Origin: a virus
IMG/VR virus record: IMGVR_UViG_3300050821_001592
Coordinates: 1-64,000 of that record
Length of the DNA stretch: 64,000 nucleotides
Reading direction: 5' to 3' (one strand)
Every line of letters begins with the position of its first letter. The first letter of the stretch is position 1. This document shows positions 1 to 64,000 of the stretch, in pieces. The position numbers were made by a program, and so were the translations under genes. The notes beneath the pieces are model-generated. The model saw only the letters and a program-made list of their open reading frames with translations, had not been told where the DNA came from and searched no databases.

Positions 1-473
1 TCTTTGGCAATGCTCAGGTCAGTGGCAAGGCTTGGGTCTTTGGCGAGGCTCAAGTCTCTGGCAATGCTCTAGTCTATGGCAATGCTTGGGTCTCTGGCAA
101 TGCTCAGGTCTTGGACGGGGCTCAAGTTTATGGCAATGCTTGGGTCTCTGGCAAGGCTATGGTTTATGGCATTGCTCTGGTCTCTGGTGATGCTCGGGTC
201 TTTGGCGATGCTTGGGTCTTTGGCGAGGCTCGGGTCTCGGGCCATGCTTGGGTCTTTGGCAATTCTTGGGAACGGTCTCCGCTCTACCTTCAAGGTACCC
301 GTCATGCAGCCACGAACTGCAAACGGGGGTATATATCCATCGGGTGTCAAACACACCCCTTCGAACATTGGAAAAATCATGTCGAAGAAATAGCCCGAGA
401 CCACGGATATTCGGAAGCTGAAACACGGGAGTACCGGGGCATCGTTGATTTTATGATTAAGTTCGGAAGGTAG
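1..473 (+). CDS. Hexapeptide-repeat (left-handed beta-helix-like) protein, 5' end outside window
   Basis: The frame is open from position 3 to the TAA ending at 473, and no start is visible, so the gene is cut by the window edge. About 15 six-residue repeats of the type G-N-A-x-V-x (for example GNAWVS, GDARVF) cover positions 3-260. This periodicity is typical of left-handed parallel beta-helices. After the repeats comes a globular tail of about 65 residues that contains IGCQTHPFEHW and ends FMIKFGR. Similar repeat-plus-tail proteins are common in prophages and phages, where their function is unknown; some annotation pipelines label them polymer-forming or transferase hexapeptide. Acyltransferase activity is not supported, because no catalytic histidine loop is visible. 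It lies 7 bases before the next gene, so the two are probably co-transcribed. Confidence 0.75.
   Translation, partial: FGNAQVSGKAWVFGEAQVSGNALVYGNAWVSGNAQVLDGAQVYGNAWVSGKAMVYGIALVSGDARVFGDAWVFGEARVSGHAWVFGNSWERSPLYLQGTRHAATNCKRGYISIGCQTHPFEHWKNHVEEIARDHGYSEAETREYRGIVDFMIKFGR
3..263 (+). repeat. Tandem 18-bp coding repeat
   Basis: The DNA repeats an 18-bp unit close to GGCAATGCTTGGGTCTCT about 14 to 15 times with scattered substitutions. It encodes the hexapeptide repeats of the overlapping gene. The regular unit length and lack of spacers show coding repeat expansion and not a CRISPR array. Confidence 0.85.
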
Positions 474-480
474 GTTTAAA

Positions 481-720
481 ATGAAACTACATGAACTCAA
501 AACGGCAACTCTGGGTTTGAAATTGCCCGACCTCAACCACATCAACGACATGGGGAAGCTCGCGTTCCGTATGGGGTTTGACCGTTGCGCGAACCCCCAC
601 AAAATTGGACGGGGGCACGACTCGTGGGTCAAAGGCTGGGACCATGCCAAGCGGGCATGGGAAGACCTCTTGAGACGTAACGGGGCTGATGGAAAGCGAG
701 TACTCCTATGGATGAGTTAA
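481..720 (+). CDS. RMF/CrpP-like small protein
   Basis: This 79-residue protein has the spaced pattern Gly...Phe...NPH...W-V-K-G-W-D-H-A around residues 33-60 (LAFRMGFDRCANPHKIGRGH, then SWVKGWDHAKR). The arrangement resembles ribosome modulation factor and the related CrpP family, in which a Gly-rich segment and a W..GW..A motif are conserved. RMF dimerises 70S ribosomes; CrpP-type proteins have been linked to other roles, so the activity here is open. The start ATG at 481 follows a purine-rich AGGTAGGTTTAAA stretch. The gene overlaps the next by 13 bases, which suggests coupled translation. Confidence 0.5.
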   Translation: MKLHELKTATLGLKLPDLNHINDMGKLAFRMGFDRCANPHKIGRGHDSWVKGWDHAKRAWEDLLRRNGADGKRVLLWMS

Positions 721-884
721 TGAAAGTCTGTTCGCTCTGCGAGGGTTCTTTGCAAATCGGTTTTGGGCCTGATAAGGGCGAACGCTGTGACTACTGCATT
801 GATGGCTATTGTCTAACGACTAACGGTGAGGTTTTCGCAATGCTCATCAAGCGGTACGTCTTTGAACCGGAGTCATCATGTTAG
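708..884 (+). CDS. Small zinc-ribbon-like protein
   Basis: This 58-residue frame starts at ATG 708, with an alternative in-frame ATG at 720. It contains two Cys pairs, C-S-L-C near residues 8-11 and C-D-Y-C near 27-30, the usual layout of a small zinc ribbon. It overlaps both neighbours slightly (708-720 and 878-884), as expected for a real gene in this packed operon. No function can be assigned beyond probable zinc binding. Confidence 0.6.
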   Translation: MDELMKVCSLCEGSLQIGFGPDKGERCDYCIDGYCLTTNGEVFAMLIKRYVFEPESSC

Positions 885-949
885 GGTGTTTGTGTTTCAT
901 AGCCGTAATTCTCGGCATTGCACTAGCGAACAAAAGAAAGAGGAGATAA
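878..949 (+). CDS. 23-residue single-pass membrane peptide
   Basis: The frame begins with MLGCLCFIAVILGIALA and ends in a basic stretch NKRKRR. One hydrophobic helix followed by positive residues predicts an N-out, C-in membrane peptide. It overlaps the stop of the upstream gene, and its TAATG junction joins the next start at 949. A genuine gene is plausible but short, so confidence is limited. Confidence 0.4.
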   Translation: MLGCLCFIAVILGIALANKRKRR

Positions 950-1161
950 TGCTCTGTATTCTGGACTACGCGCACCAAGACGACGTGTTTCCATTAGCTC
1001 GAAAATCGGGGCTCGACGCCGTACGAGTCGTCAGTATTGATGAACCCGCACGACAAGCCCGCCATTTGAACTACATTGAAGAAAACATCGCCCTTAGTCG
1101 CGGCGGCATTAAAGCCGTCAAAGCTCTGTGGGAACAACGGACGGTGGAGTCCTCTCTATGA
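949..1161 (+). CDS. Hypothetical protein
   Basis: A 70-residue protein starting MLCILDYAHQDDVF at an ATG that overlaps the upstream stop (TAATG) and is preceded by AGGAG. It has a mixed alpha/beta composition with an EPARQARHLNYIEEN helix, and no motif was recognised. The chosen ATG is preferred to upstream starts because of the ribosome-binding site. It overlaps the next gene by 4 bases (ATGA). Confidence 0.55.
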   Translation: MLCILDYAHQDDVFPLARKSGLDAVRVVSIDEPARQARHLNYIEENIALSRGGIKAVKALWEQRTVESSL

Positions 1162-1370
1162 AGCTCGCCATCGCGGAGTGCATGTTTCCCGAATTGAAGG
1201 GCCCGTCCATATATAAAACCGGAAGAGGCGAAGCTACAACGCCGAAGGCGGCGATATCTCGGGCAATCGGACACGCGCTCAAGCAGGTCAAGGGCAGGCG
1301 ATGGACTACCGTGAGAGCGACAATATCGGTCGTAGAAGTAAAACTTGACAGCGGCTTGAAGCTGGAGTAA
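1158..1370 (+). CDS. Hypothetical protein
   Basis: A 70-residue basic protein starting MKLAIAECMFPELKGPS. The start overlaps the upstream stop as ATGA, and GGTGGAG lies upstream. It contains a helical AISRAIGHALKQVKGRR segment followed by a short beta-like VRATISVVEVKL strand. No family was recognised. Confidence 0.55.
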   Translation: MKLAIAECMFPELKGPSIYKTGRGEATTPKAAISRAIGHALKQVKGRRWTTVRATISVVEVKLDSGLKLE

Positions 1371-1379
1371 TATCGATAC

Positions 1380-1763
1380 ATGGGAATATTCAAATATCCG
1401 CAATATGCCGATGATTGGGGTTTTCTCAACCATAGGTGTCTTCCTACGAATGTCGATGGGTTGACTTACCATCTCGTTGAGCGAAAAGCCCGATTTTTGT
1501 TGCTGGAAGTCAAACGAAACTCCGAAGACATGTCCACCGGACAGAGAATCATGCTGTCGGCCTTGGCGCGGATACCACAATTCACCGTTATTCTGCTCCA
1601 CAGCCGTCTCGCCGTATCGGACGATAAGAACGGACGGGCCGTCATCCCGAATTATTACCACAAGATGGGCACCGATGGAGAGCTTGGGTCTATCGTAATG
1701 ACAACCCCCGAGGACTTCCGTGGCAGATACGTCGGTTGGTTTTTAGGAAAAGATACATTCTAG
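1380..1763 (+). CDS. Possible PD-(D/E)XK nuclease-like protein
   Basis: This 127-residue protein contains the segment ARFLLLEVKRNSEDMSTGQR at about residues 36-55. An acidic residue before a hydrophobic strand, then E-x-K, then a Gly-Gln pair, is the signature shared by Holliday-junction-resolvase-like and VRR-NUC-like PD-(D/E)XK folds. The size also fits a minimal nuclease domain. It directly precedes another PD-(D/E)XK-type gene at 1771, so the two may act together in DNA processing. The assignment rests on one motif block only. Confidence 0.45.
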   Translation: MGIFKYPQYADDWGFLNHRCLPTNVDGLTYHLVERKARFLLLEVKRNSEDMSTGQRIMLSALARIPQFTVILLHSRLAVSDDKNGRAVIPNYYHKMGTDGELGSIVMTTPEDFRGRYVGWFLGKDTF

Positions 1764-1770
1764 GAGTCCT

Positions 1771-2877
1771 GTGGGTATCGTAATCAAGAAATATCCAGAT
1801 ATGACCACCCCGACCCCTGCCTACGGGGGAAGGGTTCATACCTGCTTCAGTCCTAGAGCGTGGAAGCACTTCCTCTATGACGCGGGCGAACTAGAGGAAC
1901 TCTCCGGCGTCACGGGGGTTCTTAAGAAAGCAGTCGATAAAAGTCAACCGCTCATCCGTTGGGCCGTGAAACTCGCACTCGCCCGTGCTCGGGAAAAGGT
2001 GCTCGCTCAAGGCCTCGGCCCAGACGGGTCTATCCAGCTATTCGTCGAAGAGTTAGACCGTATCTTGTTCGATGCTAAACGGGCGGATACTGATGCATTG
2101 GAAGACGCGGGGGATGTCGGACATCAAGCACACGACTTCATCGACCGGGTGTGCAAAGCGATTATATCCCGAGATGGAAGACGGCTCGAAGAGCTGTTTT
2201 CATGTTTTCCCGAAGACGAGAGAGCGGAGAATGGCGCGATTGCTGCACTGACGTTTCTCGTACGGCATAACGTCCGTATCGTAAAATCAGAATTTCGGGC
2301 TCTCTCCCTCGAACACAAATGTTGCGGTACCGGAGATATGCTTGCGCTCGTGGACTCCTGCGACGACCGTGGGTGTTGTGTTGAGCCTTTTGCTGACAGG
2401 TTGAGCTACTGCGATTGGAAGACCTCCGGCGGGCTGTATGTGACTTATCTGTGGCAGGGGAGTTTGTACGTCGCAGCGACGGAAGAAGAGTTTCCAGAGC
2501 TTGGGCCGATAGTTGACCGTTGGATACTTCGTCTCGACAAAGAAGACGCGAGCTTCGACCCGTGGCACGCCGCTGGGAGGGAAGCGCAAGCGGAAGACCT
2601 CCGGGGGTTCTTATGTTGTCTCAATCTATGTAGGGCGCTAGACGCAACCCAAAAGCGAATTGACGAGATGTTAGATGTAAAAAAAGAGATTCGGGCTGAA
2701 GCGAAGGCTCTTGACAAACTGGCTCGCGATAAAATAGAATGCCCCAAGGCTAAAGGATATCGAGGGGTGCGGAGAAGTAAGTGTCTACCCGGCGGTTCGC
2801 AATGTCAAGCGTGTAAGAAAATTTGGGAGGATAGCCATGCGTCTTATTCTGCTGAGCGACACCCACAGTCTTCATAA
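1771..2877 (+). CDS. RecB/Cas4-like PD-(D/E)XK exonuclease
   Basis: This 368-residue protein begins at a GTG with GGAG 9 bases upstream. It carries GHQAHDFID near residues 117-125, GTGDMLALVD near 186-195 and CDWKTSGG near 214-221, with a Tyr motif downstream. The H...GxxD...DxKTS...Y order is that of RecB-family nucleases and Cas4-like exonucleases, where D189, D215 and K217 would bind metal and catalyse cleavage. A Cys-rich C-terminus (SKCLPGG, CQACKKIW) could hold a metal or an iron-sulphur cluster, as in Cas4/AddB types. It probably resects DNA ends for RecA-dependent recombination or degrades host DNA. It overlaps the next gene by 41 bases. Confidence 0.7.
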   Translation: MGIVIKKYPDMTTPTPAYGGRVHTCFSPRAWKHFLYDAGELEELSGVTGVLKKAVDKSQPLIRWAVKLALARAREKVLAQGLGPDGSIQLFVEELDRILFDAKRADTDALEDAGDVGHQAHDFIDRVCKAIISRDGRRLEELFSCFPEDERAENGAIAALTFLVRHNVRIVKSEFRALSLEHKCCGTGDMLALVDSCDDRGCCVEPFADRLSYCDWKTSGGLYVTYLWQGSLYVAATEEEFPELGPIVDRWILRLDKEDASFDPWHAAGREAQAEDLRGFLCCLNLCRALDATQKRIDEMLDVKKEIRAEAKALDKLARDKIECPKAKGYRGVRRSKCLPGGSQCQACKKIWEDSHASYSAERHPQSS

Positions 2878-3460
2878 AAACATGACGCACCCCATCCCCG
2901 ATGGGGATGTCTTAGTGCATTGCGGCGATTTCACTGGTGTAGGGGAACTTCGGGATGTTCTCGGGTTCAATGATTGGCTCGGGGGTCTCCCCCACGAGCA
3001 CAAAGTGGTTATCGCGGGTAATCACGAGAGAGGTTGGACGCAGGGGAATCTCGAAGGCGTCCTAACTAACGCGACATACCTCCAAGATTCTTTGATTAAT
3101 ATTCGCGGGGTGAATTTCTACGGCTCTCCATGGACGCCGAATTTTGGGTGGGGCTGGGCGTTTAATGCTAGACGCGGAGAAGAAATTAGGGGGCATTGGG
3201 GTCGTATACCAAGGGGACAGGTGGATGTCCTCATAACCCACGGCCCGCCGATGGGTATTCTAGACAGGGTCGGGTTTGAATCTGTAGGCTGCGCGGACCT
3301 CCGAACCCGAGTCGCCGACGTTGCGCCAACGCTACACGTTTTCGGGCACCTCCACGAGGGTTACGGTCAGACCAAAATTGGACAAACAACATACGTAAAT
3401 GCCGCGATTTGCAACGAAATGTACGAGCCTATTAACGCGCCGATTGTGTTAGATATATAA
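2837..3460 (+). CDS. Calcineurin-like metallophosphoesterase
   Basis: This 207-residue protein shows the full set of metallophosphoesterase motifs: SDTH (residues 7-10), HCGDF (29-32), AGNHE (60-64), LITHGPP and VFGHLHEG near the C-terminus. These residues bind two metal ions and hydrolyse phosphoesters. Family members include nucleases, cyclic phosphodiesterases and protein phosphatases. The small single-domain form without an extra cap resembles the YfcE/MPPED-like group. The start ATG lies inside the preceding nuclease gene, with GGGAGGATAG as its ribosome-binding site. Substrate cannot be deduced; the nuclease and RNA ligase neighbours suggest a nucleic acid or nucleotide. Confidence 0.85.
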   Translation: MRLILLSDTHSLHKNMTHPIPDGDVLVHCGDFTGVGELRDVLGFNDWLGGLPHEHKVVIAGNHERGWTQGNLEGVLTNATYLQDSLINIRGVNFYGSPWTPNFGWGWAFNARRGEEIRGHWGRIPRGQVDVLITHGPPMGILDRVGFESVGCADLRTRVADVAPTLHVFGHLHEGYGQTKIGQTTYVNAAICNEMYEPINAPIVLDI

Positions 3461-3469
3461 TCTTTTCTC

Positions 3470-3499
3470 TTGACTTTCCTAGTACTGAAGTGCTAGAAT
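3470..3499 (+). promoter_or_regulatory. Sigma70-type promoter with extended -10
   Basis: TTGACT at 3470-3475 is followed after 18 bases by TAGAAT at 3494-3499, with a TGC immediately upstream that makes an extended -10. It matches 10 of 12 consensus bases and lies in one of the few gaps of the + strand block. It would drive the RNA-ligase/co-chaperonin group. A GTGGGGGAAA element follows 8 bases downstream. Confidence 0.65.
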
Positions 3500-3554
3500 C
3501 ATAAAAGTGGGGGAAACAGGCTCGACGTACTTGTAAAAAATTGCAGGGGGTGTG

Positions 3555-3857
3555 ATGCAAATTCCTAGACTTGGATGGATTAACGGCAAGACTTTCCGAC
3601 ACTCGGGCAACTCTAAGAAGAACCGCTCGGGATTAAAGCCCGAACATACCGCTGCTCAGGTCGAGAACGGTCTGGGGCGATTAGCCTCAAAAGAATTTGA
3701 TGTTCGTATCGGCATTACCCCGCCGGGGGTTGTGAAGCAGGATATCGAATTCACACAACCCATTGTTCCCTCTATCGGACAATTTGCCGACCGCAACCCG
3801 GAGCAAGGTGCCGCAATTGACCATTCGATTGCCACAGGTGAGGGCTTATTCGCATGA
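3555..3857 (+). CDS. Hypothetical protein
   Basis: A 100-residue protein starting MQIPRLGWINGKTFRHSG, with CAGGGGG just upstream of ATG 3555. A GTG at 3552 is an alternative start. It is the first gene after the promoter at 3470 and overlaps the RNA ligase start by 4 bases. No motif was recognised; the second half reads IVPSIGQFADRNPEQGAAID. Confidence 0.55.
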   Translation: MQIPRLGWINGKTFRHSGNSKKNRSGLKPEHTAAQVENGLGRLASKEFDVRIGITPPGVVKQDIEFTQPIVPSIGQFADRNPEQGAAIDHSIATGEGLFA

Positions 3858-5086
3858 ACTTTTTTACGTATATCGGCCTTACCCCGGAGGAGTTCAACGA
3901 GAAGTATGTCAACGCGGGCCTCATCACGGTCAACACCCACGATGAGTTCCCCTTGAATATCTATAACTATTCGCGTAAGTGTGTTCAAGAACAGATTTGG
4001 GATGAAGTGACGAGCAAGTGTCGCGGGATTATCGTTCACTGCACTACCGGGGAGGTCATCGCTCGACCGTTTGAGAAGTTCCATAATTACGGGGCGCTCG
4101 TCGGGGCCTATGCAGGAGCCGGGGGTCCACAAGCTAAAGGTGCGACGGGTGAACCTGTCATCTGGGAAAAGATGGACGGGTTTATGTGTACTCTTTATAT
4201 TTGGGAGGGCGTGAATTACTTAGCATCCAAGGGCTCATTTCATTCGACGCACGCGAAGTGGGCAACTGCGTGGTACAATAAGGCATTCCCAAAAGATGGA
4301 CCCTCGCCCGCGTGGCCTCAGGGCTGGACACCTGTATTCGAAGGGATTATGCCTGATTTGCGTATCGTGGTGAATTATGGCACGAGAAACCAACTAGTGC
4401 TGCTCGCTCTGGTAAACAACGAGACGGGCGAAGAGTACGGACCCGATGCTTTAGGCGCTTTAGGTATGGAATTTAACCTCGATACGCCGAAGCTATTCGA
4501 TATGACGTTAGAACAGGCACGACAAAAAACTTTGCAAGAGATGCCTAACCCCGATAGGTTGGATGAGGGTTTTGTGTTGACGTGGTATCGTAAAGGCCAG
4601 ACGCCGTTTAGACTGAAGATGAAATTCGTTGAGTATCTCAGGCTACATCGGTTAGTGACCAACGTTTCTCCGAAGCATATCTGGGATGTGATGTCGCAGA
4701 ATCAGACTATCGAGATGAATGAGTACTTGACGAATTCGACACCGTGGTTTAAGAAATTCGTCGAGAAGTGGCAGCGGGCTTTGAAGAGCGAGTACATCCG
4801 TCTTGAAGGTCAAGCGATTGCCCGATTCTTCGAAGAGAAGACGGCGGTAGATAAGAAATTCTTGGACGCTATGGCGAATGTTACTCTCGCAGGCGGCACG
4901 CCGTATGTAGACATGGGCGGGCTTCGCAAGGAATACGCTCTCGCGTTCACTAAGCCCGAGAACGAAGAATTTTCAAGCATAATGTTCGCATTGCTCGATA
5001 AGAAGGACATTCGCCCTATCATCTGGAGACAGGTTAAGCCGATGACGAAAAATGCAAGGCCCCTTGTTAATGGCTTCGCCTATTAA
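3854..5086 (+). CDS. T4 Rnl1-like RNA ligase
   Basis: This 410-residue protein has the nucleotidyltransferase motifs in order: KMDG at residues 106-109 (motif I, lysine adenylated by ATP), RGIIVH and RPFEKFHNYG upstream of it as in T4 RNA ligase 1, a motif IV-like EGFVLTW and a motif V-like RLKMKF near residue 255. T4 Rnl1 (374 residues) rejoins tRNA cut by host anticodon nucleases, and this protein has a similar length plus a small C-terminal extension. A polynucleotide kinase-phosphatase partner was not found, although the metallophosphoesterase at 2837 and the phosphatase-like gene at 59601 are in the window. A tRNA-repair role is inferred, not shown. Confidence 0.85.
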   Translation: MNFFTYIGLTPEEFNEKYVNAGLITVNTHDEFPLNIYNYSRKCVQEQIWDEVTSKCRGIIVHCTTGEVIARPFEKFHNYGALVGAYAGAGGPQAKGATGEPVIWEKMDGFMCTLYIWEGVNYLASKGSFHSTHAKWATAWYNKAFPKDGPSPAWPQGWTPVFEGIMPDLRIVVNYGTRNQLVLLALVNNETGEEYGPDALGALGMEFNLDTPKLFDMTLEQARQKTLQEMPNPDRLDEGFVLTWYRKGQTPFRLKMKFVEYLRLHRLVTNVSPKHIWDVMSQNQTIEMNEYLTNSTPWFKKFVEKWQRALKSEYIRLEGQAIARFFEEKTAVDKKFLDAMANVTLAGGTPYVDMGGLRKEYALAFTKPENEEFSSIMFALLDKKDIRPIIWRQVKPMTKNARPLVNGFAY

Positions 5087-5099
5087 AACTGGAGGAAAC

Positions 5100-5447
5100 A
5101 TGACAGCCAAAAAGCAAAGCACTACTCGTGGTACCGAGAAGGACTTCAACACCCGGACGTCTTTGAAGCAGAAGTTCCAAGACTATCGTACTAACGCAAT
5201 GTCGTATATATCCACGTTGCGCTTCCCGAAAACTTCGCCCGCTTTCTACATCAAGGGCTATGACGTTACACCGACGGGCAAGAAACCGAACGCCCTGTCC
5301 GCGCCGGAATTACTCGCTATCGTCAGTACTGCTGCAAAGCTCGGCAAAACCGTAACGGTCACCGTGTCGGGTTCGGGCGAGGCTGCTCAGGTCGAATTCC
5401 ATTTCGTGGATTCCACACCCGCAATTCCGTCTGCGCTGTATTTCTAG
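5100..5447 (+). CDS. Hypothetical protein
   Basis: A 115-residue protein from ATG 5100 with a perfect GGAGGAAAC leader. The N-terminus is basic and polar (MTAKKQSTTRGTEKD). A central strand-rich segment GKTVTVTVSGSGEAAQVEFH suggests a small beta domain. It lies 13 bases after the RNA ligase. No family was recognised. Confidence 0.6.
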   Translation: MTAKKQSTTRGTEKDFNTRTSLKQKFQDYRTNAMSYISTLRFPKTSPAFYIKGYDVTPTGKKPNALSAPELLAIVSTAAKLGKTVTVTVSGSGEAAQVEFHFVDSTPAIPSALYF

Positions 5448-5455
5448 GAGAGACC

Positions 5456-5653
5456 ATGACGTTGCATGCCGCTGCTAAAGCTTTTTATGGATGCCGTTTC
5501 ATGGAGAAGCTCCTCGAAACTGTGGGCGACGACGCTGTGTCCCGTAAAGTAATATCCGAGACATACCTCGACCGGGGGCTGGAGTCTATCGTAGAGAACG
5601 CAGGCGTTCAAGCCGGATTGGAACTGCGTAAGAGAATACTAGGAGGAAGCTAG
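5456..5653 (+). CDS. Hypothetical helical protein
   Basis: A 65-residue, probably all-helical protein (MTLHAAAKAFYGCRFMEKLL), 8 bases downstream of the previous stop with TAGGAGAGACC as ribosome-binding site. It contains VENAGVQAGLELRKR near the C-terminus. No motif identifies its function. Confidence 0.55.
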   Translation: MTLHAAAKAFYGCRFMEKLLETVGDDAVSRKVISETYLDRGLESIVENAGVQAGLELRKRILGGS

Positions 5654-5655
5654 AA

Positions 5656-5877
5656 ATGGCGTTTCGGGCTGGCAACCAACCAAGTCCGAACAGCAGAATA
5701 ATAAGCGCCGATTCGGGGGTGCTCGTTTTAGAGACCCACAAACGGGTCGATTTGATATTCAAGGGGACGCAATATGAAAAAAGATGTTCTAGCGGGCGGA
5801 TACGCCCGAACCGCGCAATTTATCGGAGGCGTCGGAGACGACGATTTCTCTCGCAATCTATCCACGGAACCGCGTAA
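5656..5877 (+). CDS. Hypothetical protein overlapping groES-like gene
   Basis: A 73-residue frame with a strong AGGAGG leader. The first 40 residues (MAFRAGNQPSPNSRIISADS, then VLVLETHKRVDLIFKG) read as a normal small beta protein. The last third lies out of frame inside the co-chaperonin gene and becomes an unnatural Arg run. The stop may therefore be later than the functional C-terminus. It is one of several long overlaps in this block. Confidence 0.5.
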   Translation: MAFRAGNQPSPNSRIISADSGVLVLETHKRVDLIFKGTQYEKRCSSGRIRPNRAIYRRRRRRRFLSQSIHGTA

Positions 5878-6229
5878 TGAATTCACGCCAGAACCCACAG
5901 TCGCACCTAAGCGCAAGACCTTTCGGCCTGCTGGGGATGTTCTCCTCATCCGTCGGGTTGAGGCCAAACTAGGCAGTGGTATTCTCGAACTGGCTGATTC
6001 GGTCGAAAAGGAACAACCCGTGGAGGGCGTCATTCTGAACGTGGGTCCGAAGGTCACAACCTTTGAAATCGGCCAAACAGTCGCATTCGGTAAGTACTCG
6101 GGTCAATTGTTTAAGCTCAACGGCGAAGAGCTTCTGCTTGCTAAGGAAGACGAAATGTTGGGCACGATTGAGAATGCGCTTGACAACGAGTCTGAAGTAG
6201 GCGATGATTCACCTTCAGGATGTCTCTAG
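5774..6229 (+). CDS. GroES-like co-chaperonin
   Basis: In this 151-residue protein, residues 48-130 match the Cpn10 fold pattern: RPAGDVLLIRRVEAKLGSG at the start, VEGVILNVGP in the middle, then GQTVAFGKYSG and ELLLAKEDEMLGTIE at the end. GroES caps GroEL, and phage versions such as T4 gp31 and RB49 CocO replace it so that capsid protein can fold in the host chaperonin. The segment ILELADSVEKEQPVEG sits where the GroEL-binding mobile loop occurs. The 45-residue N-terminal extension and acidic C-terminal tail are extra to standard GroES (about 97 residues). Confidence 0.8.
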   Translation: MKKDVLAGGYARTAQFIGGVGDDDFSRNLSTEPRNEFTPEPTVAPKRKTFRPAGDVLLIRRVEAKLGSGILELADSVEKEQPVEGVILNVGPKVTTFEIGQTVAFGKYSGQLFKLNGEELLLAKEDEMLGTIENALDNESEVGDDSPSGCL

Positions 6230-6237
6230 GAGCAATC

Positions 6238-6906
6238 ATGAGTGATGAACAGGCCATTGTCGGGGAAGTTGAAGCGGGTCGCGCAGCGAAGATTAAGCGC
6301 GAAATCAATAGGTTAATCAAGGGTGTTAGCTCATCTTCGTTTGACCTCGCCGATTTGCTGTATGAAGTCAAGAGCAAGAATTTTCACTCCGAGTGGGGCT
6401 TTACCTCATTCTCGAAATATCTCAAAAGTCTGGCTGAGTTGGGCATGAAGTACAGTAAGTGTTATTATCTGTATCGCGTGACCGAGAACGGCGCGGATTC
6501 GGGGCTGACCCGCGCTGAATACGAACCTATCGGATTGACTAAACTGCGTATCATTACGCAATTGAAATCCGCTGGTGAATTCAACGGCGTGCCGATGTCT
6601 ATGGTTATTCGCGAGCTGACTCTCAAGGCGGCTACGATGACACCCGAGGAAGTACAGTTCGAAGTCGACACCATTAAGGGCTTGACGGATGATGAATCGA
6701 TGGTCTGGATTAACTTCAAGGTCAAGAAATTGGCCCGTGAAAATGTCATCAAGCCCGCGATTGCGCTCATGAAGAAACAGTGTCCCGAGTCTCAGCTCGT
6801 TGACGAAGATGGTAGTGTTACAGAGATGAGCGACGGCGCGGCTCTGGAGATGATGGCTGCTAACCTGATGGCTGACCCGAATTATAACGTCGAAGAGCCC
6901 CAATAG
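6238..6906 (+). CDS. Hypothetical helical protein, ends in amber with open frame beyond
   Basis: A 222-residue protein starting MSDEQAIVGEVEAGRAAKIK at ATG 6238; the upstream in-frame ATG overlaps the previous gene. It is helix-rich with a WGFTSFSKYLKSLAELGM segment typical of phage DNA-binding or ParB/KorB-like helical proteins, but no firm family is recognised. The stop is TAG at 6904-6906. In the same frame 27 more sense codons follow, ending in TAA 6988-6990 right before the ribosome-binding site of the next gene. They encode an acidic tail like the preceding C-terminus. Confidence 0.55.
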   Translation: MSDEQAIVGEVEAGRAAKIKREINRLIKGVSSSSFDLADLLYEVKSKNFHSEWGFTSFSKYLKSLAELGMKYSKCYYLYRVTENGADSGLTRAEYEPIGLTKLRIITQLKSAGEFNGVPMSMVIRELTLKAATMTPEEVQFEVDTIKGLTDDESMVWINFKVKKLARENVIKPAIALMKKQCPESQLVDEDGSVTEMSDGAALEMMAANLMADPNYNVEEPQ

Positions 6907-6999
6907 CCCCTTGAGGCAACTTCTGCGGGCTCAGAAACCTCTATCGAAGATGCGGGCTTACCCGACGGGGATACCGTCGATAACGACTAAGGAGGAATT

Positions 7000-7182
7000 A
7001 TGACACAAACACGTAAGCTGTGGGCGGTAGTTATGGAGCACGACCGTTTCACCACCCTGTGGATTTTAGCCCCTACGGCTGTAAGAGCCGCCGAAAAAGC
7101 GATTCGTTTTTGTACGAAAGATGGGGTTTATCACCCGGTGGTTAGAGAAGTGAAATCCCACGGTACGATTGACGTTTTCTAA
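7000..7182 (+). CDS. Hypothetical protein
   Basis: A 60-residue protein starting MTQTRKLWAVVMEHDRFTTL, with AAGGAGGAATT directly upstream of ATG 7000. It looks like a small alpha/beta protein with a helix TAVRAAEKAIRFC. No family was recognised. Confidence 0.55.
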   Translation: MTQTRKLWAVVMEHDRFTTLWILAPTAVRAAEKAIRFCTKDGVYHPVVREVKSHGTIDVF

Positions 7183-7207
7183 ATTCCGTTAGGTTACAGA
7201 GGTTTGC

Positions 7208-7414
7208 ATGTTAAAGAATAAACGGTGTCAAGCGGGACATGCTAAGCGTGGTGGGGGATGGATTTTATTCTTCCGTCCGTCGGATGAAAAGCAATACAGA
7301 CAATGTCTTAACATAGGCAGCGTCAAGGTTAACAATGAGGATTATACCCCTGAGAGGGGTGTTGACGCTGTTATTTCATTATGTGCTGAATGCAACCGTA
7401 CTTCATTGGGGTGA
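7208..7414 (+). CDS. Small Cys/His protein, possible zinc finger
   Basis: A 68-residue basic protein beginning MLKNKRCQAGHAKRGGGW. Cys7 and His11 near the start and C-A-E-C near the C-terminus (LCAECNRTSLG) could form one zinc site. It lies upstream of the AAA+ gene with no obvious promoter between them. Confidence 0.45.
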   Translation: MLKNKRCQAGHAKRGGGWILFFRPSDEKQYRQCLNIGSVKVNNEDYTPERGVDAVISLCAECNRTSLG

Positions 7415-7439
7415 GTTTGCACGTTGAGGGGGTCTATGA

Positions 7440-8696
7440 ATGATTCGACAATTGGACGAGACGAAGACGAGTCCGAAGGGCGACGAACTCGCTCTCAAAT
7501 TCAAGAACCGTATTGTAGGCCAACCGAAAGCATTCGAGGCTTTGTCTCGGGTTTTGGAGAAGTATCACAGCGGGATTTATGACCGAAAACGCCCGATTGC
7601 CAGTTTGTTGTTTTTAGGCCCGACGGGGGTCGGTAAGACGGGTTCTGTCGAAGCGTTTGTCGAGGGATTGTTCGGCGACGTTCGTAAGCTCATGAAGGTC
7701 GACTGTGCAGAATTCCAACATAGTCACGAAATTGCGAAGCTCCAAGGGTCGCCCCCCGGATATCTCGGCCATCGTGAGACGCACCCGTTCTTCACAAATA
7801 AGTCCATTCGAGAAGGGTTTTGTACATATACCAAGACGGTCGGTGGGGACGTAGAGTCCGGTCAGATTGACCCCGCTTTTCGGGTCATCCTGTTCGACGA
7901 GATTGAAAAAGCAAATGACTCCCTGTGGAATCTCTTACTCGGCATACTAGACCGAGGGACGATGACTACGGGCATGAATGAGGTGGTTGATTTCTCCCCG
8001 ACTGTCATCATCATGACGAGCAATGTGGGCTCAGCGGAACTCGCAGTCAAGGCAGGCAACGCGGGGCTCGGGTTCGTCAGACCCGACGGCACGGAATTCG
8101 ATTATGACACAATGAAAGGGGTCGCATTGTCCGCAGCGCGGCATAAGTTCACCCCTGAGTTCTTAAATCGTCTAGATGACAGCATCGTATTTCGGTCTCT
8201 CACACCCGAAGACCTCGCTCCGATTCTGAAGATTGAACTCGACAAGTTGCGTTCTCAAATTGTGTTAACAAGCCGTACGCTCTTTGACCTCGCGGTTGCC
8301 CCTGCCGCGCTCGCACAGATTACTGCGGAGGGCTATGACAAGCGGTATAACGCTCGCAACCTTCGACGAGTCTTAGAGAAGTATGTATCTTTCCCGCTAG
8401 CCCGCTTGGTGGGTACGAAACAGATTTGGGACAACGATATCGTCGTCGTGGACTACGTCGAAGGGGTATGGAAATACTTTGCCAAAACCGAAACTAAGTC
8501 GAGCGACAGCCAACCGGGTCTTTCGAAGAGATGGGTACCGTTGTCGACACTGCCAAAGCCAGATGGGACTCCACCCCCACCACGTAGTCTTTCGCAGTCA
8601 GATGGGTGGGCACGATTTGACGAATTTAATAAGCCTCTGCTGGAAGTGTCACCGACGGGTACACGACGGGGAGATTTGGATAGAAGTCGTACGTGA
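7440..8696 (+). CDS. ClpA/ClpB-type AAA+ ATPase, single ring
   Basis: This 418-residue protein has Walker A GPTGVGKT (residues 60-67), the substrate-loop motif GSPPGYLGH, Walker B ILFDEIEKA, sensor-1 IIMTSNVGS and a C-terminal sensor-2 YNARNLRRVLEKY segment. The order matches the second ATPase ring of ClpA/ClpB/ClpX-like unfoldases. No N-domain, first ring or coiled-coil M-domain is present. It could unfold proteins for a host protease or remodel phage complexes; no ClpP partner is encoded here. The last 73 codons overlap an HNH gene in another frame and read as low-complexity sequence, so the functional C-terminus is probably near position 8480. Confidence 0.8.
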   Translation: MIRQLDETKTSPKGDELALKFKNRIVGQPKAFEALSRVLEKYHSGIYDRKRPIASLLFLGPTGVGKTGSVEAFVEGLFGDVRKLMKVDCAEFQHSHEIAKLQGSPPGYLGHRETHPFFTNKSIREGFCTYTKTVGGDVESGQIDPAFRVILFDEIEKANDSLWNLLLGILDRGTMTTGMNEVVDFSPTVIIMTSNVGSAELAVKAGNAGLGFVRPDGTEFDYDTMKGVALSAARHKFTPEFLNRLDDSIVFRSLTPEDLAPILKIELDKLRSQIVLTSRTLFDLAVAPAALAQITAEGYDKRYNARNLRRVLEKYVSFPLARLVGTKQIWDNDIVVVDYVEGVWKYFAKTETKSSDSQPGLSKRWVPLSTLPKPDGTPPPPRSLSQSDGWARFDEFNKPLLEVSPTGTRRGDLDRSRT

Positions 8697-8748
8697 GTTA
8701 GTAAATGATTTAGTTGTTAACTTCAGACCCCGAGGATGGAAATCATGA
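8479..8748 (+). CDS. HNH endonuclease embedded in the AAA+ gene
   Basis: An 89-residue protein starting at TTG 8479. It contains C-R-H-C, LHPHHVVFRSQMGGHDLTN and L-C-W-K-C-H-R-R-V-H, the canonical zinc-supported HNH fold with its catalytic His pair. It lies 218 bases inside the AAA+ frame, shifted by one base, and its stop overlaps the next start as ATGA. It may be a free-standing homing-type nuclease that landed at the 3' end of the AAA+ gene, or a phage packaging-type HNH. The rare TTG start lacks a clear ribosome-binding site, so translation by coupling is likely. Confidence 0.75.
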   Translation: MPKPKLSRATANRVFRRDGYRCRHCQSQMGLHPHHVVFRSQMGGHDLTNLISLCWKCHRRVHDGEIWIEVVRELVNDLVVNFRPRGWKS

Positions 8749-9131
8749 GCGAGCTTGAAGGCCGTTCCAGAGAAAACATGCGGACGAGCCGCGATGCGTT
8801 CGAATACACCCAGAGTGAGGGGCTGGGATTCCGATTTCCTCTCGCTAACGAACTCTTCGTGGATATAGATGACTCTGCCGCACAGGCCGAGTTCGATAGA
8901 AATTATCAAATTTTGAGAGGGCCTTTCGGCTTTCAAACAACGGTCGTAACTGCGTCTCGTCGCAAACCGAACGGTAAGCACATTGTGGTGAAGATGAACC
9001 GTAACGTATCTGCGATTGAGCGAATCGCCCTTCAAGCCGCACTTGGTTCAGACCCCACTCGGGAGGCGCACAGCCTCGTCCGATATGTCGATAACGACCC
9101 GTTGCCCACGCTGTTCTTCGAGAAAAAGTAA
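8745..9131 (+). CDS. Conserved phage-type hypothetical protein
   Basis: A 128-residue protein starting MSELEGRSRENMRTSRDAF at the ATG overlapping the HNH stop; ATG 8736 is the alternative. The segment ASRRKPNGKHIVVKMNRN followed by RIALQAALGSDPTREAHSL resembles a conserved block in phage proteins encoded next to helicases or primases, but I cannot name the family. It ends one base before the helicase start. Confidence 0.55.
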   Translation: MSELEGRSRENMRTSRDAFEYTQSEGLGFRFPLANELFVDIDDSAAQAEFDRNYQILRGPFGFQTTVVTASRRKPNGKHIVVKMNRNVSAIERIALQAALGSDPTREAHSLVRYVDNDPLPTLFFEKK

Positions 9132-9132
9132 A

Positions 9133-10833
9133 ATGCGAGAGCGACACTTCCAATCCGAAGCAGTTGACGCGAGTCTCGCAGCATACGACGCGGGCGTCCA
9201 TAAACAACTACTTGTCATGGCGACGGGCACAGGCAAGACCCATTGTTTTGGTCGATTATATGAGGCCATGAAAACCCGTCTCGGGGGGCAGATGCTCGTA
9301 CTTGCCCACACAGATGACCTAGTGAAGCAAAATCGAGACAGACTTGAACACATGCACGGTGTGGCGAACGTGAGTATGGAGATGGGGGAATACTATGCAA
9401 ACCCGGAGTCGCCTATACTCAGTGCCAGTGTACAGACGCTCGGTAGAAAAGGAACAAACCGTCTTGACAAATTCGATTGGACCAACATTGATAAAATCGT
9501 TGTGGATGAGGCTCATCACTCTACAACTGACGCTTATAGACGCATCCTTGAGCGGGCTGGGGTGCTTGAACCGTCAAGTCGAAAGCTACTCTTCGGCGTT
9601 ACGGCGACTCCGCAGCGAACGGACGGGATTGCTCTCGACTCCGTATATGACAAAGTTATCTACCTCTACCCTCTTCGTAAAGCAATCACAGATGGGTGGC
9701 TCGTCGACATTAGAGGGTACTGCGTCAGGACAACCACGTCGCTTGAGGGTGTCTCCAAAACCGACGGGGATTTCTCCCGAAAAGAATTATCTGAACGGGT
9801 CAACTCACCCCAACGCAATCAACAAATCGTGGATGTCTGGGGGAGAGTTGGTGAGCAACGAAAAACCGTTATCTACTGCGTGGATATTGAACACGCGCAA
9901 AGAGTGGCCCAAGAGTTTAGAGTATCTGGAATTACGGCAGAAGCCGTATGGGGAGATGATGTTGAGCGGAGGGACAAGATACAACGTCACATACACGGCC
10001 AGACCCGCGTCTTGTGCGTATGCGGACTTCTCATTGAGGGATATGATGACCCAACAATTGCGTGTGTTATACTTGCTCGTCCTACCCAGAGTACTATCCT
10101 TCTTCCCCAAATGGTAGGTCGCGGTACTCGGTTAGAAGACAATATCAATTTGAAGGACCGCAACCCCCTCGACAAGGTCAAGCGGGATGTCATTGTTGTG
10201 TACTTCATTGACGGTAATCCAGCACCCTCCTTGGTTACGCTGCCCACGTTGATGGGGATGTCCAATAATCTGGACCTAGAAGGTCGGTCTTTGCTGGAAG
10301 TCACAGAAGCGGTAGAAGCTCTCCAAGAAGATAACCCCCATGTCGATTTCTTGAATCTCGATTCGTTATCGGGGGCGAAGACGCTCATAGAGCAAGTCGA
10401 CTTGTTCCAAGTGAGATTCCCGCAGGAAGTCAAGGACAGCTCAGAATTGACGTGGTATAAAGCCTTAACAGGCGGGTATAAGATGCTCATACCGAAGGAA
10501 GGGCCCGAACGTCAAGGCGTCGTTCGTGTCTATGAAAACGTTCTAGGGCAATGGGAGCTAGACGGAGAGATTAACGGTGAACAATTCCACGGTTTACGAA
10601 GTTCCTTCGAAGAGGCGATTAAAGTCACCGACGAGCAGATTCGAAAGCGGGTAAGCAAGCAAACGCTGAGCTGTATCGTACGTGAGGCAAAATGGCACAA
10701 TAATCCCGTGACTCGGGGTCAAAAGAAAATGCTAACGATGCTATTTCCGTGGAGGAAATTCGACTTTAGTCAGGTGAAGAGTGGTGAAGCGAGCAAGTTG
10801 ATAACAGAGACCATACTAAAGAGAAAGAGATGA
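9133..10833 (+). CDS. DEAH-box superfamily 2 DNA helicase
   Basis: This 566-residue protein has Walker A ATGTGKT (residues 30-36), motif Ia VLAHTDDL, motif II DEAH (125-128), motif III GVTATP, motif IV-V segments (TVIYCVDIEHA, GYDDPTIACVILARPT) and motif VI QMVGRGTR. The order fits the UvrB/RecG/type-III-restriction-like helicase group (SSL2/ComFA-like). ATP hydrolysis would drive DNA unwinding or branch migration in replication or recombination. ATG 9133 is chosen because it lies 1 base after the upstream stop; earlier in-frame starts sit in the neighbouring gene. The last 170 residues are not part of the helicase core. Confidence 0.85.
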   Translation: MRERHFQSEAVDASLAAYDAGVHKQLLVMATGTGKTHCFGRLYEAMKTRLGGQMLVLAHTDDLVKQNRDRLEHMHGVANVSMEMGEYYANPESPILSASVQTLGRKGTNRLDKFDWTNIDKIVVDEAHHSTTDAYRRILERAGVLEPSSRKLLFGVTATPQRTDGIALDSVYDKVIYLYPLRKAITDGWLVDIRGYCVRTTTSLEGVSKTDGDFSRKELSERVNSPQRNQQIVDVWGRVGEQRKTVIYCVDIEHAQRVAQEFRVSGITAEAVWGDDVERRDKIQRHIHGQTRVLCVCGLLIEGYDDPTIACVILARPTQSTILLPQMVGRGTRLEDNINLKDRNPLDKVKRDVIVVYFIDGNPAPSLVTLPTLMGMSNNLDLEGRSLLEVTEAVEALQEDNPHVDFLNLDSLSGAKTLIEQVDLFQVRFPQEVKDSSELTWYKALTGGYKMLIPKEGPERQGVVRVYENVLGQWELDGEINGEQFHGLRSSFEEAIKVTDEQIRKRVSKQTLSCIVREAKWHNNPVTRGQKKMLTMLFPWRKFDFSQVKSGEASKLITETILKRKR

Positions 10834-10982
10834 TTATAGAGACTCAAGAGGCTTTCTGTTTGTGGCTCAGACCTCTTACGTATACGACCTATGCCTTTAG
10901 GTTCAAGACGGGCAGTACCTACCCTATCAAGATTCAAATCGAGAAGAAGGGCGACCGAGTTATCATAACGGAGGAAGAATGA
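10830..10982 (+). CDS. Small hypothetical protein
   Basis: A 50-residue frame beginning MIIETQEAFCLWLRP and ending VIITEEE. Start and stop overlap both neighbours by 4 bases (ATGA junctions), which strongly suggests a real coupled gene. The predicted structure is a small beta sheet (TYAFRFKTGSTYPIKIQIEK). Function is unknown. Confidence 0.55.
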   Translation: MIIETQEAFCLWLRPLTYTTYAFRFKTGSTYPIKIQIEKKGDRVIITEEE

Positions 10983-11314
10983 ACGCAAATTATAGTCGTC
11001 AACGAATTCATAACATCGCGGGCGAGGTTGCTGCGGAGACGTATCGGGCGGGCACGATGTTCCCGCCAATGAACAGCCCGCACGAGGCGGCTTTCGTTAT
11101 TGAGGAAGAATGGGAAGAGTATCGACAGGAAGTGTTTAAACACAACTTAACGAAGCCGAATCGCGATACTCGCCCCCGTCAGCGAGAGGAACTCATACAG
11201 TTGGCCGCGATGTGCCTACGGGCGATTATCGATACGATTGATGAGCGGGTCCCCGATTGGCCGACCGAGGTAACGCGATTGTTCGGAATGCAGGGAGGGG
11301 TAGATAATGACTAA
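10979..11314 (+). CDS. MazG-like NTP pyrophosphohydrolase
   Basis: A 111-residue all-helical protein. FVIEEEWEEYRQEV near residue 40 supplies the E-E-x-x-E metal-binding helix, and REELIQLAAMCLRAIIDTID supplies the second E...D helix of the MazG/dUTPase all-alpha fold. Such enzymes cleave nucleoside triphosphates to monophosphates plus pyrophosphate; phage members are thought to alter dNTP or ppGpp pools. It sits between the helicase and the endonuclease VII gene. A second, different pyrophosphohydrolase-like gene lies at 24935. Confidence 0.65.
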   Translation: MNANYSRQRIHNIAGEVAAETYRAGTMFPPMNSPHEAAFVIEEEWEEYRQEVFKHNLTKPNRDTRPRQREELIQLAAMCLRAIIDTIDERVPDWPTEVTRLFGMQGGVDND

Positions 11315-11528
11315 GACGCTGAAGCAGTTTGATGTCACCGCACGACTTAAACTCATGGTTCAGATTACTATAAAAGCCGAATCGTTGGCCGATGCCCTCG
11401 AACAAAGCAAAACACTCCGAGAACAAAAGTTCGTGTCGTTCGAGGGTGAATACATAGACGGCAGCCTTGTTATCACAGGCGTGAGCAAATCCGGTTGTTG
11501 GGATGTTAGTCAGGAGGACAGTCAATGA
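11307..11528 (+). CDS. Hypothetical protein
   Basis: A 73-residue protein starting MTKTLKQFDVTARLKLMVQI, which overlaps the MazG-like gene by 8 bases with GGAGGGG upstream. A strand-helix-strand pattern (VTARLKLMVQITIKAESLAD) suggests a small alpha/beta fold. Function is unknown. Confidence 0.55.
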   Translation: MTKTLKQFDVTARLKLMVQITIKAESLADALEQSKTLREQKFVSFEGEYIDGSLVITGVSKSGCWDVSQEDSQ

Positions 11529-11719
11529 AATATAATTTAACGTTGGAAATGACTCAAGCACAAGCAGATTTAATCCTCTTGGGGTTGTGGAGTACGAACG
11601 ACCCGAACGACCCGCGTCTCCATGACTGTCGGGGGGCTTTCATCGCCGACCGGGCTCAAGTTTATTCCTACATCGGAAAGGACGTCATTATTAGCACTTC
11701 CATTGAGTTCGTTCAGTGA
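11525..11719 (+). CDS. Hypothetical protein
   Basis: A 64-residue protein starting MKYNLTLEMTQAQADLILLG. It overlaps the upstream stop (ATGA) and the downstream GTG start by 4 bases, and CAGGAGGA precedes it. No family was recognised. Confidence 0.55.
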   Translation: MKYNLTLEMTQAQADLILLGLWSTNDPNDPRLHDCRGAFIADRAQVYSYIGKDVIISTSIEFVQ

Positions 11720-12144
11720 CCACGGCTGAAAAGGCTCAAGATGCCCGATTACGTCGTATTTATAAAAAGACACTCGCGGACAAACAGAAGGAAATTCAAG
11801 AACAGGGCGGCGGGTGTGCAATATGCGGGAGACCTTACCCCGAGTACGTCCTAAGTCAGGACCACGACCATGCTTGTTGCAAACGACCTCGCGGTAAGAA
11901 AGGCAACACAGCGGTCTTTTGTGGGAAGTGTAACCGGGGGTGGCTTTGTTACCTATGCAATCGTTGGGCGATTGGCGGGTTAGAGTATATGGCGAAGGTC
12001 AACATCCCCGCTGAAAAGGCTTTCGAATACCTCAAACAGTGGCATACGCGAATCGTGGAAAGAGGCGGATATGAACCGAAAGAAGAAAAAACAAAACTTC
12101 GGAGTAAACAAAAGGGCGTTCGACGCCGTGATGTCCACCTATAG
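11716..12144 (+). CDS. Recombination endonuclease VII-like resolvase
   Basis: This 142-residue protein starts at GTG 11716. It contains CAICGRPYP, QDHDHACC, FCGKCNRG and LCYLCNRW: four Cys pairs around a D-H-D-H core, which is the zinc-bound His-Me finger of T4 endonuclease VII. Family members cut branched DNA such as Holliday junctions and clear replication forks before packaging. Its position with the helicase and RecA supports a recombination role. The basic C-terminus lies inside the next gene by 74 bases. Confidence 0.85.
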   Translation: MTTAEKAQDARLRRIYKKTLADKQKEIQEQGGGCAICGRPYPEYVLSQDHDHACCKRPRGKKGNTAVFCGKCNRGWLCYLCNRWAIGGLEYMAKVNIPAEKAFEYLKQWHTRIVERGGYEPKEEKTKLRSKQKGVRRRDVHL

Positions 12145-12460
12145 AAAGCTCAGTAATTCCAATCTCGGTAGTGTACGGATTGGCGGTGAACCGGGGGCGC
12201 GATACAAGATTAAAACAAAACCGACCGCTGTGGAGTTCCGTGCGGACGTCTCGAAACTGGTTCAGCAAGTCGTGAAAGGTGAGAAGCTCCCGTGGTTTTG
12301 GGCTGCATATTCTTTTGATAGTCCTGACCCGATGGATATTGAACTGTTCGTCCAGTTCATGCTTGGTGACCGGAGGCACTCGTGGGAACAACGACTAGGT
12401 AAGATTTTCGTTGACCGTAAGATATTCCCAACGAGGTCGTACTTCACGGAAATCGTATGA
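12071..12460 (+). CDS. Hypothetical protein
   Basis: A 129-residue protein with a very basic start (MNRKKKKQNFGVNKRAF) and AGAGGCGGAT upstream. It contains LPWFWAAYSFDSPDPMDIE and a C-terminal helix RHSWEQRLGKIFVDR. It overlaps the endonuclease VII gene by 74 bases. No domain was recognised. Confidence 0.55.
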   Translation: MNRKKKKQNFGVNKRAFDAVMSTYRKLSNSNLGSVRIGGEPGARYKIKTKPTAVEFRADVSKLVQQVVKGEKLPWFWAAYSFDSPDPMDIELFVQFMLGDRRHSWEQRLGKIFVDRKIFPTRSYFTEIV

Positions 12461-12867
12461 GGGTCAAGAAGACAAAATATGGGGATTACGAGACGCGAAT
12501 TCTATTCCCCGTGTTCGCTAACTATCATGTTCTCGTAGTGTTCACCGACGATTTTCAGAAATCTTGGGATGCTCGTTTTTCTACTATTGTCGTGACGTCA
12601 GACGAAACGATGGCGTTTCACTGGCACCACAAGCCGAGCGACGGTCATTCTCGCCTATTCTTTAAACTAGGCAACTGTTCATCAGGCGTTGTGGCGCATG
12701 AGTGCTGGCACTGTATTCGAACGATGCTGTTGGATTGGGTCCAAGCAGGGCTCGAAGACGAGGTGGTGGCTTATCACTTGGACTATCTAGTTCAGGCCGT
12801 AACAGATTTTAAGAACCAATTAATTGACCAAAAAGTCGGAGTTAAATCTCGCAGCAAGAAGAGGTAA
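12457..12867 (+). CDS. Zinc-peptidase-like protein (HExxH)
   Basis: A 136-residue protein with VVAHECWHCIRTML at about residues 80-93, an HExxH zinc motif at the start of a helix, followed about 20 residues later by an acidic pair in LEDEVVAYHLDYLV that could supply the third ligand. The architecture resembles minimal gluzincin-like or IrrE-like proteins. The preceding beta strands (RILFPVFANYHVLVVF) would form the substrate cradle. A proteolytic role is possible but not shown; the motif could be structural. Confidence 0.5.
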   Translation: MRVKKTKYGDYETRILFPVFANYHVLVVFTDDFQKSWDARFSTIVVTSDETMAFHWHHKPSDGHSRLFFKLGNCSSGVVAHECWHCIRTMLLDWVQAGLEDEVVAYHLDYLVQAVTDFKNQLIDQKVGVKSRSKKR

Positions 12868-12868
12868 T

Positions 12869-13330
12869 ATGAAGGACGAATCGTTGTTACTGGATGACCT
12901 CGCCCCGAAACGTCGGGTGAAGGTCATCAAGAAGAAGCGGTTTCATTCTAACAAAGGTGTATCGGCGGAAGTCGCGGCTCGACGCCAAGCAGCCGCTGAG
13001 GCCCATGCAGAGAACCCGTTGCCTAAGATTCAGAAGGACGCGATTCAGATGAAGTACGGGGTTACCCCCGCAGTCATCGAACGTGGCATCACCATGCCAA
13101 AGTGGAAGGCACAACAAATTCGAATGAAGTCCGAACGGACGGTGGAGGTCGTATGGCAGAGCATGACGCAGGAATGGTTCAAAGCAACGAAAGGGTTGAC
13201 GAGAGAACGAAACTCAAATTCGGTTCGGGCTTCCACGAGAGTGTACCCGAAAACGCCGTACGGGACGAACCCCTACCCGAAACGGTTTCGGGACCTGTCC
13301 AGCCAGAACAGCCAGAACAAGCGTTCATAG
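12869..13330 (+). CDS. Hypothetical basic helical protein
   Basis: A 153-residue frame starting MKDESLLLDDLAPKRRVKVI, one base after the previous stop and with GAGG 5 bases upstream. A KKKRFHSNKGVSAEVAARRQ segment suggests nucleic-acid binding. From about residue 95 it shares DNA with the next gene in another frame and becomes Ser/Asn/Arg-rich, so the natural C-terminus may be shorter. Confidence 0.5.
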   Translation: MKDESLLLDDLAPKRRVKVIKKKRFHSNKGVSAEVAARRQAAAEAHAENPLPKIQKDAIQMKYGVTPAVIERGITMPKWKAQQIRMKSERTVEVVWQSMTQEWFKATKGLTRERNSNSVRASTRVYPKTPYGTNPYPKRFRDLSSQNSQNKRS

Positions 13331-13818
13331 GTGAAGACGGGCAAGTTCATCAGGTCCCCCCGGAGTTAATCGGGTCTGACGGTAAGATACTCCCGTTCAA
13401 CGAAAAAACTATGAGGAAGCTACGGGGGAAGTATTTCACCGTGCGGCATGTCCTCTTGACCGATTGTGGGCACAAGATTGATGTCATTAACCAACCAAAG
13501 ACTAATTGCGAAGTCTGTTGGTACTCGTGGTTGAACACTCACGGGCAACTCGTGCAAACAGCGCATGAGTTCTATCAGCAGTACGGCAAAAAACGTCTGG
13601 TCGCAATGCGGGGGAAAGTTTTCACGAGAATGTTTCTTAGATTTATGTCAACAGTCAGTCACTTCTTAGAGCAACAAAAAGAACAGGAGATATTAGATGG
13701 GGATTCAAATCAAAGTCAACTCGGAGGAAACCCCGAAGCAGGACAAGGCGGACAAGGAAGTAGCAAAGCCCTTGACGCCGGAGGACAAGCTGAAGTTGGT
13801 GAAGTCATTAACCTCTAG
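13153..13818 (+). CDS. Hypothetical protein upstream of recA
   Basis: A 221-residue frame. ATG 13153 follows GGTGGAGG and starts MAEHDAGMVQSNERVDERTK. The middle contains LLTDCGHKIDVINQPKTNCE with paired Cys, then a helical FLRFMSTVSHFLEQQKEQE. The last 40 residues overlap recA out of frame and are Gly/Gln-rich, so they may not be functional. It overlaps the previous gene by 178 bases. No family was recognised. Confidence 0.55.
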   Translation: MAEHDAGMVQSNERVDERTKLKFGSGFHESVPENAVRDEPLPETVSGPVQPEQPEQAFIGEDGQVHQVPPELIGSDGKILPFNEKTMRKLRGKYFTVRHVLLTDCGHKIDVINQPKTNCEVCWYSWLNTHGQLVQTAHEFYQQYGKKRLVAMRGKVFTRMFLRFMSTVSHFLEQQKEQEILDGDSNQSQLGGNPEAGQGGQGSSKALDAGGQAEVGEVINL

Positions 13819-14827
13819 CCTAAACGCTCAATACGGCGGCGGGTTGGTGCAAAAGCTCGGCAAGAAATCAACGATGAGAATGCCGTCGTTGGCGACGAAT
13901 TTGCCGACATTAGATGAATATCTTCTTGGATGCGGAGGAGTACCAGATGGCAGAATTATTGAGGTCTATGGGCCAGAGTCAGCGGGTAAAACAGCTCTTA
14001 CATGCCACATCATCGGCTGTGCTCAAAAAGCAGGAGGACTTGCTCTTTTCGTTGACGCCGAACACGCTCTCAACCTTAACCACGCAAGAACGCTCGGAGT
14101 TGATGTCGATAACCTCATTGTTAGTCAGCCGGATTACGGAGAACAGGCTCTTGAAGTCGTACTAGCGTTCGTGAAATCCAGAGCTGTCCGTGTCGTCGTC
14201 GTAGATTCCGTATCGGCGCTCGTTCCGAAGGCGGAACTCGATGGAGACATGGGCGATAGTCATATGGGTTTGCAAGCCCGGTTGATGTCACAAGCCATGC
14301 GAAAGCTCGCGGGGGCGATTTCAAATTCGGGATGCATTGTCATTTTCATTAATCAGGTGCGGGAGAAGATTGGCGTAATGTTCGGGAACCCAGAGACTAC
14401 GACAGGTGGACGTGCTCTGAAGTTCTACGCTTCCGTCAGACTCGAAGTCCGTAGATTGTCTAACACAGATGGCGGGCAGCTAAAAGACGGAGACCTCCAT
14501 ATCGGACATCGTATGAGGATTAAGAACGTAAAAAACAAAGTGGGTAATCCGTTTCGTGAGACAATCGTTGATTTGATGTACGCGACGGGCTTCAACACTC
14601 GGGAGGACATGGTCGAATATGCCCTTATGACGGGTGTCTTGATTGAAGGCACGAAAACCAAAACGGTCGAAGGTAATGGCGTGCCTAAGGGCTGGGTGGG
14701 TTTTCAATCGAATAATTATCGTAGGGGGGACTTGACACAGGACCCGCTTTACGGTAATATCTGTTTAGAGGCATTCAAGGCTCGGGATGAACGTTTGGTT
14801 CAGGCTGTAGCGAAATCCGAAGATTGA
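13697..14827 (+). CDS. recA: RecA recombinase
   Basis: In this 376-residue protein, residues 50-340 match the RecA core: Walker A GPESAGKT (92-99), GGLALFVDAEHALN, the Walker B strand VRVVVVDSVSALVP, the L1/L2 region (MGLQARLMSQAMRKL), FINQVREKIGVMFGNPETT and GGRALKFYASVRLE. It forms ATP-dependent filaments on single-stranded DNA and promotes strand exchange. The start has AGGAG 7 bases upstream and lies inside the preceding gene by 122 bases. Phage-encoded RecA beside an endonuclease VII and RecB-like nuclease points to a self-contained recombination module. Confidence 0.95.
   Translation: MGIQIKVNSEETPKQDKADKEVAKPLTPEDKLKLVKSLTSSLNAQYGGGLVQKLGKKSTMRMPSLATNLPTLDEYLLGCGGVPDGRIIEVYGPESAGKTALTCHIIGCAQKAGGLALFVDAEHALNLNHARTLGVDVDNLIVSQPDYGEQALEVVLAFVKSRAVRVVVVDSVSALVPKAELDGDMGDSHMGLQARLMSQAMRKLAGAISNSGCIVIFINQVREKIGVMFGNPETTTGGRALKFYASVRLEVRRLSNTDGGQLKDGDLHIGHRMRIKNVKNKVGNPFRETIVDLMYATGFNTREDMVEYALMTGVLIEGTKTKTVEGNGVPKGWVGFQSNNYRRGDLTQDPLYGNICLEAFKARDERLVQAVAKSED
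14732..14760 (+). promoter_or_regulatory. Possible internal promoter at recA 3' end
   Basis: TTGACA at 14732-14737 and TAATAT at 14755-14760 are separated by 17 bases. The -35 is perfect and the -10 matches 4 of 6. It lies inside recA, about 75 bases before the group of membrane and lysis genes. Coding constraint makes a chance match quite possible. Confidence 0.3.
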
Positions 14828-14833
14828 GGACTT

Positions 14834-14992
14834 GTGCGAGAGATAGCCCAACGATATGTCATCGGAGCAGTATTCGCAGTCTTCGCCTGCGGGCTCCATT
14901 ACGTAGGCTCAGTCTTTATGGTGGTACCTGCGGTTGTATCTGTTTACTTGCTCGGCAGTCTATTCTGGGATGTATGGAGGGGTCGTGGCTAA
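14834..14992 (+). CDS. Small two-helix membrane protein
   Basis: A 52-residue frame from GTG 14834 with GAGGAC upstream. Two hydrophobic helices, YVIGAVFAVFACGLHYVG and FMVVPAVVSVYLLGSLFW, are separated by a short loop and followed by WRGRG. This is a compact hairpin membrane protein. It overlaps the next start by 8 bases. A holin-like role is conceivable because the endolysin is 1.9 kb downstream, but no direct evidence exists. Confidence 0.5.
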   Translation: MREIAQRYVIGAVFAVFACGLHYVGSVFMVVPAVVSVYLLGSLFWDVWRGRG

Positions 14993-15203
14993 AGTGCAAA
15001 GCAAAATTTCGAAATCAGATATCAAGAACGCTGTATATGCTTACGTTAGCTCTTGCTGTTCCGTCCTTGCAGACAAACCGTCGGTCAAAGACAATGAGGG
15101 CAAGCTGGGTAAGTGGCGTTGCGGGGGCTGTCGTAAACGCTGCACCGTACGCCCTGCGGATAAATCGAAATTCCAATCGGTGTCTCAAGCGGGGGTAGCA
15201 TGA
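14985..15203 (+). CDS. Small cysteine-rich protein
   Basis: A 72-residue protein from GTG 14985, with GGAGGGG 3 bases upstream. SSCCSVLADKP is followed by WRCGGCRKRCTVRP, giving a cluster of five Cys that could bind zinc. The rest is basic. It overlaps both neighbours by a few bases. Confidence 0.55.
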   Translation: MAKVQSKISKSDIKNAVYAYVSSCCSVLADKPSVKDNEGKLGKWRCGGCRKRCTVRPADKSKFQSVSQAGVA

Positions 15204-15622
15204 TTCAAGACCCCAGAGAGGGGGCGAAATACCTCCTGACCGTATTCGGGCTGGCGGCTCTAATTGTTCTGGTGGTCATGATTGCTGCGACGTTAGGGCA
15301 CGCCACCACAACTTCACAACACCGGAACTCCCTAGGGGTTGTGATGTACGAACAGAACCCAAATGTTTATGAAGCCGGAGAGGTCGTGAACTATGTCATA
15401 CTCGACCATAACAAGGGCCTTGTACTCCGGGTTCAGCCCCTCGCGGCCTACGCCCTTTACACAGATGAGATTTTATTTTGCGGGGTACCCGCTGACAAAC
15501 TCGACGGTCATGAAAACCCGATGGTCCTTGTTTACGAAAAAGTGGCCCACAAAATGGTTGAGGGGGTGGGATGCCACGAATTAGTAACCGTGCGAGACAT
15601 CAAAGGGGAGAAAATGAAATGA
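15200..15622 (+). CDS. Membrane-anchored protein
   Basis: A 140-residue protein. The N-terminal segment LLTVFGLAALIVLVVMIAAT (residues 13-32) is a clear transmembrane helix, followed by an extracytoplasmic or cytoplasmic soluble domain with strand-rich segments (VVNYVILDHNKGLVLRVQ). It belongs to a run of four small membrane proteins before the endolysin. No family was recognised. Confidence 0.6.
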   Translation: MIQDPREGAKYLLTVFGLAALIVLVVMIAATLGHATTTSQHRNSLGVVMYEQNPNVYEAGEVVNYVILDHNKGLVLRVQPLAAYALYTDEILFCGVPADKLDGHENPMVLVYEKVAHKMVEGVGCHELVTVRDIKGEKMK

Positions 15623-15786
15623 CTCTTTTAATCGTATTCGGGCTGTATTGCCTGTTGAGCATTATCCTCGGTATAGCGTTCGCGGGCCGTGAAAAATTGG
15701 AATACCCCACGTTGTCGGGGGTTTTGTTCGCAACCCTGTGGCCTCTGTTGGTGGTTGCGAAGCTCATCTTCAAGGCCATAGAATGA
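15619..15786 (+). CDS. Small two-helix membrane protein
   Basis: A 55-residue frame from ATG 15619 with GGGGAG upstream. Helices LLIVFGLYCLLSIILGIAFA and LSGVLFATLWPLLVVAKLIF are joined by a charged turn (GREKLEYP). The start overlaps the previous stop (ATGA) and the end overlaps the next start. The hairpin topology with little soluble sequence is compatible with a class II holin. Confidence 0.5.
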   Translation: MTLLIVFGLYCLLSIILGIAFAGREKLEYPTLSGVLFATLWPLLVVAKLIFKAIE

Positions 15787-16175
15787 GCAAGCCGTGGATT
15801 CATGCAGTTTCTTCCGCTCGGCGGTTTGGTGGTAAACCCGAGGACTATATTGAGATTCACAATCTCCTCGATTCGAGCAAAGGCACGATAGCCGATTCAC
15901 GCCATAGGGCTCTTACGCATACGGCATGGTTCCTAAGTACGATTCTTGAAAAAGTGTTCGGCGTCGTTATAACGAACTCCGAGGGTAAGAAGGTTTCGAC
16001 CCGAGACGTAGGCGAGCAGCATGTACTAGAAGATTTTCGAGGGCGATACATACCCTCGGCGCAAGACTATTTGCAGGAAATTGACGTTAAAGAATGGATG
16101 ATATCTGGCAAGGGCCAACCACCGTCATCCGCAAAGCTGTACAAAACTCGATTGAAAGATAGGAGGATAGACTGA
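15783..16175 (+). CDS. DUF6915-like phage protein
   Basis: A 130-residue protein starting MSKPWIHAVSSARRFGGKPE. The pattern H-A-x-S-S..FGG.PEDY..IHN..D.SK...AD.RHRALTH matches a conserved family found in many phages and some bacteria, which I recall as DUF6915. The conserved His and Asp residues in IHNLLDSSK and SRHRALTH suggest metal binding, but the function is unknown. It is bounded by 4-base and 1-base overlaps with its neighbours. Confidence 0.65.
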   Translation: MSKPWIHAVSSARRFGGKPEDYIEIHNLLDSSKGTIADSRHRALTHTAWFLSTILEKVFGVVITNSEGKKVSTRDVGEQHVLEDFRGRYIPSAQDYLQEIDVKEWMISGKGQPPSSAKLYKTRLKDRRID

Positions 16176-16597
16176 TGAACTTAATGGCAGAGTACAAAGA
16201 AGCAAAGAAGAGGGCGAAGGCGGCTATCGAATCCGCCAACGCTATCGTAAAGGATGCGTTCTTGGAAGCCGCGAACGTCATCTTCGATAAGTACCCCAAC
16301 CTCGAATCGTTCTCATGGTATCAGTATACCCCGTATTTCAACGATGGCGACGAATGCGTGTTTCGCGCTAATACGGAATATCCGGAAGTGACTTTTACCG
16401 ACGGTACGAGTCTCGACACGAATGACGGGGATGACGAGAACCCTGCGGATGAGGCCAAGGTAGCGAAAGAGATTAAGGCCGTCGAGGACTTCTTAGCTCA
16501 GTTCGAAGAGGAAGATTATCGACAGATGTTTGATGACCATTCTCGCATCACCGTTACCCGTAAAGGCATCGACCAAGAAGAATATAGCCACGACTAG
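16175..16597 (+). CDS. Conserved phage hypothetical protein
   Basis: A 140-residue acidic protein. It starts MNLMAEYKEAKKRAKAAIES at a TGATG junction, with AGGAGGATAG upstream. The segment ESFSWYQYTPYFNDGDECVF is a recognisable signature of a small phage protein family of unknown role, followed by a very acidic stretch (DTNDGDDENPADEAK) and a C-terminal helix. Function is unknown. Confidence 0.6.
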   Translation: MNLMAEYKEAKKRAKAAIESANAIVKDAFLEAANVIFDKYPNLESFSWYQYTPYFNDGDECVFRANTEYPEVTFTDGTSLDTNDGDDENPADEAKVAKEIKAVEDFLAQFEEEDYRQMFDDHSRITVTRKGIDQEEYSHD

Positions 16598-16599
16598 TC

Positions 16600-16752
16600 A
16601 TGACTCAAACAGGGGTATTCATTCTTGGGTGGGGATTCACTGTGTATAAGTCATACGGTGTCTGGGTGCTCGCCGTCGTGCGACAGTGGCGAGGTTGTAG
16701 TTATACCCGGACATACTATTTACGGAGGGAGAAATGTCAGACTTCAACATAG
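16600..16752 (+). CDS. Possible small protein before endolysin
   Basis: A 50-residue frame starting MTQTGVFILGWGFTVYKSYG, partly hydrophobic and ending in a basic stretch. It fills the 136-base gap before the endolysin and overlaps its start by 19 bases. No ribosome-binding site stands out, so it could be non-coding leader instead. Confidence 0.3.
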   Translation: MTQTGVFILGWGFTVYKSYGVWVLAVVRQWRGCSYTRTYYLRREKCQTST

Positions 16753-17261
16753 CTATTGAAACTGTGCTTCGTCATGAGGGCGGTTTCGTGGATAACGTAA
16801 ACGACCCCGGAGGGGCTACGAACTTCGGCGTATCTGCACGCTGGTTGCAGTCTAAGGGCTTGCTTGAGGCTCTCGAAGAGGGCGATAAGACTCAGGATGA
16901 AGTCAAAGCAATTCGTGATATGACGAAGGCCCAAGCCATGGGATTTTTTAAGGCGTATTGGTGGGATTTTTACAAATACCAAAATTTCAACGCCCAATCC
17001 GTGGCTACAAAGGTGTTTGACTCCGCAGTGAATATGGGGGCATCGCGGGCTCACAAAATTCTACAGGGGCTTTTGGGGTTGCCTCAAGACGGGGTACTCG
17101 GACCTAAGTCGTTCGCAGAAGCGAACGCGACCTCCCCGTCGGTCTTAGTCGTGAAGTTCCAGCAAGCACAAGCTGATTTTTATCGCGGACTCGTAACAAC
17201 GAATCCGAGCCTCAGTGTTTTCCTCGGCGGATGGATTGCGAGGGCGTATGACCGAAACTAA
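16734..17261 (+). CDS. Endolysin, GH108 N-acetylmuramidase
   Basis: This 175-residue protein has the GH108 signature near residues 13-35: HEGGFVDNVNDPGGATNFGV, in which Glu is the catalytic acid. AQAMGFFKAYWWDFYKY and the C-terminal peptidoglycan-binding-3-like domain (GLLGLPQDGVLGPKSFAEAN) complete the two-domain layout of ZliS/secretion-activator-type muramidases. It would cleave peptidoglycan glycan strands at lysis. ACGGAGGGAGAA precedes the start. A second, unrelated wall hydrolase-like gene lies at 28412. Confidence 0.9.
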   Translation: MSDFNIAIETVLRHEGGFVDNVNDPGGATNFGVSARWLQSKGLLEALEEGDKTQDEVKAIRDMTKAQAMGFFKAYWWDFYKYQNFNAQSVATKVFDSAVNMGASRAHKILQGLLGLPQDGVLGPKSFAEANATSPSVLVVKFQQAQADFYRGLVTTNPSLSVFLGGWIARAYDRN

Positions 17262-17646
17262 GCCGAAAATCCCCACGCTCGATGACCTCGGAACGAGATA
17301 TCAACACTACCAAGAGTTACGAGAACTCTTTGCTGAGGGGGTGGAGATTCTCAATAACGCATTGAGCTATTGCAAAAATAAACCAGATGAGGAGCGCAAG
17401 GCTTCTTTACAACACGCTGTGAATGAGATTTCTAACCGGATGGAAATACTGTCGGGCTTTGAGGGTGCGATGGGTCGATACGGGAATATCGCAAAAGAGA
17501 TTAACGCAATTGAACGCCAGAAGCTACTAACGGAGGGGTCTGATGGGTCCGAAGAGTCCAAAAAGCTCGAAAAGTCGTTGCCTTCCTGTCCGAACCGTGA
17601 TATCCCGTATTCAAAAGGCTCGACCGACATCCCCGATTGCGTTTAA
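17248..17646 (+). CDS. Hypothetical coiled-coil protein
   Basis: A 132-residue frame from ATG 17248, overlapping the endolysin by 14 bases. The first 95 residues are highly helical (YQHYQELRELFAEGVEIL, then HAVNEISNRMEILSGF). The last third overlaps the kinase-like gene out of frame and is Ser/Pro-rich. Lacking a signal or transmembrane segment, it is not an obvious spanin. Confidence 0.5.
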   Translation: MTETKPKIPTLDDLGTRYQHYQELRELFAEGVEILNNALSYCKNKPDEERKASLQHAVNEISNRMEILSGFEGAMGRYGNIAKEINAIERQKLLTEGSDGSEESKKLEKSLPSCPNRDIPYSKGSTDIPDCV

Positions 17647-18046
17647 GGATGCTGGGATTAAATTGCGGTATATCGATGAAGGCGTGTTCCGTCAGGTTTA
17701 TAAGATTAGTGGATGCCCGCTTGTTGTGAAATTTCCCCTGAATGACGGTAGCGTGGTAGATGGGGTGCAGCACTCTATTTCAGAGGTAAACCGGATTAAG
17801 CGGCTGAGCAAGATTAAAGAGTTGCTGCCGCATCTTCCGAAGATTCACTACTTTGACCGTAAGAACGGCGTTCTCGTGATGAGATATTATAAAAGTTTGG
17901 AGGGGTCTAGAGCCATCGAGCAGTTGGGTAGGGTTATACGGAAGTTGGTATCCCGAGTAGCTAGGGTGGCGATGAGTGATATACATGCTGACAACATACG
18001 TCAAGGAATACAAGGCGGGGTTGTATTTAGCGACCTCGGATATTAA
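17543..18046 (+). CDS. Minimal protein-kinase-like protein
   Basis: This 167-residue protein carries the key kinase residues in order: a Gly-containing loop IDEGVFRQVYKI, VVKF with Lys63 (ATP-binding Lys position), SEVNRIKRL with Glu81 (helix C), hinge-like VLVMRYY, catalytic loop SDIHADN with Asp146 and Asn151, and SDLG with Asp164 (DFG equivalent). The chain ends two residues after DLG, so the normal C-lobe, activation segment and APE motif are missing. The layout resembles aminoglycoside-phosphotransferase-like minimal kinases. GGAGGGG precedes the ATG, which lies 104 bases inside the previous gene. Phosphorylating activity is inferred from motifs only. Confidence 0.6.
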   Translation: MGPKSPKSSKSRCLPVRTVISRIQKARPTSPIAFKDAGIKLRYIDEGVFRQVYKISGCPLVVKFPLNDGSVVDGVQHSISEVNRIKRLSKIKELLPHLPKIHYFDRKNGVLVMRYYKSLEGSRAIEQLGRVIRKLVSRVARVAMSDIHADNIRQGIQGGVVFSDLGY

Positions 18047-18063
18047 TTCCACAGGAGTGTGGT

Positions 18064-18114
18064 ATGGCTTGTAAGATTGAAGGGTGCGACAAGAAATCTG
18101 TGGGGATAGGCTAG
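18064..18114 (+). pseudogene. Zinc-finger/HNH N-terminal remnant
   Basis: A 16-codon frame, MACKIEGCDKKSVGIG then TAG, with ACAGGAG 8 bases upstream. The spacing M-x-C-x4-C with following K-x-G-x-C in relatives is how many phage HNH and zinc-finger genes begin. The continuation is absent and a run of ten A (18116-18125) follows the stop. It is probably a deletion remnant; a real 16-residue peptide cannot be excluded. Confidence 0.35.
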
Positions 18115-18137
18115 GAAAAAAAAAACAAGGAGGGGTT

Positions 18138-18452
18138 ATGCACGAAGAAGAGGCGACGACCTTGCACAAAATAGTGAGCTTGACTGCCGAAACACCTGAA
18201 GCAGTCTCGAATGTCGAGGGGGTTCATTATAACATTCCGCTAACGAGCAGCCAAAAACTATCGTTGACGAACATCCGGTTGAAGAGGGCTAACGTCCAGA
18301 AGCAAATCGCGGACCTTCAGACCGTTGATGCGAAACTCGAAGGGTTTTTCCACGGAGAGTTAACCCGCATCGCGATTGAAAACCGAATTAACCGAGACAC
18401 TCATGTCCTGTCGGATGACTTGGAGTTAAAGCCGATGGATACCAAAGCGTAA
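18138..18452 (+). CDS. Hypothetical coiled-coil protein
   Basis: A 104-residue protein with AAGGAGGGG 4 bases before ATG 18138. LSLTNIRLKRANVQKQIADL and the following segment form a predicted helix pair. It is the last + strand gene before the terminator at 18475. Function is unknown. Confidence 0.6.
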   Translation: MHEEEATTLHKIVSLTAETPEAVSNVEGVHYNIPLTSSQKLSLTNIRLKRANVQKQIADLQTVDAKLEGFFHGELTRIAIENRINRDTHVLSDDLELKPMDTKA

Positions 18453-18474
18453 TTTTGATTTTTGTTGATGGCAT

Positions 18475-18511
18475 CCCCACGACTCAGACAGGAGCGTGGG
18501 GGTTTTTTTTT
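18475..18511 (+). terminator. Intrinsic terminator ending the + strand block
   Basis: CCCCACG (18475-18481) pairs with CGTGGGG (18495-18501) across a 13-base loop, followed by one G and a run of nine T (18503-18511). It lies 22 bases after the last + strand stop and overlaps the stop of the convergent - strand tail gene by two bases. Confidence 0.85.
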
Positions 18512-20564
18512 ATCCAAGAAACTCTGCGTACACTGCGATGTCATACACCCCGGCTGTCGGCGTGCCTGCCGTATACCCGAAGGAATACGATATAGCCGTT
18601 GCTGCCCCAGCGTAACAGTATTGGTCGCCGCTGATTGTATCTGCCGTGGATGTGCTTACTCCAACTTGAGGCGAACTAAAAGACGTAGTCTTAGTTACCG
18701 TGTCGCCGTTGGCGTTAACGAACGTTATTTGGAACCCGGTGGTGCCGCCTAGTACGGAACCCGCAGAACCCGCAGTAGTTGTAGTAGCTACGAAAGAAAT
18801 CCGCCACATGCCAACCGCAGGCGTCGACGCCACTAGGCTTACTGCTGACAGAGCTGCCGATTGTGCTGTCTTTAGGTTGGTGCTTATAGTCGCTGCCAAA
18901 CCGTTTTTGGTGGTTGTGTTGCCTGCGATAACTGTTGCTACCCCACTCGTGTTAATCGATAACTTGCTTACGGAGCTGTTTTGGAGGTCCAGAAACAAGT
19001 TTACCCCGGCGGGAGCTGCGGTCATCGTGGGGTTGATTTTCAGTGCGGTGAAGTTACCACTGCTGCCCGCTGCATTGATGATAGGTGAAATCTGAGTAGC
19101 GACAAAAGATGCCGAACCTGTTGTCGGGTGGAAATTTAAGTTACCCAAACCGGAGGTATTGTTTCCGTTGCCGATATCCACGCCGATGGTCGTACCCGTC
19201 GTCGGATTTATCGTAGCACTCGAATTGTTCGTCAGAGTGATGCAGGCCGCGTTCGCTGTAGCGGCGGTAAAACCCAAGAGAAAAATCGGAGCACCAGAGT
19301 TTGCTGAGGCAGTGGCCATGCCGAAGATTACGTTCCCGCCACCCGAACCCCATGAGATAGAACCCTGCTGTGTTAGTCCGCCTTGTTGGGTAAAAGATAC
19401 GCCCCCGCCATTACCGTTGAAATCCAGCACCAAATTGCTTGAGGGTAAACTCTGGATAGCTTGCATAACAACGTAAGCTGGGGTTGTCGACGAGCCGCTA
19501 TGTTTAATAAACAAAGCAGACTTCGGGTTCGGTATTGTAGGCGCTGGATTGTTGGTCGACGCACCACTGGTGCCCGTCTGAATCGTCCATGAATCGGGAA
19601 TTGAAGCTGCGTTCGTTCCGCCGCCAACCGTGCCTGCCAGTACGATTGCCGGGGATTGCACGACCGCCGATGAAATCGCAGTACCTGCATGCGTCTCGTT
19701 GACACCCGAAGCGTTGATAACAGTAAAGGTCGTTGTGGTCGACGCCGTAATGGTGAACGTCCCGTTGTTGCCCGCGTTCGTAAATCCTGCAACAGTGACG
19801 GAAGCATTATCCCAAGCGTTTGAACCCGCGCCGGATTCCGTGGTAAACGTATACGTAGTATTGCTCCCCGAACGGGTGGCTTGAGTCAGAGCTAAGGTCG
19901 TAACAGGGCCTGTGACGGTCGGGGTTGTGTTCTGTAAGGTAAACGTTGGGAATACGGTTGCCGTACCCATAGTCAGCGTCGTGTTGAATGTGCCGTTTGT
20001 CAGCGAGAGGTTTCCCGTAGCATTGGTAAGGCTGCTCCATGGCAGCGTGTTAGCGGGGGTTGTCCAGTAAGTAAACCCTAAACCATTGGTCGTCAACACC
20101 TGACCCGATACTCCGGGGGTTTCGGGAAGAATGAGGTTCCAATTTTGGGTCGCGCCCGACAAAATGGTTGTGTGAAACAGGTCGTACGCTGAATAAGAAG
20201 TCGACCCAAACAGAATGAGCGCGGTAAGCCCGAGTCCTCCGCTTACATCCCCTTGCGAACCGTTACCCACTGCGAGAGTATCTGATGCGAGCCATGACAA
20301 CCCCGCCGTGCCGTATCCATACCCTTCGAATTCAATCTCTTGTCCGACGGGTATTACAATCGTCCCCGCAGCGTTAATCGTGGCCGCTGAGCCGCCGAAG
20401 GCCCCCGCGTTGTTGTACTGGATGTCTCCGTTTGAACCCCCCGGAACGGTAGCGGGTGTTGTAGGTATCGTGAAACTGATGACTCCTTGGGACAACGATA
20501 CGGAGGAAATCCCCGTGATATCAAGCGCGGAGATTCCAAGAAGATTGAGAACAGTTCCGGCCAT
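18510..20564 (-). CDS. Tail fibre or spike-like structural protein
   Basis: This 684-residue protein is rich in Thr, Ser, Gly and Asn with many short beta strands and GSxGxx turns (VPGGSNGDIQYNNAGAFGG). Such composition, the collagen/fibre-like GDIQYNN-AGAFGG motif near residue 42 and its place at the end of the structural block indicate a trimeric tail fibre or receptor-binding protein. A WSLT-type N-terminus (MAGTVLNLLGISALDITG) probably attaches to the tail. The C-terminal 110 residues (TAQSAALSAVSLVAST to YAEFLG) form a compact beta domain that may contact the host. Confidence 0.7.
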   Translation of the reverse strand: MAGTVLNLLGISALDITGISSVSLSQGVISFTIPTTPATVPGGSNGDIQYNNAGAFGGSAATINAAGTIVIPVGQEIEFEGYGYGTAGLSWLASDTLAVGNGSQGDVSGGLGLTALILFGSTSYSAYDLFHTTILSGATQNWNLILPETPGVSGQVLTTNGLGFTYWTTPANTLPWSSLTNATGNLSLTNGTFNTTLTMGTATVFPTFTLQNTTPTVTGPVTTLALTQATRSGSNTTYTFTTESGAGSNAWDNASVTVAGFTNAGNNGTFTITASTTTTFTVINASGVNETHAGTAISSAVVQSPAIVLAGTVGGGTNAASIPDSWTIQTGTSGASTNNPAPTIPNPKSALFIKHSGSSTTPAYVVMQAIQSLPSSNLVLDFNGNGGGVSFTQQGGLTQQGSISWGSGGGNVIFGMATASANSGAPIFLLGFTAATANAACITLTNNSSATINPTTGTTIGVDIGNGNNTSGLGNLNFHPTTGSASFVATQISPIINAAGSSGNFTALKINPTMTAAPAGVNLFLDLQNSSVSKLSINTSGVATVIAGNTTTKNGLAATISTNLKTAQSAALSAVSLVASTPAVGMWRISFVATTTTAGSAGSVLGGTTGFQITFVNANGDTVTKTTSFSSPQVGVSTSTADTISGDQYCYAGAATAISYSFGYTAGTPTAGVYDIAVYAEFLG

Positions 20565-20571
20565 AGGACTC

Positions 20572-21000
20572 CTAGATAGCGGTCTCTACTGTGTAATACG
20601 CTGTGACTACGAGGGTGCCATCGCCGTCAGCGACGTCTGTAGACGAAGTCACCTGAATCGCTTTATTAGAGAGCTGTGACACCGGAAGAGGGGCGTCATT
20701 AGCGTTTAACGACTGGAGTATGGCGGATAGCCCGCCGACCATAGAGACACTCTGGTCAACTAGCCCTGTTTGTAGAAGAGAAATCATCGTGTCTGAAGGA
20801 TTTCCTTGCGGGGCGAGGGCGAAAATATCAGACGGGTCCGCGATGGTGTACGGGGTCGATACAAAGACATATTCCATCGTGACGGATATGAGATTGACGT
20901 ATGTCCCTGCGCCTGTCGGGGGTATGATGGTTATAGGCGTTTCTGTCAACGCGAGAAGTTCAGCGGAAGACAGTACGACGGTAGCAGATTGAATAGCCAT
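20572..21000 (-). CDS. Structural protein, paralogue of the 21009 C-terminus
   Basis: A 142-residue beta-rich protein. Its segments ITIIPPTGAGTYVNLISVT and LVVTAYYTVETAI correspond to VQIIPAQGAGTRINVVNMV and LTLRVISYYTVESIH in the neighbouring gene, with similar spacing. The two genes are therefore duplicated copies of one virion domain, probably a tail or decoration protein. GGAGAAAC precedes the start. Confidence 0.6.
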   Translation of the reverse strand: MAIQSATVVLSSAELLALTETPITIIPPTGAGTYVNLISVTMEYVFVSTPYTIADPSDIFALAPQGNPSDTMISLLQTGLVDQSVSMVGGLSAILQSLNANDAPLPVSQLSNKAIQVTSSTDVADGDGTLVVTAYYTVETAI

Positions 21001-21008
21001 GTTTCTCC

Positions 21009-21926
21009 TTAGTGAATCGATTCGACCGTGTAGTACGAGATGACCCGTAGGGTGAGCGTCCCCGTGAGGCCCCGAGAGGTGCTAAGCATATACGGTTGAT
21101 TGTTGAATAGCGATACGGCCAACGGGGCCTCCCCCTCCGTTTCGGAAGTCTCGTTTGAAAACAAGCTGGATATTCTTTCTGCTGAGTTGAGCACGAGGAC
21201 AGCATCGACATTAAATTCTGGTGTGTTGTTCGCGAGAGCCTGCGGGGGTCCAAGATTGAATTTAACCCCGGTACCGTCAGGTGTTCCGGCGCTGCTTTGG
21301 AACACCATATTTACCACATTGATTCTTGTTCCCGCGCCCTGAGCGGGTATTATTTGAACAGGGACAGCTAGGGAGTTATTTAAAGCACTAGCCGGGATAT
21401 CTACCTGAGCCCGTTGGAGTCCCACCGGAATAGGGATTGTACCTGTTACGACAAGTTGGATGAAGGTGTACTCCATATTAGGGATTGGGACACGCGACGA
21501 AGAGCCAAGGACTGTTATCGTGTATCTTCCTGCGGGTACGGAACTATCCACCGTTATAGTGGCTAGACTGGTGGTAGTCACGAGAGACGGTGCAAACGTC
21601 ACTGTTACCCCAACCGGGGTTCCAAAAACCCGTAGTGATTCACTATTAACCCCTAGGAGATTAGTCAAATCTATGGTCGTTGTACCCACCCCACCCGGAG
21701 AGACTATTACGACACTAGGCACGGTTTGTAAAGAAAAAGAAACCTGATTCCCGAACATATTAGGGGTCGGCGACCCTGACACCGGATTCCCGTTTAGGGT
21801 GGAGTTGGATTGGGGTATTACGTTTCCAAAAGGCTCGGGCTGACCAATCAGATTTCCAAAATTGTGAGGCAGGGTCATGGGAGTTCCGTTACGAAAATCT
21901 CCAGACCTTACGAGTCCTTGAGGCAT
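21009..21926 (-). CDS. Two-domain beta-rich structural protein
   Basis: A 305-residue protein. The N-terminal 65 residues are Pro/Asn-rich, then a putative Ig-like domain (VVIVSPGGVGTTTIDLT, then VPAGRYTITVLGSS) and a C-terminal domain related to the gene at 20572. The ASVPAG-R-Y-T-I-T-V pattern is common in bacterial Ig-like and S-layer-type folds. Its place among fibre genes supports a tail or head decoration role. Confidence 0.6.
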   Translation of the reverse strand: MPQGLVRSGDFRNGTPMTLPHNFGNLIGQPEPFGNVIPQSNSTLNGNPVSGSPTPNMFGNQVSFSLQTVPSVVIVSPGGVGTTTIDLTNLLGVNSESLRVFGTPVGVTVTFAPSLVTTTSLATITVDSSVPAGRYTITVLGSSSRVPIPNMEYTFIQLVVTGTIPIPVGLQRAQVDIPASALNNSLAVPVQIIPAQGAGTRINVVNMVFQSSAGTPDGTGVKFNLGPPQALANNTPEFNVDAVLVLNSAERISSLFSNETSETEGEAPLAVSLFNNQPYMLSTSRGLTGTLTLRVISYYTVESIH

Positions 21927-21935
21927 GACATCTCC

Positions 21936-22628
21936 TTAATATTCAAATCCGACAATAACAACGGTTACGACAGCGGTTGTAGCACTCGCTAATTCTGAGA
22001 TGCCGATTTGTTGCCCGCCTGTAATCTCCATACCGTCGGGGAAGTCCACGCTAGCCTGTGCCCCCAGCCCGCTCGTAGCAGCGGACGTAGCGGCTTCCAA
22101 TTCAGCGATGATGTCAGAGCCGACAGCGACAGCCCCGCCGCTCGCAGCACCCTCCCGCACCCGAATCGCGGCGTTGACCAACGCGGCTGAGTTGCTCGTA
22201 ACGCCAAGGAATACGGACTGAATGCGAAATGTCTTACCGGAAGTAACGGTGTACGATGTACCCGTAGTTGGGGCCGCATCGCCTTTTTTAATCGTCATGG
22301 TGACGAGCGCCTCGGAGGTTATCGCGGCTGCTTTAGTCAGGGTGAGTATTACCTTTGACCGTCCGCTGTCTTTGGCGTCTTGAACACAGAGGAGGTAGGT
22401 CCCTTGTGTTCCTTTCGGTTGTACAGCAGCTACCTGCGTCCCCGTTGTGGGGTCCTGAATCTGTATTGCCATTTGAGATACCTGTAAATTCCCACCACTA
22501 AAACCTACGAACAACTGTCCAGTGTCAACGGCTAAATAGAACTCTCCATCCCCGAGAGTAGGTATGTTCGCTAACACACCCCGCAACATCTGAATAGCGA
22601 TATTACGCGGAATTAGAAAGTTCCGCAA
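21936..22628 (-). CDS. Tail fibre or collar-type protein
   Basis: About 230 residues. The N-terminus contains RGVLANIPTLGDGEFYLAVD, the motif seen at the start of many phage fibre proteins (..LP.L..GE.Y.A.DT..). Beta-strand and Ala/Gly-rich stretches follow, ending VVTVVIVGFEY. No start has a good ribosome-binding site: TTG 22628 includes the whole motif and overlaps the upstream gene by 16 bases, while ATG 22589 is the conservative choice. Translation is probably coupled to the upstream gene. Confidence 0.6.
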   Translation of the reverse strand: MRNFLIPRNIAIQMLRGVLANIPTLGDGEFYLAVDTGQLFVGFSGGNLQVSQMAIQIQDPTTGTQVAAVQPKGTQGTYLLCVQDAKDSGRSKVILTLTKAAAITSEALVTMTIKKGDAAPTTGTSYTVTSGKTFRIQSVFLGVTSNSAALVNAAIRVREGAASGGAVAVGSDIIAELEAATSAATSGLGAQASVDFPDGMEITGGQQIGISELASATTAVVTVVIVGFEY

Positions 22629-23158
22629 TCGACGAGGGTGAGGGATGAACCCGCGCCGATAGTTGCTGGGAGTTGAGTCTGGGCGATAGAACCGGAAACA
22701 TCCGCGAACGCAGGCTGAGATAAATGTTGCACGCCTGACGTATCGACGTATGCGACCCATTGGTGGGCTGTTCCTGAAGATAGCCCTTGAATCGCGGTTC
22801 CTAACACCCCGATTTGAGTCCAGTTAGCGAACGTCGCATAAGCATTGACGACAAACGCCGTCAACATGAAAACTTGATTGATATCCGTGCGTACGCAGAT
22901 GTCACCTGTCATCGCCCCGGAGAGCGCAATCTGTGCGGCTTGACTAGAAGCTGTGAAAACTTGAGTACCTGCGGCGGAACGTATCCACGCCTTCCCAGAA
23001 CCCGGATTACCGATACCTGCGGTGCCTGACCCTTGGTCGATATACAGCGCGTTCGTGTCTGTTGCGAGGGCGAGTACGCCTGCTTGGCCCGTCGATGCTA
23101 ACGCGGAGAGGTTAGCTTCTACGCCCCGATAAAGGGCGATTTTAGTGTTGAGTGCCAT
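22613..23158 (-). CDS. Tail fibre-like protein
   Basis: A 181-residue protein beginning MALNTKIALYRGVEANLSAL, then GQAGVLALATDTNALYIDQG. That GE/GV-L-A-x-ATDT-x-x-LY pattern is a fibre N-terminal repeat related to the one at 21936. The C-terminus (VSGSIAQTQLPATIGAGSSL) is typical of short fibre shafts. It likely attaches to, or forms, part of the tail fibre. Confidence 0.6.
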   Translation of the reverse strand: MALNTKIALYRGVEANLSALASTGQAGVLALATDTNALYIDQGSGTAGIGNPGSGKAWIRSAAGTQVFTASSQAAQIALSGAMTGDICVRTDINQVFMLTAFVVNAYATFANWTQIGVLGTAIQGLSSGTAHQWVAYVDTSGVQHLSQPAFADVSGSIAQTQLPATIGAGSSLTLVDCGTF

Positions 23159-23167
23159 ATAGCCTTT

Positions 23168-23359
23168 CTAATACGTTCCCCCGTCCACGAGTGTTTCGGA
23201 GATAGACCCCGAAGCCGAAGACATCACAGAACCATCGGAGAACTCAACGGTCCCGAATACGGCTTTTGTTGCAGCAAACCCGTCGTCTGTGACTTCAACG
23301 ACACCGCTCTGTGTGTTACAGACCCACGGAGCTATAATATTTATTGGTTGTTTATTCAT
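23168..23359 (-). CDS. Small fibre-associated hypothetical protein
   Basis: A 63-residue protein from ATG 23359 (MNKQPINIIAPWVCNTQSGV). Its GTVEFSDGSVMSSASGS resembles fibre-protein linkers. The start lies 6 bases after the CCA end of the tRNA-like gene and lacks an obvious ribosome-binding site, so a longer or leaderless mode of translation is possible. Confidence 0.45.
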   Translation of the reverse strand: MNKQPINIIAPWVCNTQSGVVEVTDDGFAATKAVFGTVEFSDGSVMSSASGSISETLVDGGTY

Positions 23360-23365
23360 ATTGAT

Positions 23366-23440
23366 TGGCTGGCGCGGCAGGACTCGAACCTGCAACCACG
23401 CGGTTAACAGTCAGTCGGATTGCCGCTATCCTACCCCACA
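23366..23440 (-). tRNA. tRNA-like gene, Asn(GTT) anticodon, mismatched acceptor and anticodon stems
   Basis: The - strand folds with exact tRNA spacing (7-2-4-7-4-1-5-7-5-5-5-7-5-7-1) and an encoded CCA (23366-23368). The D stem GGAT/ATCC and T stem GCAGG/CCTGC with TTCGAGT loop are perfect. The anticodon loop is CTGTTAA, giving GTT (Asn). The acceptor strands TGTGGGG and CGCGCCA pair at only 4 of 7 positions, and the anticodon stem ACTGA/CCGCG at about 2 of 5 counting one G-U. Thus the local hairpins are sound and the helices joining the two halves are not. It overlaps the HNH gene stop by 10 bases. Confidence 0.55.
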
Positions 23441-23736
23441 ACAGCGGCGAGCCCGTCCTCAACTTCTCGGTGGCAATTCGCACAGAGTAGGACGGTCTTC
23501 GCGAGTTCTTCCTGTATCTTCGTCCAGCTTCGGGTTAGGCCACGCTCGCTTAGAGCGAAGCCCTTCTCGTCTGGGTCGATATGATGGAATTCCAGTGCCC
23601 GAATACAGCGACTATATCCGCAAAGTTGACACCTGCCGCCCTTCAAAGCTACTGACATCTGTTTCAATTTCTTACGACGCTTCTTCACCGCTATCATGTT
23701 TTCAACACGACGGTCGGCGTACGTTCTAATCTCCAT
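23431..23736 (-). CDS. HNH endonuclease
   Basis: A 101-residue protein. C-Q-L-C-G-Y near residue 36, LEFHHIDPDEKGFALS and LLCANCHREVEDG form a full HNH nuclease with two zinc-binding Cys pairs and the catalytic HH. The N-terminal MEIRTYADRRVENMIAVKKR is basic. It sits directly upstream of the tRNA-like gene and its stop codon lies inside that gene's 5' end. A free-standing homing endonuclease next to a tRNA is a common arrangement. Confidence 0.8.
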   Translation of the reverse strand: MEIRTYADRRVENMIAVKKRRKKLKQMSVALKGGRCQLCGYSRCIRALEFHHIDPDEKGFALSERGLTRSWTKIQEELAKTVLLCANCHREVEDGLAAVVG

Positions 23737-23751
23737 GCTGCACCGCCTTCT

Positions 23752-23815
23752 TGGCGATGTAGCCCAACAGCAGTGTGCCAGCCACTCGGTTTAAGTCCGA
23801 GAACTTACCTCGCCA
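23752..23815 (-). other. Hairpin structure in the gap upstream of the HNH gene
   Basis: In the 110-base gap, TGGCGA (5' on the - strand) can pair with TCGCCA about 58 bases later, and between them CTCGG/CCGAG closes a 7-base ACTTAAA loop. The arrangement loosely recalls a tRNA without a D arm. The rest of the gap shows no open frame. It may be tRNA-derived or a plain regulatory hairpin. Confidence 0.3.
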
Positions 23816-23846
23816 CGTTTGTTAGTCGTGACGCTACACGCCAGAG

Positions 23847-24572
23847 TTAGAACCCGGTTTCGGTCTTAACGAATTGTCGGGCAAGAAATCCCGTCACGAA
23901 TCCAATTTCGAACCACTTACGCCTGCCCTTACGAGCGGCGTCTTTCGCGACCTTGACCTGTTCCTTGCAAACTTGAGCATCGTCGACGGCTTTGAGCTTC
24001 AAGCCCGATACCTCTGTATTTAAGTCCGAGACTTGCTTAGCGTCTGCGGAGAGTAGAGAAAGGGCGTCTGTGGTTTGCTGGGTGCTGTTCGCGAGCTGTT
24101 GTGTTAACACAGGGACTTGTTCAAGAACATCAACCGTGGCGTGGGCATTCGCGGGAGAGACATCCACCCCTCCATCGGGGGTCATCGGAGCGCCATCGAA
24201 CTTAGCTTGAGGGACTAGTGTCTGCCAACGTGCGATTAGTTGTGACGTAGTCATGACATCGTCCGTCTTTTGTTGTTTCGCCAAAGCGGTAGACAGCGCA
24301 GTATTCGCTTGTATCAACGCGGCATCTTGTGCTTGCATTTTCGCTTGCAGTGCATCAAATGCAATTCTATCCGAAGCGACTTGTGCAGCAATCGCAGCGT
24401 TTGCGTCTGCTTGTGCTTTATCGGCGAGGAGGGCCTTGCCGTATTCTACGTTGTCGTGAGCGGCTATGGTAGACTCGACCTTGCCCGCGACTCCGAAGAC
24501 AAGCCCGGCTGCGAGCACAACCATCAGAATAGTTTCATGAGCTTTGACGAATTTTATGTATGACTCAAGCAT
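23847..24572 (-). CDS. Membrane-anchored coiled-coil protein
   Basis: A 241-residue protein from ATG 24572 (GGAG upstream); an in-frame ATG at 24713, also with AAGGAG, would add 47 residues. Residues 14-33 form a transmembrane helix (LMVVLAAGLVFGVAG), then long Ala/Gln-rich heptads (IAAQVASDRIAFDALQAKMQ) run to near the C-terminus, which holds a second amphipathic helix. The N-in single span with a long coiled coil is the shape of an inner-membrane spanin or tail-associated rod; no outer spanin was found nearby. Confidence 0.5.
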   Translation of the reverse strand: MLESYIKFVKAHETILMVVLAAGLVFGVAGKVESTIAAHDNVEYGKALLADKAQADANAAIAAQVASDRIAFDALQAKMQAQDAALIQANTALSTALAKQQKTDDVMTTSQLIARWQTLVPQAKFDGAPMTPDGGVDVSPANAHATVDVLEQVPVLTQQLANSTQQTTDALSLLSADAKQVSDLNTEVSGLKLKAVDDAQVCKEQVKVAKDAARKGRRKWFEIGFVTGFLARQFVKTETGF

Positions 24573-24574
24573 GA

Positions 24575-24688
24575 TTACTCCACGTATCCCAGAATCGCTT
24601 CCTGTGTCGGGTTGAATCGGGCACACCAATCGGTAGCGAGAACCTCCCCCGATACGACACCGCTCGGGCCCCTTGGCCGGATGTTCAA
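24575..24688 (-). CDS. Possible small protein
   Basis: A 37-residue frame from TTG 24688 ending in TAA just before the next start. It reads MNIRPRGPSGVVSGEV, then LATDWCARFNPTQEAILG, a more protein-like sequence than the competing extension of the 23847 gene in the same DNA. No ribosome-binding site is clear, so it stays uncertain. Confidence 0.3.
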   Translation of the reverse strand: MNIRPRGPSGVVSGEVLATDWCARFNPTQEAILGYVE

Positions 24689-24715
24689 AGGCCACTTGTT
24701 GTTTCGTGAACATAT

Positions 24716-24880
24716 CTACTCCTTCCGCAAAAGCTGTTGTAAAAGCTGTTGTAAAAGCTGTTGTATATCTTCCGGTAGGCTGCGGCATAAATGCAGCTCA
24801 GGATAGTACGGAAAAATCAAACGGAGAAGGTATTCCGATGTCTCTAGGCTGACCCATCCCGTACGGGAGATTTCAATCAT
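24716..24880 (-). CDS. Small protein with QQLL repeat
   Basis: A 54-residue frame starting MIEISRTGWVSLETSEYLL and ending in three Q-Q-L-L units encoded by a perfect 12-bp tandem repeat. The repeat makes an amphipathic helix. There is no strong ribosome-binding site. It lies between the DUF5664-like gene and the coiled-coil membrane gene. Confidence 0.4.
   Translation of the reverse strand: MIEISRTGWVSLETSEYLLRLIFPYYPELHLCRSLPEDIQQLLQQLLQQLLRKE
24729..24764 (-). repeat. Three exact 12-bp tandem repeats
   Basis: AAAAGCTGTTGT occurs three times without mismatch at 24729-24740, 24741-24752 and 24753-24764. It encodes QQLL units on the - strand. An exact triplet-multiple repeat can change copy number without a frameshift. 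Confidence 0.9.
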
Positions 24881-24934
24881 AGGCCTCCGATAAAAGCTCG
24901 GTCGTCGGGGTGTCCTCTAAATTACAATGGCGGC

Positions 24935-25426
24935 CTATACCGTATTACCGATTACATATGTATCTTGAGTGACCTTTTTTGCTGCTCCATCTCGGAACTT
25001 CTTATGTCGCTCCTGCATTGCTGGGATTTTTGACGCGACATAATCCAACGCTTTCGCATAGAGAGACGTTGAGTTCCCCACAACAGGTCGGTCATCTATT
25101 AGATTGCCTGTTGTTTGGGCGTCGAGAAGAATGCCCATACACGCTCTAGCGTGACCAAGATGGTGGCATCCAGAGTCTTCGGCCTCTTCTTGGCCTTCGA
25201 ACCACAAGTCGAGGTGGCGCTTCGCCGCCGCTACATATATCGACGCGATAACTTTATTTGCTCTCCAGTTAAACGGGTCATATTTGCCCGCGCCGTCCAT
25301 CATAGCAAGACCTTCCCATGCGAGAGCGATAGCGGGGATTTTTGTGACGTCTACCTTCTTAGCTCCTAGAATGTCCTTAGGATTACTTCCCAAGGCTTGT
25401 GAGGTTGGCGCAACCGTCGTGGACAT
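24935..25426 (-). CDS. DUF5664-like dATP/dGTP pyrophosphohydrolase
   Basis: A 163-residue protein from ATG 25426 with GGAGGAAAG upstream. GAGKYDPFNWRANKV, AAAKRHLDLWFEGQEEAEDS and HHLGHARACMGILLDAQ match the conserved helices of the dATP/dGTP diphosphohydrolase family that I recall as DUF5664. The Asp, Glu and His residues would bind metal and hydrolyse purine dNTPs to dNMPs. Relatives called MazZ act with PurZ in 2-aminoadenine phages; no PurZ is visible here. The start overlaps the upstream gene by 44 bases. Confidence 0.65.
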   Translation of the reverse strand: MSTTVAPTSQALGSNPKDILGAKKVDVTKIPAIALAWEGLAMMDGAGKYDPFNWRANKVIASIYVAAAKRHLDLWFEGQEEAEDSGCHHLGHARACMGILLDAQTTGNLIDDRPVVGNSTSLYAKALDYVASKIPAMQERHKKFRDGAAKKVTQDTYVIGNTV

Positions 25427-25913
25427 CTCTTTCCTCCGATAGGTATTTCTTGACTTCATCCCACGTCCCAAAAAGTTTGACAGCCGGATACACCGAGGTC
25501 ACTCCCGCCCCGTCGAGATAGTGGAACACGTTTTCTTTCTTACCGAGTATGATGAGTTCTCGTGTGGGTTTGCCAAAATCTAAAGATTGAGCAACCGCGA
25601 GTCCATATACAAACCCCGATTCGAAATGTCGTCCTCCTCTCGAAGACGCCGCAACCGTCGCGTCAATGAGCATCTTGTCTTCCGGCACGGTCAGGACGAC
25701 TTTGTCAGCCCGAAGGATATCTTCTAGGTCCGCGACTGCGGTCTCACGAAGATATTCGTCTGTGCATTGTTGGAGAGTAACGTTGTGCGGAACTTTCTCG
25801 TCCGCCCACCGCGAGGAACAGGCGATGCCAAGGAGTGCCAGCTCCTCGGCTCGCTGTTTAACACGGTCCTTGTCCGAGAACATGGACGCGATGTATACCG
25901 TTAGGGGCTTCAC
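25383..25913 (-). CDS. Nucleoside 2-deoxyribosyltransferase-like protein
   Basis: A 176-residue protein from GTG 25913 with AAGGAG upstream. VYIASMFSDKDRV at the start, AVADLEDILRADKVVLTVPE in the middle and SRGGRHFESGFVYGLAVAQS fit the nucleoside deoxyribosyltransferase fold, where the Asp and the E of HFESG are catalytic or sugar-binding. A later GKKENVFHYL motif also occurs in phage members. It would exchange or cleave the base of deoxynucleosides or dNMPs. Neighbours with nuclease and dNTP-hydrolase motifs support a nucleotide recycling role. Confidence 0.65.
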   Translation of the reverse strand: MKPLTVYIASMFSDKDRVKQRAEELALLGIACSSRWADEKVPHNVTLQQCTDEYLRETAVADLEDILRADKVVLTVPEDKMLIDATVAASSRGGRHFESGFVYGLAVAQSLDFGKPTRELIILGKKENVFHYLDGAGVTSVYPAVKLFGTWDEVKKYLSEERDVHDGCANLTSLGK

Positions 25914-26155
25914 AGGCCCAACTCCTTCAATTGACTCGGCTTGCCTTCGTTTATGATAGAGAACCCTGCGAAAAGGTTCATCAACTGCATCGTGGCAATC
26001 TTCCCGACGTCCAGAAACATATACGGGATGAGGAAAGTTTCCTCTTTCAGTTGCTTCGGGTCGTTCACGAGACGAGTGAAGACCTTGACCTCTGTAAGAG
26101 TCCCGGCTCCGTACGTGCCGTCTAGCCTAATACTCGTTGGTTGATTTTCATCCAT
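25910..26155 (-). CDS. Hypothetical protein in nuclease cassette
   Basis: An 81-residue protein from ATG 26155 with GGAGGGGAT upstream (MDENQPTSIRLDGTYGAGTL). The rest mixes strands and helices (TEVKVFTRLVNDPKQLKEET, then TMQLMNLFAGFSI). It lies between the A1-like gene and the deoxyribosyltransferase-like gene and overlaps the latter by 4 bases. No family was recognised. Confidence 0.55.
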   Translation of the reverse strand: MDENQPTSIRLDGTYGAGTLTEVKVFTRLVNDPKQLKEETFLIPYMFLDVGKIATMQLMNLFAGFSIINEGKPSQLKELGL

Positions 26156-26192
26156 ATCCCCTCCAGAATTTAGATTCAAAAGATTGACGAGG

Positions 26193-27866
26193 TTACGCCC
26201 GCCATCTTTCTCCACGCTGAGTAACTATCGCACGCTGTCCGTTGTCGTATTGCAGGACGTGACTGTGAGACCACGCACTCGGGCCAACAGTATACCCCCA
26301 CTCTTTCGTCAACACGGTTGACGTACCTGCAACATAGAGTCCGTGGAATATGCCTGCGGTGTGCGTGTGGGCTGTAGTGGCTTTCACGCCAATTTTACTG
26401 AGGTTGTTAGGTGACCCATTGGCCCCGTTCGCCCCGACGTGCCCGTGCATGTCCAGTGCGACCTCTCCGACGAAATATGGCTCGTCGGGGGTTAGGAAGG
26501 TCACTGCGCCTTTCGGAAGGCCCGCTTCATTAACCATCGCCCGTTCGACGAGATTGACGTCCTTAGGCAATTTCCCCTTACGGATTTCCGAATACATGAA
26601 CTCCTGCAATCGCAGAAATAATTCGGCGTTCGCGGGGTCCACCCGATAATCGAATTCACTCAACCAACGCTTCAACCATTTACGGTCATGATTAGCATCA
26701 GGAACGACGGTCTTGCACCACGGACGAAGGTATTTTTCAATAACGGCTTTCGTTCGTTTGAATTCCTCATCAACCCGATGCAAACCACGTAGCCAATTCG
26801 CGAACTTCTCGTGGTTGTCTTTATATTTCCGGTCATGGGGATTAAAACCCGCACCTTCGAATAAGTCATGAAGTGCCTGATGCCCCGGCTTAAGGGTGTC
26901 GAGCATTTCCATCGCAGCGGACGTAACTCTCGGGTCTGCTTTTGTAGCGTGGATGTCTCCCCATGTAATGGCGGCAACTGTTGCTTTTGTAGAAGTAACA
27001 ACCCCGTCCTCGACAAGGACATTCAAGTCTTGAATAACACGACCATTCTTACGAGCGGCAACTTGACGGACCCACCAATTTCCCTTACCGTCGACTTCTA
27101 CGATGAGGAAGGCATAGCGATGGTGGTGTTCTGCCTTCTGGCCGACCTTCTTCTGGATATAATTGAGTTGAGTGACCGCGCCTGTCGTATACAGCATTTT
27201 AACCGGGCGGTCGGGCGGCATCGCTATAGAGCGCATCTCAATCTTCGTGTGAGGCACTATGATGCTGGAACTGCCTTTATGAGATTCGAGCCCCGACAGA
27301 GGCTTGTCCTCCGTCGGCATGATGTTCATTTCTCCACACCACAGTAAGTCAGGCGCGAGCAAAACGGCGGAATCTTTGATGAAGGGCTGAATCTTCTCGT
27401 CAAACCACAGAGTGTACTCGTACGGACGCTTTGTTCCGCGCTTTACTGCCAACTTACCGTAACGATTCTGGTTGTATGAGAACGTCCCTATCATGACTTG
27501 GGCGTCGTAGTGTTTCGAGAACGCGAGAACATTAGCCCAAAAAGCCTCGTGAACGTGCGTATTGTTTTGAGCAGAAGTCAGGATATACCGCTTAACATCC
27601 TTCGTGTTGGGCAACGCGGCCCGTTCTTCTTTGGATTTCAACTGTCCGCCTGCTAGCGGCTTACCGATGCCTGCCTTGCGCTGGGTCGGGGTTAACTTAT
27701 CAGTGATTGCGGAAAGGATGTCATCGTGTTTCGAAAAAAACTTCGAACGCTGTTTATCTGTAAAAACTGACTTAGCTCGGAGATAATCACGAGTAAGCGG
27801 ACCCTGAAGAGTCAACGCGACCCTCAAAGCGTCATCAACAATCTGGGATTTCGTCACCTTTGTCAT
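26193..27866 (-). CDS. Metallophosphoesterase-type DNase candidate, T5 A1-like
   Basis: A 557-residue protein; ATG 27866 follows GGGGGAAAGG. ILTSAQNNTHVHEAFWANVL and IGTFSYNQNRYG form a distinct N-terminal part. Metal-site motifs then appear: WGDIHA, PDANHDRKW (NHD), LDMHGHVGANGANG and ATTAHTHTAGIFHG (HTH), which match the GD-x-H, NH[DE] and H-x-H motifs of calcineurin-like enzymes. The length and motif order resemble the phage T5 pre-early protein A1, a metallophosphatase-fold nuclease that degrades host DNA; homology was not tested. A promoter lies just upstream, so it may be expressed separately from the late genes. Confidence 0.6.
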   Translation of the reverse strand: MTKVTKSQIVDDALRVALTLQGPLTRDYLRAKSVFTDKQRSKFFSKHDDILSAITDKLTPTQRKAGIGKPLAGGQLKSKEERAALPNTKDVKRYILTSAQNNTHVHEAFWANVLAFSKHYDAQVMIGTFSYNQNRYGKLAVKRGTKRPYEYTLWFDEKIQPFIKDSAVLLAPDLLWCGEMNIMPTEDKPLSGLESHKGSSSIIVPHTKIEMRSIAMPPDRPVKMLYTTGAVTQLNYIQKKVGQKAEHHHRYAFLIVEVDGKGNWWVRQVAARKNGRVIQDLNVLVEDGVVTSTKATVAAITWGDIHATKADPRVTSAAMEMLDTLKPGHQALHDLFEGAGFNPHDRKYKDNHEKFANWLRGLHRVDEEFKRTKAVIEKYLRPWCKTVVPDANHDRKWLKRWLSEFDYRVDPANAELFLRLQEFMYSEIRKGKLPKDVNLVERAMVNEAGLPKGAVTFLTPDEPYFVGEVALDMHGHVGANGANGSPNNLSKIGVKATTAHTHTAGIFHGLYVAGTSTVLTKEWGYTVGPSAWSHSHVLQYDNGQRAIVTQRGERWRA

Positions 27867-27889
27867 GAGCACCTTTCCCCCACATTTCA

Positions 27890-27918
27890 ACAGTACTATA
27901 CTTTCGTGCTATTGTCAA
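27890..27918 (-). promoter_or_regulatory. Candidate promoter for the A1-like cassette
   Basis: On the - strand TTGACA (27913-27918) precedes TACTGT (27890-27895) with a 17-base spacer. The -35 is perfect and the -10 is weak (3 of 6). It occupies the only gap between the lysis cassette and the A1-like gene. TAGTACTG and GTGGGGGAAA are shared with the + strand promoter at 3470. Confidence 0.5.
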
Positions 27919-27920
27919 CC

Positions 27921-28217
27921 CTAGAAATCTTCGCGCCGTCTCCGGCTATTGTCGGCAATGGTCGATAGACTCTTGTCCATCGAGTGGAGAAGGTCATCTT
28001 GATTTTTCAGACTCGCTTCCATGTGAGGAAAATGATTGGTGGCGAGCGTGTCAATTTGTCCGATTGTCTTGCTCGCTTGTGCAGAGAGTCGTTCAAAATA
28101 GGTCGCTACTTTCCACGCAAAAATACACAACGTGGGCCAGCCAATGACCTGAAGATGCTGAGCTACCCATTCGAAAGGCGAACTATTTAATGTCTGTAGG
28201 TACGTCAGAGGTATCAT
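27921..28217 (-). CDS. Spanin- or holin-accessory-like membrane protein
   Basis: A 98-residue protein from ATG 28217 (GGAG 6 bases upstream) with one hydrophobic helix (VIGWPTLCIFAWKVA) followed by a predicted coiled coil (LSAQASKTIGQIDTLATNHF and onward). The single span plus coiled coil resembles an inner-membrane spanin. It overlaps the holin-like gene by 35 bases, consistent with a lysis cassette. Confidence 0.5.
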   Translation of the reverse strand: MIPLTYLQTLNSSPFEWVAQHLQVIGWPTLCIFAWKVATYFERLSAQASKTIGQIDTLATNHFPHMEASLKNQDDLLHSMDKSLSTIADNSRRRREDF

Positions 28218-28404
28218 TCGAAGCTCCTTGAGACTGTACGTAGGCGTGCCCTCCAAGGAAGCCTAAACAGGTAGTCGTGAACGCGACAAAACTCGCATCC
28301 AATCCGTGGAATATGTGAATCGCCGCGCCGATGAGGAAAATGGCAGTACCGATAGCAACGTGCCCGTCGCTGTTGATTTTAGAAATCCATGAAGATATAG
28401 ACAT
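28183..28404 (-). CDS. Holin-like membrane protein
   Basis: A 73-residue protein with two hydrophobic helices (VAIGTAIFLIGAAIHIF and FVAFTTTCLGFLGGHAYV) and a charged C-terminus (NDTSDVPTDIK). This is the topology of class II holins, which open the inner membrane for endolysin. It lies immediately downstream of the hydrolase-like gene and upstream of the spanin-like gene. Confidence 0.6.
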   Translation of the reverse strand: MSISSWISKINSDGHVAIGTAIFLIGAAIHIFHGLDASFVAFTTTCLGFLGGHAYVQSQGASNDTSDVPTDIK

Positions 28405-28411
28405 GTGCCCC

Positions 28412-28864
28412 CTAGTCCCAGAAACTCAACGTATTTAGGTCCGCAATTCTCTGGTGTATGCGTTGGCCTGTCACGGGATTCGTAGCGGCGATGAGCTGCT
28501 TGAACCACGGTCTTTCGATTTTATTTAGAGCGCCGAAGTATAGTGCGCCCGTTTTATTCTCGCTGTGTGCCCCTCGGGTCATGTCAGAAACGGAACCATC
28601 GAATATCCCGTCGACTGCGGAGAGGAGTTTGATGAATGTCGGTTCCCAGATTGATGGGTGACTGAGCGGGGGGATTTCATTCTCGGCCATACTTTCAGGA
28701 ATCGTGTCGAGAACACGGAGCCACGACCCCCACCCCAAGCGAACTCGATTAGCGAGGGTGTGCATTACCATTTGTCCCGCGAGATGACCGCCGCCGTATG
28801 ATTGGCCAAATCTCCAACCATACTCTACGAGTTTTCCCTTCACATAATTGTCTTGAGTTAACAT
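28412..28864 (-). CDS. Cell-wall hydrolase-like protein (SleB/Hydrolase_2-type)
   Basis: A 150-residue protein. HTLANRVRLGWGSWLRVLD, then PSIWEPTFIKLLSAVDGIFD, GSVSDMTRGAHSENKTGALY and FGALNKI follow the order of SleB-type wall hydrolases (A..I.NR...GW, W.PA...VL.G...D.T.GA..Y). Those cleave peptidoglycan, but the usual catalytic Glu near the start is not clearly placed (EYGWRFGQSYGGGHL), so activity is uncertain. AAGGAGGG lies 13 bases before the ATG. It heads the lysis-like cassette. Confidence 0.5.
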   Translation of the reverse strand: MLTQDNYVKGKLVEYGWRFGQSYGGGHLAGQMVMHTLANRVRLGWGSWLRVLDTIPESMAENEIPPLSHPSIWEPTFIKLLSAVDGIFDGSVSDMTRGAHSENKTGALYFGALNKIERPWFKQLIAATNPVTGQRIHQRIADLNTLSFWD

Positions 28865-28951
28865 TGAGTAGCCTACCCTCCTTTCTTACTGCCTTACTAG
28901 GCTCACTCACGGCGGTTACCAGCCGCTTAGCAACGGGAGTGATATTAATAA

Positions 28952-29056
28952 CACGGGTGGTAGGAAACTGCCGCCTACGTCTGCTGCACTCCGTTTATAG
29001 GCCTTGTATGTCAGCCGTGGAGCCGTCGCTCTGTCTACCTGAGACGTACACCCGTG
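28952..29056 (-). ncRNA. Candidate structured RNA element in intergenic gap
   Basis: The 207-base gap has no open frame. CACCCGTG and CACGGGTG (28952-28959 with 29049-29056) can close a 105-base domain by 8 perfect pairs. Inside are GTCT/AGAC (29033-29045), GAGC/GCTC with a 4-base loop (29020-29031) and GTAGG/CCTAC (28960-28978). No T-run follows, so a simple terminator is unlikely. Confidence 0.35.
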
Positions 29057-29071
29057 ATGGGGTACTGAAGG

Positions 29072-29506
29072 TTATTTCTTCGTCTTGGGTTCTGTCAACT
29101 TTCCTTTTTCCCGTTCGAGTTCTTCGTGAGTCGGGTAGTGGGGTTGGAACCTCGTAGGAGTCTCTGCATCCTCTTCAGGAGTCGCGTCGGCAGATTCTCC
29201 GAGATGGTTCAACGCAACGTAGTTCTCGCGAGTCATGGGGATTTTATATTTCCGCATGATATCCCCGATGGGGTCAAACGGTATGTTTTTATCCAGCACT
29301 CGTCTTGGTTTAATGTTTGCGGGGTTGCCCAGCGCAGCCCTGTCAACTTCCATATCGGGTGTCTGTAATGGGGCCTTGTCGACATTCATCTTCGCCGCAA
29401 CGGGGGTAACCGTTTCAGGTGGGTCCGTATCAAGATGCGGTGCGGGGGTGGGCGGATTCGTCTGCTGAAGAATCCTACCCCCGAAATCTACGGGTGCGCC
29501 TGCCAT
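29072..29506 (-). CDS. Hypothetical acidic protein
   Basis: A 144-residue protein from ATG 29506 (GGAGACAAAT upstream), beginning MAGAPVDFGGRILQQTNPPT. It is Pro/Glu/Asp-rich and largely unstructured, with a more ordered centre (IGDIMRKYKIPMTRENYVAL). A promoter candidate lies just upstream. A small virion or scaffold-like role is possible but unsupported. Confidence 0.5.
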   Translation of the reverse strand: MAGAPVDFGGRILQQTNPPTPAPHLDTDPPETVTPVAAKMNVDKAPLQTPDMEVDRAALGNPANIKPRRVLDKNIPFDPIGDIMRKYKIPMTRENYVALNHLGESADATPEEDAETPTRFQPHYPTHEELEREKGKLTEPKTKK

Positions 29507-29522
29507 ATTTGTCTCCATTAAT

Positions 29523-29551
29523 ACTGTACCACAAGGCTCAATCGAAGTCAA
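29523..29551 (-). promoter_or_regulatory. Candidate promoter
   Basis: TTGACT (29546-29551) and TACAGT (29523-29528) are separated by 17 bases on the - strand (9 of 12 consensus). It lies in the short gap after the giant ejection-protein gene and upstream of the 29072 gene and the lysis cassette. Confidence 0.5.
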
Positions 29552-29554
29552 GCT

Positions 29555-32500
29555 CTATTTTTGAGAGGCATTCCACTGACTATCGGTCGTCCAGACGGGT
29601 CGTTTAAATCCGCCCGCTTTCTCGATAATCTGTTTTCGAGCTTCGTCTTTAGTAATCTTGCCTTCGCTCGCTTGTCGCCAGATATCCGCAGCGTCCTTAC
29701 GGATGCTACCTTTTTTGCCCTCACGACTAAACAAGGACCTTATGCCTTCCCAAGTTATGGATTGCATCTCTCTCGGAGAAACGCCGACTTCCTTTGCCGC
29801 CTGCTTATAGGCTTCATCATAGACCGGGTATGAACCACCCAGCCCCGTGCCCGCATGTTTGCCCGCGCCGGGTACACCCGGTGTAGACCCGCCGAAGTTG
29901 TGAGCCACCTCCGTATCTTTCTGGGAGAATGGTTTCCAATGAGCTGCGCCTACGGCGTGCGTATCAATAGTGACGTGCCCCCTGTCGGACCACGGGTTAA
30001 TGATGTTGTTATAGAAGTTCCTAATCTTGTGCCCGTTGCCCATCAAACGATTGATGTTCTCGATTGAACCGTCGTCTAGGAGGTTAACGGCCTTTGCGAC
30101 AGCGTCGTATGGGCCCCAAGCAATCTTCTGCGACCCTCGGATTGTTCCGTCGGGGGCATACACTGGAATCTCGGGTGAGCCGTACGCTTGGTCAGCCATG
30201 CGAAGCCAAAGACCGCGCATTACGCTCGTTTCAGCGGGGGTGTCGCCCTGAAGCTCATCATAGGACTTACCACGCACGCTATCAAGGAACCCTCGGAATT
30301 CCGGCTTAGTCGACTTGGCATTACGGATGGCTGAAAGTTTCTCGTCCATCTTTTCATCCCAGATACGACCTCTGTCGTTCTTCCAACGCTCCATCAATCG
30401 TTGCGCCATGCCAACATTATTATCCCAAGGGTTGTTGGGTGACAGCGCAGCGATGACCGCAGCGGCTTGCTCGTGAGCTAGACCATAGTCATTAGCAAAC
30501 CCCTTGCTCAAATCGTGTGCCGATTCATACCACTGTTTCGAGATACCGCGTATCGATTCGGGAATAGCGTTGTATAACGCTACGAGATTATCTTTGTAGT
30601 GGGCTACTGCTTTTTTGATAATTGAATTCGCGTGCTCAGCAGGCGTTTCCAATTCTTCGGGGGTGAGTTTTAGACCCGTATCTTTGTAGTTCGCCACCGC
30701 TTGAGCTATGGTCGCCTTCAACTTCGGAGGCGCATCGTTCAATGTTTTCATGCCGGAAGTACGGTCAGGGTTGTTAGTCGTGTCCGCGTTCACGGTTTGC
30801 GGATTAGACGTCGCAATCTCTTTACTCTTCAAGGCGTCTGTATACTCGGGCGAGACCTTAGTTACGGGTCTCGCTTCCGGCAATGCCGCCGTCTTAAGTT
30901 CTTGAGCACGCTTAGCGATATCTGAGAAGGATGCGGTGTCTCCAAGCTCTGTTCTTGCTTGTTGAAAGAATGCCGTATCCCGAGCTGCGCCTTCGGGAGT
31001 ACCGACGGTTTGCGTCTTTGCCTGAGGCGGTTGAGGCATGTTTGGGTCACGGTTCATTGTTGCCCGAGCGCCCTCTGTTTGGTCAAATGGATTACTAATG
31101 GGTCGACGATTCTTGATAGCGTCTTCCAATTCAGCAGCAGACATCGTGGAACGCGACCCCGCCCGTCGTTCTTCGCCTGTATAAGATTCAGGTACGGCTA
31201 GTGAGTACTGTCCATTCTCTTCCCTTACAGCGTTTGGGAACTCCCGCTGTAGGGCCTGCCACACGCCTGCGGCTTTTGTCGTATTAGACACGTCCGACTC
31301 AATCGTCTTGACACCCGCCTTCTGAGCTTCCTGAATGAGTTGTTTGTACGCACCAATACCGTAGCCTTTGCCTGTCTCTCCATTCTTAACAACTGCGTCT
31401 TTAACCGTCCATGTACCCGGAATCTGTTCCTCAACCTTGATATGACCGATAGGCTCGTCCCCCCGCATGATTTCCAAGCGGTCGGGCTTACCCTCGGCAT
31501 CTGTGACCATGTCGTGGGTGACGGTCGGTTCTGGTTTCGCAACCTCGTCCAACAGAGATGAGGTCTGGGGTTGTGCCTGCGCCTTCACTTCAGCGGCGGC
31601 TTTACCCTGAGCTTGGTTCATAAGGTCTTCGAACTCGCGACCCGCCCCGCCTTCACCAAAAGGTTCACCTACTGTGCCGGGAGGGCCTAGCTCTCCGTGT
31701 TCACGAGTAACAGCGTCTTTGAGATTAGTAGCCAACTTAGAAAACCATTGCCCCCAAGCTGGATTGAACATGATACGGTCCATCAAAAACTTGGATGCGA
31801 TGGTACCTGTCATGCCGAAAGGTACCAAATGGGACGCCGCGACTTCCAGCGCGTATATACCCCAAGCCTTAATACCTTTAGGTGCGCCTTTAATAGGGTC
31901 GAATAGCTTAGTGACGTTCTGCCAGTTGTCGTATCCTTCCTCACCTAATAGACGTTTGAAAGCTCCGGGGCCTTGCCCGCGACGAATCATCTTGTTATCG
32001 ATGTTAGCTTCGAGTCCGCGTAGAGTGTTTCCGGTTATCGTACCCTTCGCGGTTGCGCCGCGCAGGCCATTAGCTATCTCTTGAAAACGTTGAGAGTCTG
32101 CATATAATTTCTTTGCCGAATCATACTCAGCGGGGGAGATGACATCGCTATGTTGTTTGAACCAGCTATCAATCGCCTTCTCGGCCTTCGGAATACCTGT
32201 TTTATATGCGTCCTCGCGAATAGCTGCGTCTTGGCTATTACTGTCCGCTTTAGCACGGTCCAATTCAGCCTTCAACTCGCTATACGACTGAGGCTTCTCG
32301 GGAATCGATACGGCGTTAGGGTCGTATACCGCATGGGGCATGGGCTCTTCGCCTTCAGAGAGGTTGGCGTTGTATGCGTCAATATTAGCGTTGTGACGGT
32401 CCAGCAGGTCCTTATGGTCATTCAACGCTTCCTTCACCGTGTGTTGCCACGCCGCGATATCCGCATCGGACGCAACATCAGCTTTTTTATATGTTTTTTG

Positions 32501-33652
32501 CGCGGTCGCTTCTGCGGCTTGCGCGGCCTCGTCATGCGTCTGGAATTTAGACAGAGTTTGGGTGCCTGCAATTTGGTCAGGCGTCGGTCGGCCATCCATG
32601 ATGGCGTTGTGTCGATTAATCTTATCCTCAGCGACTTGACCTATCGTGCTGGTGAGCTGACGTGTAGCAGCGGGGGCGGTCTTCGTTTTCTGAAATTCTT
32701 CGGCTGTTCCGGGGGTGGTCATCAGTCTTGTCGCACCCTTTGTAACGACCGACGGATTCTCCTGTTGGATGGCCGAAATCGGGGCTTCTACGCCCGCTGT
32801 TTTTTGTGTCGTGGGTCGAAGAGTTGTTCGTTCGCCTGCGACCGTACCGGGGGTTTTCGGCATCGGACCCTTGACTGTGGAGTTCAAAGCGTCGAGCTTC
32901 AGTTTATTCCACGTCGCATCTGTCGATGGGGTACGCCCCAGAGTTTCATCAATTGCACCTTTCACGGGATGAGCCGCAGCCATGGCGGCGACTTGAGAAA
33001 CAGCCCCGCCGACATCGCCGCTCTCGGCTTTATCAACCAAACTGGCGACAAATGGCCCCGCGATAGGGACATATTCGCCTGCTGTATGGACGTAGGTGTT
33101 GAGAAGATGACCAATCGCCTCTGCACCTTTCGATTTAGTATATGCTTCCGCTTCAGCTAGAGCTTTCTGGCGCTCCTCAGCCGACGGAGCCGTGATGTAT
33201 TTACCGAGGAGAGTGTTCGCCTTGGGGTCGGTCCAAGAAATTTTCTTCTCGTCGGGCATAATAGCGGGCATCTTCGTGGAGATGAGGTCGTGCGCTACCC
33301 CGCCGAGGAATCCCGCCACCCCGTGTCCGAGGTTTCCAATATTATACGCGACGTTTTCATTCGTGAATCCGAGTTGTTTCGGGGGTGCGCTCGTCGGTGC
33401 TCCCCGCTCTGCTTCAGTCTCTTCATCGCCTGTTATACCGTGCCACAAAGCCTTTGCAGTGTTTGTAACGTGATTCTGCACTTCATCGAGATATGATGGC
33501 GTGGCGGTATCAATCGTGTTGACGGGGTTCGCAGTCTTCGGAGCTTCCGCTGCGACTTGGTCAAGCAGTGAGCCCTGATTCGGAGACGCGGGCGCATTCG
33601 GTTGTGGTGCTGGTGCTGGTCCAGCAACTTCGTCTAGTAAACTGCCCGCCAT
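29555..33652 (-). CDS. Giant internal virion/ejection protein with GNAT-like segment
   Basis: 1365 residues; ATG 33652 has AAAGGAGAG upstream. The start MAGSLLDEVAGP is repeated as SLLDQVA at residue 28 and SLLDEVA near residue 699, with a variant near 53. A helical body with hydrophobic segments (GVAGFLGGVAH; YALEVAASHLVPFGM) follows. Around residues 760-800, ETGKGYGIGAYKQLIQEA with a following acidic strand resembles acetyl-CoA-binding motif A of GNAT enzymes. The C-terminus carries HVTIDTHAVGAAHW and PREMQSITWEGIRSLF, a block seen in phage internal proteins (DUF7178-like, from memory). It probably travels in the capsid and enters the cell with DNA; an enzymatic role is inferred. Confidence 0.65.
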   Translation of the reverse strand: MAGSLLDEVAGPAPAPQPNAPASPNQGSLLDQVAAEAPKTANPVNTIDTATPSYLDEVQNHVTNTAKALWHGITGDEETEAERGAPTSAPPKQLGFTNENVAYNIGNLGHGVAGFLGGVAHDLISTKMPAIMPDEKKISWTDPKANTLLGKYITAPSAEERQKALAEAEAYTKSKGAEAIGHLLNTYVHTAGEYVPIAGPFVASLVDKAESGDVGGAVSQVAAMAAAHPVKGAIDETLGRTPSTDATWNKLKLDALNSTVKGPMPKTPGTVAGERTTLRPTTQKTAGVEAPISAIQQENPSVVTKGATRLMTTPGTAEEFQKTKTAPAATRQLTSTIGQVAEDKINRHNAIMDGRPTPDQIAGTQTLSKFQTHDEAAQAAEATAQKTYKKADVASDADIAAWQHTVKEALNDHKDLLDRHNANIDAYNANLSEGEEPMPHAVYDPNAVSIPEKPQSYSELKAELDRAKADSNSQDAAIREDAYKTGIPKAEKAIDSWFKQHSDVISPAEYDSAKKLYADSQRFQEIANGLRGATAKGTITGNTLRGLEANIDNKMIRRGQGPGAFKRLLGEEGYDNWQNVTKLFDPIKGAPKGIKAWGIYALEVAASHLVPFGMTGTIASKFLMDRIMFNPAWGQWFSKLATNLKDAVTREHGELGPPGTVGEPFGEGGAGREFEDLMNQAQGKAAAEVKAQAQPQTSSLLDEVAKPEPTVTHDMVTDAEGKPDRLEIMRGDEPIGHIKVEEQIPGTWTVKDAVVKNGETGKGYGIGAYKQLIQEAQKAGVKTIESDVSNTTKAAGVWQALQREFPNAVREENGQYSLAVPESYTGEERRAGSRSTMSAAELEDAIKNRRPISNPFDQTEGARATMNRDPNMPQPPQAKTQTVGTPEGAARDTAFFQQARTELGDTASFSDIAKRAQELKTAALPEARPVTKVSPEYTDALKSKEIATSNPQTVNADTTNNPDRTSGMKTLNDAPPKLKATIAQAVANYKDTGLKLTPEELETPAEHANSIIKKAVAHYKDNLVALYNAIPESIRGISKQWYESAHDLSKGFANDYGLAHEQAAAVIAALSPNNPWDNNVGMAQRLMERWKNDRGRIWDEKMDEKLSAIRNAKSTKPEFRGFLDSVRGKSYDELQGDTPAETSVMRGLWLRMADQAYGSPEIPVYAPDGTIRGSQKIAWGPYDAVAKAVNLLDDGSIENINRLMGNGHKIRNFYNNIINPWSDRGHVTIDTHAVGAAHWKPFSQKDTEVAHNFGGSTPGVPGAGKHAGTGLGGSYPVYDEAYKQAAKEVGVSPREMQSITWEGIRSLFSREGKKGSIRKDAADIWRQASEGKITKDEARKQIIEKAGGFKRPVWTTDSQWNASQK

Positions 33653-33662
33653 AAACTCTCCT

Positions 33663-36089
33663 TTACTGAAGCAACCAACCGTTGTTTTTTGCCAGAGCAA
33701 CAGCCGCGTTGCGGTCATTACCTGCTGCTTGATAGTATGCTCGGGCCATGTTCTTATCAGTCATCTGCGTAGCCTGATGGTTGACCCAACCGCGAGGTAA
33801 CGGCTGTGTAAATGGCAGAGCCTTAGAGTCGATACCCATACGCTTCAAGGCATTCTGTGCGTCCGTTGACATCAAATGAGGGTAGGTCGTACCCATCGTA
33901 TTTACATACGCTTGACCCAACCCCTTCAATCGGACGTCTGCGGTGTCCGCTAATTGGCGAATAACGCTTTTGACTTGTCGAAGAGGGAGTTTGTCACTCA
34001 ACAGGGCGTTCATGTTCGCCACATCTTCCGACTTCGTAGCGTAGCCCGCAGCTAAGAAGTTCTCAATCTCGTGTTTCACAGGTTCGAGAGCGGCGGTATA
34101 CGCAGACCAATCTTTATCGTCGGTCAATTGGTTGCCGATTTCCTTCAACGTCATGTTGAGTACGGGGCTGTGCGTCAAGCCAAGTGTCTTTGATTCCAAC
34201 CGACCTTCGGCATCAAGTAATGCAGCCGAGTGCCCAAGATAGTTATCAAACGAGACGAGCTGCTTGCCCGTAGGTGTTTTCTGTCCGCCTGAATAATCCT
34301 TGTACATGTTTGCTTTGGCTTCGAGAGCCGAACCTCCGTACTGAGTCGTATCCAACCCACGGTCAGCGGCTTCGTCGTGAATGGCATTGATAGCGTTTTC
34401 GCGAGCGTTGCCACGCATACTTACAATCTTAGTGACATCGTTGACATCGCCTTCAATTGTATTACTCGCGGTCCTCTTCATTTGTTCGGGGTCGCCGTTG
34501 GCGAGCTTGTTCTTCTCTTGAATGCCTGCACGCATGGCAACAGCCGCGTCGAGACGCGCTGTCAACTTCTCCACTTGCCCTTGCGTCATCAGAATTTGAC
34601 CATCCTTACCAGCGGTCGGTACGTCCGCGAGTAAGTTAGTCTTGTCTGATTCTTCTAGGTCGGGATTTCCCTTAATGCTGTTCACGAGAGCGGAGGTCTG
34701 GGCGGGGTTAGCGGGGGCTTTCTCACCCATGCCGCCTTGCTTCGCTAATGCTTCAGCAGAAGCACGACGATTTGTGACATCGTTGATGTAGTTCTGCACT
34801 TTATCCCGGTCGGTTCCGAGAGCTTTGAAAATAGCATCCCCGCCATCGGCGGCAAGAAGCCGTTGGAGCTGAGCGGCGGTATCACCACCGTGCGCGGTCG
34901 CGCTCTCGAAATCCAACAAGGCCCGCATAGCGGACGGGTTACCTCTAACCGCAGCGGCCAGACGGCCTTCGACATCGCCGTGAATTCCAAGAGCCTTCAG
35001 CCCTTCATCTTTAGAATCGGATATAGACTGAAGGAGGTCTTCCGCATGGTCCACACTATTAATCTGGTGAGTCACGGCGGCGAAACGCCCGAGATTCAAT
35101 CGGACATCACCATTCGTTTGTTCGTACAAATTAGCGAAGCTTGGATTGATTTTCGCAGCCCGGTCAACCGCCTCTTTGTTGAGTTTGATGTCTACGTCGG
35201 GATTAAGAACCGTCCAAGTCGGAACGGAATGCGTCTTTCCGGTGCTAGGGTCAACTACCGAACGAAGACCATCTTGAACCATTAATTGGCTCGTCATCTT
35301 ATCTTTGAACGGGGACGTCAGAAGTTCTTCCGTGGTCATGCCGGAAGTCAAGCGGGCTTTCGGAGCGTCAGGCGTATTTCGATTGTTATCAAAATCATCC
35401 GCGCTCGCGAGAATCGTCGACTTATTCTGGTCTACGATGCCCTGCCAATTTTTGGTCTGAGTCATTTCCGCTTCTGCGCCTTCTTTTTCGGCAGCGAACT
35501 GAGCTTGTTGCATTGACGCATAGCCGTGCATCGCAGCCGTGTTAGCCGCAACGGCGTTCAACTTTCGCGTCTGCATGTCGTCGTATTGCTTCTGAGCTGA
35601 TTGGCTCAGCTCTTTACCTTTTTCAGCTCCGGTGCCAAACGCAGCGATGGTGCTTGACGGGTCGATACGTTGTGCTCCCCCCGGACCTTCGACATATTTA
35701 TTAGGCGTCATCATACCCGCCATTACAGACGCCATGAACATCTTTGCCATCGACGGCGTAGTGCGTGCGTCAGTGATTGTTTGTTTACCGTCGGGGGTGG
35801 TGCGAATTACGGGTTGTTGGGGGGTTACGGCTTTCAGGATGTGATTGAACCACTCGCCCTTCGTCTTAGGGGCGGTTGCTACGGGCGAAGGTGTAGCTTC
35901 CGGTGCGGGACTTACCGGGGTGGACGTTGGGGAGGTAGTGGGGGTAGGGACCACGGGCGACAGGTTCGAAGGGTTCGGAGTCACTGTATTCGGAATGGAA
36001 GAGACCGAATCTGGTGCCTGAGTCGGAACGCCAGTACCTAAAGTACTTGAAGGGTCAATCTGTTGTGCTGTCTTTATCGGGTCTGGCAT
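33663..36089 (-). CDS. Internal virion/ejection protein
   Basis: 808 residues. The first 120 are Pro/Thr/Ser-rich and disordered; the rest is mostly helical with Gln/Ala/Lys heptads (QAQFAAEKEGAEAEMTQTKN), typical of phage ejection proteins (compare T7 gp15 or P22 gp16 by position, not sequence). It lies between the giant gene and another Gln/Ala-rich gene and is spaced 8 bases from the latter. A channel or DNA-transfer role is inferred from genome position. Confidence 0.6.
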   Translation of the reverse strand: MPDPIKTAQQIDPSSTLGTGVPTQAPDSVSSIPNTVTPNPSNLSPVVPTPTTSPTSTPVSPAPEATPSPVATAPKTKGEWFNHILKAVTPQQPVIRTTPDGKQTITDARTTPSMAKMFMASVMAGMMTPNKYVEGPGGAQRIDPSSTIAAFGTGAEKGKELSQSAQKQYDDMQTRKLNAVAANTAAMHGYASMQQAQFAAEKEGAEAEMTQTKNWQGIVDQNKSTILASADDFDNNRNTPDAPKARLTSGMTTEELLTSPFKDKMTSQLMVQDGLRSVVDPSTGKTHSVPTWTVLNPDVDIKLNKEAVDRAAKINPSFANLYEQTNGDVRLNLGRFAAVTHQINSVDHAEDLLQSISDSKDEGLKALGIHGDVEGRLAAAVRGNPSAMRALLDFESATAHGGDTAAQLQRLLAADGGDAIFKALGTDRDKVQNYINDVTNRRASAEALAKQGGMGEKAPANPAQTSALVNSIKGNPDLEESDKTNLLADVPTAGKDGQILMTQGQVEKLTARLDAAVAMRAGIQEKNKLANGDPEQMKRTASNTIEGDVNDVTKIVSMRGNARENAINAIHDEAADRGLDTTQYGGSALEAKANMYKDYSGGQKTPTGKQLVSFDNYLGHSAALLDAEGRLESKTLGLTHSPVLNMTLKEIGNQLTDDKDWSAYTAALEPVKHEIENFLAAGYATKSEDVANMNALLSDKLPLRQVKSVIRQLADTADVRLKGLGQAYVNTMGTTYPHLMSTDAQNALKRMGIDSKALPFTQPLPRGWVNHQATQMTDKNMARAYYQAAGNDRNAAVALAKNNGWLLQ

Positions 36090-36097
36090 ATCTCTCC

Positions 36098-36868
36098 TTA
36101 ATTACCTTGTGCGATTGCGTCAGGTGACTGTGCAGGGGTGTCATCGCCGCCCCCACCAAAGAGCTTACCGACGGGGGAGTTTTTCACCGCGTCCATGCTG
36201 AATCCCGAACCGGGTGTCTTGCCATTTCCCCCCGGTGCAAGGGTACTGAGGGGTAACCCCGTAGCCGCCCCGGCTGCGCCTAACGCGCCTTTAACTACCA
36301 AGGGTTGCCACCAATTTTTCGCGGTGTCAATACTCTGTTGGCTTTTTTCAGCCGTCTGTTGTTCTTCAGCAGCGGCTCTGTTCGCTTCATTTGACGTCGC
36401 GAATACGCCCGGTAATGATTTCTCCTCGCTCACCGCGTTAGTGAAATTCTTTCGACCTGCTTCATAGTCCTGTTGTATACCCTCAGCTTCGGCAGCACTG
36501 GCGTACTGCTCGGCTTTATCGGCAATAGCAGCCGTGTTCACACCTTGGGTCCCTGTATTGCCAACCGACGGACCCCCCGGAACGGACGAACCAATAACGG
36601 CTTTCTCGTCGCGAGCTGCCGCCGCCGCACGTTGGATTACAGAGGTGTTGTAGGCGTTGAACTGAGATTGACTCCAGCCTGCTTGAGATGGGCCTCCTTG
36701 GACAATCCTCTGGAGGGGCGTCATGAGGTTGTTGAAGGTTGTCGAAGCCGCTATACCCTCAGCCTTGGCTTGCTGCGTCATAGACTGGCTGAATGACTGA
36801 ATCTGATTGTTGAGCGCCATAACTTGCGACGACGGCGCTCCAAAGGCAGCACCCAAAAAACTTCCCAT
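36098..36868 (-). CDS. Internal virion protein
   Basis: 256 residues. Gln/Ala/Ser-rich helical sequence (MALNNQIQSFSQSMTQQAKA) then a Gly/Ala hydrophobic segment (LVVKGALGAAGAATGLPLS) and a disordered Gly/Asp-rich tail. Third of the run of ejection-like proteins. The order matches podovirus internal protein operons. Confidence 0.55.
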   Translation of the reverse strand: MGSFLGAAFGAPSSQVMALNNQIQSFSQSMTQQAKAEGIAASTTFNNLMTPLQRIVQGGPSQAGWSQSQFNAYNTSVIQRAAAAARDEKAVIGSSVPGGPSVGNTGTQGVNTAAIADKAEQYASAAEAEGIQQDYEAGRKNFTNAVSEEKSLPGVFATSNEANRAAAEEQQTAEKSQQSIDTAKNWWQPLVVKGALGAAGAATGLPLSTLAPGGNGKTPGSGFSMDAVKNSPVGKLFGGGGDDTPAQSPDAIAQGN

Positions 36869-36881
36869 GATGATTATCCTT

Positions 36882-37358
36882 TTAGAGGAGTTCGGTCTCT
36901 ACGTAAAGAGAGAACTTCATTTGACTCGGTGTATTCGAGGCGTAACTCGCGGTACTTACTGATATAGCAGACGCACTCTGTGCGGATATGAGCGTCGTAG
37001 CGGAGCCCTTCGTAGTTAAAAGATTACCCGTTTGGGACGCGACTAAAGTTAACGTCTGATTAGTCGAATTATCGGCGTCCTTCCACGCGAGTGTAACTGA
37101 TGGTAGGGTAGATGACACCGAATCGACGGTCGTAATGATGATGTAGACTGTTACCCGGTATCGAGCGTTATTCGGAACGGATGCCACGAGGTTCGTAACA
37201 CCGACGTTCGCACCTTGCCCCGTCAGAGCTAATTCGGTCTGTACGACAGCCGACGAGGGTACGGACGCAGATACATTACCGCTCGCGTCTTCCGCCCATA
37301 CGACATTATTACTGCCCGCAGGGGCGGCTGGCAGTGTTGAATTCAGATTGATAGCCAA
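36882..37358 (-). CDS. Beta-rich structural protein
   Basis: A 158-residue protein starting MAINLNSTLPAAPAGSNNVV. Strands YRVTVYIIITTVDSV and MKFSLYVETELL bracket a Ser/Thr-rich Ig-like body. It sits between the tail protein block and the ejection proteins and may be an adaptor or decoration protein. Function was not identified. Confidence 0.5.
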   Translation of the reverse strand: MAINLNSTLPAAPAGSNNVVWAEDASGNVSASVPSSAVVQTELALTGQGANVGVTNLVASVPNNARYRVTVYIIITTVDSVSSTLPSVTLAWKDADNSTNQTLTLVASQTGNLLTTKGSATTLISAQSASAISVSTASYASNTPSQMKFSLYVETELL

Positions 37359-37367
37359 GGTGTTCTC

Positions 37368-37664
37368 CTACGCCCCGTTAACCAAAACAGGTGTTCCTGA
37401 ATTGGTACTCAAAGGCAAGTTGCAAGAAATCTCGTAGTCGTCACTGACGGGCACGCCGTTGACTTGAATACTTGTATCGAGGTCAGTTGGGACGTATTCG
37501 GTTCCACCTATCGCGACGAGCGTTTGTGGGACAGTGAGCGATGGGAGCGTAGCGGAGACCGGAATAGTTTGAATTCCTATGACGACGACCCGCACGGCCC
37601 CGGCTTCGGCACTTAAATCCCCTCGCAAGGGGAAAAGACTGGCTGGATATGCTTGACGGTTCAT
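37368..37664 (-). CDS. Small structural protein
   Basis: A 98-residue beta-rich protein starting MNRQAYPASLFPLRGDLSAE. Short strands VRVVVIGIQTIPV and VSDDYEISCNLPL suggest a compact domain. It is directly adjacent to the 37665 gene with no gap, and no family was recognised. Confidence 0.5.
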   Translation of the reverse strand: MNRQAYPASLFPLRGDLSAEAGAVRVVVIGIQTIPVSATLPSLTVPQTLVAIGGTEYVPTDLDTSIQVNGVPVSDDYEISCNLPLSTNSGTPVLVNGA

Positions 37665-38351
37665 CTAGGTCTCCAAGGGCACAAAGACCAGAGTCACGTT
37701 CGTACCCGCGATAGAGACGCTAGACGGATTCAGAACGGTGACGTAAATCGTGGTAGTCTGTGGGGAAGCTTGGTTCGCTCCACATATATTTTGACTATAC
37801 CAGATAAACGGACTCGTGTCAAGTATTACGTCGATAATTATGTTTTGCCCGACTTCGGCAGGAACGGGTGCGTCTGGAGAGCGTGATGCGTCGAGGGCCT
37901 GTGCGGATACACTACCGTACAAGCGAACGTTGCACGGGTTGTTCGACGCGATGGATAAGAGCTGAAACGACTGCGACATCGGCACTGATAGCCGAATGAG
38001 CGAGTTGCTCGCTAAAAATGGTACAGACAGGGTGACCGTCTTAGGATTAATGACCGCCGGGGTGGAACTACTTGAACCGGAGGTTCCCGAACTCGTTGAC
38101 CCGCCACTCGTTGTAGATATAACACTGCCCTGAAGTGGCGGAAGCGGCAACATTCGGAATTGTGGGTTTTGTCCTCCGCTCTCATTCTGACGAATTAAGT
38201 CCGCATCGGCATTCGTTGGAGGCAACGGCGTCCGCATCCGAGGGCTGGAGCGGACGGGCGTTGTCGATTCTGCTGCTGGGGAGCTGTCGAGCGGCGTGTA
38301 TCCTTCAGGCCAGCCGTTCGACAAGTCTATGAGATTGTCCTTGCGTGGCAT
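37665..38351 (-). CDS. Structural protein with disordered N-terminus
   Basis: 228 residues. The first 80 are Pro/Ser/Asn-rich and then a beta domain follows (VTLSVPFLASNSLIRLSVPM, VLNPSSVSIAGTNVTLVFVP). It is a likely minor tail or adaptor protein. A near-consensus promoter (37794-37822) is embedded in the coding region. Confidence 0.5.
   Translation of the reverse strand: MPRKDNLIDLSNGWPEGYTPLDSSPAAESTTPVRSSPRMRTPLPPTNADADLIRQNESGGQNPQFRMLPLPPLQGSVISTTSGGSTSSGTSGSSSSTPAVINPKTVTLSVPFLASNSLIRLSVPMSQSFQLLSIASNNPCNVRLYGSVSAQALDASRSPDAPVPAEVGQNIIIDVILDTSPFIWYSQNICGANQASPQTTTIYVTVLNPSSVSIAGTNVTLVFVPLET
37794..37822 (-). promoter_or_regulatory. Candidate internal promoter
   Basis: TTGACA (37817-37822) and TATAGT (37794-37799) with a 17-base spacer match 11 of 12 consensus bases on the - strand. 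It lies inside the 37665 gene and would transcribe the 37368 and 36882 genes and the ejection-protein genes. About one match this good is expected by chance in a window of this size. Confidence 0.35.
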
Positions 38352-38358
38352 AAGTCTC

Positions 38359-41300
38359 CTAGGACATCTGTGCGAACGAGCCGTAAATGGTAAAACTTTG
38401 CAACTCGTTAAGAGCGGCTTCGGCGGGCCACTGAACCATCACTTGCATGTGTCGGCACAATGCTGCCGTATCGCCATTCCCGGCTTCAGACATATAAAAC
38501 CGTTGACCCAGAATAGACGACGATTCGGGCAACGTGGGCGGGTCGGAAACCCAATCCTTGATGATATCGAAGCTACCTTGATAATACGGGAGGGCTTCAT
38601 CGAATATAACCCCGATGATACACGGAGAGCCCACGTTTACTTGGTCGGTCGTAATGAAACTAATAGCAGCGACCTGTCCGGGTTGTGCTACGACATAAGA
38701 CCCAAAAACTCCGAACGCCGGATAGGTCGTACCGTTGACCAAGAATCCGCCGTTGTAATCCCCAGAGCCCCCGTCAGTGGAAGCATCCAAATCGCGAAAT
38801 AGGATTGTTCCGAAGCCTTCAGTACCACCACCTAGTGCGGGACCGATTAGCAACCTATGGTCACCCGGTGCTACTTCAATAGCACCGATAGCGCCACAAC
38901 CTTGACCTGAGTACCCGTAGTTAGTAACCGGGTTTATGCTTGCAAAAGGACTCCAACACCCTCCTTCTAGACCTTCGGGCGCGGGCGTCTGGATTAGTCG
39001 AAACCATCCATGGAGGCCGTCTGCTAAGAACCACCCCATATCTTCGCCGTTGACATACCACGCGACATAGCTCGTCGCAGGATTCCAATCGGTGCCTGCT
39101 AACCCGGTTTGGAGACGGAGTAGGTTAGCAATAGGATGACCTTCGTGGTCCACCCCATGTTGCGGTGTGAATATTACAAACTGGTGGTCAGTAGTGAACA
39201 TCCCGATTTGTGTTCCATTGGTGGACAGTGCGTTATAGCTGCTGAGACCGAGACCCGGAACGTAAGTCTGAACATTTTGAATAGCCCCACCTTGCGTCGG
39301 CACAATATCCACGTCGGACAGCGTGAACGTCAAAATACCGATGGAGCTGGGGACTATGCGAGTGATGCGCGAGAGCGTAGAACTATTATTCCCCGGAGCG
39401 CCCCCGTTGATGCCATTACCCGACGGGTCCTGAGGACCTGACGTGTAAAATATTGTGTTCCCCACACTGTACCAGATACGATTAAGCGCGTATGCGAGGT
39501 TAATCGCACCTGCTCGTGGGGGCGTATTCTGTTGGGCTGTTGCTCCCGAGACAAGTAAGTCTAACCCGGTGTCGGGGGTGTTGTCGACGTATCCGTTGGT
39601 GAGATACTGCACCAATGGAACTGTGTAATTGGTATTCCCTCCCGACGGGATGAGAAGCTCAATAGAGCCCCCATCTGTCGTACGATAAATCGCGACATAA
39701 TCCGATTGGGGGTCAATGTTATTTAGGTTCAGCCCTTCACCCGGAGCAAATACAATCTCACCGTTCTTGACTTGAATGCCGATACCATTGACCGCATTCG
39801 TAGGCGACATATTAGAAACCGTGTTATCCAGTGTGTTAACCACAGCGATTCCATATATAAACCCCTGCGGGGTCGTAGCAGTAATCTTACCCGGAGTGTT
39901 AGTCGGGGTGGTGGAACTCCCCGTGTTAATCCAGAACAACTGCCCGACTGTTCCATCTTGAGTTGTGACGTTGCCTACATTTGGAGCTGCCGCGAAAATA
40001 GCTGTGGGTATAGTCGAACCCGAGATGCCCGTTCCATACGGTAGGAAGGTACTAGTGTTGACTACAATCCCCGAACCGGGCAGTGTATACAGGGTGTTCG
40101 GCACGGCTACGAAATTACTCTTCGAGCCAAGATTCATCCATACGTAAAGTCCCCCTTGAAGAACTTCCGACGTCAATCCGCCGAATTGAATACCGTACGA
40201 GTATGGAGCTGTCGTTTGCTCTATGACATACGGAAAGGTGTTATACGCCGCGCCTGTAACCGTGAAATTGTTGAATACTGGCTGAGTATGCCACGATAGG
40301 TCTTGGCCTACGGCGAGATTTTGTCCAATGACCGTAGTGCCTGATACGAAGGGTGCCGTTTGGGAGATGACCATAACGCCTTGGTCTTCCCAATTTACCC
40401 AATCTGCTTCTAGGACATACACCCCTGAGTTAGGAAATGTAAAGGCCCCTGTTTCCGTCAAAACGCCCGACGCTGGGGGCGAACCTTCACCGCCGTTGCG
40501 AACACTGTTGTTATTTCCAACGAGCTGAGCTATCGGAATGTTATACGCCGTCGAACCCGTCGTTGAGGATGCATTTACGGGGGGCCCTCCCGAAGCCGAA
40601 GCCTGAGAAAACCCAAAGAACGCACCATCGTCGTGCATGATGGAGAAAACGTACGGAGAACCGATGGTTGGGATGTAAACGTTGGCGACAATCGCCCCGC
40701 CCTGTCCGGGGCTAGTTTGACCGGAGTCGACTGCCGAGCCCAAGAAACCTGCACCATCCATGTTGTAGAAGAATATGTCGCCGCCCGAAGCAGAGGGCCA
40801 TGCCCCGAACGCACCCGTGGGTTGAGTTGCACCCGAACCTGTCTGCATCCATAAACTCGGGGGCTCTGCACCAGCCGCGAAAGTAAAGTCGGGCGCATGG
40901 TTCGGTTCGAGGGGATAGAACCCCTTGAATGTCCCTTGATTCATGGTCGTGGAATTAAATCCGAAAAACGTCACGGGTGTAACAGGTGTCGTAAAGTTCG
41001 ATTGAATGGCGGGCTGGCCTGCACTGCGGCTTGGCGGAAGGCTATGAATGAAAGGCTGCACACCTTTTACAAGCTGTTGCCACTGGCTGTTGGCCAATAC
41101 GAAATCATCCTCGTAGAAATGTTGAGCCCCAACCCAAGCGTTACAACCCGGAACTCCGTTAGCCGTTGCGGGTGGTTGTATGCACAACCACACTTCCGTC
41201 CCTGAAGAAAAATAAGACGCGAGCGTCGTGACCGCTGCGACACTCTTCGTTATGAGACCGTAACCCGCGTCTGCGATAATCCCAGCGGAAGATGCGAGAC

Positions 41301-42942
41301 CTATTGTAGATGACGCGGTCGCAGTCACCGTATATCGAGAACCCGTTGCAGCATTGTAAGACCCGTGGTCTGAAACCGAAACTACTGTGAATAACAGGCC
41401 GTTGCATGCAGTAGCATTAACAGGTGACTGCACTCGAAGACGATTGACAATAAACGTATCGCCCGCCACGAGCGCCCGATGTCCCGTTAGGTCTTCGGTG
41501 CTGAAAGTCACAGAAGCTAGCCCGCCTACAATACCGTTAAGGGTGACCGCGTAGAGGTCGAACTTCGGCGCGGGTGTAGGGGTGGCCGGAAAAGAAGCCG
41601 TTGAAAACCCAGAGCCTGTTGTTCCGGCTTTGAATATCTGCCACAAATATCCGGCATTGTCCTGAACAATACTCGCGGGAGAGTAATACGTGTTAGGAGA
41701 CCAACTACCTGCGGACGCACCTGTGGAAGAGACCACGAGCGCCTCATCGGGGGCAGCAATCCCCCAATTCTCAACTGTTGACCCCCTGTTGACCCATAAA
41801 GCCTGTCCGTCGAGAGTGATACTTCCCCCGAAGTTATTCGCAGCCGAAGGGACCGTCGACCCGAATGTGGGCTTAGTCGGCCCAAGAAGGACGTACTGGC
41901 TGGGTTGGATAGACGGCACACTCCCGCCGTTGAGGATTTGTAAAAACGCAGTGTCGGGGTTCGTAATAGCTGTCGGGGGGATGTCCGCGTGGTCGACATT
42001 CGCTGTGACAGTCGTGCTATCCCACGTATCTGTTATAGTGATTTCCAGACCTTGCAGAGCTGCGAGAGTACCCCCTTTACCGAATTGACTCGCGCCAGCG
42101 GCGTTGTCTGTGCTCCAAATGAAAAATTGCGTACCGATAGGTGGTGCCGGAACCGAACCCGTAGCATCTCCGGTATTGAACGGAGCGGAACTCATCGTCA
42201 GAGTGAGAACGTTGTTAGAAATCTTCGCCGACGTAATATAAACATTACTCACCGTGGGTGAAGCTACGGTCTGGTCGGAACTCTGGACAATCGCACCAAT
42301 GAGCTGCTGGATATCTCCGTTACCGTCTATGAGGTATGTCGTCATAAACGGGTAGGTATTCAATGGAAGAAGGTTGGGGCTGGTCGGGGTTGTGGGCCAT
42401 TGAAACAAAGTCTGCAACCACTTCTTATTATCGACCCCATTACCGAAATAGAATTCATTGCCTACTTGGACGCCGTAAGTCTGGCCTGCGGACATGCTCG
42501 CGCTTTGCCACACAAGCTGTTTTGCTAACGCAGAGCTGAGAGCGGACAGGGATGCAGGCGTGTTGGAATACGCCGTCGATTCGGGGCCCTCGCTCACCAT
42601 CGTGAATATGGCCTCGGTGCTTTGGCCAAATGAATCGCTCAAGGCCTTACTAACTCGAAATCGGTCAAAAGATAGCACATTCTGCCATTCATTAACCGTG
42701 TCGTATTCGGGATTTCCGGGGCGACGACCGAGGGTGAGTTTATTAGTAATCTCGACATTCAAACCATCAATCAGAGCGTCCCCAGCAGGGCCGTAGAATT
42801 TTTCAACCGTGCGGGTAGACTTGGCATCTCGCAAGGGAGAACGGTTGGTATTAATGCCCGAAAACATACGCCCTACATAGATAGGCGCAGCTTTCGTTTG
42901 TTTACCCGGATTTGCGCCGTTTGACTGGAGGACGTTTGACAT
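38359..42942 (-). CDS. Very large tail or head-surface structural protein
   Basis: 1527 residues, mostly beta, with many Gly/Ser/Thr/Asn turns. The start MSNVLQSNGANPGKQTKAAP is followed by GRMFSGINTNRSPLRD, a segment like the N-terminus of podovirus tail tube or tail-hub proteins. A mid-region SPYVFSIMHDDGAFFGFS resembles PA14-like carbohydrate-binding folds, and NGIGIQVKNGEIVFAPGEGL begins another repeat-like part. The C-terminal LNELQSFTIYGSFAQMS is compact. It is likely a multi-domain tail protein with Ig-like modules. Confidence 0.6.
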   Translation of the reverse strand: MSNVLQSNGANPGKQTKAAPIYVGRMFSGINTNRSPLRDAKSTRTVEKFYGPAGDALIDGLNVEITNKLTLGRRPGNPEYDTVNEWQNVLSFDRFRVSKALSDSFGQSTEAIFTMVSEGPESTAYSNTPASLSALSSALAKQLVWQSASMSAGQTYGVQVGNEFYFGNGVDNKKWLQTLFQWPTTPTSPNLLPLNTYPFMTTYLIDGNGDIQQLIGAIVQSSDQTVASPTVSNVYITSAKISNNVLTLTMSSAPFNTGDATGSVPAPPIGTQFFIWSTDNAAGASQFGKGGTLAALQGLEITITDTWDSTTVTANVDHADIPPTAITNPDTAFLQILNGGSVPSIQPSQYVLLGPTKPTFGSTVPSAANNFGGSITLDGQALWVNRGSTVENWGIAAPDEALVVSSTGASAGSWSPNTYYSPASIVQDNAGYLWQIFKAGTTGSGFSTASFPATPTPAPKFDLYAVTLNGIVGGLASVTFSTEDLTGHRALVAGDTFIVNRLRVQSPVNATACNGLLFTVVSVSDHGSYNAATGSRYTVTATASSTIGLASSAGIIADAGYGLITKSVAAVTTLASYFSSGTEVWLCIQPPATANGVPGCNAWVGAQHFYEDDFVLANSQWQQLVKGVQPFIHSLPPSRSAGQPAIQSNFTTPVTPVTFFGFNSTTMNQGTFKGFYPLEPNHAPDFTFAAGAEPPSLWMQTGSGATQPTGAFGAWPSASGGDIFFYNMDGAGFLGSAVDSGQTSPGQGGAIVANVYIPTIGSPYVFSIMHDDGAFFGFSQASASGGPPVNASSTTGSTAYNIPIAQLVGNNNSVRNGGEGSPPASGVLTETGAFTFPNSGVYVLEADWVNWEDQGVMVISQTAPFVSGTTVIGQNLAVGQDLSWHTQPVFNNFTVTGAAYNTFPYVIEQTTAPYSYGIQFGGLTSEVLQGGLYVWMNLGSKSNFVAVPNTLYTLPGSGIVVNTSTFLPYGTGISGSTIPTAIFAAAPNVGNVTTQDGTVGQLFWINTGSSTTPTNTPGKITATTPQGFIYGIAVVNTLDNTVSNMSPTNAVNGIGIQVKNGEIVFAPGEGLNLNNIDPQSDYVAIYRTTDGGSIELLIPSGGNTNYTVPLVQYLTNGYVDNTPDTGLDLLVSGATAQQNTPPRAGAINLAYALNRIWYSVGNTIFYTSGPQDPSGNGINGGAPGNNSSTLSRITRIVPSSIGILTFTLSDVDIVPTQGGAIQNVQTYVPGLGLSSYNALSTNGTQIGMFTTDHQFVIFTPQHGVDHEGHPIANLLRLQTGLAGTDWNPATSYVAWYVNGEDMGWFLADGLHGWFRLIQTPAPEGLEGGCWSPFASINPVTNYGYSGQGCGAIGAIEVAPGDHRLLIGPALGGGTEGFGTILFRDLDASTDGGSGDYNGGFLVNGTTYPAFGVFGSYVVAQPGQVAAISFITTDQVNVGSPCIIGVIFDEALPYYQGSFDIIKDWVSDPPTLPESSSILGQRFYMSEAGNGDTAALCRHMQVMVQWPAEAALNELQSFTIYGSFAQMS

Positions 42943-42951
42943 AGGACCTTT

Positions 42952-44118
42952 CTACCCGATGATGATTTGTGCGATAGAGAAAATATCACTGCCGATGGGT
43001 GACATCAAAGATGTAGCACTAGCATCCGACGAGTGATTCCCTGAGAGGAATCCTGTAATCCCGCCATAAGCTTGCCATACGTTCCCGCCTGCATTTGATG
43101 TCGTGAAATATGCATTACCTGCGGAGGATGACGGGTCGATATATACCGCGATATAGTAATCATGGGCAGTATCGATTGTGATTGCCGCCGGGTTACTGAG
43201 GTAAAGCGTGCCCGCGCTAGAAAAAGACCCACCGGGCCACGTCAACGGAACCGGGGAGGTCGTCCATACGGATGACCCCGGCAGGGTGGCTCCGATACTC
43301 GCGGCATTAACAATAAACGGCAGGGTCGCCGTGGTGAGAAGGCCTACTTGGACGCTCGGTCCTACACCCACGATGTACGTCGCGGGGATTTTAAATACTA
43401 ACGTAAACCCATTCAATCCCGCGCTCACCGTTGTGGGGTTTAGAATCGGCATCGTCACTACGTTACTGCCTGCGGGGCTTCCTGAACCTGAAGCTGAGAT
43501 TAAAATCTCCCCCGCTGAGGGGTTCGTAATAGCTATGCCCGTGCCTGCAACAAAGTTTATAGGATTGGTAGAAGTTATCGGAGTTCCACCGACCTCGACA
43601 TTGAGAACAGATGTTGATGCCCACTCTAGTTCCCCGTTCCCTAAATCAGTTATGGTAATGCCCGCGCCTGCGGTGAAATTCGCGATAATCTGACTTTCGG
43701 CTGGGGTGCTGTTAACTTCTAGCAATAGTGGCTGGGTAGCAGGAAACCACGATATGACTGTATTCGGAAGCCATGCATCCAGATTAAAAGTCGCGCCGGA
43801 ACCGACTTGCTGGTTGTTGGGCCCAAAAGCTCTCTGGCCTTGCGAAGTAAACCCCGTAACGCGATAGAAATTATTCTGGGGGGACATCGCGAGATTGGAC
43901 CAAACGAATTGATTCGCAGCAGCGGGGGTGGATATCGAAGACGCAACATTGCCCTGAGAGTCGAGTTGAATGATGATGTCAATGCCGGAACAAATCGTTC
44001 CCACGCTCGGGACCAAACAATCCTGACTTAAATGAAACCTGAGAGTTCCGTTCGCTAGAGGCGACCCGGTGGGGGTTTGGAAAGAGCCTCCAAGTAGCTG
44101 TGTCTTCGTTGCGGGCAT
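42952..44118 (-). CDS. Structural protein with N-terminal duplicated domain
   Basis: 388 residues from ATG 44118 (TAGGAGATAGA upstream). The N-terminal 120 residues (LLGGSFQTPTGSPLANGTLR, then FHLSQD) are paralogous to the whole small protein at 44127. Beta-strand domains with Ig-like spacing (IIANFTAGAGITITDLGNG) follow. A virion decoration or tail-associated role is likely. Confidence 0.6.
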   Translation of the reverse strand: MPATKTQLLGGSFQTPTGSPLANGTLRFHLSQDCLVPSVGTICSGIDIIIQLDSQGNVASSISTPAAANQFVWSNLAMSPQNNFYRVTGFTSQGQRAFGPNNQQVGSGATFNLDAWLPNTVISWFPATQPLLLEVNSTPAESQIIANFTAGAGITITDLGNGELEWASTSVLNVEVGGTPITSTNPINFVAGTGIAITNPSAGEILISASGSGSPAGSNVVTMPILNPTTVSAGLNGFTLVFKIPATYIVGVGPSVQVGLLTTATLPFIVNAASIGATLPGSSVWTTSPVPLTWPGGSFSSAGTLYLSNPAAITIDTAHDYYIAVYIDPSSSAGNAYFTTSNAGGNVWQAYGGITGFLSGNHSSDASATSLMSPIGSDIFSIAQIIIG

Positions 44119-44126
44119 TCTATCTC

Positions 44127-44417
44127 CTACGGGGTGAGGCTGAAGGTGGGGGCGTCCGGTACGACGACGACTCCGCGCCACACTTTCTGGCCTTTAGCGG
44201 AGTACGCGCTCATGTGATATGTCACGGGCCCCCAAAGGGTGGGACCTCCTGTGACGCTTCCGCTCGCATCCAAATTTAAGGTGCTTTGTAATCCCGCGCA
44301 AAGCTGTACTCCGATGTTAACGTCTTGCGACAATTCAACGATGACTGTACCGAGTGCGAGCGGATTGCCGAGACTATCCTGAAAACTTCCACCCGAGATT
44401 ACCGCTTCCTGACTCAT
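44127..44417 (-). CDS. Small structural protein, paralogue of the 42952 N-terminus
   Basis: 96 residues: ISGGSFQDSLGNPLALGTVI, VELSQD, and W near the end before VYHMSAYSAKGQKVW line up with the N-terminal domain of the neighbouring protein. A tandem duplication that split into separate genes is the simplest explanation. Function is unknown. Confidence 0.6.
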   Translation of the reverse strand: MSQEAVISGGSFQDSLGNPLALGTVIVELSQDVNIGVQLCAGLQSTLNLDASGSVTGGPTLWGPVTYHMSAYSAKGQKVWRGVVVVPDAPTFSLTP

Positions 44418-44418
44418 G

Positions 44419-45408
44419 TTACACCGTCCGCGATTGCATGCCCTGCTGTTTCTTCATCATCTGAGCATTGGTAAGTAAATCCCAATTGTTGAGGAATATG
44501 TTACGGTCTTCGTCATCAATGCCCGATTGACGGGCTAACACAGCGGCCTTGAATTGAGAGTTATACATCGGGGCTCTCGGGTCGTCATTAAACGCTAACA
44601 TCCAGCCGAGGAAGCCAAGGCTATAGACGTTTTCAAGATAGTCCGGTAACGGGGCCCACGTCTGGTTAATGCTTGTGATGAGCGGCGGGGTGAGCTGGGT
44701 GTGAATACTCACGGGGTAGTTTTTATTGGGTGAAGGCATGACGCGGAAAGTCATGTTGCCATTTGCGTCTTCGGATTCGGGGCTGATGAATGCCGACCGA
44801 CCTTGTGTGGTATTCAGTGCAAGATTGTCTTTTACTGTCAACTCAACCCAATTCGGATTCGTATTTGTAATATCAAAAACCGAAGCGTGTTCGATATGTG
44901 AAAACCATCCGGTGGTTGCTCCCCCCGATGCGTTATACCCTGCGGGCGGGGCCACGACATAGTCTTGAGTCGTTGTCGCCGTGAATGTGCCTGTCGTATC
45001 GGTACCATCTGGTAAATTGACGAGCGCCGTAAAACCAGTGTAATTCGGAAAGGTTCCGATTACGCTCTGGACAGATACGAGAAATCCGTTGAGCTTTGTA
45101 ATAGTGCCGAATGCTGAACCCGTGAGAGGCATACCAACGCCAAAGCTATTGGCGGCGGTTACGGTCATCAGTCCGCCTGCAATGGTTACTGCGGTAGTAG
45201 AGGCAGAAGGCGCAACGGTCGACTCGTTGAATGTAATCTCCAGAGTGTTCCACCACCACACGAACGGGGGGCCGAGTATGGTTTGAATAACAATGTTGGC
45301 AGACGTCAAGGCGGGCTCCAACGAATTCCCGATAACCGGGTTATGGTTGAAACACAACCTCTTAGCCCAATTAACTGTATCGCCTATCTTACGGGTTGAC
45401 GCTGCCAT
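44419..45408 (-). CDS. Connector or tail protein with inserted Ig-like module
   Basis: 329 residues. The core (DTVNWAKRLCFNHNPVIGNS; NKNYPVSIHTQLTPPLITSI; YSLGFLGWMLAFNDDPRAPM) resembles connector or tail-tube proteins of podoviruses from memory. Residues about 70-145 (VTIAGGLMTVTAANSFGVG, then VNLPDGTDTTGTFTAT) form an Ig-like insert shared with the 46179 gene. FLNNWDLL closes the protein. Confidence 0.6.
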   Translation of the reverse strand: MAASTRKIGDTVNWAKRLCFNHNPVIGNSLEPALTSANIVIQTILGPPFVWWWNTLEITFNESTVAPSASTTAVTIAGGLMTVTAANSFGVGMPLTGSAFGTITKLNGFLVSVQSVIGTFPNYTGFTALVNLPDGTDTTGTFTATTTQDYVVAPPAGYNASGGATTGWFSHIEHASVFDITNTNPNWVELTVKDNLALNTTQGRSAFISPESEDANGNMTFRVMPSPNKNYPVSIHTQLTPPLITSINQTWAPLPDYLENVYSLGFLGWMLAFNDDPRAPMYNSQFKAAVLARQSGIDDEDRNIFLNNWDLLTNAQMMKKQQGMQSRTV

Positions 45409-45418
45409 GATGGGTCCT

Positions 45419-45847
45419 TTAGACTGCTCGCAATTTACGAATTACATCAAACACAAAAAGAAACGGAGAGAATGCACCGAGCCATTCACCTAACATCAAC
45501 AAAAAGTCGCCGATGGAATAAATCGCATTCTTCATGTCAAAAATGTCTGCGAGTAGGTTGAGATGGGTCTGGCTCGTCATAACACAATGAGTGTCGTCGA
45601 TGAACCCCTCGGATTCGAGAGCCTGCAAATCGAACGTAGCTTGAATGACGATGTCGAGGTCTTCACTCGTGTCTGCCGTCTTTTCTAATCCTAAGCGGTA
45701 CTGCGCTACTTTATAGGTGTTCCACATTACCGGGAATCGGTCGTTGTTCGCGTAAAGTACGGCTTGGTTAGAGGCTGCGCCTACCAGAGTGAGCACGATT
45801 GGTATAGCAAGGATGTAAAGAGAGGTCTTCCTGAGGGATTTGAACAT
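45419..45847 (-). CDS. Membrane protein
   Basis: 142 residues from ATG 45847 (GGAGA upstream). N-terminal transmembrane helix LYILAIPIVLTLVGAAS, soluble middle with DDTHCVMTSQTHLNLLADIF, and a C-terminal hydrophobic segment LLMLGEWLGAFSPFLFVFDV. The DTHCVMT and LADIFD elements resemble a phage membrane family that I cannot name reliably. It follows the small secreted protein gene and may be co-transcribed with it. Confidence 0.55.
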   Translation of the reverse strand: MFKSLRKTSLYILAIPIVLTLVGAASNQAVLYANNDRFPVMWNTYKVAQYRLGLEKTADTSEDLDIVIQATFDLQALESEGFIDDTHCVMTSQTHLNLLADIFDMKNAIYSIGDFLLMLGEWLGAFSPFLFVFDVIRKLRAV

Positions 45848-45876
45848 CGGGTCTCCGACAGAGCATCCTTTTTTAT

Positions 45877-45910
45877 AGCGTGCCTGCGAACGCAGCCCTC
45901 TGTTCACGCT
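45877..45910 (-). other. Nested hairpin after the secreted-protein gene
   Basis: AGCGTG/CACGCT (45877-45882 with 45905-45910) encloses CTGC/GCAG (45884-45895). It lies between the stable hairpin at 45916 and the next start; an A-run follows on the - strand, so it is not an intrinsic terminator. It may shape mRNA stability or processing. Confidence 0.4.
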
Positions 45911-45915
45911 GTAGA

Positions 45916-45931
45916 GGGGGCCGAAGCCCCC
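45916..45931 (-). terminator. Stable UUCG hairpin, probable terminator-type element
   Basis: On the - strand GGGGGC-TTCG-GCCCCC forms a 6-bp all-G/C stem with the highly stable UUCG loop, 6 bases after the TAA of the 45938 gene. No U-run follows, so termination would be partial or the hairpin may protect the 3' end. Confidence 0.5.
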
Positions 45932-45937
45932 GCTAGT

Positions 45938-46111
45938 TTACTTGACTGCGGTGCCTACGCACATGCAGAGATAAGGACCACCATCGCCACCGAAATAGCA
46001 TTCCAGAACGGATGGAGGGGTACATTTGGGTTTCTCGTACGCATACACCCGAGCGGCGAACACGGTTGCCAAAGCGAACAAGGCCACTGCAAAGGCCAAT
46101 TTCTTCTTCAT
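45938..46111 (-). CDS. Small secreted protein with own promoter
   Basis: 57 residues: MKKKLAFAVALFALATVFAA is a signal peptide (basic n-region, hydrophobic core, A-x-A type site before RVYAYEKP). The mature part contains five Cys (PKCTPPSVLECY, YLCMCVG, as seen), suited to disulphide bonds in the periplasm. TAGGAGAC precedes ATG 46111, and a perfect sigma70 promoter lies 36-64 bases upstream. Expression separate from the surrounding structural genes, and export, suggest a moron-type gene affecting the host envelope. No family was recognised. Confidence 0.6.
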   Translation of the reverse strand: MKKKLAFAVALFALATVFAARVYAYEKPKCTPPSVLECYFGGDGGPYLCMCVGTAVK

Positions 46112-46146
46112 TAAGTCTCCTAGGTCATACTTTTTCCACTCTTGCG

Positions 46147-46175
46147 ATTATAGCACAATCGAAAGAGTATGTCAA
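46147..46175 (-). promoter_or_regulatory. Perfect consensus sigma70 promoter
   Basis: TTGACA (46170-46175) and TATAAT (46147-46152) are separated by 17 bases on the - strand, matching all 12 consensus bases, with a TG-C extended -10. It sits in the 67-base gap between the 46179 gene and the small secreted protein. A match this exact is rarely expected by chance in 64 kb. Confidence 0.85.
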
Positions 46176-46178
46176 GGG

Positions 46179-47492
46179 TTAATAAGACCCCCACTGCCCG
46201 TAAGGCCATTGAGGGCTGATTCCACTACCGTAGTTGAGGCCCGTATCCATGACTCCGGCTTCGCTCGGAACAAATCCAAAAGCATCGTCTTCGCGACTTC
46301 CTTGACTGACCGAGAGATTCAACGACTCCATCCACAGTTTTTTCGCCATTTCAAACTTCGCTCGGACCTTGGGGTCGGGCGATGCGGCGTAGCAATATGC
46401 AAAGAACCCCTGCTTGAAGTAGCGATAAAAATCATCGGGAATAGGGTCGAGCGTTTGATTGATATTAGTAAATTGCGCGATTCGGGCTTGTCCGATAGGT
46501 GCAATCTGCCATACAGGTCCCGTTTGAGAAGGCATCGGAGAGATACGGAAACCTTGGCCCTTAGGCCAGACGGCTGTCCACTGAACCGTACCGTCCATTA
46601 CTGTAGTGGCTACCGTATTTTGGGACGCGAGGGTCGGATAGACGGGAGAGATAGAAAACGTGCCGACGGTGTCCGTTCCATTCGGAAGATTGACGGTTGC
46701 AGTAAACCCGGTTGGGCTCGCGGTCAGAATCGTTATGGGTAGCCCGTTCAAGTCCGTCAAGGTCGTAAAACCACTGCCAATTACAACGGTGCCTGTTTTC
46801 AAGCCATTAGGAGCTGCGACAGTGAGTGTCCCGCCTGAAATTACGACGGACGTAGCTATGGGCGCGAAGGGGTTGAAGACGCCGCAAGTGCCATACCCCC
46901 CGTTCGGGTTGAAAGTGGTTGAGGGTGTGATAATCCAAAAATTGCCTGCTTGGTCTTGAACTTGAGTGATGTTATTGGTAGGCGTGGCGGTAAGCCCGAG
47001 GGGGTTAGTATAAACAACGCCAGCGGAGGGGTTGCCGAGGCCGGAAAAACTCTGGATAGTGCTCTGGCCCCACGTACCATAAGTAAGGGTGTCGTTTTCC
47101 ATCCAGCAGATTTGCGCGTATCGCGAACCTTGTCCGTTTACGCCAGTCAGCAGTAAGTCCCGCTTTACTTCAATCACAGCCGTAGGTTTAGGTACCACAG
47201 TTGAAGAAGTGTTGTACGCGAGACAAGACTCTAGCCAACCGAGATTGGTCAAAGAGCTGGCATAGTCTTGCTGCCAAGAGTTGACGAAGAATTGGGGTAC
47301 AAGGATTCGGTTGAATTTGAAATTAAAACGAGAGCCGCGAGCAGAACCCAGAAGCATGTCCGTCATCACGTCGTTAGTTATGCTGAGGGCCAGTGTTTCG
47401 TAATATCCACCTGTGGGCAGAACGGGGGCTAGGTCCCCCATCGTACGGGCTTGGTCCACAAGATTTTGGACTGTGTAGGAACTGTTTGCCAT
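46179..47492 (-). CDS. Connector or tail protein with inserted Ig-like module
   Basis: 437 residues from ATG 47492 (AAGGAGTGTC upstream). The start YTVQNLVDQARTMGDLAPVL and LPTGGYYETLALSITNDVM resemble a podovirus head-tail or tail-tube family I know by pattern. Residues about 250-310 (VVISGGTLTVAAPNG; TVNLPNGTDTVGTFSIS) are an Ig-like insert related to the 44419 gene. The C-terminus ends WPYGQWGSY. It heads a tail-protein group read towards lower coordinates. Confidence 0.6.
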   Translation of the reverse strand: MANSSYTVQNLVDQARTMGDLAPVLPTGGYYETLALSITNDVMTDMLLGSARGSRFNFKFNRILVPQFFVNSWQQDYASSLTNLGWLESCLAYNTSSTVVPKPTAVIEVKRDLLLTGVNGQGSRYAQICWMENDTLTYGTWGQSTIQSFSGLGNPSAGVVYTNPLGLTATPTNNITQVQDQAGNFWIITPSTTFNPNGGYGTCGVFNPFAPIATSVVISGGTLTVAAPNGLKTGTVVIGSGFTTLTDLNGLPITILTASPTGFTATVNLPNGTDTVGTFSISPVYPTLASQNTVATTVMDGTVQWTAVWPKGQGFRISPMPSQTGPVWQIAPIGQARIAQFTNINQTLDPIPDDFYRYFKQGFFAYCYAASPDPKVRAKFEMAKKLWMESLNLSVSQGSREDDAFGFVPSEAGVMDTGLNYGSGISPQWPYGQWGSY

Positions 47493-47511
47493 GACACTCC
47501 TTGAAATACTG

Positions 47512-47583
47512 TTGGACGGTGGGGGCGTTATACCCACGACCCCTCGGCGTCTACCCGAGTGCTCTACTCTGAGCTACGTCCAA
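47512..47583 (-). tRNA. tRNA-like gene with aberrant T loop, anticodon AGA
   Basis: The - strand has a perfect 7-bp acceptor (TTGGACG/CGTCCAA), 4-bp D stem (GCTC/GAGC), 5-bp anticodon stem (CTCGG/CCGAG) and 5-bp T stem (GTGGG/CCCAC). The T loop has 9 bases (TATAACGCC) and lacks the T-T-C sequence. The anticodon loop GTAGACG keeps T33 and gives AGA. No CCA is encoded. It lies between two structural genes. It is either a decayed tRNA or a non-standard tRNA-like RNA. Confidence 0.5.
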
Positions 47584-47588
47584 GCTTG

Positions 47589-48311
47589 TTAACGAAGGTT
47601 GGTCGAGGCCATGCTGTCTTTATACTCTTTGTTCCCGTCGACCCACTGACGGGTAACCGTGTCCCATTTATGAAAGGAGCAAATGACGGAAGACGACGGA
47701 GAGCCCGTAGTCGTGAACTTACACGCTTCGCGATACTCACGGTCAGCGTTGATGAAGGCCGTTTTATCAAACGCGCCATCCTCGGGAGCGACTTGATATC
47801 CTTGAGCATCAAAGTAGAAGTTTTTCTCGACCGGAGGGGCCCAAGTCTTACCGCAACGGGTACAACGAACCCACATATCTCCGTTAATCATGCGGTGACG
47901 GATGACCGAACGTTTCTCGGAATCGCCGCCCTCGTGTAGAACTCTTAGGTCCCGAGCGTGGGCCATCCCACCTTTACGGTGAGAACATACATTCTGGCGA
48001 AGGTGGTCGGTTGCACGTTGCTGGCCGAACACACGAGACTTCTGCTTCAAATCATTCTCAGCCTGCTTGCGTTTAATCTCGCGGTCAGACTGGCGTTTCT
48101 TACTTTCGTCGATATTAGCGAGACGCTCCTGAATTTCGAGCTTCTTTGCAGTCAACTCTTCCTGCTTCAACTGGATTTCGAGTTGCTGGGCTTGCAGCTT
48201 GGCTGCCTTGATTTGGTCATCCATGCTCGGCTCTGCGGGCGGGGCCGGGACATATCGAACGTCAGCCGCGATGGGTTCTTTCGAATCCTTTACTTCCTTT
48301 TCGTTGTGCAT
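47589..48311 (-). CDS. Coiled-coil zinc-finger protein
   Basis: 240 residues. ATG 48311 is preferred (GTG 48314 possible), with AGGAGG upstream. Residues 30-95 form a coiled coil (AAKLQAQQLEIQLKQEELTA). Then NVCSHRKGG and MWVRCTRCGKTWAPP give a C-H/C-C zinc site, and a later VICSFHKWD may add ligands. It lies in the structural block, so a virion or assembly role is possible; the name is undefined. Confidence 0.55.
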   Translation of the reverse strand: MHNEKEVKDSKEPIAADVRYVPAPPAEPSMDDQIKAAKLQAQQLEIQLKQEELTAKKLEIQERLANIDESKKRQSDREIKRKQAENDLKQKSRVFGQQRATDHLRQNVCSHRKGGMAHARDLRVLHEGGDSEKRSVIRHRMINGDMWVRCTRCGKTWAPPVEKNFYFDAQGYQVAPEDGAFDKTAFINADREYREACKFTTTGSPSSSVICSFHKWDTVTRQWVDGNKEYKDSMASTNLR

Positions 48312-48319
48312 CACTCCTC

Positions 48320-49027
48320 CTATTTGCTCAACCTATTCCCCTGATTTCTAAAAGATTGCAGCGTCCGGTTGTAGCGATGAAACGCTGGTGTCGTAGGGGG
48401 CTTACCAAAAACCTCTTCAGCTTTCTCTCGGGAGATTCGACCCTTGAGGATGAGCTGAAGCAAACACGTCCTCCAACCACGGTATTTCTCTGTTGTGGGG
48501 ATGTTATGCTCGTCAAACCGCATGACACTCAATTCTGGCATAAACCCGAACTGAACCCAACACCCGACTTCGGCTTCTTTGGACTTCTCGTTAACTACCA
48601 CAAGGGTGAGTTTGTCGGGGTGTGGGTGACGACGATACCAACAATTCAACCCGGTTTTTTGAAGCTCCGTTATGAAGGTAGCAACGCCTTTGACTTTTCC
48701 GACTCTGTCGCCCGCGTTGGCGTACTCTTCTGGTGTTAGCCATTGGTACTCTTTCGCAGTGTGTTCGTTATTTTCTTGGATGCGACATAATTCTTCGTCG
48801 GTTTGGGCGGTAGGGGCGGCATCAGAGACGCGCTTCGAGTACTCTTCAATCGCGTCATTCAGCGCGGCGTCATTAAACTCCCCCATCATCTCTTTGTCAT
48901 ACGTATCGACGTCTTGCTGCTTCGTCGCTCGGTTGAGGGCCGCTTCTTTTTGCTCCGGGGTCCAAGAGTCTACTAACTCCGGTGCAGACTCTTCCCATCT
49001 TTGCAGGTAATCTTCATTAGTGGGCAT
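48320..49027 (-). CDS. Hypothetical protein
   Basis: 235 residues starting MPTNEDYLQRWEESAPELVD with GGAGGACC upstream. An acidic helical N-terminal half is followed by a strand-rich part (LTLVVVNEKSKEAEVGCWVQ) and a basic C-terminal helix. It lies between zinc-finger and mini-capsid-like genes. No family was recognised. Confidence 0.55.
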   Translation of the reverse strand: MPTNEDYLQRWEESAPELVDSWTPEQKEAALNRATKQQDVDTYDKEMMGEFNDAALNDAIEEYSKRVSDAAPTAQTDEELCRIQENNEHTAKEYQWLTPEEYANAGDRVGKVKGVATFITELQKTGLNCWYRRHPHPDKLTLVVVNEKSKEAEVGCWVQFGFMPELSVMRFDEHNIPTTEKYRGWRTCLLQLILKGRISREKAEEVFGKPPTTPAFHRYNRTLQSFRNQGNRLSK

Positions 49028-49508
49028 GGTCCTCCAAGGTTTTTAGAGTGAGGCCCGGTTTTAGAGAATCGAATACGTTTGACGATGCGAAGTGAAACCG
49101 AAAAGAAATCCATCCCGGTATAAGAGCACACGGGTCATCCACGCTGGGCTGTGTGTTGATAACGAAGGTAAACTTCAGGTTCTTGTTTTCGAGCAAGTCA
49201 ATTATCACGTTATGTTGAAAGGTCAACCTAACGTTTTTGATAAGGGCGTTATATAGAATCGCACACCCCGCTCCCAAAATTTTTGCCTTGTCGACCGCGT
49301 TATCCTCGGTCACATTAAGGTAGTCGGCATACTCGTGAACCAACGCTGCCTCCGGCGTAGAACCGTATGAAAACATCTCGATGCGCGTCACGCGTTGGTT
49401 GGGGACAGGCACGGTTATAAACCGTCGAACTTCGTCAATCTTAAGATGCTGAATAACGCTGTCGTGAAAAGCTGCGCTAACTTTGGATTCTAGTTCCTTG
49501 AAATCCAT
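49017..49508 (-). CDS. Mini capsid-like protein
   Basis: 163 residues with GGAGGGGG upstream. EYADY at residues 59-63 and D-P-x-x-LIPGW-x-S-[FY]-R-x-HF near 125-140 each match the major capsid protein (EYADY at 89-93; LIPGW near 308-312) in the same order. The protein is half the length of the capsid protein, so it looks like a shortened paralogue or minor capsid component. It overlaps the next gene by 11 bases. Confidence 0.55.
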   Translation of the reverse strand: MDFKELESKVSAAFHDSVIQHLKIDEVRRFITVPVPNQRVTRIEMFSYGSTPEAALVHEYADYLNVTEDNAVDKAKILGAGCAILYNALIKNVRLTFQHNVIIDLLENKNLKFTFVINTQPSVDDPCALIPGWISFRFHFASSNVFDSLKPGLTLKTLEDHAH

Positions 49509-49529
49509 ACCCCCTCCTAATTAACCAAA

Positions 49530-49600
49530 AAACATACCAAACCCGTTCATGACGATTCCGGGTCGACTCTGAACGGGTTCGATACTGACACTTAGTATCG
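49530..49600 (-). terminator. Two tandem hairpins, second with T-run
   Basis: On the - strand CGATACT/AGTATCG (49580-49600, 7-base loop) is followed by AACCCGTTCA/TGAACGGGTT (49540-49579, 10 bp) and then TGGTATGTTTTTTGG. The second hairpin with its T-run is a good intrinsic terminator between the coiled-coil gene at 49644 and the mini-capsid-like gene. Confidence 0.7.
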
Positions 49601-49643
49601 GCACGCGCCACGATAGCAAGTCGCGGTCGTAACCGACGCTTTC

Positions 49644-49922
49644 CTACTGCATCGATTCAGTAGTTCCACCGTCTACCGATTCGGGTAATCCACCGTCCTC
49701 GGATTCGACGACATCTGCGTCAAACTCACCGTCGCAGAACCGTTTGAAAGTCTCGTCGTTCTCAGCCGCCGTTGCAACCTGACTACGAAGGCTTTCATTA
49801 GTTCGTCGTAACGTGCGAATCACAATTCGCAACGTAGCGTTTGTCTCGCGCAAGCGGGAGACCTCTTCCTGCAAAATCTCATTTGATTCCTGCAAAGCCG
49901 CAGCTAACGTTCCCTCTTCCAT
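49644..49922 (-). CDS. Coiled-coil protein
   Basis: 92 residues beginning MEEGTLAAALQESNEILQEE with GAGGAGGGAAT upstream. Heptads continue to about residue 55 (LRETNATLRIVIRTLRRTNE), then an acidic tail. It may be an oligomerising adaptor or scaffold factor; no family was recognised. Confidence 0.55.
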   Translation of the reverse strand: MEEGTLAAALQESNEILQEEVSRLRETNATLRIVIRTLRRTNESLRSQVATAAENDETFKRFCDGEFDADVVESEDGGLPESVDGGTTESMQ

Positions 49923-49942
49923 ATTCCCTCCTCAGGGTAGAA

Positions 49943-50104
49943 CTAATTCCTGCCGTTTCCAACAGTCTGTCCTGTGCCCGCGTGGTTTGCATTCCAAATC
50001 ATCGCGGCGTGTTTCTTAGCATTCTTTAGCGACATCGTCTTGCCTGTCTTCGGGTCTTTGTGAGTCAAGAACTTGTCGCGAATTTTCTCGTAGCCTCGTG
50101 GCAT
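49943..50104 (-). CDS. Small basic hypothetical protein
   Basis: 53 residues starting MPRGYEKIRDKFLTHKD, with a near-perfect AAGGAGGT Shine-Dalgarno upstream of ATG 50104. The KxGKTMSLKNAKKHAAMIWNA helix is typical of small phage proteins with basic helices. It lies inside the 3' half of the 50016 frame. Confidence 0.6.
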   Translation of the reverse strand: MPRGYEKIRDKFLTHKDPKTGKTMSLKNAKKHAAMIWNANHAGTGQTVGNGRN

Positions 50105-50195
50105 GGACCTCCTTAATCTCTTGGGGTTTCCATTCTCGGGTAATCTGGCTGGGGTGGAAGTTCTGTCCGCCTACTCGACTTGATGAGTTTGACAT
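50016..50195 (-). CDS. Hypothetical protein overlapping the 49943 gene
   Basis: 59 residues from ATG 50195 (TAGGAGGAAT upstream) starting MSNSSSRVGGQNFHPSQITR. The C-terminal half (LDSQRPEDRQDDVAKEC) overlaps the 49943 gene by 89 bases and may be a read-on of the frame. The function is unknown. Confidence 0.4.
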   Translation of the reverse strand: MSNSSSRVGGQNFHPSQITREWKPQEIKEVHATRLRENSRQVLDSQRPEDRQDDVAKEC

Positions 50196-50208
50196 ATTCC
50201 TCCTAAAC

Positions 50209-50247
50209 AAAAGACAAGCCGCTGCGATTGCAAACGGCTTGTCTTTT
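50209..50247 (-). terminator. Long bidirectional hairpin terminator
   Basis: AAAAGACAAGCCG (50209-50221) pairs perfectly with CGGCTTGTCTTTT (50235-50247), 13 bp with a 13-base loop and T-runs at the 3' edge on both strands. It ends transcription after the 50261 gene. Confidence 0.85.
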
Positions 50248-50260
50248 CTGGGATTACAAA

Positions 50261-50884
50261 TTAAGCAATAACGCTAACGACCACCTGTGCATAGATAAAC
50301 ATAATCGGACCCTCTTCAGGGGCCGTGTATCCATCATTATCGCCAAGAGTGTTGTCAAACGTTGGGAATTGACACTCAAGGATGCACTGTCCGACGTGGT
50401 TAGCGGTCACGACTACGTCGGCATCGTACGTCCCGTACGGAGCGCCCAGCGTAATTACACAAGCGTCGTAGTTAGACGTCGCGCTTCCGGTGGACGACCC
50501 GTTGTTCGGGCGATACCAACCTTCGGTGTTTGGAGCCGGGGCGCAATAAGCCTCCCACACGGCTTCGGTTTGGTTATATCCGCCGTTAGTGATGGGCTCA
50601 TTCAGCACATCCACAAGAGCCGCAGTCAGCTCCGCAGTAGTGTTGTATTTCACGCCGTTGACTGTAGCGCCCGTGAGGCTGAGGGTCAAAGCATACTGAG
50701 CAACGGGGAAATTACCCGGACCTGAACTTGGCCCAGCGGTCGCGCCGATACCCTGACCGTTAATGGGGGATGCTGTGCTGCCGGGGTGAACCAAAGACCC
50801 GCCAGCGGGATTCGTGACATTGACTCCGGCTACGTGAACATACGCAGCTACGCCGATGCCAGTCGTAGGGTTAGAACTAGGCAT
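50261..50884 (-). CDS. Beta-rich virion protein
   Basis: 207 residues, starting MPSSNPTTGIGVAAYVHVAG. Gly/Asn/Thr-rich with strands ALTLSLTGATVNGVKY and IMFIYAQVVVSVIA. It follows the capsid block, so a decoration or fibre-type head protein is likely. It has its own strong terminator. Confidence 0.55.
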   Translation of the reverse strand: MPSSNPTTGIGVAAYVHVAGVNVTNPAGGSLVHPGSTASPINGQGIGATAGPSSGPGNFPVAQYALTLSLTGATVNGVKYNTTAELTAALVDVLNEPITNGGYNQTEAVWEAYCAPAPNTEGWYRPNNGSSTGSATSNYDACVITLGAPYGTYDADVVVTANHVGQCILECQFPTFDNTLGDNDGYTAPEEGPIMFIYAQVVVSVIA

Positions 50885-50885
50885 G

Positions 50886-51314
50886 TTATCTCTTTTCTGC
50901 CTCTTTAGAGGCTAACTGCTGTGCGAACGCATGAATTGAATCGATGCGTTGCTTGACAACCCCAAAAGGTACCGGGGTTCCATAAGCCCGAGACATATTA
51001 CGCTCCATCCAGTGCAGAAGGGAAAATCTTGACTTACTGCCATGGCAGGAGAGCTGTGGGCTTTCGTAATGAGAACTGCATACAGGAACTACATTTCCGT
51101 GGACAAAACCGCGTGACCAGTCAATCCGGTCGAGTCCCCAAACTTTACCATTCTCGGGAATTCTCCCGCAGTAGGCACACGGTCGAGGTTGACCGTTATT
51201 CAGAAAGTAGTGAATCGCTTCGTTGAGATGTGAAAATCCAAACGGGCAAGACTCCTGTCTAGCGACCCATCGCATGGCAAGATACCGTTTTTTGATGCTC
51301 TTGTCATAGGGCAT
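50886..51314 (-). CDS. HNH-like endonuclease
   Basis: 142 residues from ATG 51314 (GGAGAACGA upstream). CAYCGRIPENGKVWGLDRID followed by GNVVPVCSSHYESPQLSC follows the phage HNH layout C-x2-C, D-R-I-D, N and C-x2-H. The last Cys pair is altered to C-S-S-H, so the zinc site may be unusual. Placement directly behind the major capsid gene and its terminator is typical of mobile homing nucleases in capsid operons. Confidence 0.65.
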   Translation of the reverse strand: MPYDKSIKKRYLAMRWVARQESCPFGFSHLNEAIHYFLNNGQPRPCAYCGRIPENGKVWGLDRIDWSRGFVHGNVVPVCSSHYESPQLSCHGSKSRFSLLHWMERNMSRAYGTPVPFGVVKQRIDSIHAFAQQLASKEAEKR

Positions 51315-51404
51315 TTCGTTCTCCGCACGCAGTGGGCTCTGTATTGCCTTCAGGAGGCGTCCAGTCGGCGTCACTGTTGACGTAAAAGCTGTTAAGCGTC
51401 GTTG

Positions 51405-51441
51405 GAAGAAAAAACCAAAGGGTGTAAATTAAATTACACCC
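51405..51441 (-). terminator. Intrinsic terminator after the capsid gene
   Basis: On the - strand GGGTGTAA/TTACACCC (51420-51441, 6-base AT loop) is followed by TTTGGTTTTTTC. It lies between the major capsid gene stop and the HNH-like gene. Confidence 0.8.
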
Positions 51442-51464
51442 CTAAGTTCTTTCAAATCAACGAG

Positions 51465-52490
51465 TTACGAAATCGCGCTTGCCGCGTCAATTTCCCGAAT
51501 TCTGATTGTGGTGTCTGGTCCGAGGCTGGTCGTGAAGTGTACACGATAGCTCGTCCACCCCGGAATCAGACCTTCGGGGTCTGCAACGGTAGGTGCAACG
51601 TTCTGCACGACGTTGCACTTGATGTTCTGCCACTGACCTTCGCCGAAAGTCGTGTCGTTCTGCGCTCCGAGGTTGATGGAGAAAATACCATCTTGCCCGA
51701 AAATGTAAGTACGCAGGGCGGTCAGACCCGTCACGCCTTGGTAATTAATCGTCTGCGTGACGAGGTTGGTCTGGAAGAACCGAACGCCGCTAGACGGCAG
51801 CTCAACGCTACCTTCGAGGTCGGTGCTCACCAATTCGTCCATGGTCATCTGACCCTGAGCGGTGTGCTTCAGGATGTCGATGGGGGAGTCGTTCGAGTTG
51901 TCAGCCAACACGTCGCCAAGAGCGAACGGGTGGATGACGCCCACGAACATATCCTTCATGAACGGCTTCACAGAGCGGCCAGCCAGAGACTGAACGCTGT
52001 TACGAATCTGGGAGAGACTCAGAGCGGTAAAGCTCGAAGTGCTCGACGCAGCCAGCTCCACGAGAACGCTAGAATCGATGCTGTTCGCACCGTCTGCGGT
52101 CGCACGGACCAGAGCCGACAAAGACTCGCCCAACTGATAGGACAGTTCCTTCGCCACGTTCTCGACGGTGTTATCAATGGCGGTAGCCAAAGACAAGCTG
52201 GAGAAGTTCGCGTAGTCTGCGTATTCGCCAATCGTCGCGGTGGTGTTCAGGACGTTGACGCTCAAGGAGCTACCAACCGTTCCTTCGGTGGTCTGAGTGG
52301 TCAGAGCCGCCAGCGGAACGTACATGAACATCTCATATTGATTTCCCGAATTCTTCGGGAGGTCCAAACGCTGAGAGCAACGAACGAACGGAGTCTGCGC
52401 CTTCAAATTCTCGCGAAAACGTTTGTCGTAGTACTTCACAGTGCTCTGGGGCAGGTTAGAAAGCTGATTGCCTGCGGGACTAAAAGCCAT
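51465..52490 (-). CDS. Major capsid protein, N4-gp56-like
   Basis: 341 residues. N-terminal QSTVKYYDKRFRENLKAQTP and FVRCSQRLDLPKNSGNQYEM, GEYADYANFSSLSLATAIDN and the C-terminal LIPGWTSYRVHFT are the pattern of the N4-gp56-type HK97-fold major capsid family. The EYADY segment resembles the E-Y-G-D-Y of family members. Position after the scaffold gene and before a terminator is standard. The GGTAAATA leader is weak, so strong expression probably depends on operon readthrough. Confidence 0.85.
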   Translation of the reverse strand: MAFSPAGNQLSNLPQSTVKYYDKRFRENLKAQTPFVRCSQRLDLPKNSGNQYEMFMYVPLAALTTQTTEGTVGSSLSVNVLNTTATIGEYADYANFSSLSLATAIDNTVENVAKELSYQLGESLSALVRATADGANSIDSSVLVELAASSTSSFTALSLSQIRNSVQSLAGRSVKPFMKDMFVGVIHPFALGDVLADNSNDSPIDILKHTAQGQMTMDELVSTDLEGSVELPSSGVRFFQTNLVTQTINYQGVTGLTALRTYIFGQDGIFSINLGAQNDTTFGEGQWQNIKCNVVQNVAPTVADPEGLIPGWTSYRVHFTTSLGPDTTIRIREIDAASAIS

Positions 52491-52514
52491 GGCTATTTAC
52501 CTCGTGGTGAGAAG

Positions 52515-53621
52515 TTAACGCTGTCTCGCCGCTCGACGGAGGTCAGCTTCTTTTTGAAGCCTATCCACTGTCGGAAGGAACGTCGGGTCTTCTTTTGACC
52601 TCTTGGCGTACACATCGGCGGACATCTTGTCAACTTCTGCCAGTGTCAGAGTGCGCTCGCTCGCGGGTGTTGCTCCGTTGGATGAAGACACGCGGTCATT
52701 CAATCCTGAGGGCGTCTGGCGTCTGGCGTTTTGTACCGTCTGTGCGTCACTAGTAATCCGACTAGCTGCTACAGGGGGAACCTGCGGTTTCGGTTCCGTT
52801 TCCACTGCCACGGGGGCTGCCTGTGCCAGTTGTACGACTGGAGCGGGTACTAGCAATGCGCTAGTTCTCGCTAAGGCGATTTCGAAATTATCAGTAGTGG
52901 GTTCGAGATTCCTCTCACCCATCCACTTAGTTAGGATTTCACGATTGGCTTCTACGTTATAGAAACCATCGCCAACCCTGTCAATGAATTCTTCAAAACT
53001 ACGTACGACCTGATTCTCCAAAAGGAGTCGCTGACTTTGATTCAGCACTTCCGTAATAACTTCAGGCGTAGCGCCGAAAGTAGCTTCGGCAAGTCTGACC
53101 TTCGCGTCTTCGAACTTCGCGGGGTCATTCAAATCTTGTGTCAACTGATATCGCTCGTCAGCATTCAACTGCTTCGGTTTTAATCCCCCAAAATTCTCGG
53201 GCAGCCGTTTCGCCCTAGTGGGTACTTCCTGTTCGGGGGTGAGACCGAGGCGAGCATCCCGAGAAAGTTTCCTCATCTGTCGAAGGATGCTGTTGTTCTG
53301 TTCCGTGAATTTCTTAATTAACTCTTCGTGCGTTTTATAAATAAGAACTTGCTTACCGCCGAACGGCTTACCCATCTCGTCCGTCGGCTGCCATTCATAC
53401 CGTTGTTCAACCGGGTCCGCCGCCGCTACCGTAGTAACAGCCGGAACGGGGGGTTCAGCCACAATCTCTACGACTGTTTGGGGTACGGCAGGGAGACCCG
53501 TCTCAGGGTCCAGAACTTCAACCGGGAACATCGCGTTAACGGCGGCGATGAACTCCGGGTCCTGTAATTTCGCAGCGTATTCGCTTGCCGACATGTTGTC
53601 AATATCTGTTGACGTGTACAT
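52515..53621 (-). CDS. Scaffold-like assembly protein
   Basis: 368 residues, starting MYTSTDIDNMSASEYAAKLQ with GAGGAGGAAATT upstream. Acidic, Gln/Ala/Pro-rich, predicted helices and flexible linkers (PVAVETEPKPQVPPVAASR), and a charged C-terminal helix. This composition and its place directly upstream of the capsid gene fit a scaffolding protein. It is not recognised by name. Confidence 0.65.
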   Translation of the reverse strand: MYTSTDIDNMSASEYAAKLQDPEFIAAVNAMFPVEVLDPETGLPAVPQTVVEIVAEPPVPAVTTVAAADPVEQRYEWQPTDEMGKPFGGKQVLIYKTHEELIKKFTEQNNSILRQMRKLSRDARLGLTPEQEVPTRAKRLPENFGGLKPKQLNADERYQLTQDLNDPAKFEDAKVRLAEATFGATPEVITEVLNQSQRLLLENQVVRSFEEFIDRVGDGFYNVEANREILTKWMGERNLEPTTDNFEIALARTSALLVPAPVVQLAQAAPVAVETEPKPQVPPVAASRITSDAQTVQNARRQTPSGLNDRVSSSNGATPASERTLTLAEVDKMSADVYAKRSKEDPTFLPTVDRLQKEADLRRAARQR

Positions 53622-53649
53622 AATTTCCTCCTCTTGGAAATCCTAAACT

Positions 53650-54006
53650 TTAAAACGCTTCTTGCCCTTCAAACTCTGGCGGGTAGTACGGCCTTTCGGG
53701 GTCTTCTATAGTGCCTATGGTGGACGTTTCGTTCCTCAAGAGAGTAATCTCTTCTTCGATTCTCTGTAGCAAGCCTTGGTAAATCATGCCCGCTGCTTTC
53801 ACCATGCGATGTCTTGATAAAACTTCATCACTGCTTGTAGGGTCCGTATTCACCAGTCTCTGATTGAACAGTTTGATTTCATCCTCAATCATCTGCTGGA
53901 TGAGCTTGAACCCTTCCGTGTGGATGTATCCCGCGAGGACCCCCCGCTGCTGGCGATTCAATTTCGACAAAGGCTCCATCCCAATCTTCGCGATATCAAT
54001 CTCCAC
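53650..54006 (-). CDS. Hypothetical helical protein
   Basis: 118 residues from GTG 54006 (AGGGGGAGAC upstream). ARIGMEPLSKLNRQQRGVLA-type helical sequence and AAGMIYQGLLQRIEEEITLL form coiled coils. An earlier in-frame ATG at 54129 would lie in the structured gap and adds low-complexity residues. A head-assembly role is suggested by position only. Confidence 0.5.
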   Translation of the reverse strand: MEIDIAKIGMEPLSKLNRQQRGVLAGYIHTEGFKLIQQMIEDEIKLFNQRLVNTDPTSSDEVLSRHRMVKAAGMIYQGLLQRIEEEITLLRNETSTIGTIEDPERPYYPPEFEGQEAF

Positions 54007-54069
54007 GTCTCCCCCTAAAATTTGTGGCAGTTTAGAGTGATGCCCAGCACTAGCGGTCTTTCGACCAGA

Positions 54070-54161
54070 TATCTCTGCGGCTCCTCGCGGACCCCCGCAG
54101 TGCGGGGTTAGTTTTGGATGAGGAACCAACTGTCCTCGAAACGGGCGAGCGACACCCGTTT
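54070..54161 (-). other. Cluster of perfect hairpins in the capsid-operon gap
   Basis: The 163-base gap holds AAACGGG/CCCGTTT (54139-54161), GAGGA/TCCTC (54120-54137) and CCCCGC/GCGGGG with a 3-base loop (54093-54107), one after another. None is followed by a T-run on the - strand. No credible open frame fills the gap. Likely mRNA-processing or attenuator-type structure. Confidence 0.45.
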
Positions 54162-54169
54162 ATGTTTGA

Positions 54170-54361
54170 TTACGCAGCCGGAGTTGCCGGAGTTGCAGGC
54201 GCGGGGGTCAACGCGGCGACTACGGAAGCGTTGATTGCATCAACACTGGCCTTAGCGGCGTCCACCTGTGCCTGAGGCACCGTATTGGCTTCTTGTGCGA
54301 TAAGCGAGGCAACGTTACCTGAGAGGGTAGCGATACTGGTATTCAGTGCGTCAATTGCCAT
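54170..54361 (-). CDS. Small helical protein
   Basis: 63 residues from ATG 54361 with AAGGAGACTAAG upstream (MAIDALNTSIATLSGNVASL). An in-frame ATG at 54400 has an equally good GGAGGGTGT leader and would add MDFELIHELRRLR. Predicted helix then an Ala/Pro-rich tail. Function is unknown. Confidence 0.55.
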   Translation of the reverse strand: MAIDALNTSIATLSGNVASLIAQEANTVPQAQVDAAKASVDAINASVVAALTPAPATPATPAA

Positions 54362-54412
54362 TCTTAGTCTCCTTAATTCATGAATCAGTTCAAAGTCCAT
54401 ACACCCTCCAGA

Positions 54413-56539
54413 CTACTCGACGGTTGGTAACTGGCCCTGTAACCCTTGTTGGGACGGTTCGCCGTTCACGCTCTCCGACATCCCACTAGCCTTAGCGGCC
54501 TCGCGTGTGATGTCCCGCTTAATTCGGTTGTCTGAAGCTTGGTCTTCGAGCTTTTGTTTCTGTACAAATTTTTGTTGGTCGCTTTGTTGCTTAACCTGCA
54601 TCGCTTGCGCTTGCAGAGCAGCCTTCGAGTTCGCATCCCGACGTTGTTTTTCTTCGGGAGTCATATCCTCGACGATATCATTCTTGTTCTTCCACTCCGA
54701 GGCTTCCATCCACATATCGATAATCGGCTCGATATTAATCTTCTTGCCGACTTCCGATAGCATCGTTTGGATTTGCGGATTATCTAAAATCTGCGTGAGC
54801 ATGACCATAGATTGCGCCATTGTCCGCTTTGCCGCGAGGGACGCGCCTGCTAGGACCTCGTATTCAATCTGAGCGTCGTGGAATTCCTGAAGGGTAAATC
54901 CCTCCAGCATATCCTCGCCCATCTTCTTACCAAGAACGTGCTTAATAGCAAAATCAGACATGACCGTAAAGGTCAACATGTCGATAACGCCAATGAACGG
55001 TTTGAAAACTTGTTCTATGAAGTTATCTAAAGGCCCGTCAAGTCGGGTTGCGGACGCCCCGGCCATCAGATTCGCACCTGTAGCAGAACGTCCCATACCT
55101 GCACGAGGCCCCGCTGAACTCCCTTGAACGAGAGTCTGGTCGGCACCTGAGGAACTCTCGGTTGCGGCCTCATTCTCTTTCATTGCCGACCAAATGTCAG
55201 ACGGCACCTTTGGGGATTCGAGCAGCTTATAGGATTTCTCTGTATCCGTCACACTAATAATCTTACCGATTCCAGTACGGATGGTCTGTGTGGGCGCGTT
55301 GTCATCCCGATGGCGAAGATAAATCGGATTAACACCGTAACTCAGGATTTTCAGAATTGAGTTGATTGTGCCTTGGTCGACGCGCTGATTTTGTCCAACG
55401 ATTAGACCGAGACCCATACCGTAGAAAGCCCGAGGGCGATTCCACCAGTTGGACGACAAGAACGGAATGCGTTTGAATTCGTTCTCGCCCGTATAGACGA
55501 TTTTCTCTTTGTTCAGAACAACAATCTTTCGACCGCCGTCCCAATATTCCATCAACTCTAGTTTCGTTCGTCGTGGGTCGGGGCTCGCCTGATTATTGAC
55601 CTCCTCAGCGTGGAATACTACCCCGCGCACTTGGGTAGTCATATCCAAGTCTTGAATCTGCTGTCCTGCTTGACCGTCCCACATACCCGCGATTTGAGCA
55701 TCGGACGGAAATATCCAACCGTCAATGGCGACACCCTCTTCGCCGTCTTCTATCGCACCACGAATACTATTCTTCAAATCCATGAACTGGTACCAGTCCA
55801 TGTAGCGGATATCAATGACCCACCGGGCTTCCCGAATATCCGAAACTTCCAACTGCGGGTCAACGAGAACGCGATTTAACGGACGATGCTCAAAAAAAGG
55901 CATCGGCACGATTTTCACCGTACGCTCTATGCTTGGCGGCTCATCCAACGCAATGTCCTGTCGTGTGGTAGACCCGTCGGCGTTAGGTAAATCAACATGC
56001 TTGACTGTCGCTGTTCGCTTGACAGTTACGATTTCTTTCCAGTCATATCCCCATTTGAAAATACCCGTACCGAGATGAGCCATCTGCTCAAGCCCCCACT
56101 TCGTGTGGTTCTTGAACTTACACTCATCGAGAATATAGGAGTATAAAGCGGTCTTCGCGTCAACAACCTTTTGACTCGTACCCGGACGGGGGCGAATAAG
56201 CATCGGCGGGTCGTCGTAGAACAGACCCTTGTATAGTTGAGGTACGACAGCATTACAAACTTTCGCGACGGTAAAACGCTGTACATTCGGTTCGAGAACG
56301 TAGGTATTCTCGTACACCGTCATCGGACGGGGCGATTGGAACAACAAATCCGCGTCTCTCCACATCAACGTCCATTGACGGTTTTGAATATACGCCTTTG
56401 CGAGTTCCGCCGAACGGCATACGAGGGCGAGTTCTTTATTGATAGGGAGGTCCCCGGTTTTAACGTTTTTGAAATCTTGGGGCGCGATATTTCCGTTTGG
56501 GTCTCCGTCGCGGATGACCGCTTCCGTAAGTACGTCCAT
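54413..56539 (-). CDS. Portal protein
   Basis: 708 residues with GAAGGAAATCC upstream of ATG 56539. Size, position directly after the terminase, DVLTEAVIRDGDPNGNIAPQ at the start, FYDDPPMLIRPRPGTSQK and a long C-terminal helix-rich Gln/Lys tail (QVKQQSDQQKFVQKQKLEDQ) fit the large portals of podoviruses. Twelve copies would form the DNA channel and bind terminase. Exact family name was not tested. Confidence 0.8.
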   Translation of the reverse strand: MDVLTEAVIRDGDPNGNIAPQDFKNVKTGDLPINKELALVCRSAELAKAYIQNRQWTLMWRDADLLFQSPRPMTVYENTYVLEPNVQRFTVAKVCNAVVPQLYKGLFYDDPPMLIRPRPGTSQKVVDAKTALYSYILDECKFKNHTKWGLEQMAHLGTGIFKWGYDWKEIVTVKRTATVKHVDLPNADGSTTRQDIALDEPPSIERTVKIVPMPFFEHRPLNRVLVDPQLEVSDIREARWVIDIRYMDWYQFMDLKNSIRGAIEDGEEGVAIDGWIFPSDAQIAGMWDGQAGQQIQDLDMTTQVRGVVFHAEEVNNQASPDPRRTKLELMEYWDGGRKIVVLNKEKIVYTGENEFKRIPFLSSNWWNRPRAFYGMGLGLIVGQNQRVDQGTINSILKILSYGVNPIYLRHRDDNAPTQTIRTGIGKIISVTDTEKSYKLLESPKVPSDIWSAMKENEAATESSSGADQTLVQGSSAGPRAGMGRSATGANLMAGASATRLDGPLDNFIEQVFKPFIGVIDMLTFTVMSDFAIKHVLGKKMGEDMLEGFTLQEFHDAQIEYEVLAGASLAAKRTMAQSMVMLTQILDNPQIQTMLSEVGKKINIEPIIDMWMEASEWKNKNDIVEDMTPEEKQRRDANSKAALQAQAMQVKQQSDQQKFVQKQKLEDQASDNRIKRDITREAAKASGMSESVNGEPSQQGLQGQLPTVE

Positions 56540-56550
56540 GGATTTCCTTC

Positions 56551-58545
56551 CTAGCTAAAAACGTCGGATAGTGGGTCACAATAATCCGACCCTAACCCTG
56601 CGCCCGTAGTTGATTCTCCCCCGGTGTCAGGAAAACTCGCGGCAAGAGCGGCCATCTGAGATTGGTCAACAGCCTTCCCCTCATATACTTGTTTGTACGC
56701 CGCATTCATTCTGGGGTCGAAGTATGCGTCTTGGGCTGCGGATACTTTCGCCTCGTTCTCGGCGTATGCACAAAATTGATTAACGAGGATTGCAAGAACG
56801 TCCACGATGTCGTCGTGTAACGCGGCTGCGGTTCCGAACTTAGACAGCTCGTCATAAAGTTCATCGAGGCTCGGACAGGAGTTCAAAAACAACAACTTTC
56901 CCTCGCCGAGATATCGAAGTACGGGACCCGCTTTCTCGGACTTCGACTTGGTCTTTTTGCCTTGACCTAGAGAAACCCATTCAATAGGTACGCGGACTTT
57001 CAATTTGTCCATCTCGCGGTAGGCTTCGCGGCCCATCCACTTCACGCCGACAGACTCCTCAATGCACATCCTACGAGGCTTCCACTGTAGGGCGGTAGCC
57101 GCAATCAACGCGGGGAGTTCAAACTCGTTGTAGCGCCCCCGCTTCATATCGATGATATAGAATCGTCCCCCATATATCAGCGCCGTTATGATTACCGTGT
57201 AGTCAGCCCATGACTTAGTCGAATATGCTGTATCGACACAAGTGACAATCATCCCCGAGTTGGGCAACATCGCAGCCGGGACGGTACGACGCACCAAAAG
57301 CTCCCGAGGGAACTTGATGACGTGCATCTGAGTCGGGTCGTTGAGATACTTAATCGCGAACCACGGGTCCGTTTTTTTCTTGTGTTGCAGGAACTTGAAT
57401 GTCAGGGAGTGTTCGTTCTCTGGAACATTGAACCAGTAATCGTAATCACTCTCCGTCATCTCAGATTCGACTTTACCCGCCGACCGGGCTTCAGCATTCT
57501 GCCACCATGCCGCACGGATATAAATCTTCATCGGGAACTGTGAAACAGCCCCGCCCTCTTCAATCCATTTCTTTAGGTTCAGGATATCCTGACCGTAGGT
57601 GTCTTGCGAATCGTACCACGTCCCAATCTTGTCGTAAAAGCCGTACGGGTGCAACATCGCGGCGTTAATGCTAACCTGTTTGTTGATATTCAGAATACGG
57701 TCAGCAGTCTGGGAGTTCTCGTTGGTGACCACGTCATCCAATTTCATGATGCAGACGTGCCAACCCGCTAGATTCTGCTCAATCGATGCCGCGAATACGG
57801 TACATTCTTTTTCAACAGCGGAAACCGCTGGGGTTTGGTACTCGTACCCTTTACCGTCGTCCTTTTCAATGCAGTGTTCGGGAAATAGAACCTGAAACAT
57901 GCTTTCGGTTCCATCGAGCATGATGCGCGGGCTGAGGCTTTTCTTCTTTATGAACAGCCCTGCTGGACCCCCATCATTAAGAGTGAAGTGGCCTTTAATT
58001 TCTCCAACGAAATCTTTCGCGAGGTCTAACACACCCGTCAATACGAGGATAGTTACTTCGGGGAACGCGATAATCCATTGAACACAATCCGCCATATTCA
58101 TGGAGGATTTAAACCCGCCTCTGGGTACGAGAAGCAGCCGTTCTTTTTGCTCGATATAGCTGTCTTTCGACGCGAAGTCTTTGAAGGTCTTTTTAGTCGG
58201 GTCTTTTTTTACAAAAAACTCATTGCATATTTCTTCGTGGGTGTTATGTACAAGGCCGTCCGTCCAGACATACTCGTGGTCGGTCATATCCTTGTATTTT
58301 TCTAACAACTTGCAAAGTGCGAACAGGTTCGTCTGGGCCATAAAACGAAACCGATAGATGTCTATCTCGTTCGTAAGCCCCTTCAAGTGACAAACTGTTA
58401 TTACCTTCATCTGCTGGTCTGGGGTCAATCGCAGGAAGCTCGTCTTCGCCTGTTGGTCAAACACCTCATCGGACATATCACGGTGTTGATAGTTCTTGTC
58501 GTGTCGATGTTGGTCAAACCAAGAGGTTAGATTTTCCGCGTGCAT
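56551..58545 (-). CDS. terL: Terminase large subunit
   Basis: 664 residues. Walker A-type LLLVPRGGFKSS near residues 137-148, Walker B CIMKLDDVVTNEN, and RNase-H-like nuclease residues in MIVTCVDTAYSTKSWADYTV, CIEESVGVKW and HDDIVDVLAI. ATPase and nuclease domains package DNA through the portal. CGGGGGAG precedes the ATG. No separate small terminase was recognised upstream. Confidence 0.9.
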   Translation of the reverse strand: MHAENLTSWFDQHRHDKNYQHRDMSDEVFDQQAKTSFLRLTPDQQMKVITVCHLKGLTNEIDIYRFRFMAQTNLFALCKLLEKYKDMTDHEYVWTDGLVHNTHEEICNEFFVKKDPTKKTFKDFASKDSYIEQKERLLLVPRGGFKSSMNMADCVQWIIAFPEVTILVLTGVLDLAKDFVGEIKGHFTLNDGGPAGLFIKKKSLSPRIMLDGTESMFQVLFPEHCIEKDDGKGYEYQTPAVSAVEKECTVFAASIEQNLAGWHVCIMKLDDVVTNENSQTADRILNINKQVSINAAMLHPYGFYDKIGTWYDSQDTYGQDILNLKKWIEEGGAVSQFPMKIYIRAAWWQNAEARSAGKVESEMTESDYDYWFNVPENEHSLTFKFLQHKKKTDPWFAIKYLNDPTQMHVIKFPRELLVRRTVPAAMLPNSGMIVTCVDTAYSTKSWADYTVIITALIYGGRFYIIDMKRGRYNEFELPALIAATALQWKPRRMCIEESVGVKWMGREAYREMDKLKVRVPIEWVSLGQGKKTKSKSEKAGPVLRYLGEGKLLFLNSCPSLDELYDELSKFGTAAALHDDIVDVLAILVNQFCAYAENEAKVSAAQDAYFDPRMNAAYKQVYEGKAVDQSQMAALAASFPDTGGESTTGAGLGSDYCDPLSDVFS

Positions 58546-58554
58546 ACTCCCCCG

Positions 58555-59244
58555 TTATTTCTTTCCGTTTTTCCAACCGTGCATGGCCACCGCCATGACG
58601 CCCATTTTTCTTACGTGAGGATTATCGCTATTCGCGGCTTCTTGCTTTTTATCCAGCGGGATGGGTTGTCCTTCAGGAATCCCGAGATGCCTATGTAAAC
58701 CGCCTTGATTCAAGTGACTCATCGCCCTATGGAAATGCGATTTTTCTTCCGGTGTGTGCTCCACCATCCCTCCTTTGTCAAATAAAGGGGCCTTGGGTGT
58801 CGGTTTGATTTCTGGCGTCACGTCATTCGCGTCACGCATTGTTTTACCACCGATGGGTAGCTTCGTAGGGGCTTTCCCGTCTACGCCCATGACCTTCTCG
58901 TAACGTTTGTTCTGGTCTCCTGTCAAGACCCGTTCACCGTCTTTAACGATGGCGACTTGGTGCTTTCCATCGGCGACGTTGACCTTCCCGCCGTTGTCAT
59001 ATACGGGTGCCGCGCCGAGATTCTTGGTCATCTTCTTTAACTCGTGCGCGGGAATTCGCTTTTCCCCTTTGATGCGGGCTGGGCGGTCGGTCACTAAATC
59101 CTGCTTGTACACGGTATCATCCTTGGCGGGCGTACCTGTGATGGCGGCGGGGTGGGGGTTCAACTCCTCCATAGCATTTCTATGAGCGCGTACTGCTTCG
59201 CCTTCAGCTTCATCGCCGGGGTGGAACGGATTGCCTGCGGACAT
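58555..59244 (-). CDS. Hypothetical protein
   Basis: 229 residues starting MSAGNPFHPGDEAEGEAVRA, with AAGGAGAGAAT upstream. Hydrophilic, with repeated GG-K/M-V turns (YDNGGKVNVADGKHQVAIVK; FDKGGMVEHTPEEKSHFHRA), which resemble short structural motifs in phage proteins. A short palindrome TGTCAT/ATGACA lies just upstream. No family was recognised. Confidence 0.5.
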   Translation of the reverse strand: MSAGNPFHPGDEAEGEAVRAHRNAMEELNPHPAAITGTPAKDDTVYKQDLVTDRPARIKGEKRIPAHELKKMTKNLGAAPVYDNGGKVNVADGKHQVAIVKDGERVLTGDQNKRYEKVMGVDGKAPTKLPIGGKTMRDANDVTPEIKPTPKAPLFDKGGMVEHTPEEKSHFHRAMSHLNQGGLHRHLGIPEGQPIPLDKKQEAANSDNPHVRKMGVMAVAMHGWKNGKK

Positions 59245-59265
59245 ATTCTCTCCTTGTCAATATAG

Positions 59266-59278
59266 TGTCATTATGACA
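59266..59278 (-). promoter_or_regulatory. Palindrome upstream of the 58555 gene
   Basis: TGTCAT-T-ATGACA is a perfect 13-base inverted repeat in the 43-base gap before the start of the 58555 gene. It could be an operator; only one copy was found. Confidence 0.25.
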
Positions 59279-59287
59279 ACATGTTGA

Positions 59288-59599
59288 CTACATGCCTGCG
59301 GGCGTGATAGCGGCGGGCGGCTCAGGAGACGGAGACGCCGTCAACTGCGGCACTGCGGGAGTCGTCGGAGCTTCACCCGGAGCGGGTGTACCTGCGTGGT
59401 TCTCCAGATGGTCATGAACGCCCGCCATGCTGTCGTGCATGTGCGTCTCGTCGTGCTTCTCACTATCAAACGGGGCGTGATGTTTGTGCGTCATGACATG
59501 CTTACCATTGTGGGTCTTGGTATACGTAATGGACTTGATTTCTTTCTTCGGACCTTTCGCACCTTTGTCCTTGAGGACTGAGTAGATGTCGTGTGTCAT
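59288..59599 (-). CDS. His-rich hypothetical protein
   Basis: 103 residues from ATG 59599 (TAGGAGATAAC upstream): MTHDIYSVLKDKGAKGPKKE then many His (GKHVMTHKHHAPFDSEKHDE; THMHDSMAGVHDHLENHAG), possible metal binding, and a Pro-rich tail. Function is unknown. Confidence 0.5.
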   Translation of the reverse strand: MTHDIYSVLKDKGAKGPKKEIKSITYTKTHNGKHVMTHKHHAPFDSEKHDETHMHDSMAGVHDHLENHAGTPAPGEAPTTPAVPQLTASPSPEPPAAITPAGM

Positions 59600-59600
59600 G

Positions 59601-60119
59601 TTATCTCCTATTGAAAAACGTCGGTAGCTCAGACCAACGCTCTCGTGCATGCGCCCTCATGCCCCGACCGGGGTCGTAGGCGGGGTACAACGTGCGAAAC
59701 TTATGTTCGGCTCTCAAAAACCCTTCGGGCATCTCTCCTATTGTTCTCAAAAACATGAGCATCATCGTCGGCCCGCGTGTGTGTCCCGCAATGCAGTGTG
59801 ACAAAAGCTTATCGCCCTCGTCATACCTCTGTTTCAAAAAAATCAAGCCCGCGTCTACAGCTTCGCGAGGTATCATAGTGGGGTCGTCCACATCTATGAG
59901 ATTCAACGCCATGCGTGTCTTGTTCGATTGAACAAAATAGTAATCTTTATCCTTCGGAGCGCCGAGAGTTGTATACCCGAGTACCGCTCGGTGACAATCG
60001 GAAGAGCCGTCTTTACATGCCGCGAGGATGGAATATCCGTGCTTTTCCGCGACGGGGACGGATTCTTTGTCACCCACCCATAATCTTGGTATCACTTCGA
60101 CTAAAATCGCTTTGTACAT
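59601..60119 (-). CDS. Dual-specificity-phosphatase-like protein
   Basis: 172 residues from ATG 60119 with GGAGGGGTGA upstream. LLSHCIAGHTRGPTMMLMFL contains the H-C-x5-R signature (His108, Cys109, Arg115) of cysteine phosphatases, at the right length for a single domain. NLIDVDDPTMI before it could hold the general-acid Asp. It may dephosphorylate phosphoprotein or RNA ends. The start overlaps the 60070 gene by 50 bases. Confidence 0.7.
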   Translation of the reverse strand: MYKAILVEVIPRLWVGDKESVPVAEKHGYSILAACKDGSSDCHRAVLGYTTLGAPKDKDYYFVQSNKTRMALNLIDVDDPTMIPREAVDAGLIFLKQRYDEGDKLLSHCIAGHTRGPTMMLMFLRTIGEMPEGFLRAEHKFRTLYPAYDPGRGMRAHARERWSELPTFFNRR

Positions 60120-60450
60120 TCACCCCTCCGATAGTCAATCCGAGGGCTGTGAACGCATCGCGGACGTGCTCACGGAAATGGTTGTTGTCAAGTTTTTTAG
60201 AAAAAAGACTTGACCGTCGTTTAACAAGTTCGTCCGAATCTTTCCCAAATACAGAACGTTCTTCACACGGGCGTTTCGGGAATGCCGCCGACCGAATCAC
60301 CGCCGTTGTGGCATACTTAACCTTACGGTCACGAGAGTCGGGACCGCGCAGAGCCGTAAGGACGTCCCACAGCTCGCCGCTGTATTCTTGACCATCCAGC
60401 ATGTCCTGAATCGCGTCGAGGGCCGAGCGTAATGTACGCGGAGTGGCCAT
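60070..60450 (-). CDS. Hypothetical protein
   Basis: 126 residues from ATG 60450 overlapping the TGA of the previous gene. Helical (LRSALDAIQDMLDGQEYSGE) with a basic middle (KRRSSLFSKKLDNNHFREHV). The last 16 codons overlap the phosphatase-like gene in another frame. No family was recognised. Confidence 0.5.
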   Translation of the reverse strand: MATPRTLRSALDAIQDMLDGQEYSGELWDVLTALRGPDSRDRKVKYATTAVIRSAAFPKRPCEERSVFGKDSDELVKRRSSLFSKKLDNNHFREHVRDAFTALGLTIGGVNVQSDFSRSDTKIMGG

Positions 60451-60623
60451 CAGCAACAACTACAATCGCCGCCTTGCGGTACGAACTTGACAGAGTCACC
60501 GTTGATTTCCCAATGACCCGAACCGTCAATCTCGGGATTGACTTGATTCCGAAGCTCAATCTTTCGTCCCGAAAGTTCCGCTTTTACGGTCTTCGGCTCT
60601 TTCACATCTGATTCTTTTGGCAT
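60450..60623 (-). CDS. Small hypothetical protein
   Basis: 57 residues starting MPKESDVKEPKTVKAELSG and ending GGDCSCC. Start ATG 60623 follows AGGAGTG. The cysteine-rich end (C-S-C-C) is unusual. It overlaps the next start by one base (TGATG). Confidence 0.5.
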   Translation of the reverse strand: MPKESDVKEPKTVKAELSGRKIELRNQVNPEIDGSGHWEINGDSVKFVPQGGDCSCC

Positions 60624-60630
60624 AACACTC

Positions 60631-60918
60631 CTAATCGGTAAGTATGATGGCGCTCTTGGGCGCTTCGGTCCATCCCGAGGGTGAAGCGGGGGCTTGCTCG
60701 GCTTGTTTCTTTTGAGCCAGAGCTTTAATCTCTTCCACTACTTGTTTTCGAATCATCACGGAATAGTCGGCTACGAAACTCTTCAATACGACATTCGCAA
60801 AGTCAGTAGCAAAGCGTATAGTCACGCCGTCGATAATAGGCTTAACTCCGCTACCCATGTGCCATGCTTGTTTTTCGTACTGTCGAGTCTGCGCTTCTGT
60901 TATCGTTGGAATAACCAT
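60631..60918 (-). CDS. Hypothetical protein
   Basis: 95 residues from ATG 60918 (GGGAGGGGTG upstream). MVIPTITEAQTRQYEKQAWH at the start, and a middle helix EEIKALAQKKQAEQAPASP, with a Pro-rich linker. It overlaps the stop of the next upstream gene by one base. Function is unknown. Confidence 0.5.
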   Translation of the reverse strand: MVIPTITEAQTRQYEKQAWHMGSGVKPIIDGVTIRFATDFANVVLKSFVADYSVMIRKQVVEEIKALAQKKQAEQAPASPSGWTEAPKSAIILTD

Positions 60919-61199
60919 CACCCCTCCCGTTTTAATTTCAGTTTATTCATTAGCTCGGCAACTTCGGGGTCATACTCGACTTCCTCCGGCGCTGTTAACG
61001 AACGCGGAGACCAACCTCGTATTCGGTCGAGTGCAAGAATTTCCTTGGGGAAAAACCCATCAAGCACCCCGATTCGGTCTGCGACTTTCAACAGAACGGA
61101 CGGCTTCAACGGGGTCTTACCCGATTGATGCTCCTGAATCATTTTTACGAATAACATTCGCAAACGCTTTACTGACCGTGGTGTGTTCTTCCCAGACAT
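60918..61199 (-). CDS. Hypothetical helical protein
   Basis: 93 residues from ATG 61199 (GGAGGGGG upstream): MSGKNTPRSVKRLRMLFVKM, then PSVLLKVADRIGVLDGFFPK and an acidic-basic C-terminus. Its start lies 83 bases inside the previous frame. It could be a terminase-associated small protein by position, but no motif supports a small terminase. Confidence 0.5.
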   Translation of the reverse strand: MSGKNTPRSVKRLRMLFVKMIQEHQSGKTPLKPSVLLKVADRIGVLDGFFPKEILALDRIRGWSPRSLTAPEEVEYDPEVAELMNKLKLKREG

Positions 61200-61302
61200 C
61201 GCTAAACCCCCTCCGTGCTTGAATTTCGTTTGGTAGAGATGCGGATTCACAATAGTCCGCAAAATGGTAGGGGTCGAGCAAACAGTCGTAAATACGCTGC
61301 AC
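61117..61302 (-). CDS. Hypothetical protein
   Basis: 61 residues from GTG 61302 with CAGGAG 7 bases upstream (MQRIYDCLLDPYHFADYCES). The last 27 codons overlap the next gene out of frame. A longer start at TTG 61350 overlaps the strong hairpin at 61321-61340, so it is less likely. Confidence 0.45.
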   Translation of the reverse strand: MQRIYDCLLDPYHFADYCESASLPNEIQARRGFSDVWEEHTTVSKAFANVIRKNDSGASIG

Positions 61303-61320
61303 GACTAACTCCTGAATTAT

Positions 61321-61340
61321 GCGGGACCTTTCGGCCCCGC
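61321..61340 (-). promoter_or_regulatory. GNRA hairpin upstream of the 61117 gene
   Basis: On the - strand GCGGGGCC-GAAA-GGTCCCGC forms an 8-bp stem (one G-U) with a GAAA tetraloop, immediately before the ribosome-binding site of the next gene. No T-run follows, so it may influence translation or RNA stability. Confidence 0.45.
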
Positions 61341-61352
61341 CATCCAACAAAG

Positions 61353-61517
61353 CTACAGTTTTTTCACTTCGGCGGATACCGCGCTTGACACAGCCGAAGT
61401 TGCGGCAGTCTTAACAGCGGTCGCTTTCTTGGCGAAAGCGGATTTGATTTTCTTGGCGATGGACGGGCAGAACACCCCGAAAGCGACACCAGAAACAGCG
61501 ACTATAACACAAAACAT
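61353..61517 (-). CDS. Small membrane-associated protein
   Basis: 54 residues from ATG 61517 with AAGGATATCCT upstream. Hydrophobic start MFCVIVAVSGVAFGVFCPSI, then a basic Ala/Lys/Ser helix. The positive-inside arrangement suggests a single-span protein. No family was recognised. Confidence 0.5.
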   Translation of the reverse strand: MFCVIVAVSGVAFGVFCPSIAKKIKSAFAKKATAVKTAATSAVSSAVSAEVKKL

Positions 61518-61526
61518 AGGATATCC

Positions 61527-61868
61527 TTACTCGTGTTGCGGAGCTTGAGACAAACCGTCGACCGCGTGCGAACCTGCGGGCGGGGTCGGCACTACCCCAA
61601 CACCTGAGACACATACGAGCGCATTGCCTGTTGCGCCTGCGGTGCCGTCGGCTTTAATCTGTGAGGACCGCTGTACAACCCCACTAACGAGCTTCTCTTT
61701 GGGTTGACCCGGTTTTGTCTGAATCACGATGTTGCCGCTATCGTACGGGGTAATCGCCGTCGACAAATCAGTATTACTGTGGGTCGCCGTCAATTGATAC
61801 TGCTGCGTAATTCCCTTGGGCTGAACGCCCGCTACTCCGCTACCTGCTGGCTCTAGAACGGCACTCAT
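61527..61868 (-). CDS. Hypothetical beta-rich protein
   Basis: 113 residues starting MSAVLEPAGSGVAGVQPKGI with AAGGAGATTGTC upstream. Thr/Gly/Ser-rich strands (YQLTATHSNTDLSTAITPYD; IVIQTKPGQPKEKLVSGVV) suggest a small virion or decoration domain. Function is unknown. Confidence 0.5.
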   Translation of the reverse strand: MSAVLEPAGSGVAGVQPKGITQQYQLTATHSNTDLSTAITPYDSGNIVIQTKPGQPKEKLVSGVVQRSSQIKADGTAGATGNALVCVSGVGVVPTPPAGSHAVDGLSQAPQHE

Positions 61869-61878
61869 GACAATCTCC

Positions 61879-62409
61879 TTATACTTTCGGAACGATGATT
61901 AGGTTGTTATCCCAACCCGAACAAAATACCCGTCGTTCAATCTTGTACGGCTGCTTGATATGCCGTGTTGCTGGCGCATCATCGCTGACATCCTCTATGA
62001 TATAAACCCCTCCGGGGGTCAACAGGGGATATAAGACTTGAAAACTGACGACTTGGTGAAGCGGAATATGCGAGCCGTCATCGATGATGACGTCAAAACG
62101 TCCGCCTGTTCGAGGACCTACTGTGCGTAGCGACTCGATTTTACTCTGGTCACACTGTAAACAGTGGATTCGTTCGTCTTCGAAAAATGATTCACGCTTG
62201 ATGTCAATTCCGTAAATCTCCGCGTGGGGGAAATAATCCCTCCACATTCGAAGACTCCCGCCGTGAGATATACCAATTTCTAACAGACGTTGAACTCTCC
62301 GGCCTTGAAAAAACGGATGGTAAAACTCCGTATAATCGTGGTGCGAATCCTTATTCACCCTAACTTTGTCCGTGTTGTACTTCAAAGCTATTTCGCACAG
62401 CGGGGTCAT
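61879..62409 (-). CDS. SAM-dependent methyltransferase
   Basis: 176 residues. LLEIGISHGGSLRMWRDYFP contains the GxGxxG-type SAM loop, AEIYGIDIKRESF the acidic strand-2 end, and GRFDVIIDDGSHIPLHQVV the motif IV-like D-D-G. The start LCEIALKYNTDKVRVNKDSH with HHDYTEFYHPFF resembles sugar O-methyltransferases of the MycE-like group. Its ATG overlaps the end of the glycosyltransferase gene by 4 bases, supporting a joint role in a sugar modification. Confidence 0.7.
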   Translation of the reverse strand: MTPLCEIALKYNTDKVRVNKDSHHDYTEFYHPFFQGRRVQRLLEIGISHGGSLRMWRDYFPHAEIYGIDIKRESFFEDERIHCLQCDQSKIESLRTVGPRTGGRFDVIIDDGSHIPLHQVVSFQVLYPLLTPGGVYIIEDVSDDAPATRHIKQPYKIERRVFCSGWDNNLIIVPKV

Positions 62410-64000
62410 TTCGGCCCCCGAGGGTGTGTCGTAAACCAGTCAACAACTAAATCCTGTCTTAACGGCGGACGCATCGGGTTACCGTTATTCCCACGACGAT
62501 ACTTTGGGTCTACCCACGACTTATCTCGATATTTCGCGGGAGCCGCTGAGGGGGTATCTTGATTTCTCACGGCATACGCATCCCGCATCACCTGATTATT
62601 GTAGACGTTCGGGGTGTCACAGAGATGCGATGTGATGAAATCGTTGTCTCGATGCGGTCGGTCGGTCGGTCGTCCGTATCGGGGGTCATGCTTCAGAAGA
62701 ATTCCGAAAGGGGCAAGAGAGCGCCCGACCCATCTATCCTCAGCCCAATCGTTAACGGGCACCGTCAGGACTAATTCAGTCGCTTTCTTACTGAGCCAAT
62801 AACCCGCCCCGCCTGAAGCGTATTTCGCGCCGGAACCTCCGCATTGATGACCTGTATATTCCGTGTCTTCAAACCCACTATCCATTAACTTCGGAATGTC
62901 AATGAAGGTGTCAGGGAAACATTGGAATATGTAGTCATATCCGTGGTCCAGAGCCCAGCGATGGCTATGCCATGTCTTGTGACCTAAATAGAGATATCCA
63001 TCAGGGCAATCAAGTACAACCTCGTCTTCCTGTGGGGTGTATGTGAAGGGGTCTTGAATTTTCGTGGAAATAGCTTTGTGTTTGTGCCCGCGAGTCGCGT
63101 GGGTCACGGAGTCTTCCAACCGAGATTCGTCCTCAACACTAACCGGGGTTCCGTTTCCTATGAAGAACCTATGGTCTAGAATTTTATGGTCGACGTCCTG
63201 TGCATACGTCTCGCGAATGGCTTGGTTATCGCCGTTTGTAGCACCTGTGACCCAGCTCGAAACGGCAATCAACGCCTTGAACGGTTGCGCCTGCATCGCC
63301 TTTCTAAGAGCGTGCATACGAGACGGCGTATATCCAGCCTTGAATCCCGCGTGCGTGGTAATGATATTGTTATACGGGCTGATGTCGTTATCACTATATC
63401 GAACATCGTGTTTCAACACAATGCCCTTGGCTTGTGCGAGTGTCGGAAACCAACTATCGTCTGCACAACAATTAATCCGAGCTTCAATGACCCGAGACAT
63501 TGTCTTACGACTTACCCACCAACCAGAACCTCCCGCGACGTTTCGTCCGTTCGGTCCACCGATGAAGTCATATTTCTCGAACCCACTACGCATCAGACGA
63601 GCGATGTCAACATACGTGTCAACGTCGCATTTGAATACGAAGTCATACCCTTGTGTGTAAGCCCATCGAAATATTTCTCGAACCTTAACGGCGAGATGGA
63701 CGTAGTCGTCAGGAACCGGGAGGATAACCTCGTCTACTTGTGGGTCTACCGGAAGTTCCGCCGCAGTCTCTTTCGCCCGTTCAATCCCCTTAGCTTCGTA
63801 GTCAATACCCCGATTGCTATCGGATGTACCCCGCTGGGACTCCCAGATGGCGGCTTCGTCGTCATCTGTCGGGGTGTCATCCCCGATAAAAAATTTGTAA
63901 TCAACTGTTGGGTGTTGTCGAATATCAGTCAACCATGTATCACGAACCCCTTGGTTGAACCCGTTGCGGGCGTCCCGGCGGCAGGATGCGATTGCTATCA
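62406..64000 (-). CDS. Tandem-domain glycosyltransferase, 5' end outside window
   Basis: The open frame reaches the window edge, and the upstream codons (IASCRRDARNGFNQGVRDTW) continue the similarity, so the gene is cut. Two GT31-like domains follow each other. The first has GYDFVFKCDVDTYVD with a D-V-D-T motif (Mn/UDP-binding DxD type), and the second has GYDYIFQCFPDTFID, in which the first acidic residue is Phe-Pro. Both share a G-G-x-G-x-W/Y-x-x-S-x-K step. The second domain may be catalytically weak. Likely glycosylation of a virion or host component. Confidence 0.7.
   Translation of the reverse strand, partial: IAIASCRRDARNGFNQGVRDTWLTDIRQHPTVDYKFFIGDDTPTDDDEAAIWESQRGTSDSNRGIDYEAKGIERAKETAAELPVDPQVDEVILPVPDDYVHLAVKVREIFRWAYTQGYDFVFKCDVDTYVDIARLMRSGFEKYDFIGGPNGRNVAGGSGWWVSRKTMSRVIEARINCCADDSWFPTLAQAKGIVLKHDVRYSDNDISPYNNIITTHAGFKAGYTPSRMHALRKAMQAQPFKALIAVSSWVTGATNGDNQAIRETYAQDVDHKILDHRFFIGNGTPVSVEDESRLEDSVTHATRGHKHKAISTKIQDPFTYTPQEDEVVLDCPDGYLYLGHKTWHSHRWALDHGYDYIFQCFPDTFIDIPKLMDSGFEDTEYTGHQCGGSGAKYASGGAGYWLSKKATELVLTVPVNDWAEDRWVGRSLAPFGILLKHDPRYGRPTDRPHRDNDFITSHLCDTPNVYNNQVMRDAYAVRNQDTPSAAPAKYRDKSWVDPKYRRGNNGNPMRPPLRQDLVVDWFTTHPRGPK

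Follow-up and report, generated by a model that had tools for sequence, protein, structure and literature searches.

The four genes at positions 24935-27866, on the minus strand of the 64,000-nucleotide window analysed here (the whole stretch, that is, positions 1 to 64,000 of IMG/VR virus record IMGVR_UViG_3300050821_001592), probably form an operon with its own promoter and a mode of action like that of the A1+Dmp host-takeover pair of bacteriophage T5, a reading to which we assign a probability of about 0.6. T5 A1 is essential for the degradation of host DNA, while Dmp further degrades the host-derived nucleotides (PMC13250531). However, A1 has been biochemically obscure for decades in spite of being essential, and according to a 2021 paper no nuclease activity has been reported for it (PMC8541194). 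The A1 family and the A1+Dmp strategy are thus already known; the set in the window is a variant with a deoxyribosyltransferase-like (NDT-like) protein and a DUF5664 protein, and it is more general than was first noticed.

The virus record is 84,702 bases (84.7 kb) long, and the phage is probably podovirus-like, because an SU10-type portal match was found in the record. The genes follow each other in the order A1-like, 81-aa, NDT-like and DUF5664. The 81-aa gene starts 37 nt past the end of the A1-like gene, the NDT-like gene has a GTG start and a 4-nt overlap with the preceding 81-aa gene, and the DUF5664 gene overlaps the NDT-like gene by 44 nt. All four genes named in the original prediction are present, with their coordinates confirmed on the minus strand, and the position it gave them, between lysis and tail-fibre genes, fits the lysis-type and tail-fibre-type genes in the neighbourhood. 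The A1-like gene is located about 26 kb from the left end of the record, among late-type genes, and not at a terminal-repeat or first-injected location.

A sigma70-type promoter, TTGACA-17-TACTGT (27890..27918, minus strand), lies in front of the A1-like gene and starts two bases past the stop codon of the upstream gene; its layout is conserved in the nearest A1 relatives. Of the 13 nearest A1 loci, 9 carry the motif TTGACA-17/18-TAnnnT directly before the A1 gene, with spacers that are unrelated to each other. When the comparison is confined to genes preceded by a gap of 40 nt or more, the motif is present at 9/9 A1 genes versus 6/88 other genes (Fisher 3.5e-9). For L015, L018 and L019, A1 comes only 12-13 nt after the previous gene and the promoter motif is missing. 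The enrichment is modest across all 65 loci (p 0.003), and strong only among the nearest 13. A generic sigma70 scan displayed no excess and missed the promoter at 27918-27890, because its -10 element matches only 3/6 positions. The candidate promoter that had been proposed before A1 is accordingly borne out as sequence, with position and spacing conserved in relatives, which suggests that, in the nearest-relative group, transcription of A1 can be independent of the late genes. Such a conserved sigma70-type promoter would be compatible with pre-early transcription. As for the proposed likeness to the T5 pre-early strategy, membership of the A1 family and an own sigma70-type promoter stand, but location in a terminal-repeat pre-early region does not.

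The A1-like protein (26193..27866, minus strand) has 557 aa when translated from the ATG at 27866; an alternative TTG start at 27890 would fall within the -10 box. It matches phrog_1745 (‘DNA transfer protein’, the T5 A1 family) over residues 55-556 of 557 with E 4.4e-154, and no Pfam model matched. By sequence, the protein is a member of the T5 A1 family. Homologues were found by tblastn in 1125 phage records, at least 80% of the query being covered in 1111 of them. The A1 of the T5-like phage saus132 shares 32% identity with it and keeps every motif, and its length of 554 aa agrees with the earlier remark that the gene is about as long as T5 A1. The metallophosphoesterase motifs that had been pointed out, GD-x-H, NHD and H-x-H, are present as GDIH (motif I, residues 303-306, 26949..26960), NHD (motif III, residues 392-394, 26685..26693) and HTH (motif V, residues 500-502, 26361..26369), all on the minus strand. 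In an alignment of 61 A1 relatives from viral contigs, G303, D304 and H306, the whole NHD and H502 are invariant, while H500 is conserved in at least 90%; therefore, the motifs are not due to chance. D334 and H474, the candidate motifs II and IV, are invariant in the same alignment.

The AlphaFold model of the protein (pLDDT 88, pTM 0.83) contains an N-terminal helical segment (residues 1-70, low model confidence), a middle domain and a C-terminal metallophosphoesterase-type domain. Strands precede GDIH, HD334 and NHD in the model, as in metallophosphoesterases, and the five motifs could consequently be assigned as GDIH (I), D334 (II), NHD (III), H474 (IV) and HTH (V), in order and on the strand/helix pattern of the model. 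In a Foldseek search of viral models, A1 relatives were at the top, followed by annotated calcineurin-like phosphoesterases with E values from 7.6e-9 to 4.8e-4 and probability 1.00. The matches in the PDB were weak, none reaching E <= 0.001, and included SbcD (E 0.16), DNA polymerase B-subunits and aq_1956. The structure search that the original prediction had called for thus yields a fold match in the viral library and weak ones in the PDB, and a metallophosphoesterase-type fold is supported by the model. The order DxH, D, NHD, H, HxH and the alternating strand and helix elements are like those of SbcD/Mre11-type and other calcineurin-like phosphoesterases; unlike them, the A1-like protein has a long extra N-terminal and middle domain. 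When PDB sequences were searched by phmmer and with profiles, no meaningful match was obtained for the A1-like, NDT-like or DUF5664 protein, and the matches to guanidinoacetate methyltransferase and a DEAD-box helicase look like local chance matches. It is also observed that 38 of the 61 relatives have an N-terminal helix-turn-helix match (Fis/PucR types, best E 2.5e-7), which gives the appearance of a fusion between the phosphoesterase and a DNA-binding domain. The protein in the window and that of L011 have in common an N-terminal segment different from the helix-turn-helix type.

The 81-aa protein (25910..26155, minus strand) has BLAST matches directly after A1 in the close relatives L015-L019, and no significant family match in profile searches of Pfam and PHROG. 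The next gene encodes an NDT-superfamily-like protein of 176 aa (25383..25913, minus strand), a predicted deoxynucleotide N-glycosidase, for which the Pfam search of the window protein itself gave no match. The assignment comes from PF05014 matches of its relatives (E 9.9e-6, best 1.7e-7; those of L069 and L054 score 26.1 and 23.9 bits versus a cut-off of 28.8) and from a triad of residues. Y7, D62 and E98 are located at the catalytic positions (Tyr, Asp/Asn, Glu) described for the NDT superfamily (PMC12884076). D62 and E98 are invariant in 10 NDT-like relatives, and the Tyr is present in those members whose N-terminus is intact. Since the single-sequence AlphaFold model was useless (pLDDT 35), the membership is based on sequence only. 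The protein displays no detectable sequence similarity to DmtZ of phage Ghobes (hhalign probability 0.7%). The last gene encodes a 163-aa dATP/dGTP pyrophosphohydrolase-like protein (24935..25426, minus strand) that matches PF18909 (DUF5664) with E 1.5e-22 and 79.8 bits, against a cut-off of 27, and phrog_2252 with E 3.6e-45. For this protein, we did not accept the phrog_2252 label ‘endolysin; inhibits RNA polymerase’, because the window protein and its relatives match PF18909; the label, which looks wrong, has spread into RefSeq phage records.

For the neighbourhood census, 80 A1 loci were fetched and reduced, with the window included, to 65, all from metagenomic contigs that are mutually related, with genes from simple in-house ORF calls. 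The recurrent neighbours of A1 are PF18909, the deoxynucleotide kinase PF21448, the NT5C nucleotidase PF06941, YfbR-like HD proteins (weak match) and NDT-like proteins. Because families picked for nearness to A1 were used in the first distance count, a random sample of genes of 90-400 aa was added. Within 2.5 kb of A1, deoxynucleotide enzymes by Pfam account for about 15 of 115 genes, and at 4.5-8 kb for at least 1 of 115, the latter among the matches listed (25 of 48 families). The contrast gives p 0.015 even if four far matches are assumed. Therefore, deoxynucleotide enzymes cluster close to A1 in viral contigs. The link is common and not universal, since 28/65 loci, some of them on short contigs, carry none of the enzymes.

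Among the 52 loci with enough flank, DUF5664 is present in 17. Each of these 17 has exactly one predicted dNMP-destroying enzyme (NDT-like in 8, HAD in 8, HD in 1), compared with 9/35 of the other loci that have one, whereas a dNMP kinase is found in 0/17 of them versus 15/35 of the others. For example, the close relatives L018 and L019 have a HAD 5'-nucleotidase exactly in the slot of the NDT-like gene, while they retain A1, DUF5664 and a homologue of the 81-aa protein. In the A1 tree, the 10-member clade with the window includes NDT, HAD and kinase versions, which indicates that the modules change beside A1; a tree-based independent-pair test gave 4:0 (p 0.125), which is not significant. The link between A1 and deoxynucleotide-hydrolysing enzymes, which had been put forward as conjecture, has thus gained comparative support in the recurrent linkage, the exact pairing and the slot swap. 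That related phages keep the set while swapping an enzyme for another of the same job suggests a common take-over strategy. In addition, A1 beside a dNMP kinase and never with DUF5664 was observed in L013, L014, L027, L028, L053, L072 and others, which suggests that these phages reuse host nucleotides instead of destroying them.

Phage isolates present similar arrangements. A1, an HD phosphatase and DUF5664 are in a row in RHEph08, A1 occurs with a deoxyribosyltransferase in ParKuw1 and NMeng1, and with an annotated phosphoribosyl-ATP pyrophosphohydrolase in elemoA, while dmp is three genes away from A1 in saus132. In Pan1 and R5C, A1 is among structural genes and none of these enzymes is annotated nearby. 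No description of the pairing of A1 with deoxynucleotide enzymes was found in a search of the open-access literature.

A phage DUF5664 enzyme makes dNMP from dATP, dGTP and dUTP, and DmtZ, an NDT-like enzyme of another phage, converts dAMP to adenine (PMC12884076). From this biochemistry and the roles of T5 A1 and Dmp, a scheme could be proposed for the operon, in which we infer the DNase activity, the substrates, the order of steps and the early timing. The A1 homologue, as a metal-dependent phosphoesterase, would be required to degrade host DNA to 5'-deoxynucleotides. The DUF5664 enzyme would turn recycled or pre-existing dATP and dGTP into dNMP, undoing re-phosphorylation, and the NDT-like enzyme would cleave dNMP to the free base and deoxyribose-5-phosphate, which would keep the host from reusing the material. 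The last step is performed by the phosphatase Dmp in T5, and would be performed by N-glycosidic cleavage in the window and by a HAD 5'-nucleotidase in close relatives; interchangeable module parts, with N-glycosidic cleavage in the window version, are the best reading of this comparison. A wider proposal, which we put forward tentatively as somewhat short of an even chance, is a modular, early-expressed island for host-DNA disassembly centred on A1. In such an island, a phosphatase (HD/HAD) or an N-glycosidase (NDT) would be interchangeable for one step. The ‘destroy’ version would always include DUF5664, the opposite, ‘recycle’ version would include a dNMP kinase, and the window would hold the N-glycosidase version.

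Could the A1-like protein be a regulator rather than a nuclease? It would then bind host RNA polymerase or aid DNA transfer like T5 A1, and the nucleotide enzymes would be independent passengers (morons) inserted at a permissive site between late modules. A role with RNA polymerase was considered or preferred in the phiCbK and KASIA papers, in the latter because A2 is absent, and the helix-turn-helix match in 38/61 relatives as well as the variable slot beside A1 are in line with it. However, the metal-site residues are invariant throughout the family, and neither the exact pairing of DUF5664 with a dNMP destroyer nor the exclusion of the kinase is expected of random passengers, and we consider such a role unlikely. 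It is likewise improbable that A1 supplies host dNMPs for phage DNA, with the downstream enzymes doing no more than adjusting the pool by removing, for instance, dUTP or excess dATP/dGTP. A dNMP kinase, a nucleotide recycler, does neighbour A1 in 15 of the 52 sufficiently flanked loci, but none is beside A1 in the window, the DUF5664 loci have none, and dNMP is predicted to be removed by both the NDT-like and the nucleotidase slots. The search of the 84.7-kb record detected no ribonucleotide reductase, an absence that would suit such salvage.

The same absence bears on the reading as a host-takeover operon, since the phage's own replication could suffer if dNTPs are destroyed; consequently, the phage may rely on the host for synthesis at a later stage, or the pair may act only briefly and early. 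T5 combines Dmp with an NrdAB of its own. A further explanation, that the DUF5664 and NDT-like pair belongs to a pathway for modified bases, like that of 2-aminoadenine (Z) phages, and is unrelated to A1, draws on the co-occurrence of both families in the Z phage Wayne (PMC12884076). It appears very improbable, because HAD/HD nucleotidases replace the NDT-like protein, which is incompatible with the role of a base-modification transferase. Moreover, no PurA/PurZ (PF00709) homologue was detected in the 84.7-kb record with a control that was positive in 14/14 cases, and the Z-DNA reading was rejected for the missing PurZ.

Compared with the A1+Dmp system of T5, for which the saus132 record was read, the operon in the window similarly has an A1 with all metal motifs, a predicted dNMP-destroying enzyme nearby on the same strand and a promoter sequence for sigma70-type transcription. 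In contrast, its A1 is outside the terminal repeat and pre-early block, the N-terminal segment differs, and an NDT-like protein plus DUF5664 is present instead of Dmp. An A1 gene outside a pre-early block is shared with the non-T5 phages of the phiCbK, KASIA, Palo and RHEph08 types, where it is in the replication module, whereas that of the window has its own promoter and is flanked by lysis and tail-fibre genes. The combination of an NDT-superfamily protein with DUF5664, and with it a predicted route from dATP through dAMP to adenine, resembles that of Wayne (NDT-Dut-like + DUF5664, PurZ0 pathway), but the window phage lacks PurZ and has A1, and its NDT-like sequence is not detectably similar to DmtZ of Ghobes, a phage related to Wayne.

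The occurrence of A1 relatives in diverse phage contigs beside strictly paired, swappable deoxynucleotide enzymes lends independent support to a role of A1 in host DNA breakdown, and a dNMP-destroying activity is predicted for the unannotated NDT-like family. The question why T5 discards host DNA becomes testable across ‘destroy’ and ‘recycle’ phages.

Some other genes of the phage are also worth recording. The gene at window positions 23847-24713 encodes a membrane-anchored coiled-coil-like protein, from a cluster of about 230-290 aa without a family match, for which a spanin-like function is a guess; this cluster is the commonest neighbour of A1 (31 loci, directly upstream in 18). The 1387-aa ORF at 29555-33718, with DUF7178 and a weak GNAT match, is likely to encode a large virion-associated protein. 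Glycosyltransferase family 11 and FkbM methyltransferase genes, apparently adjoining, are present at record positions 64022-65522 (L005:22-1522), and a change of surface sugars is possible. The same phage also has a second, ordinary calcineurin-like phosphoesterase (PF00149), at record positions 73404-73994 (L005:9404-9994).
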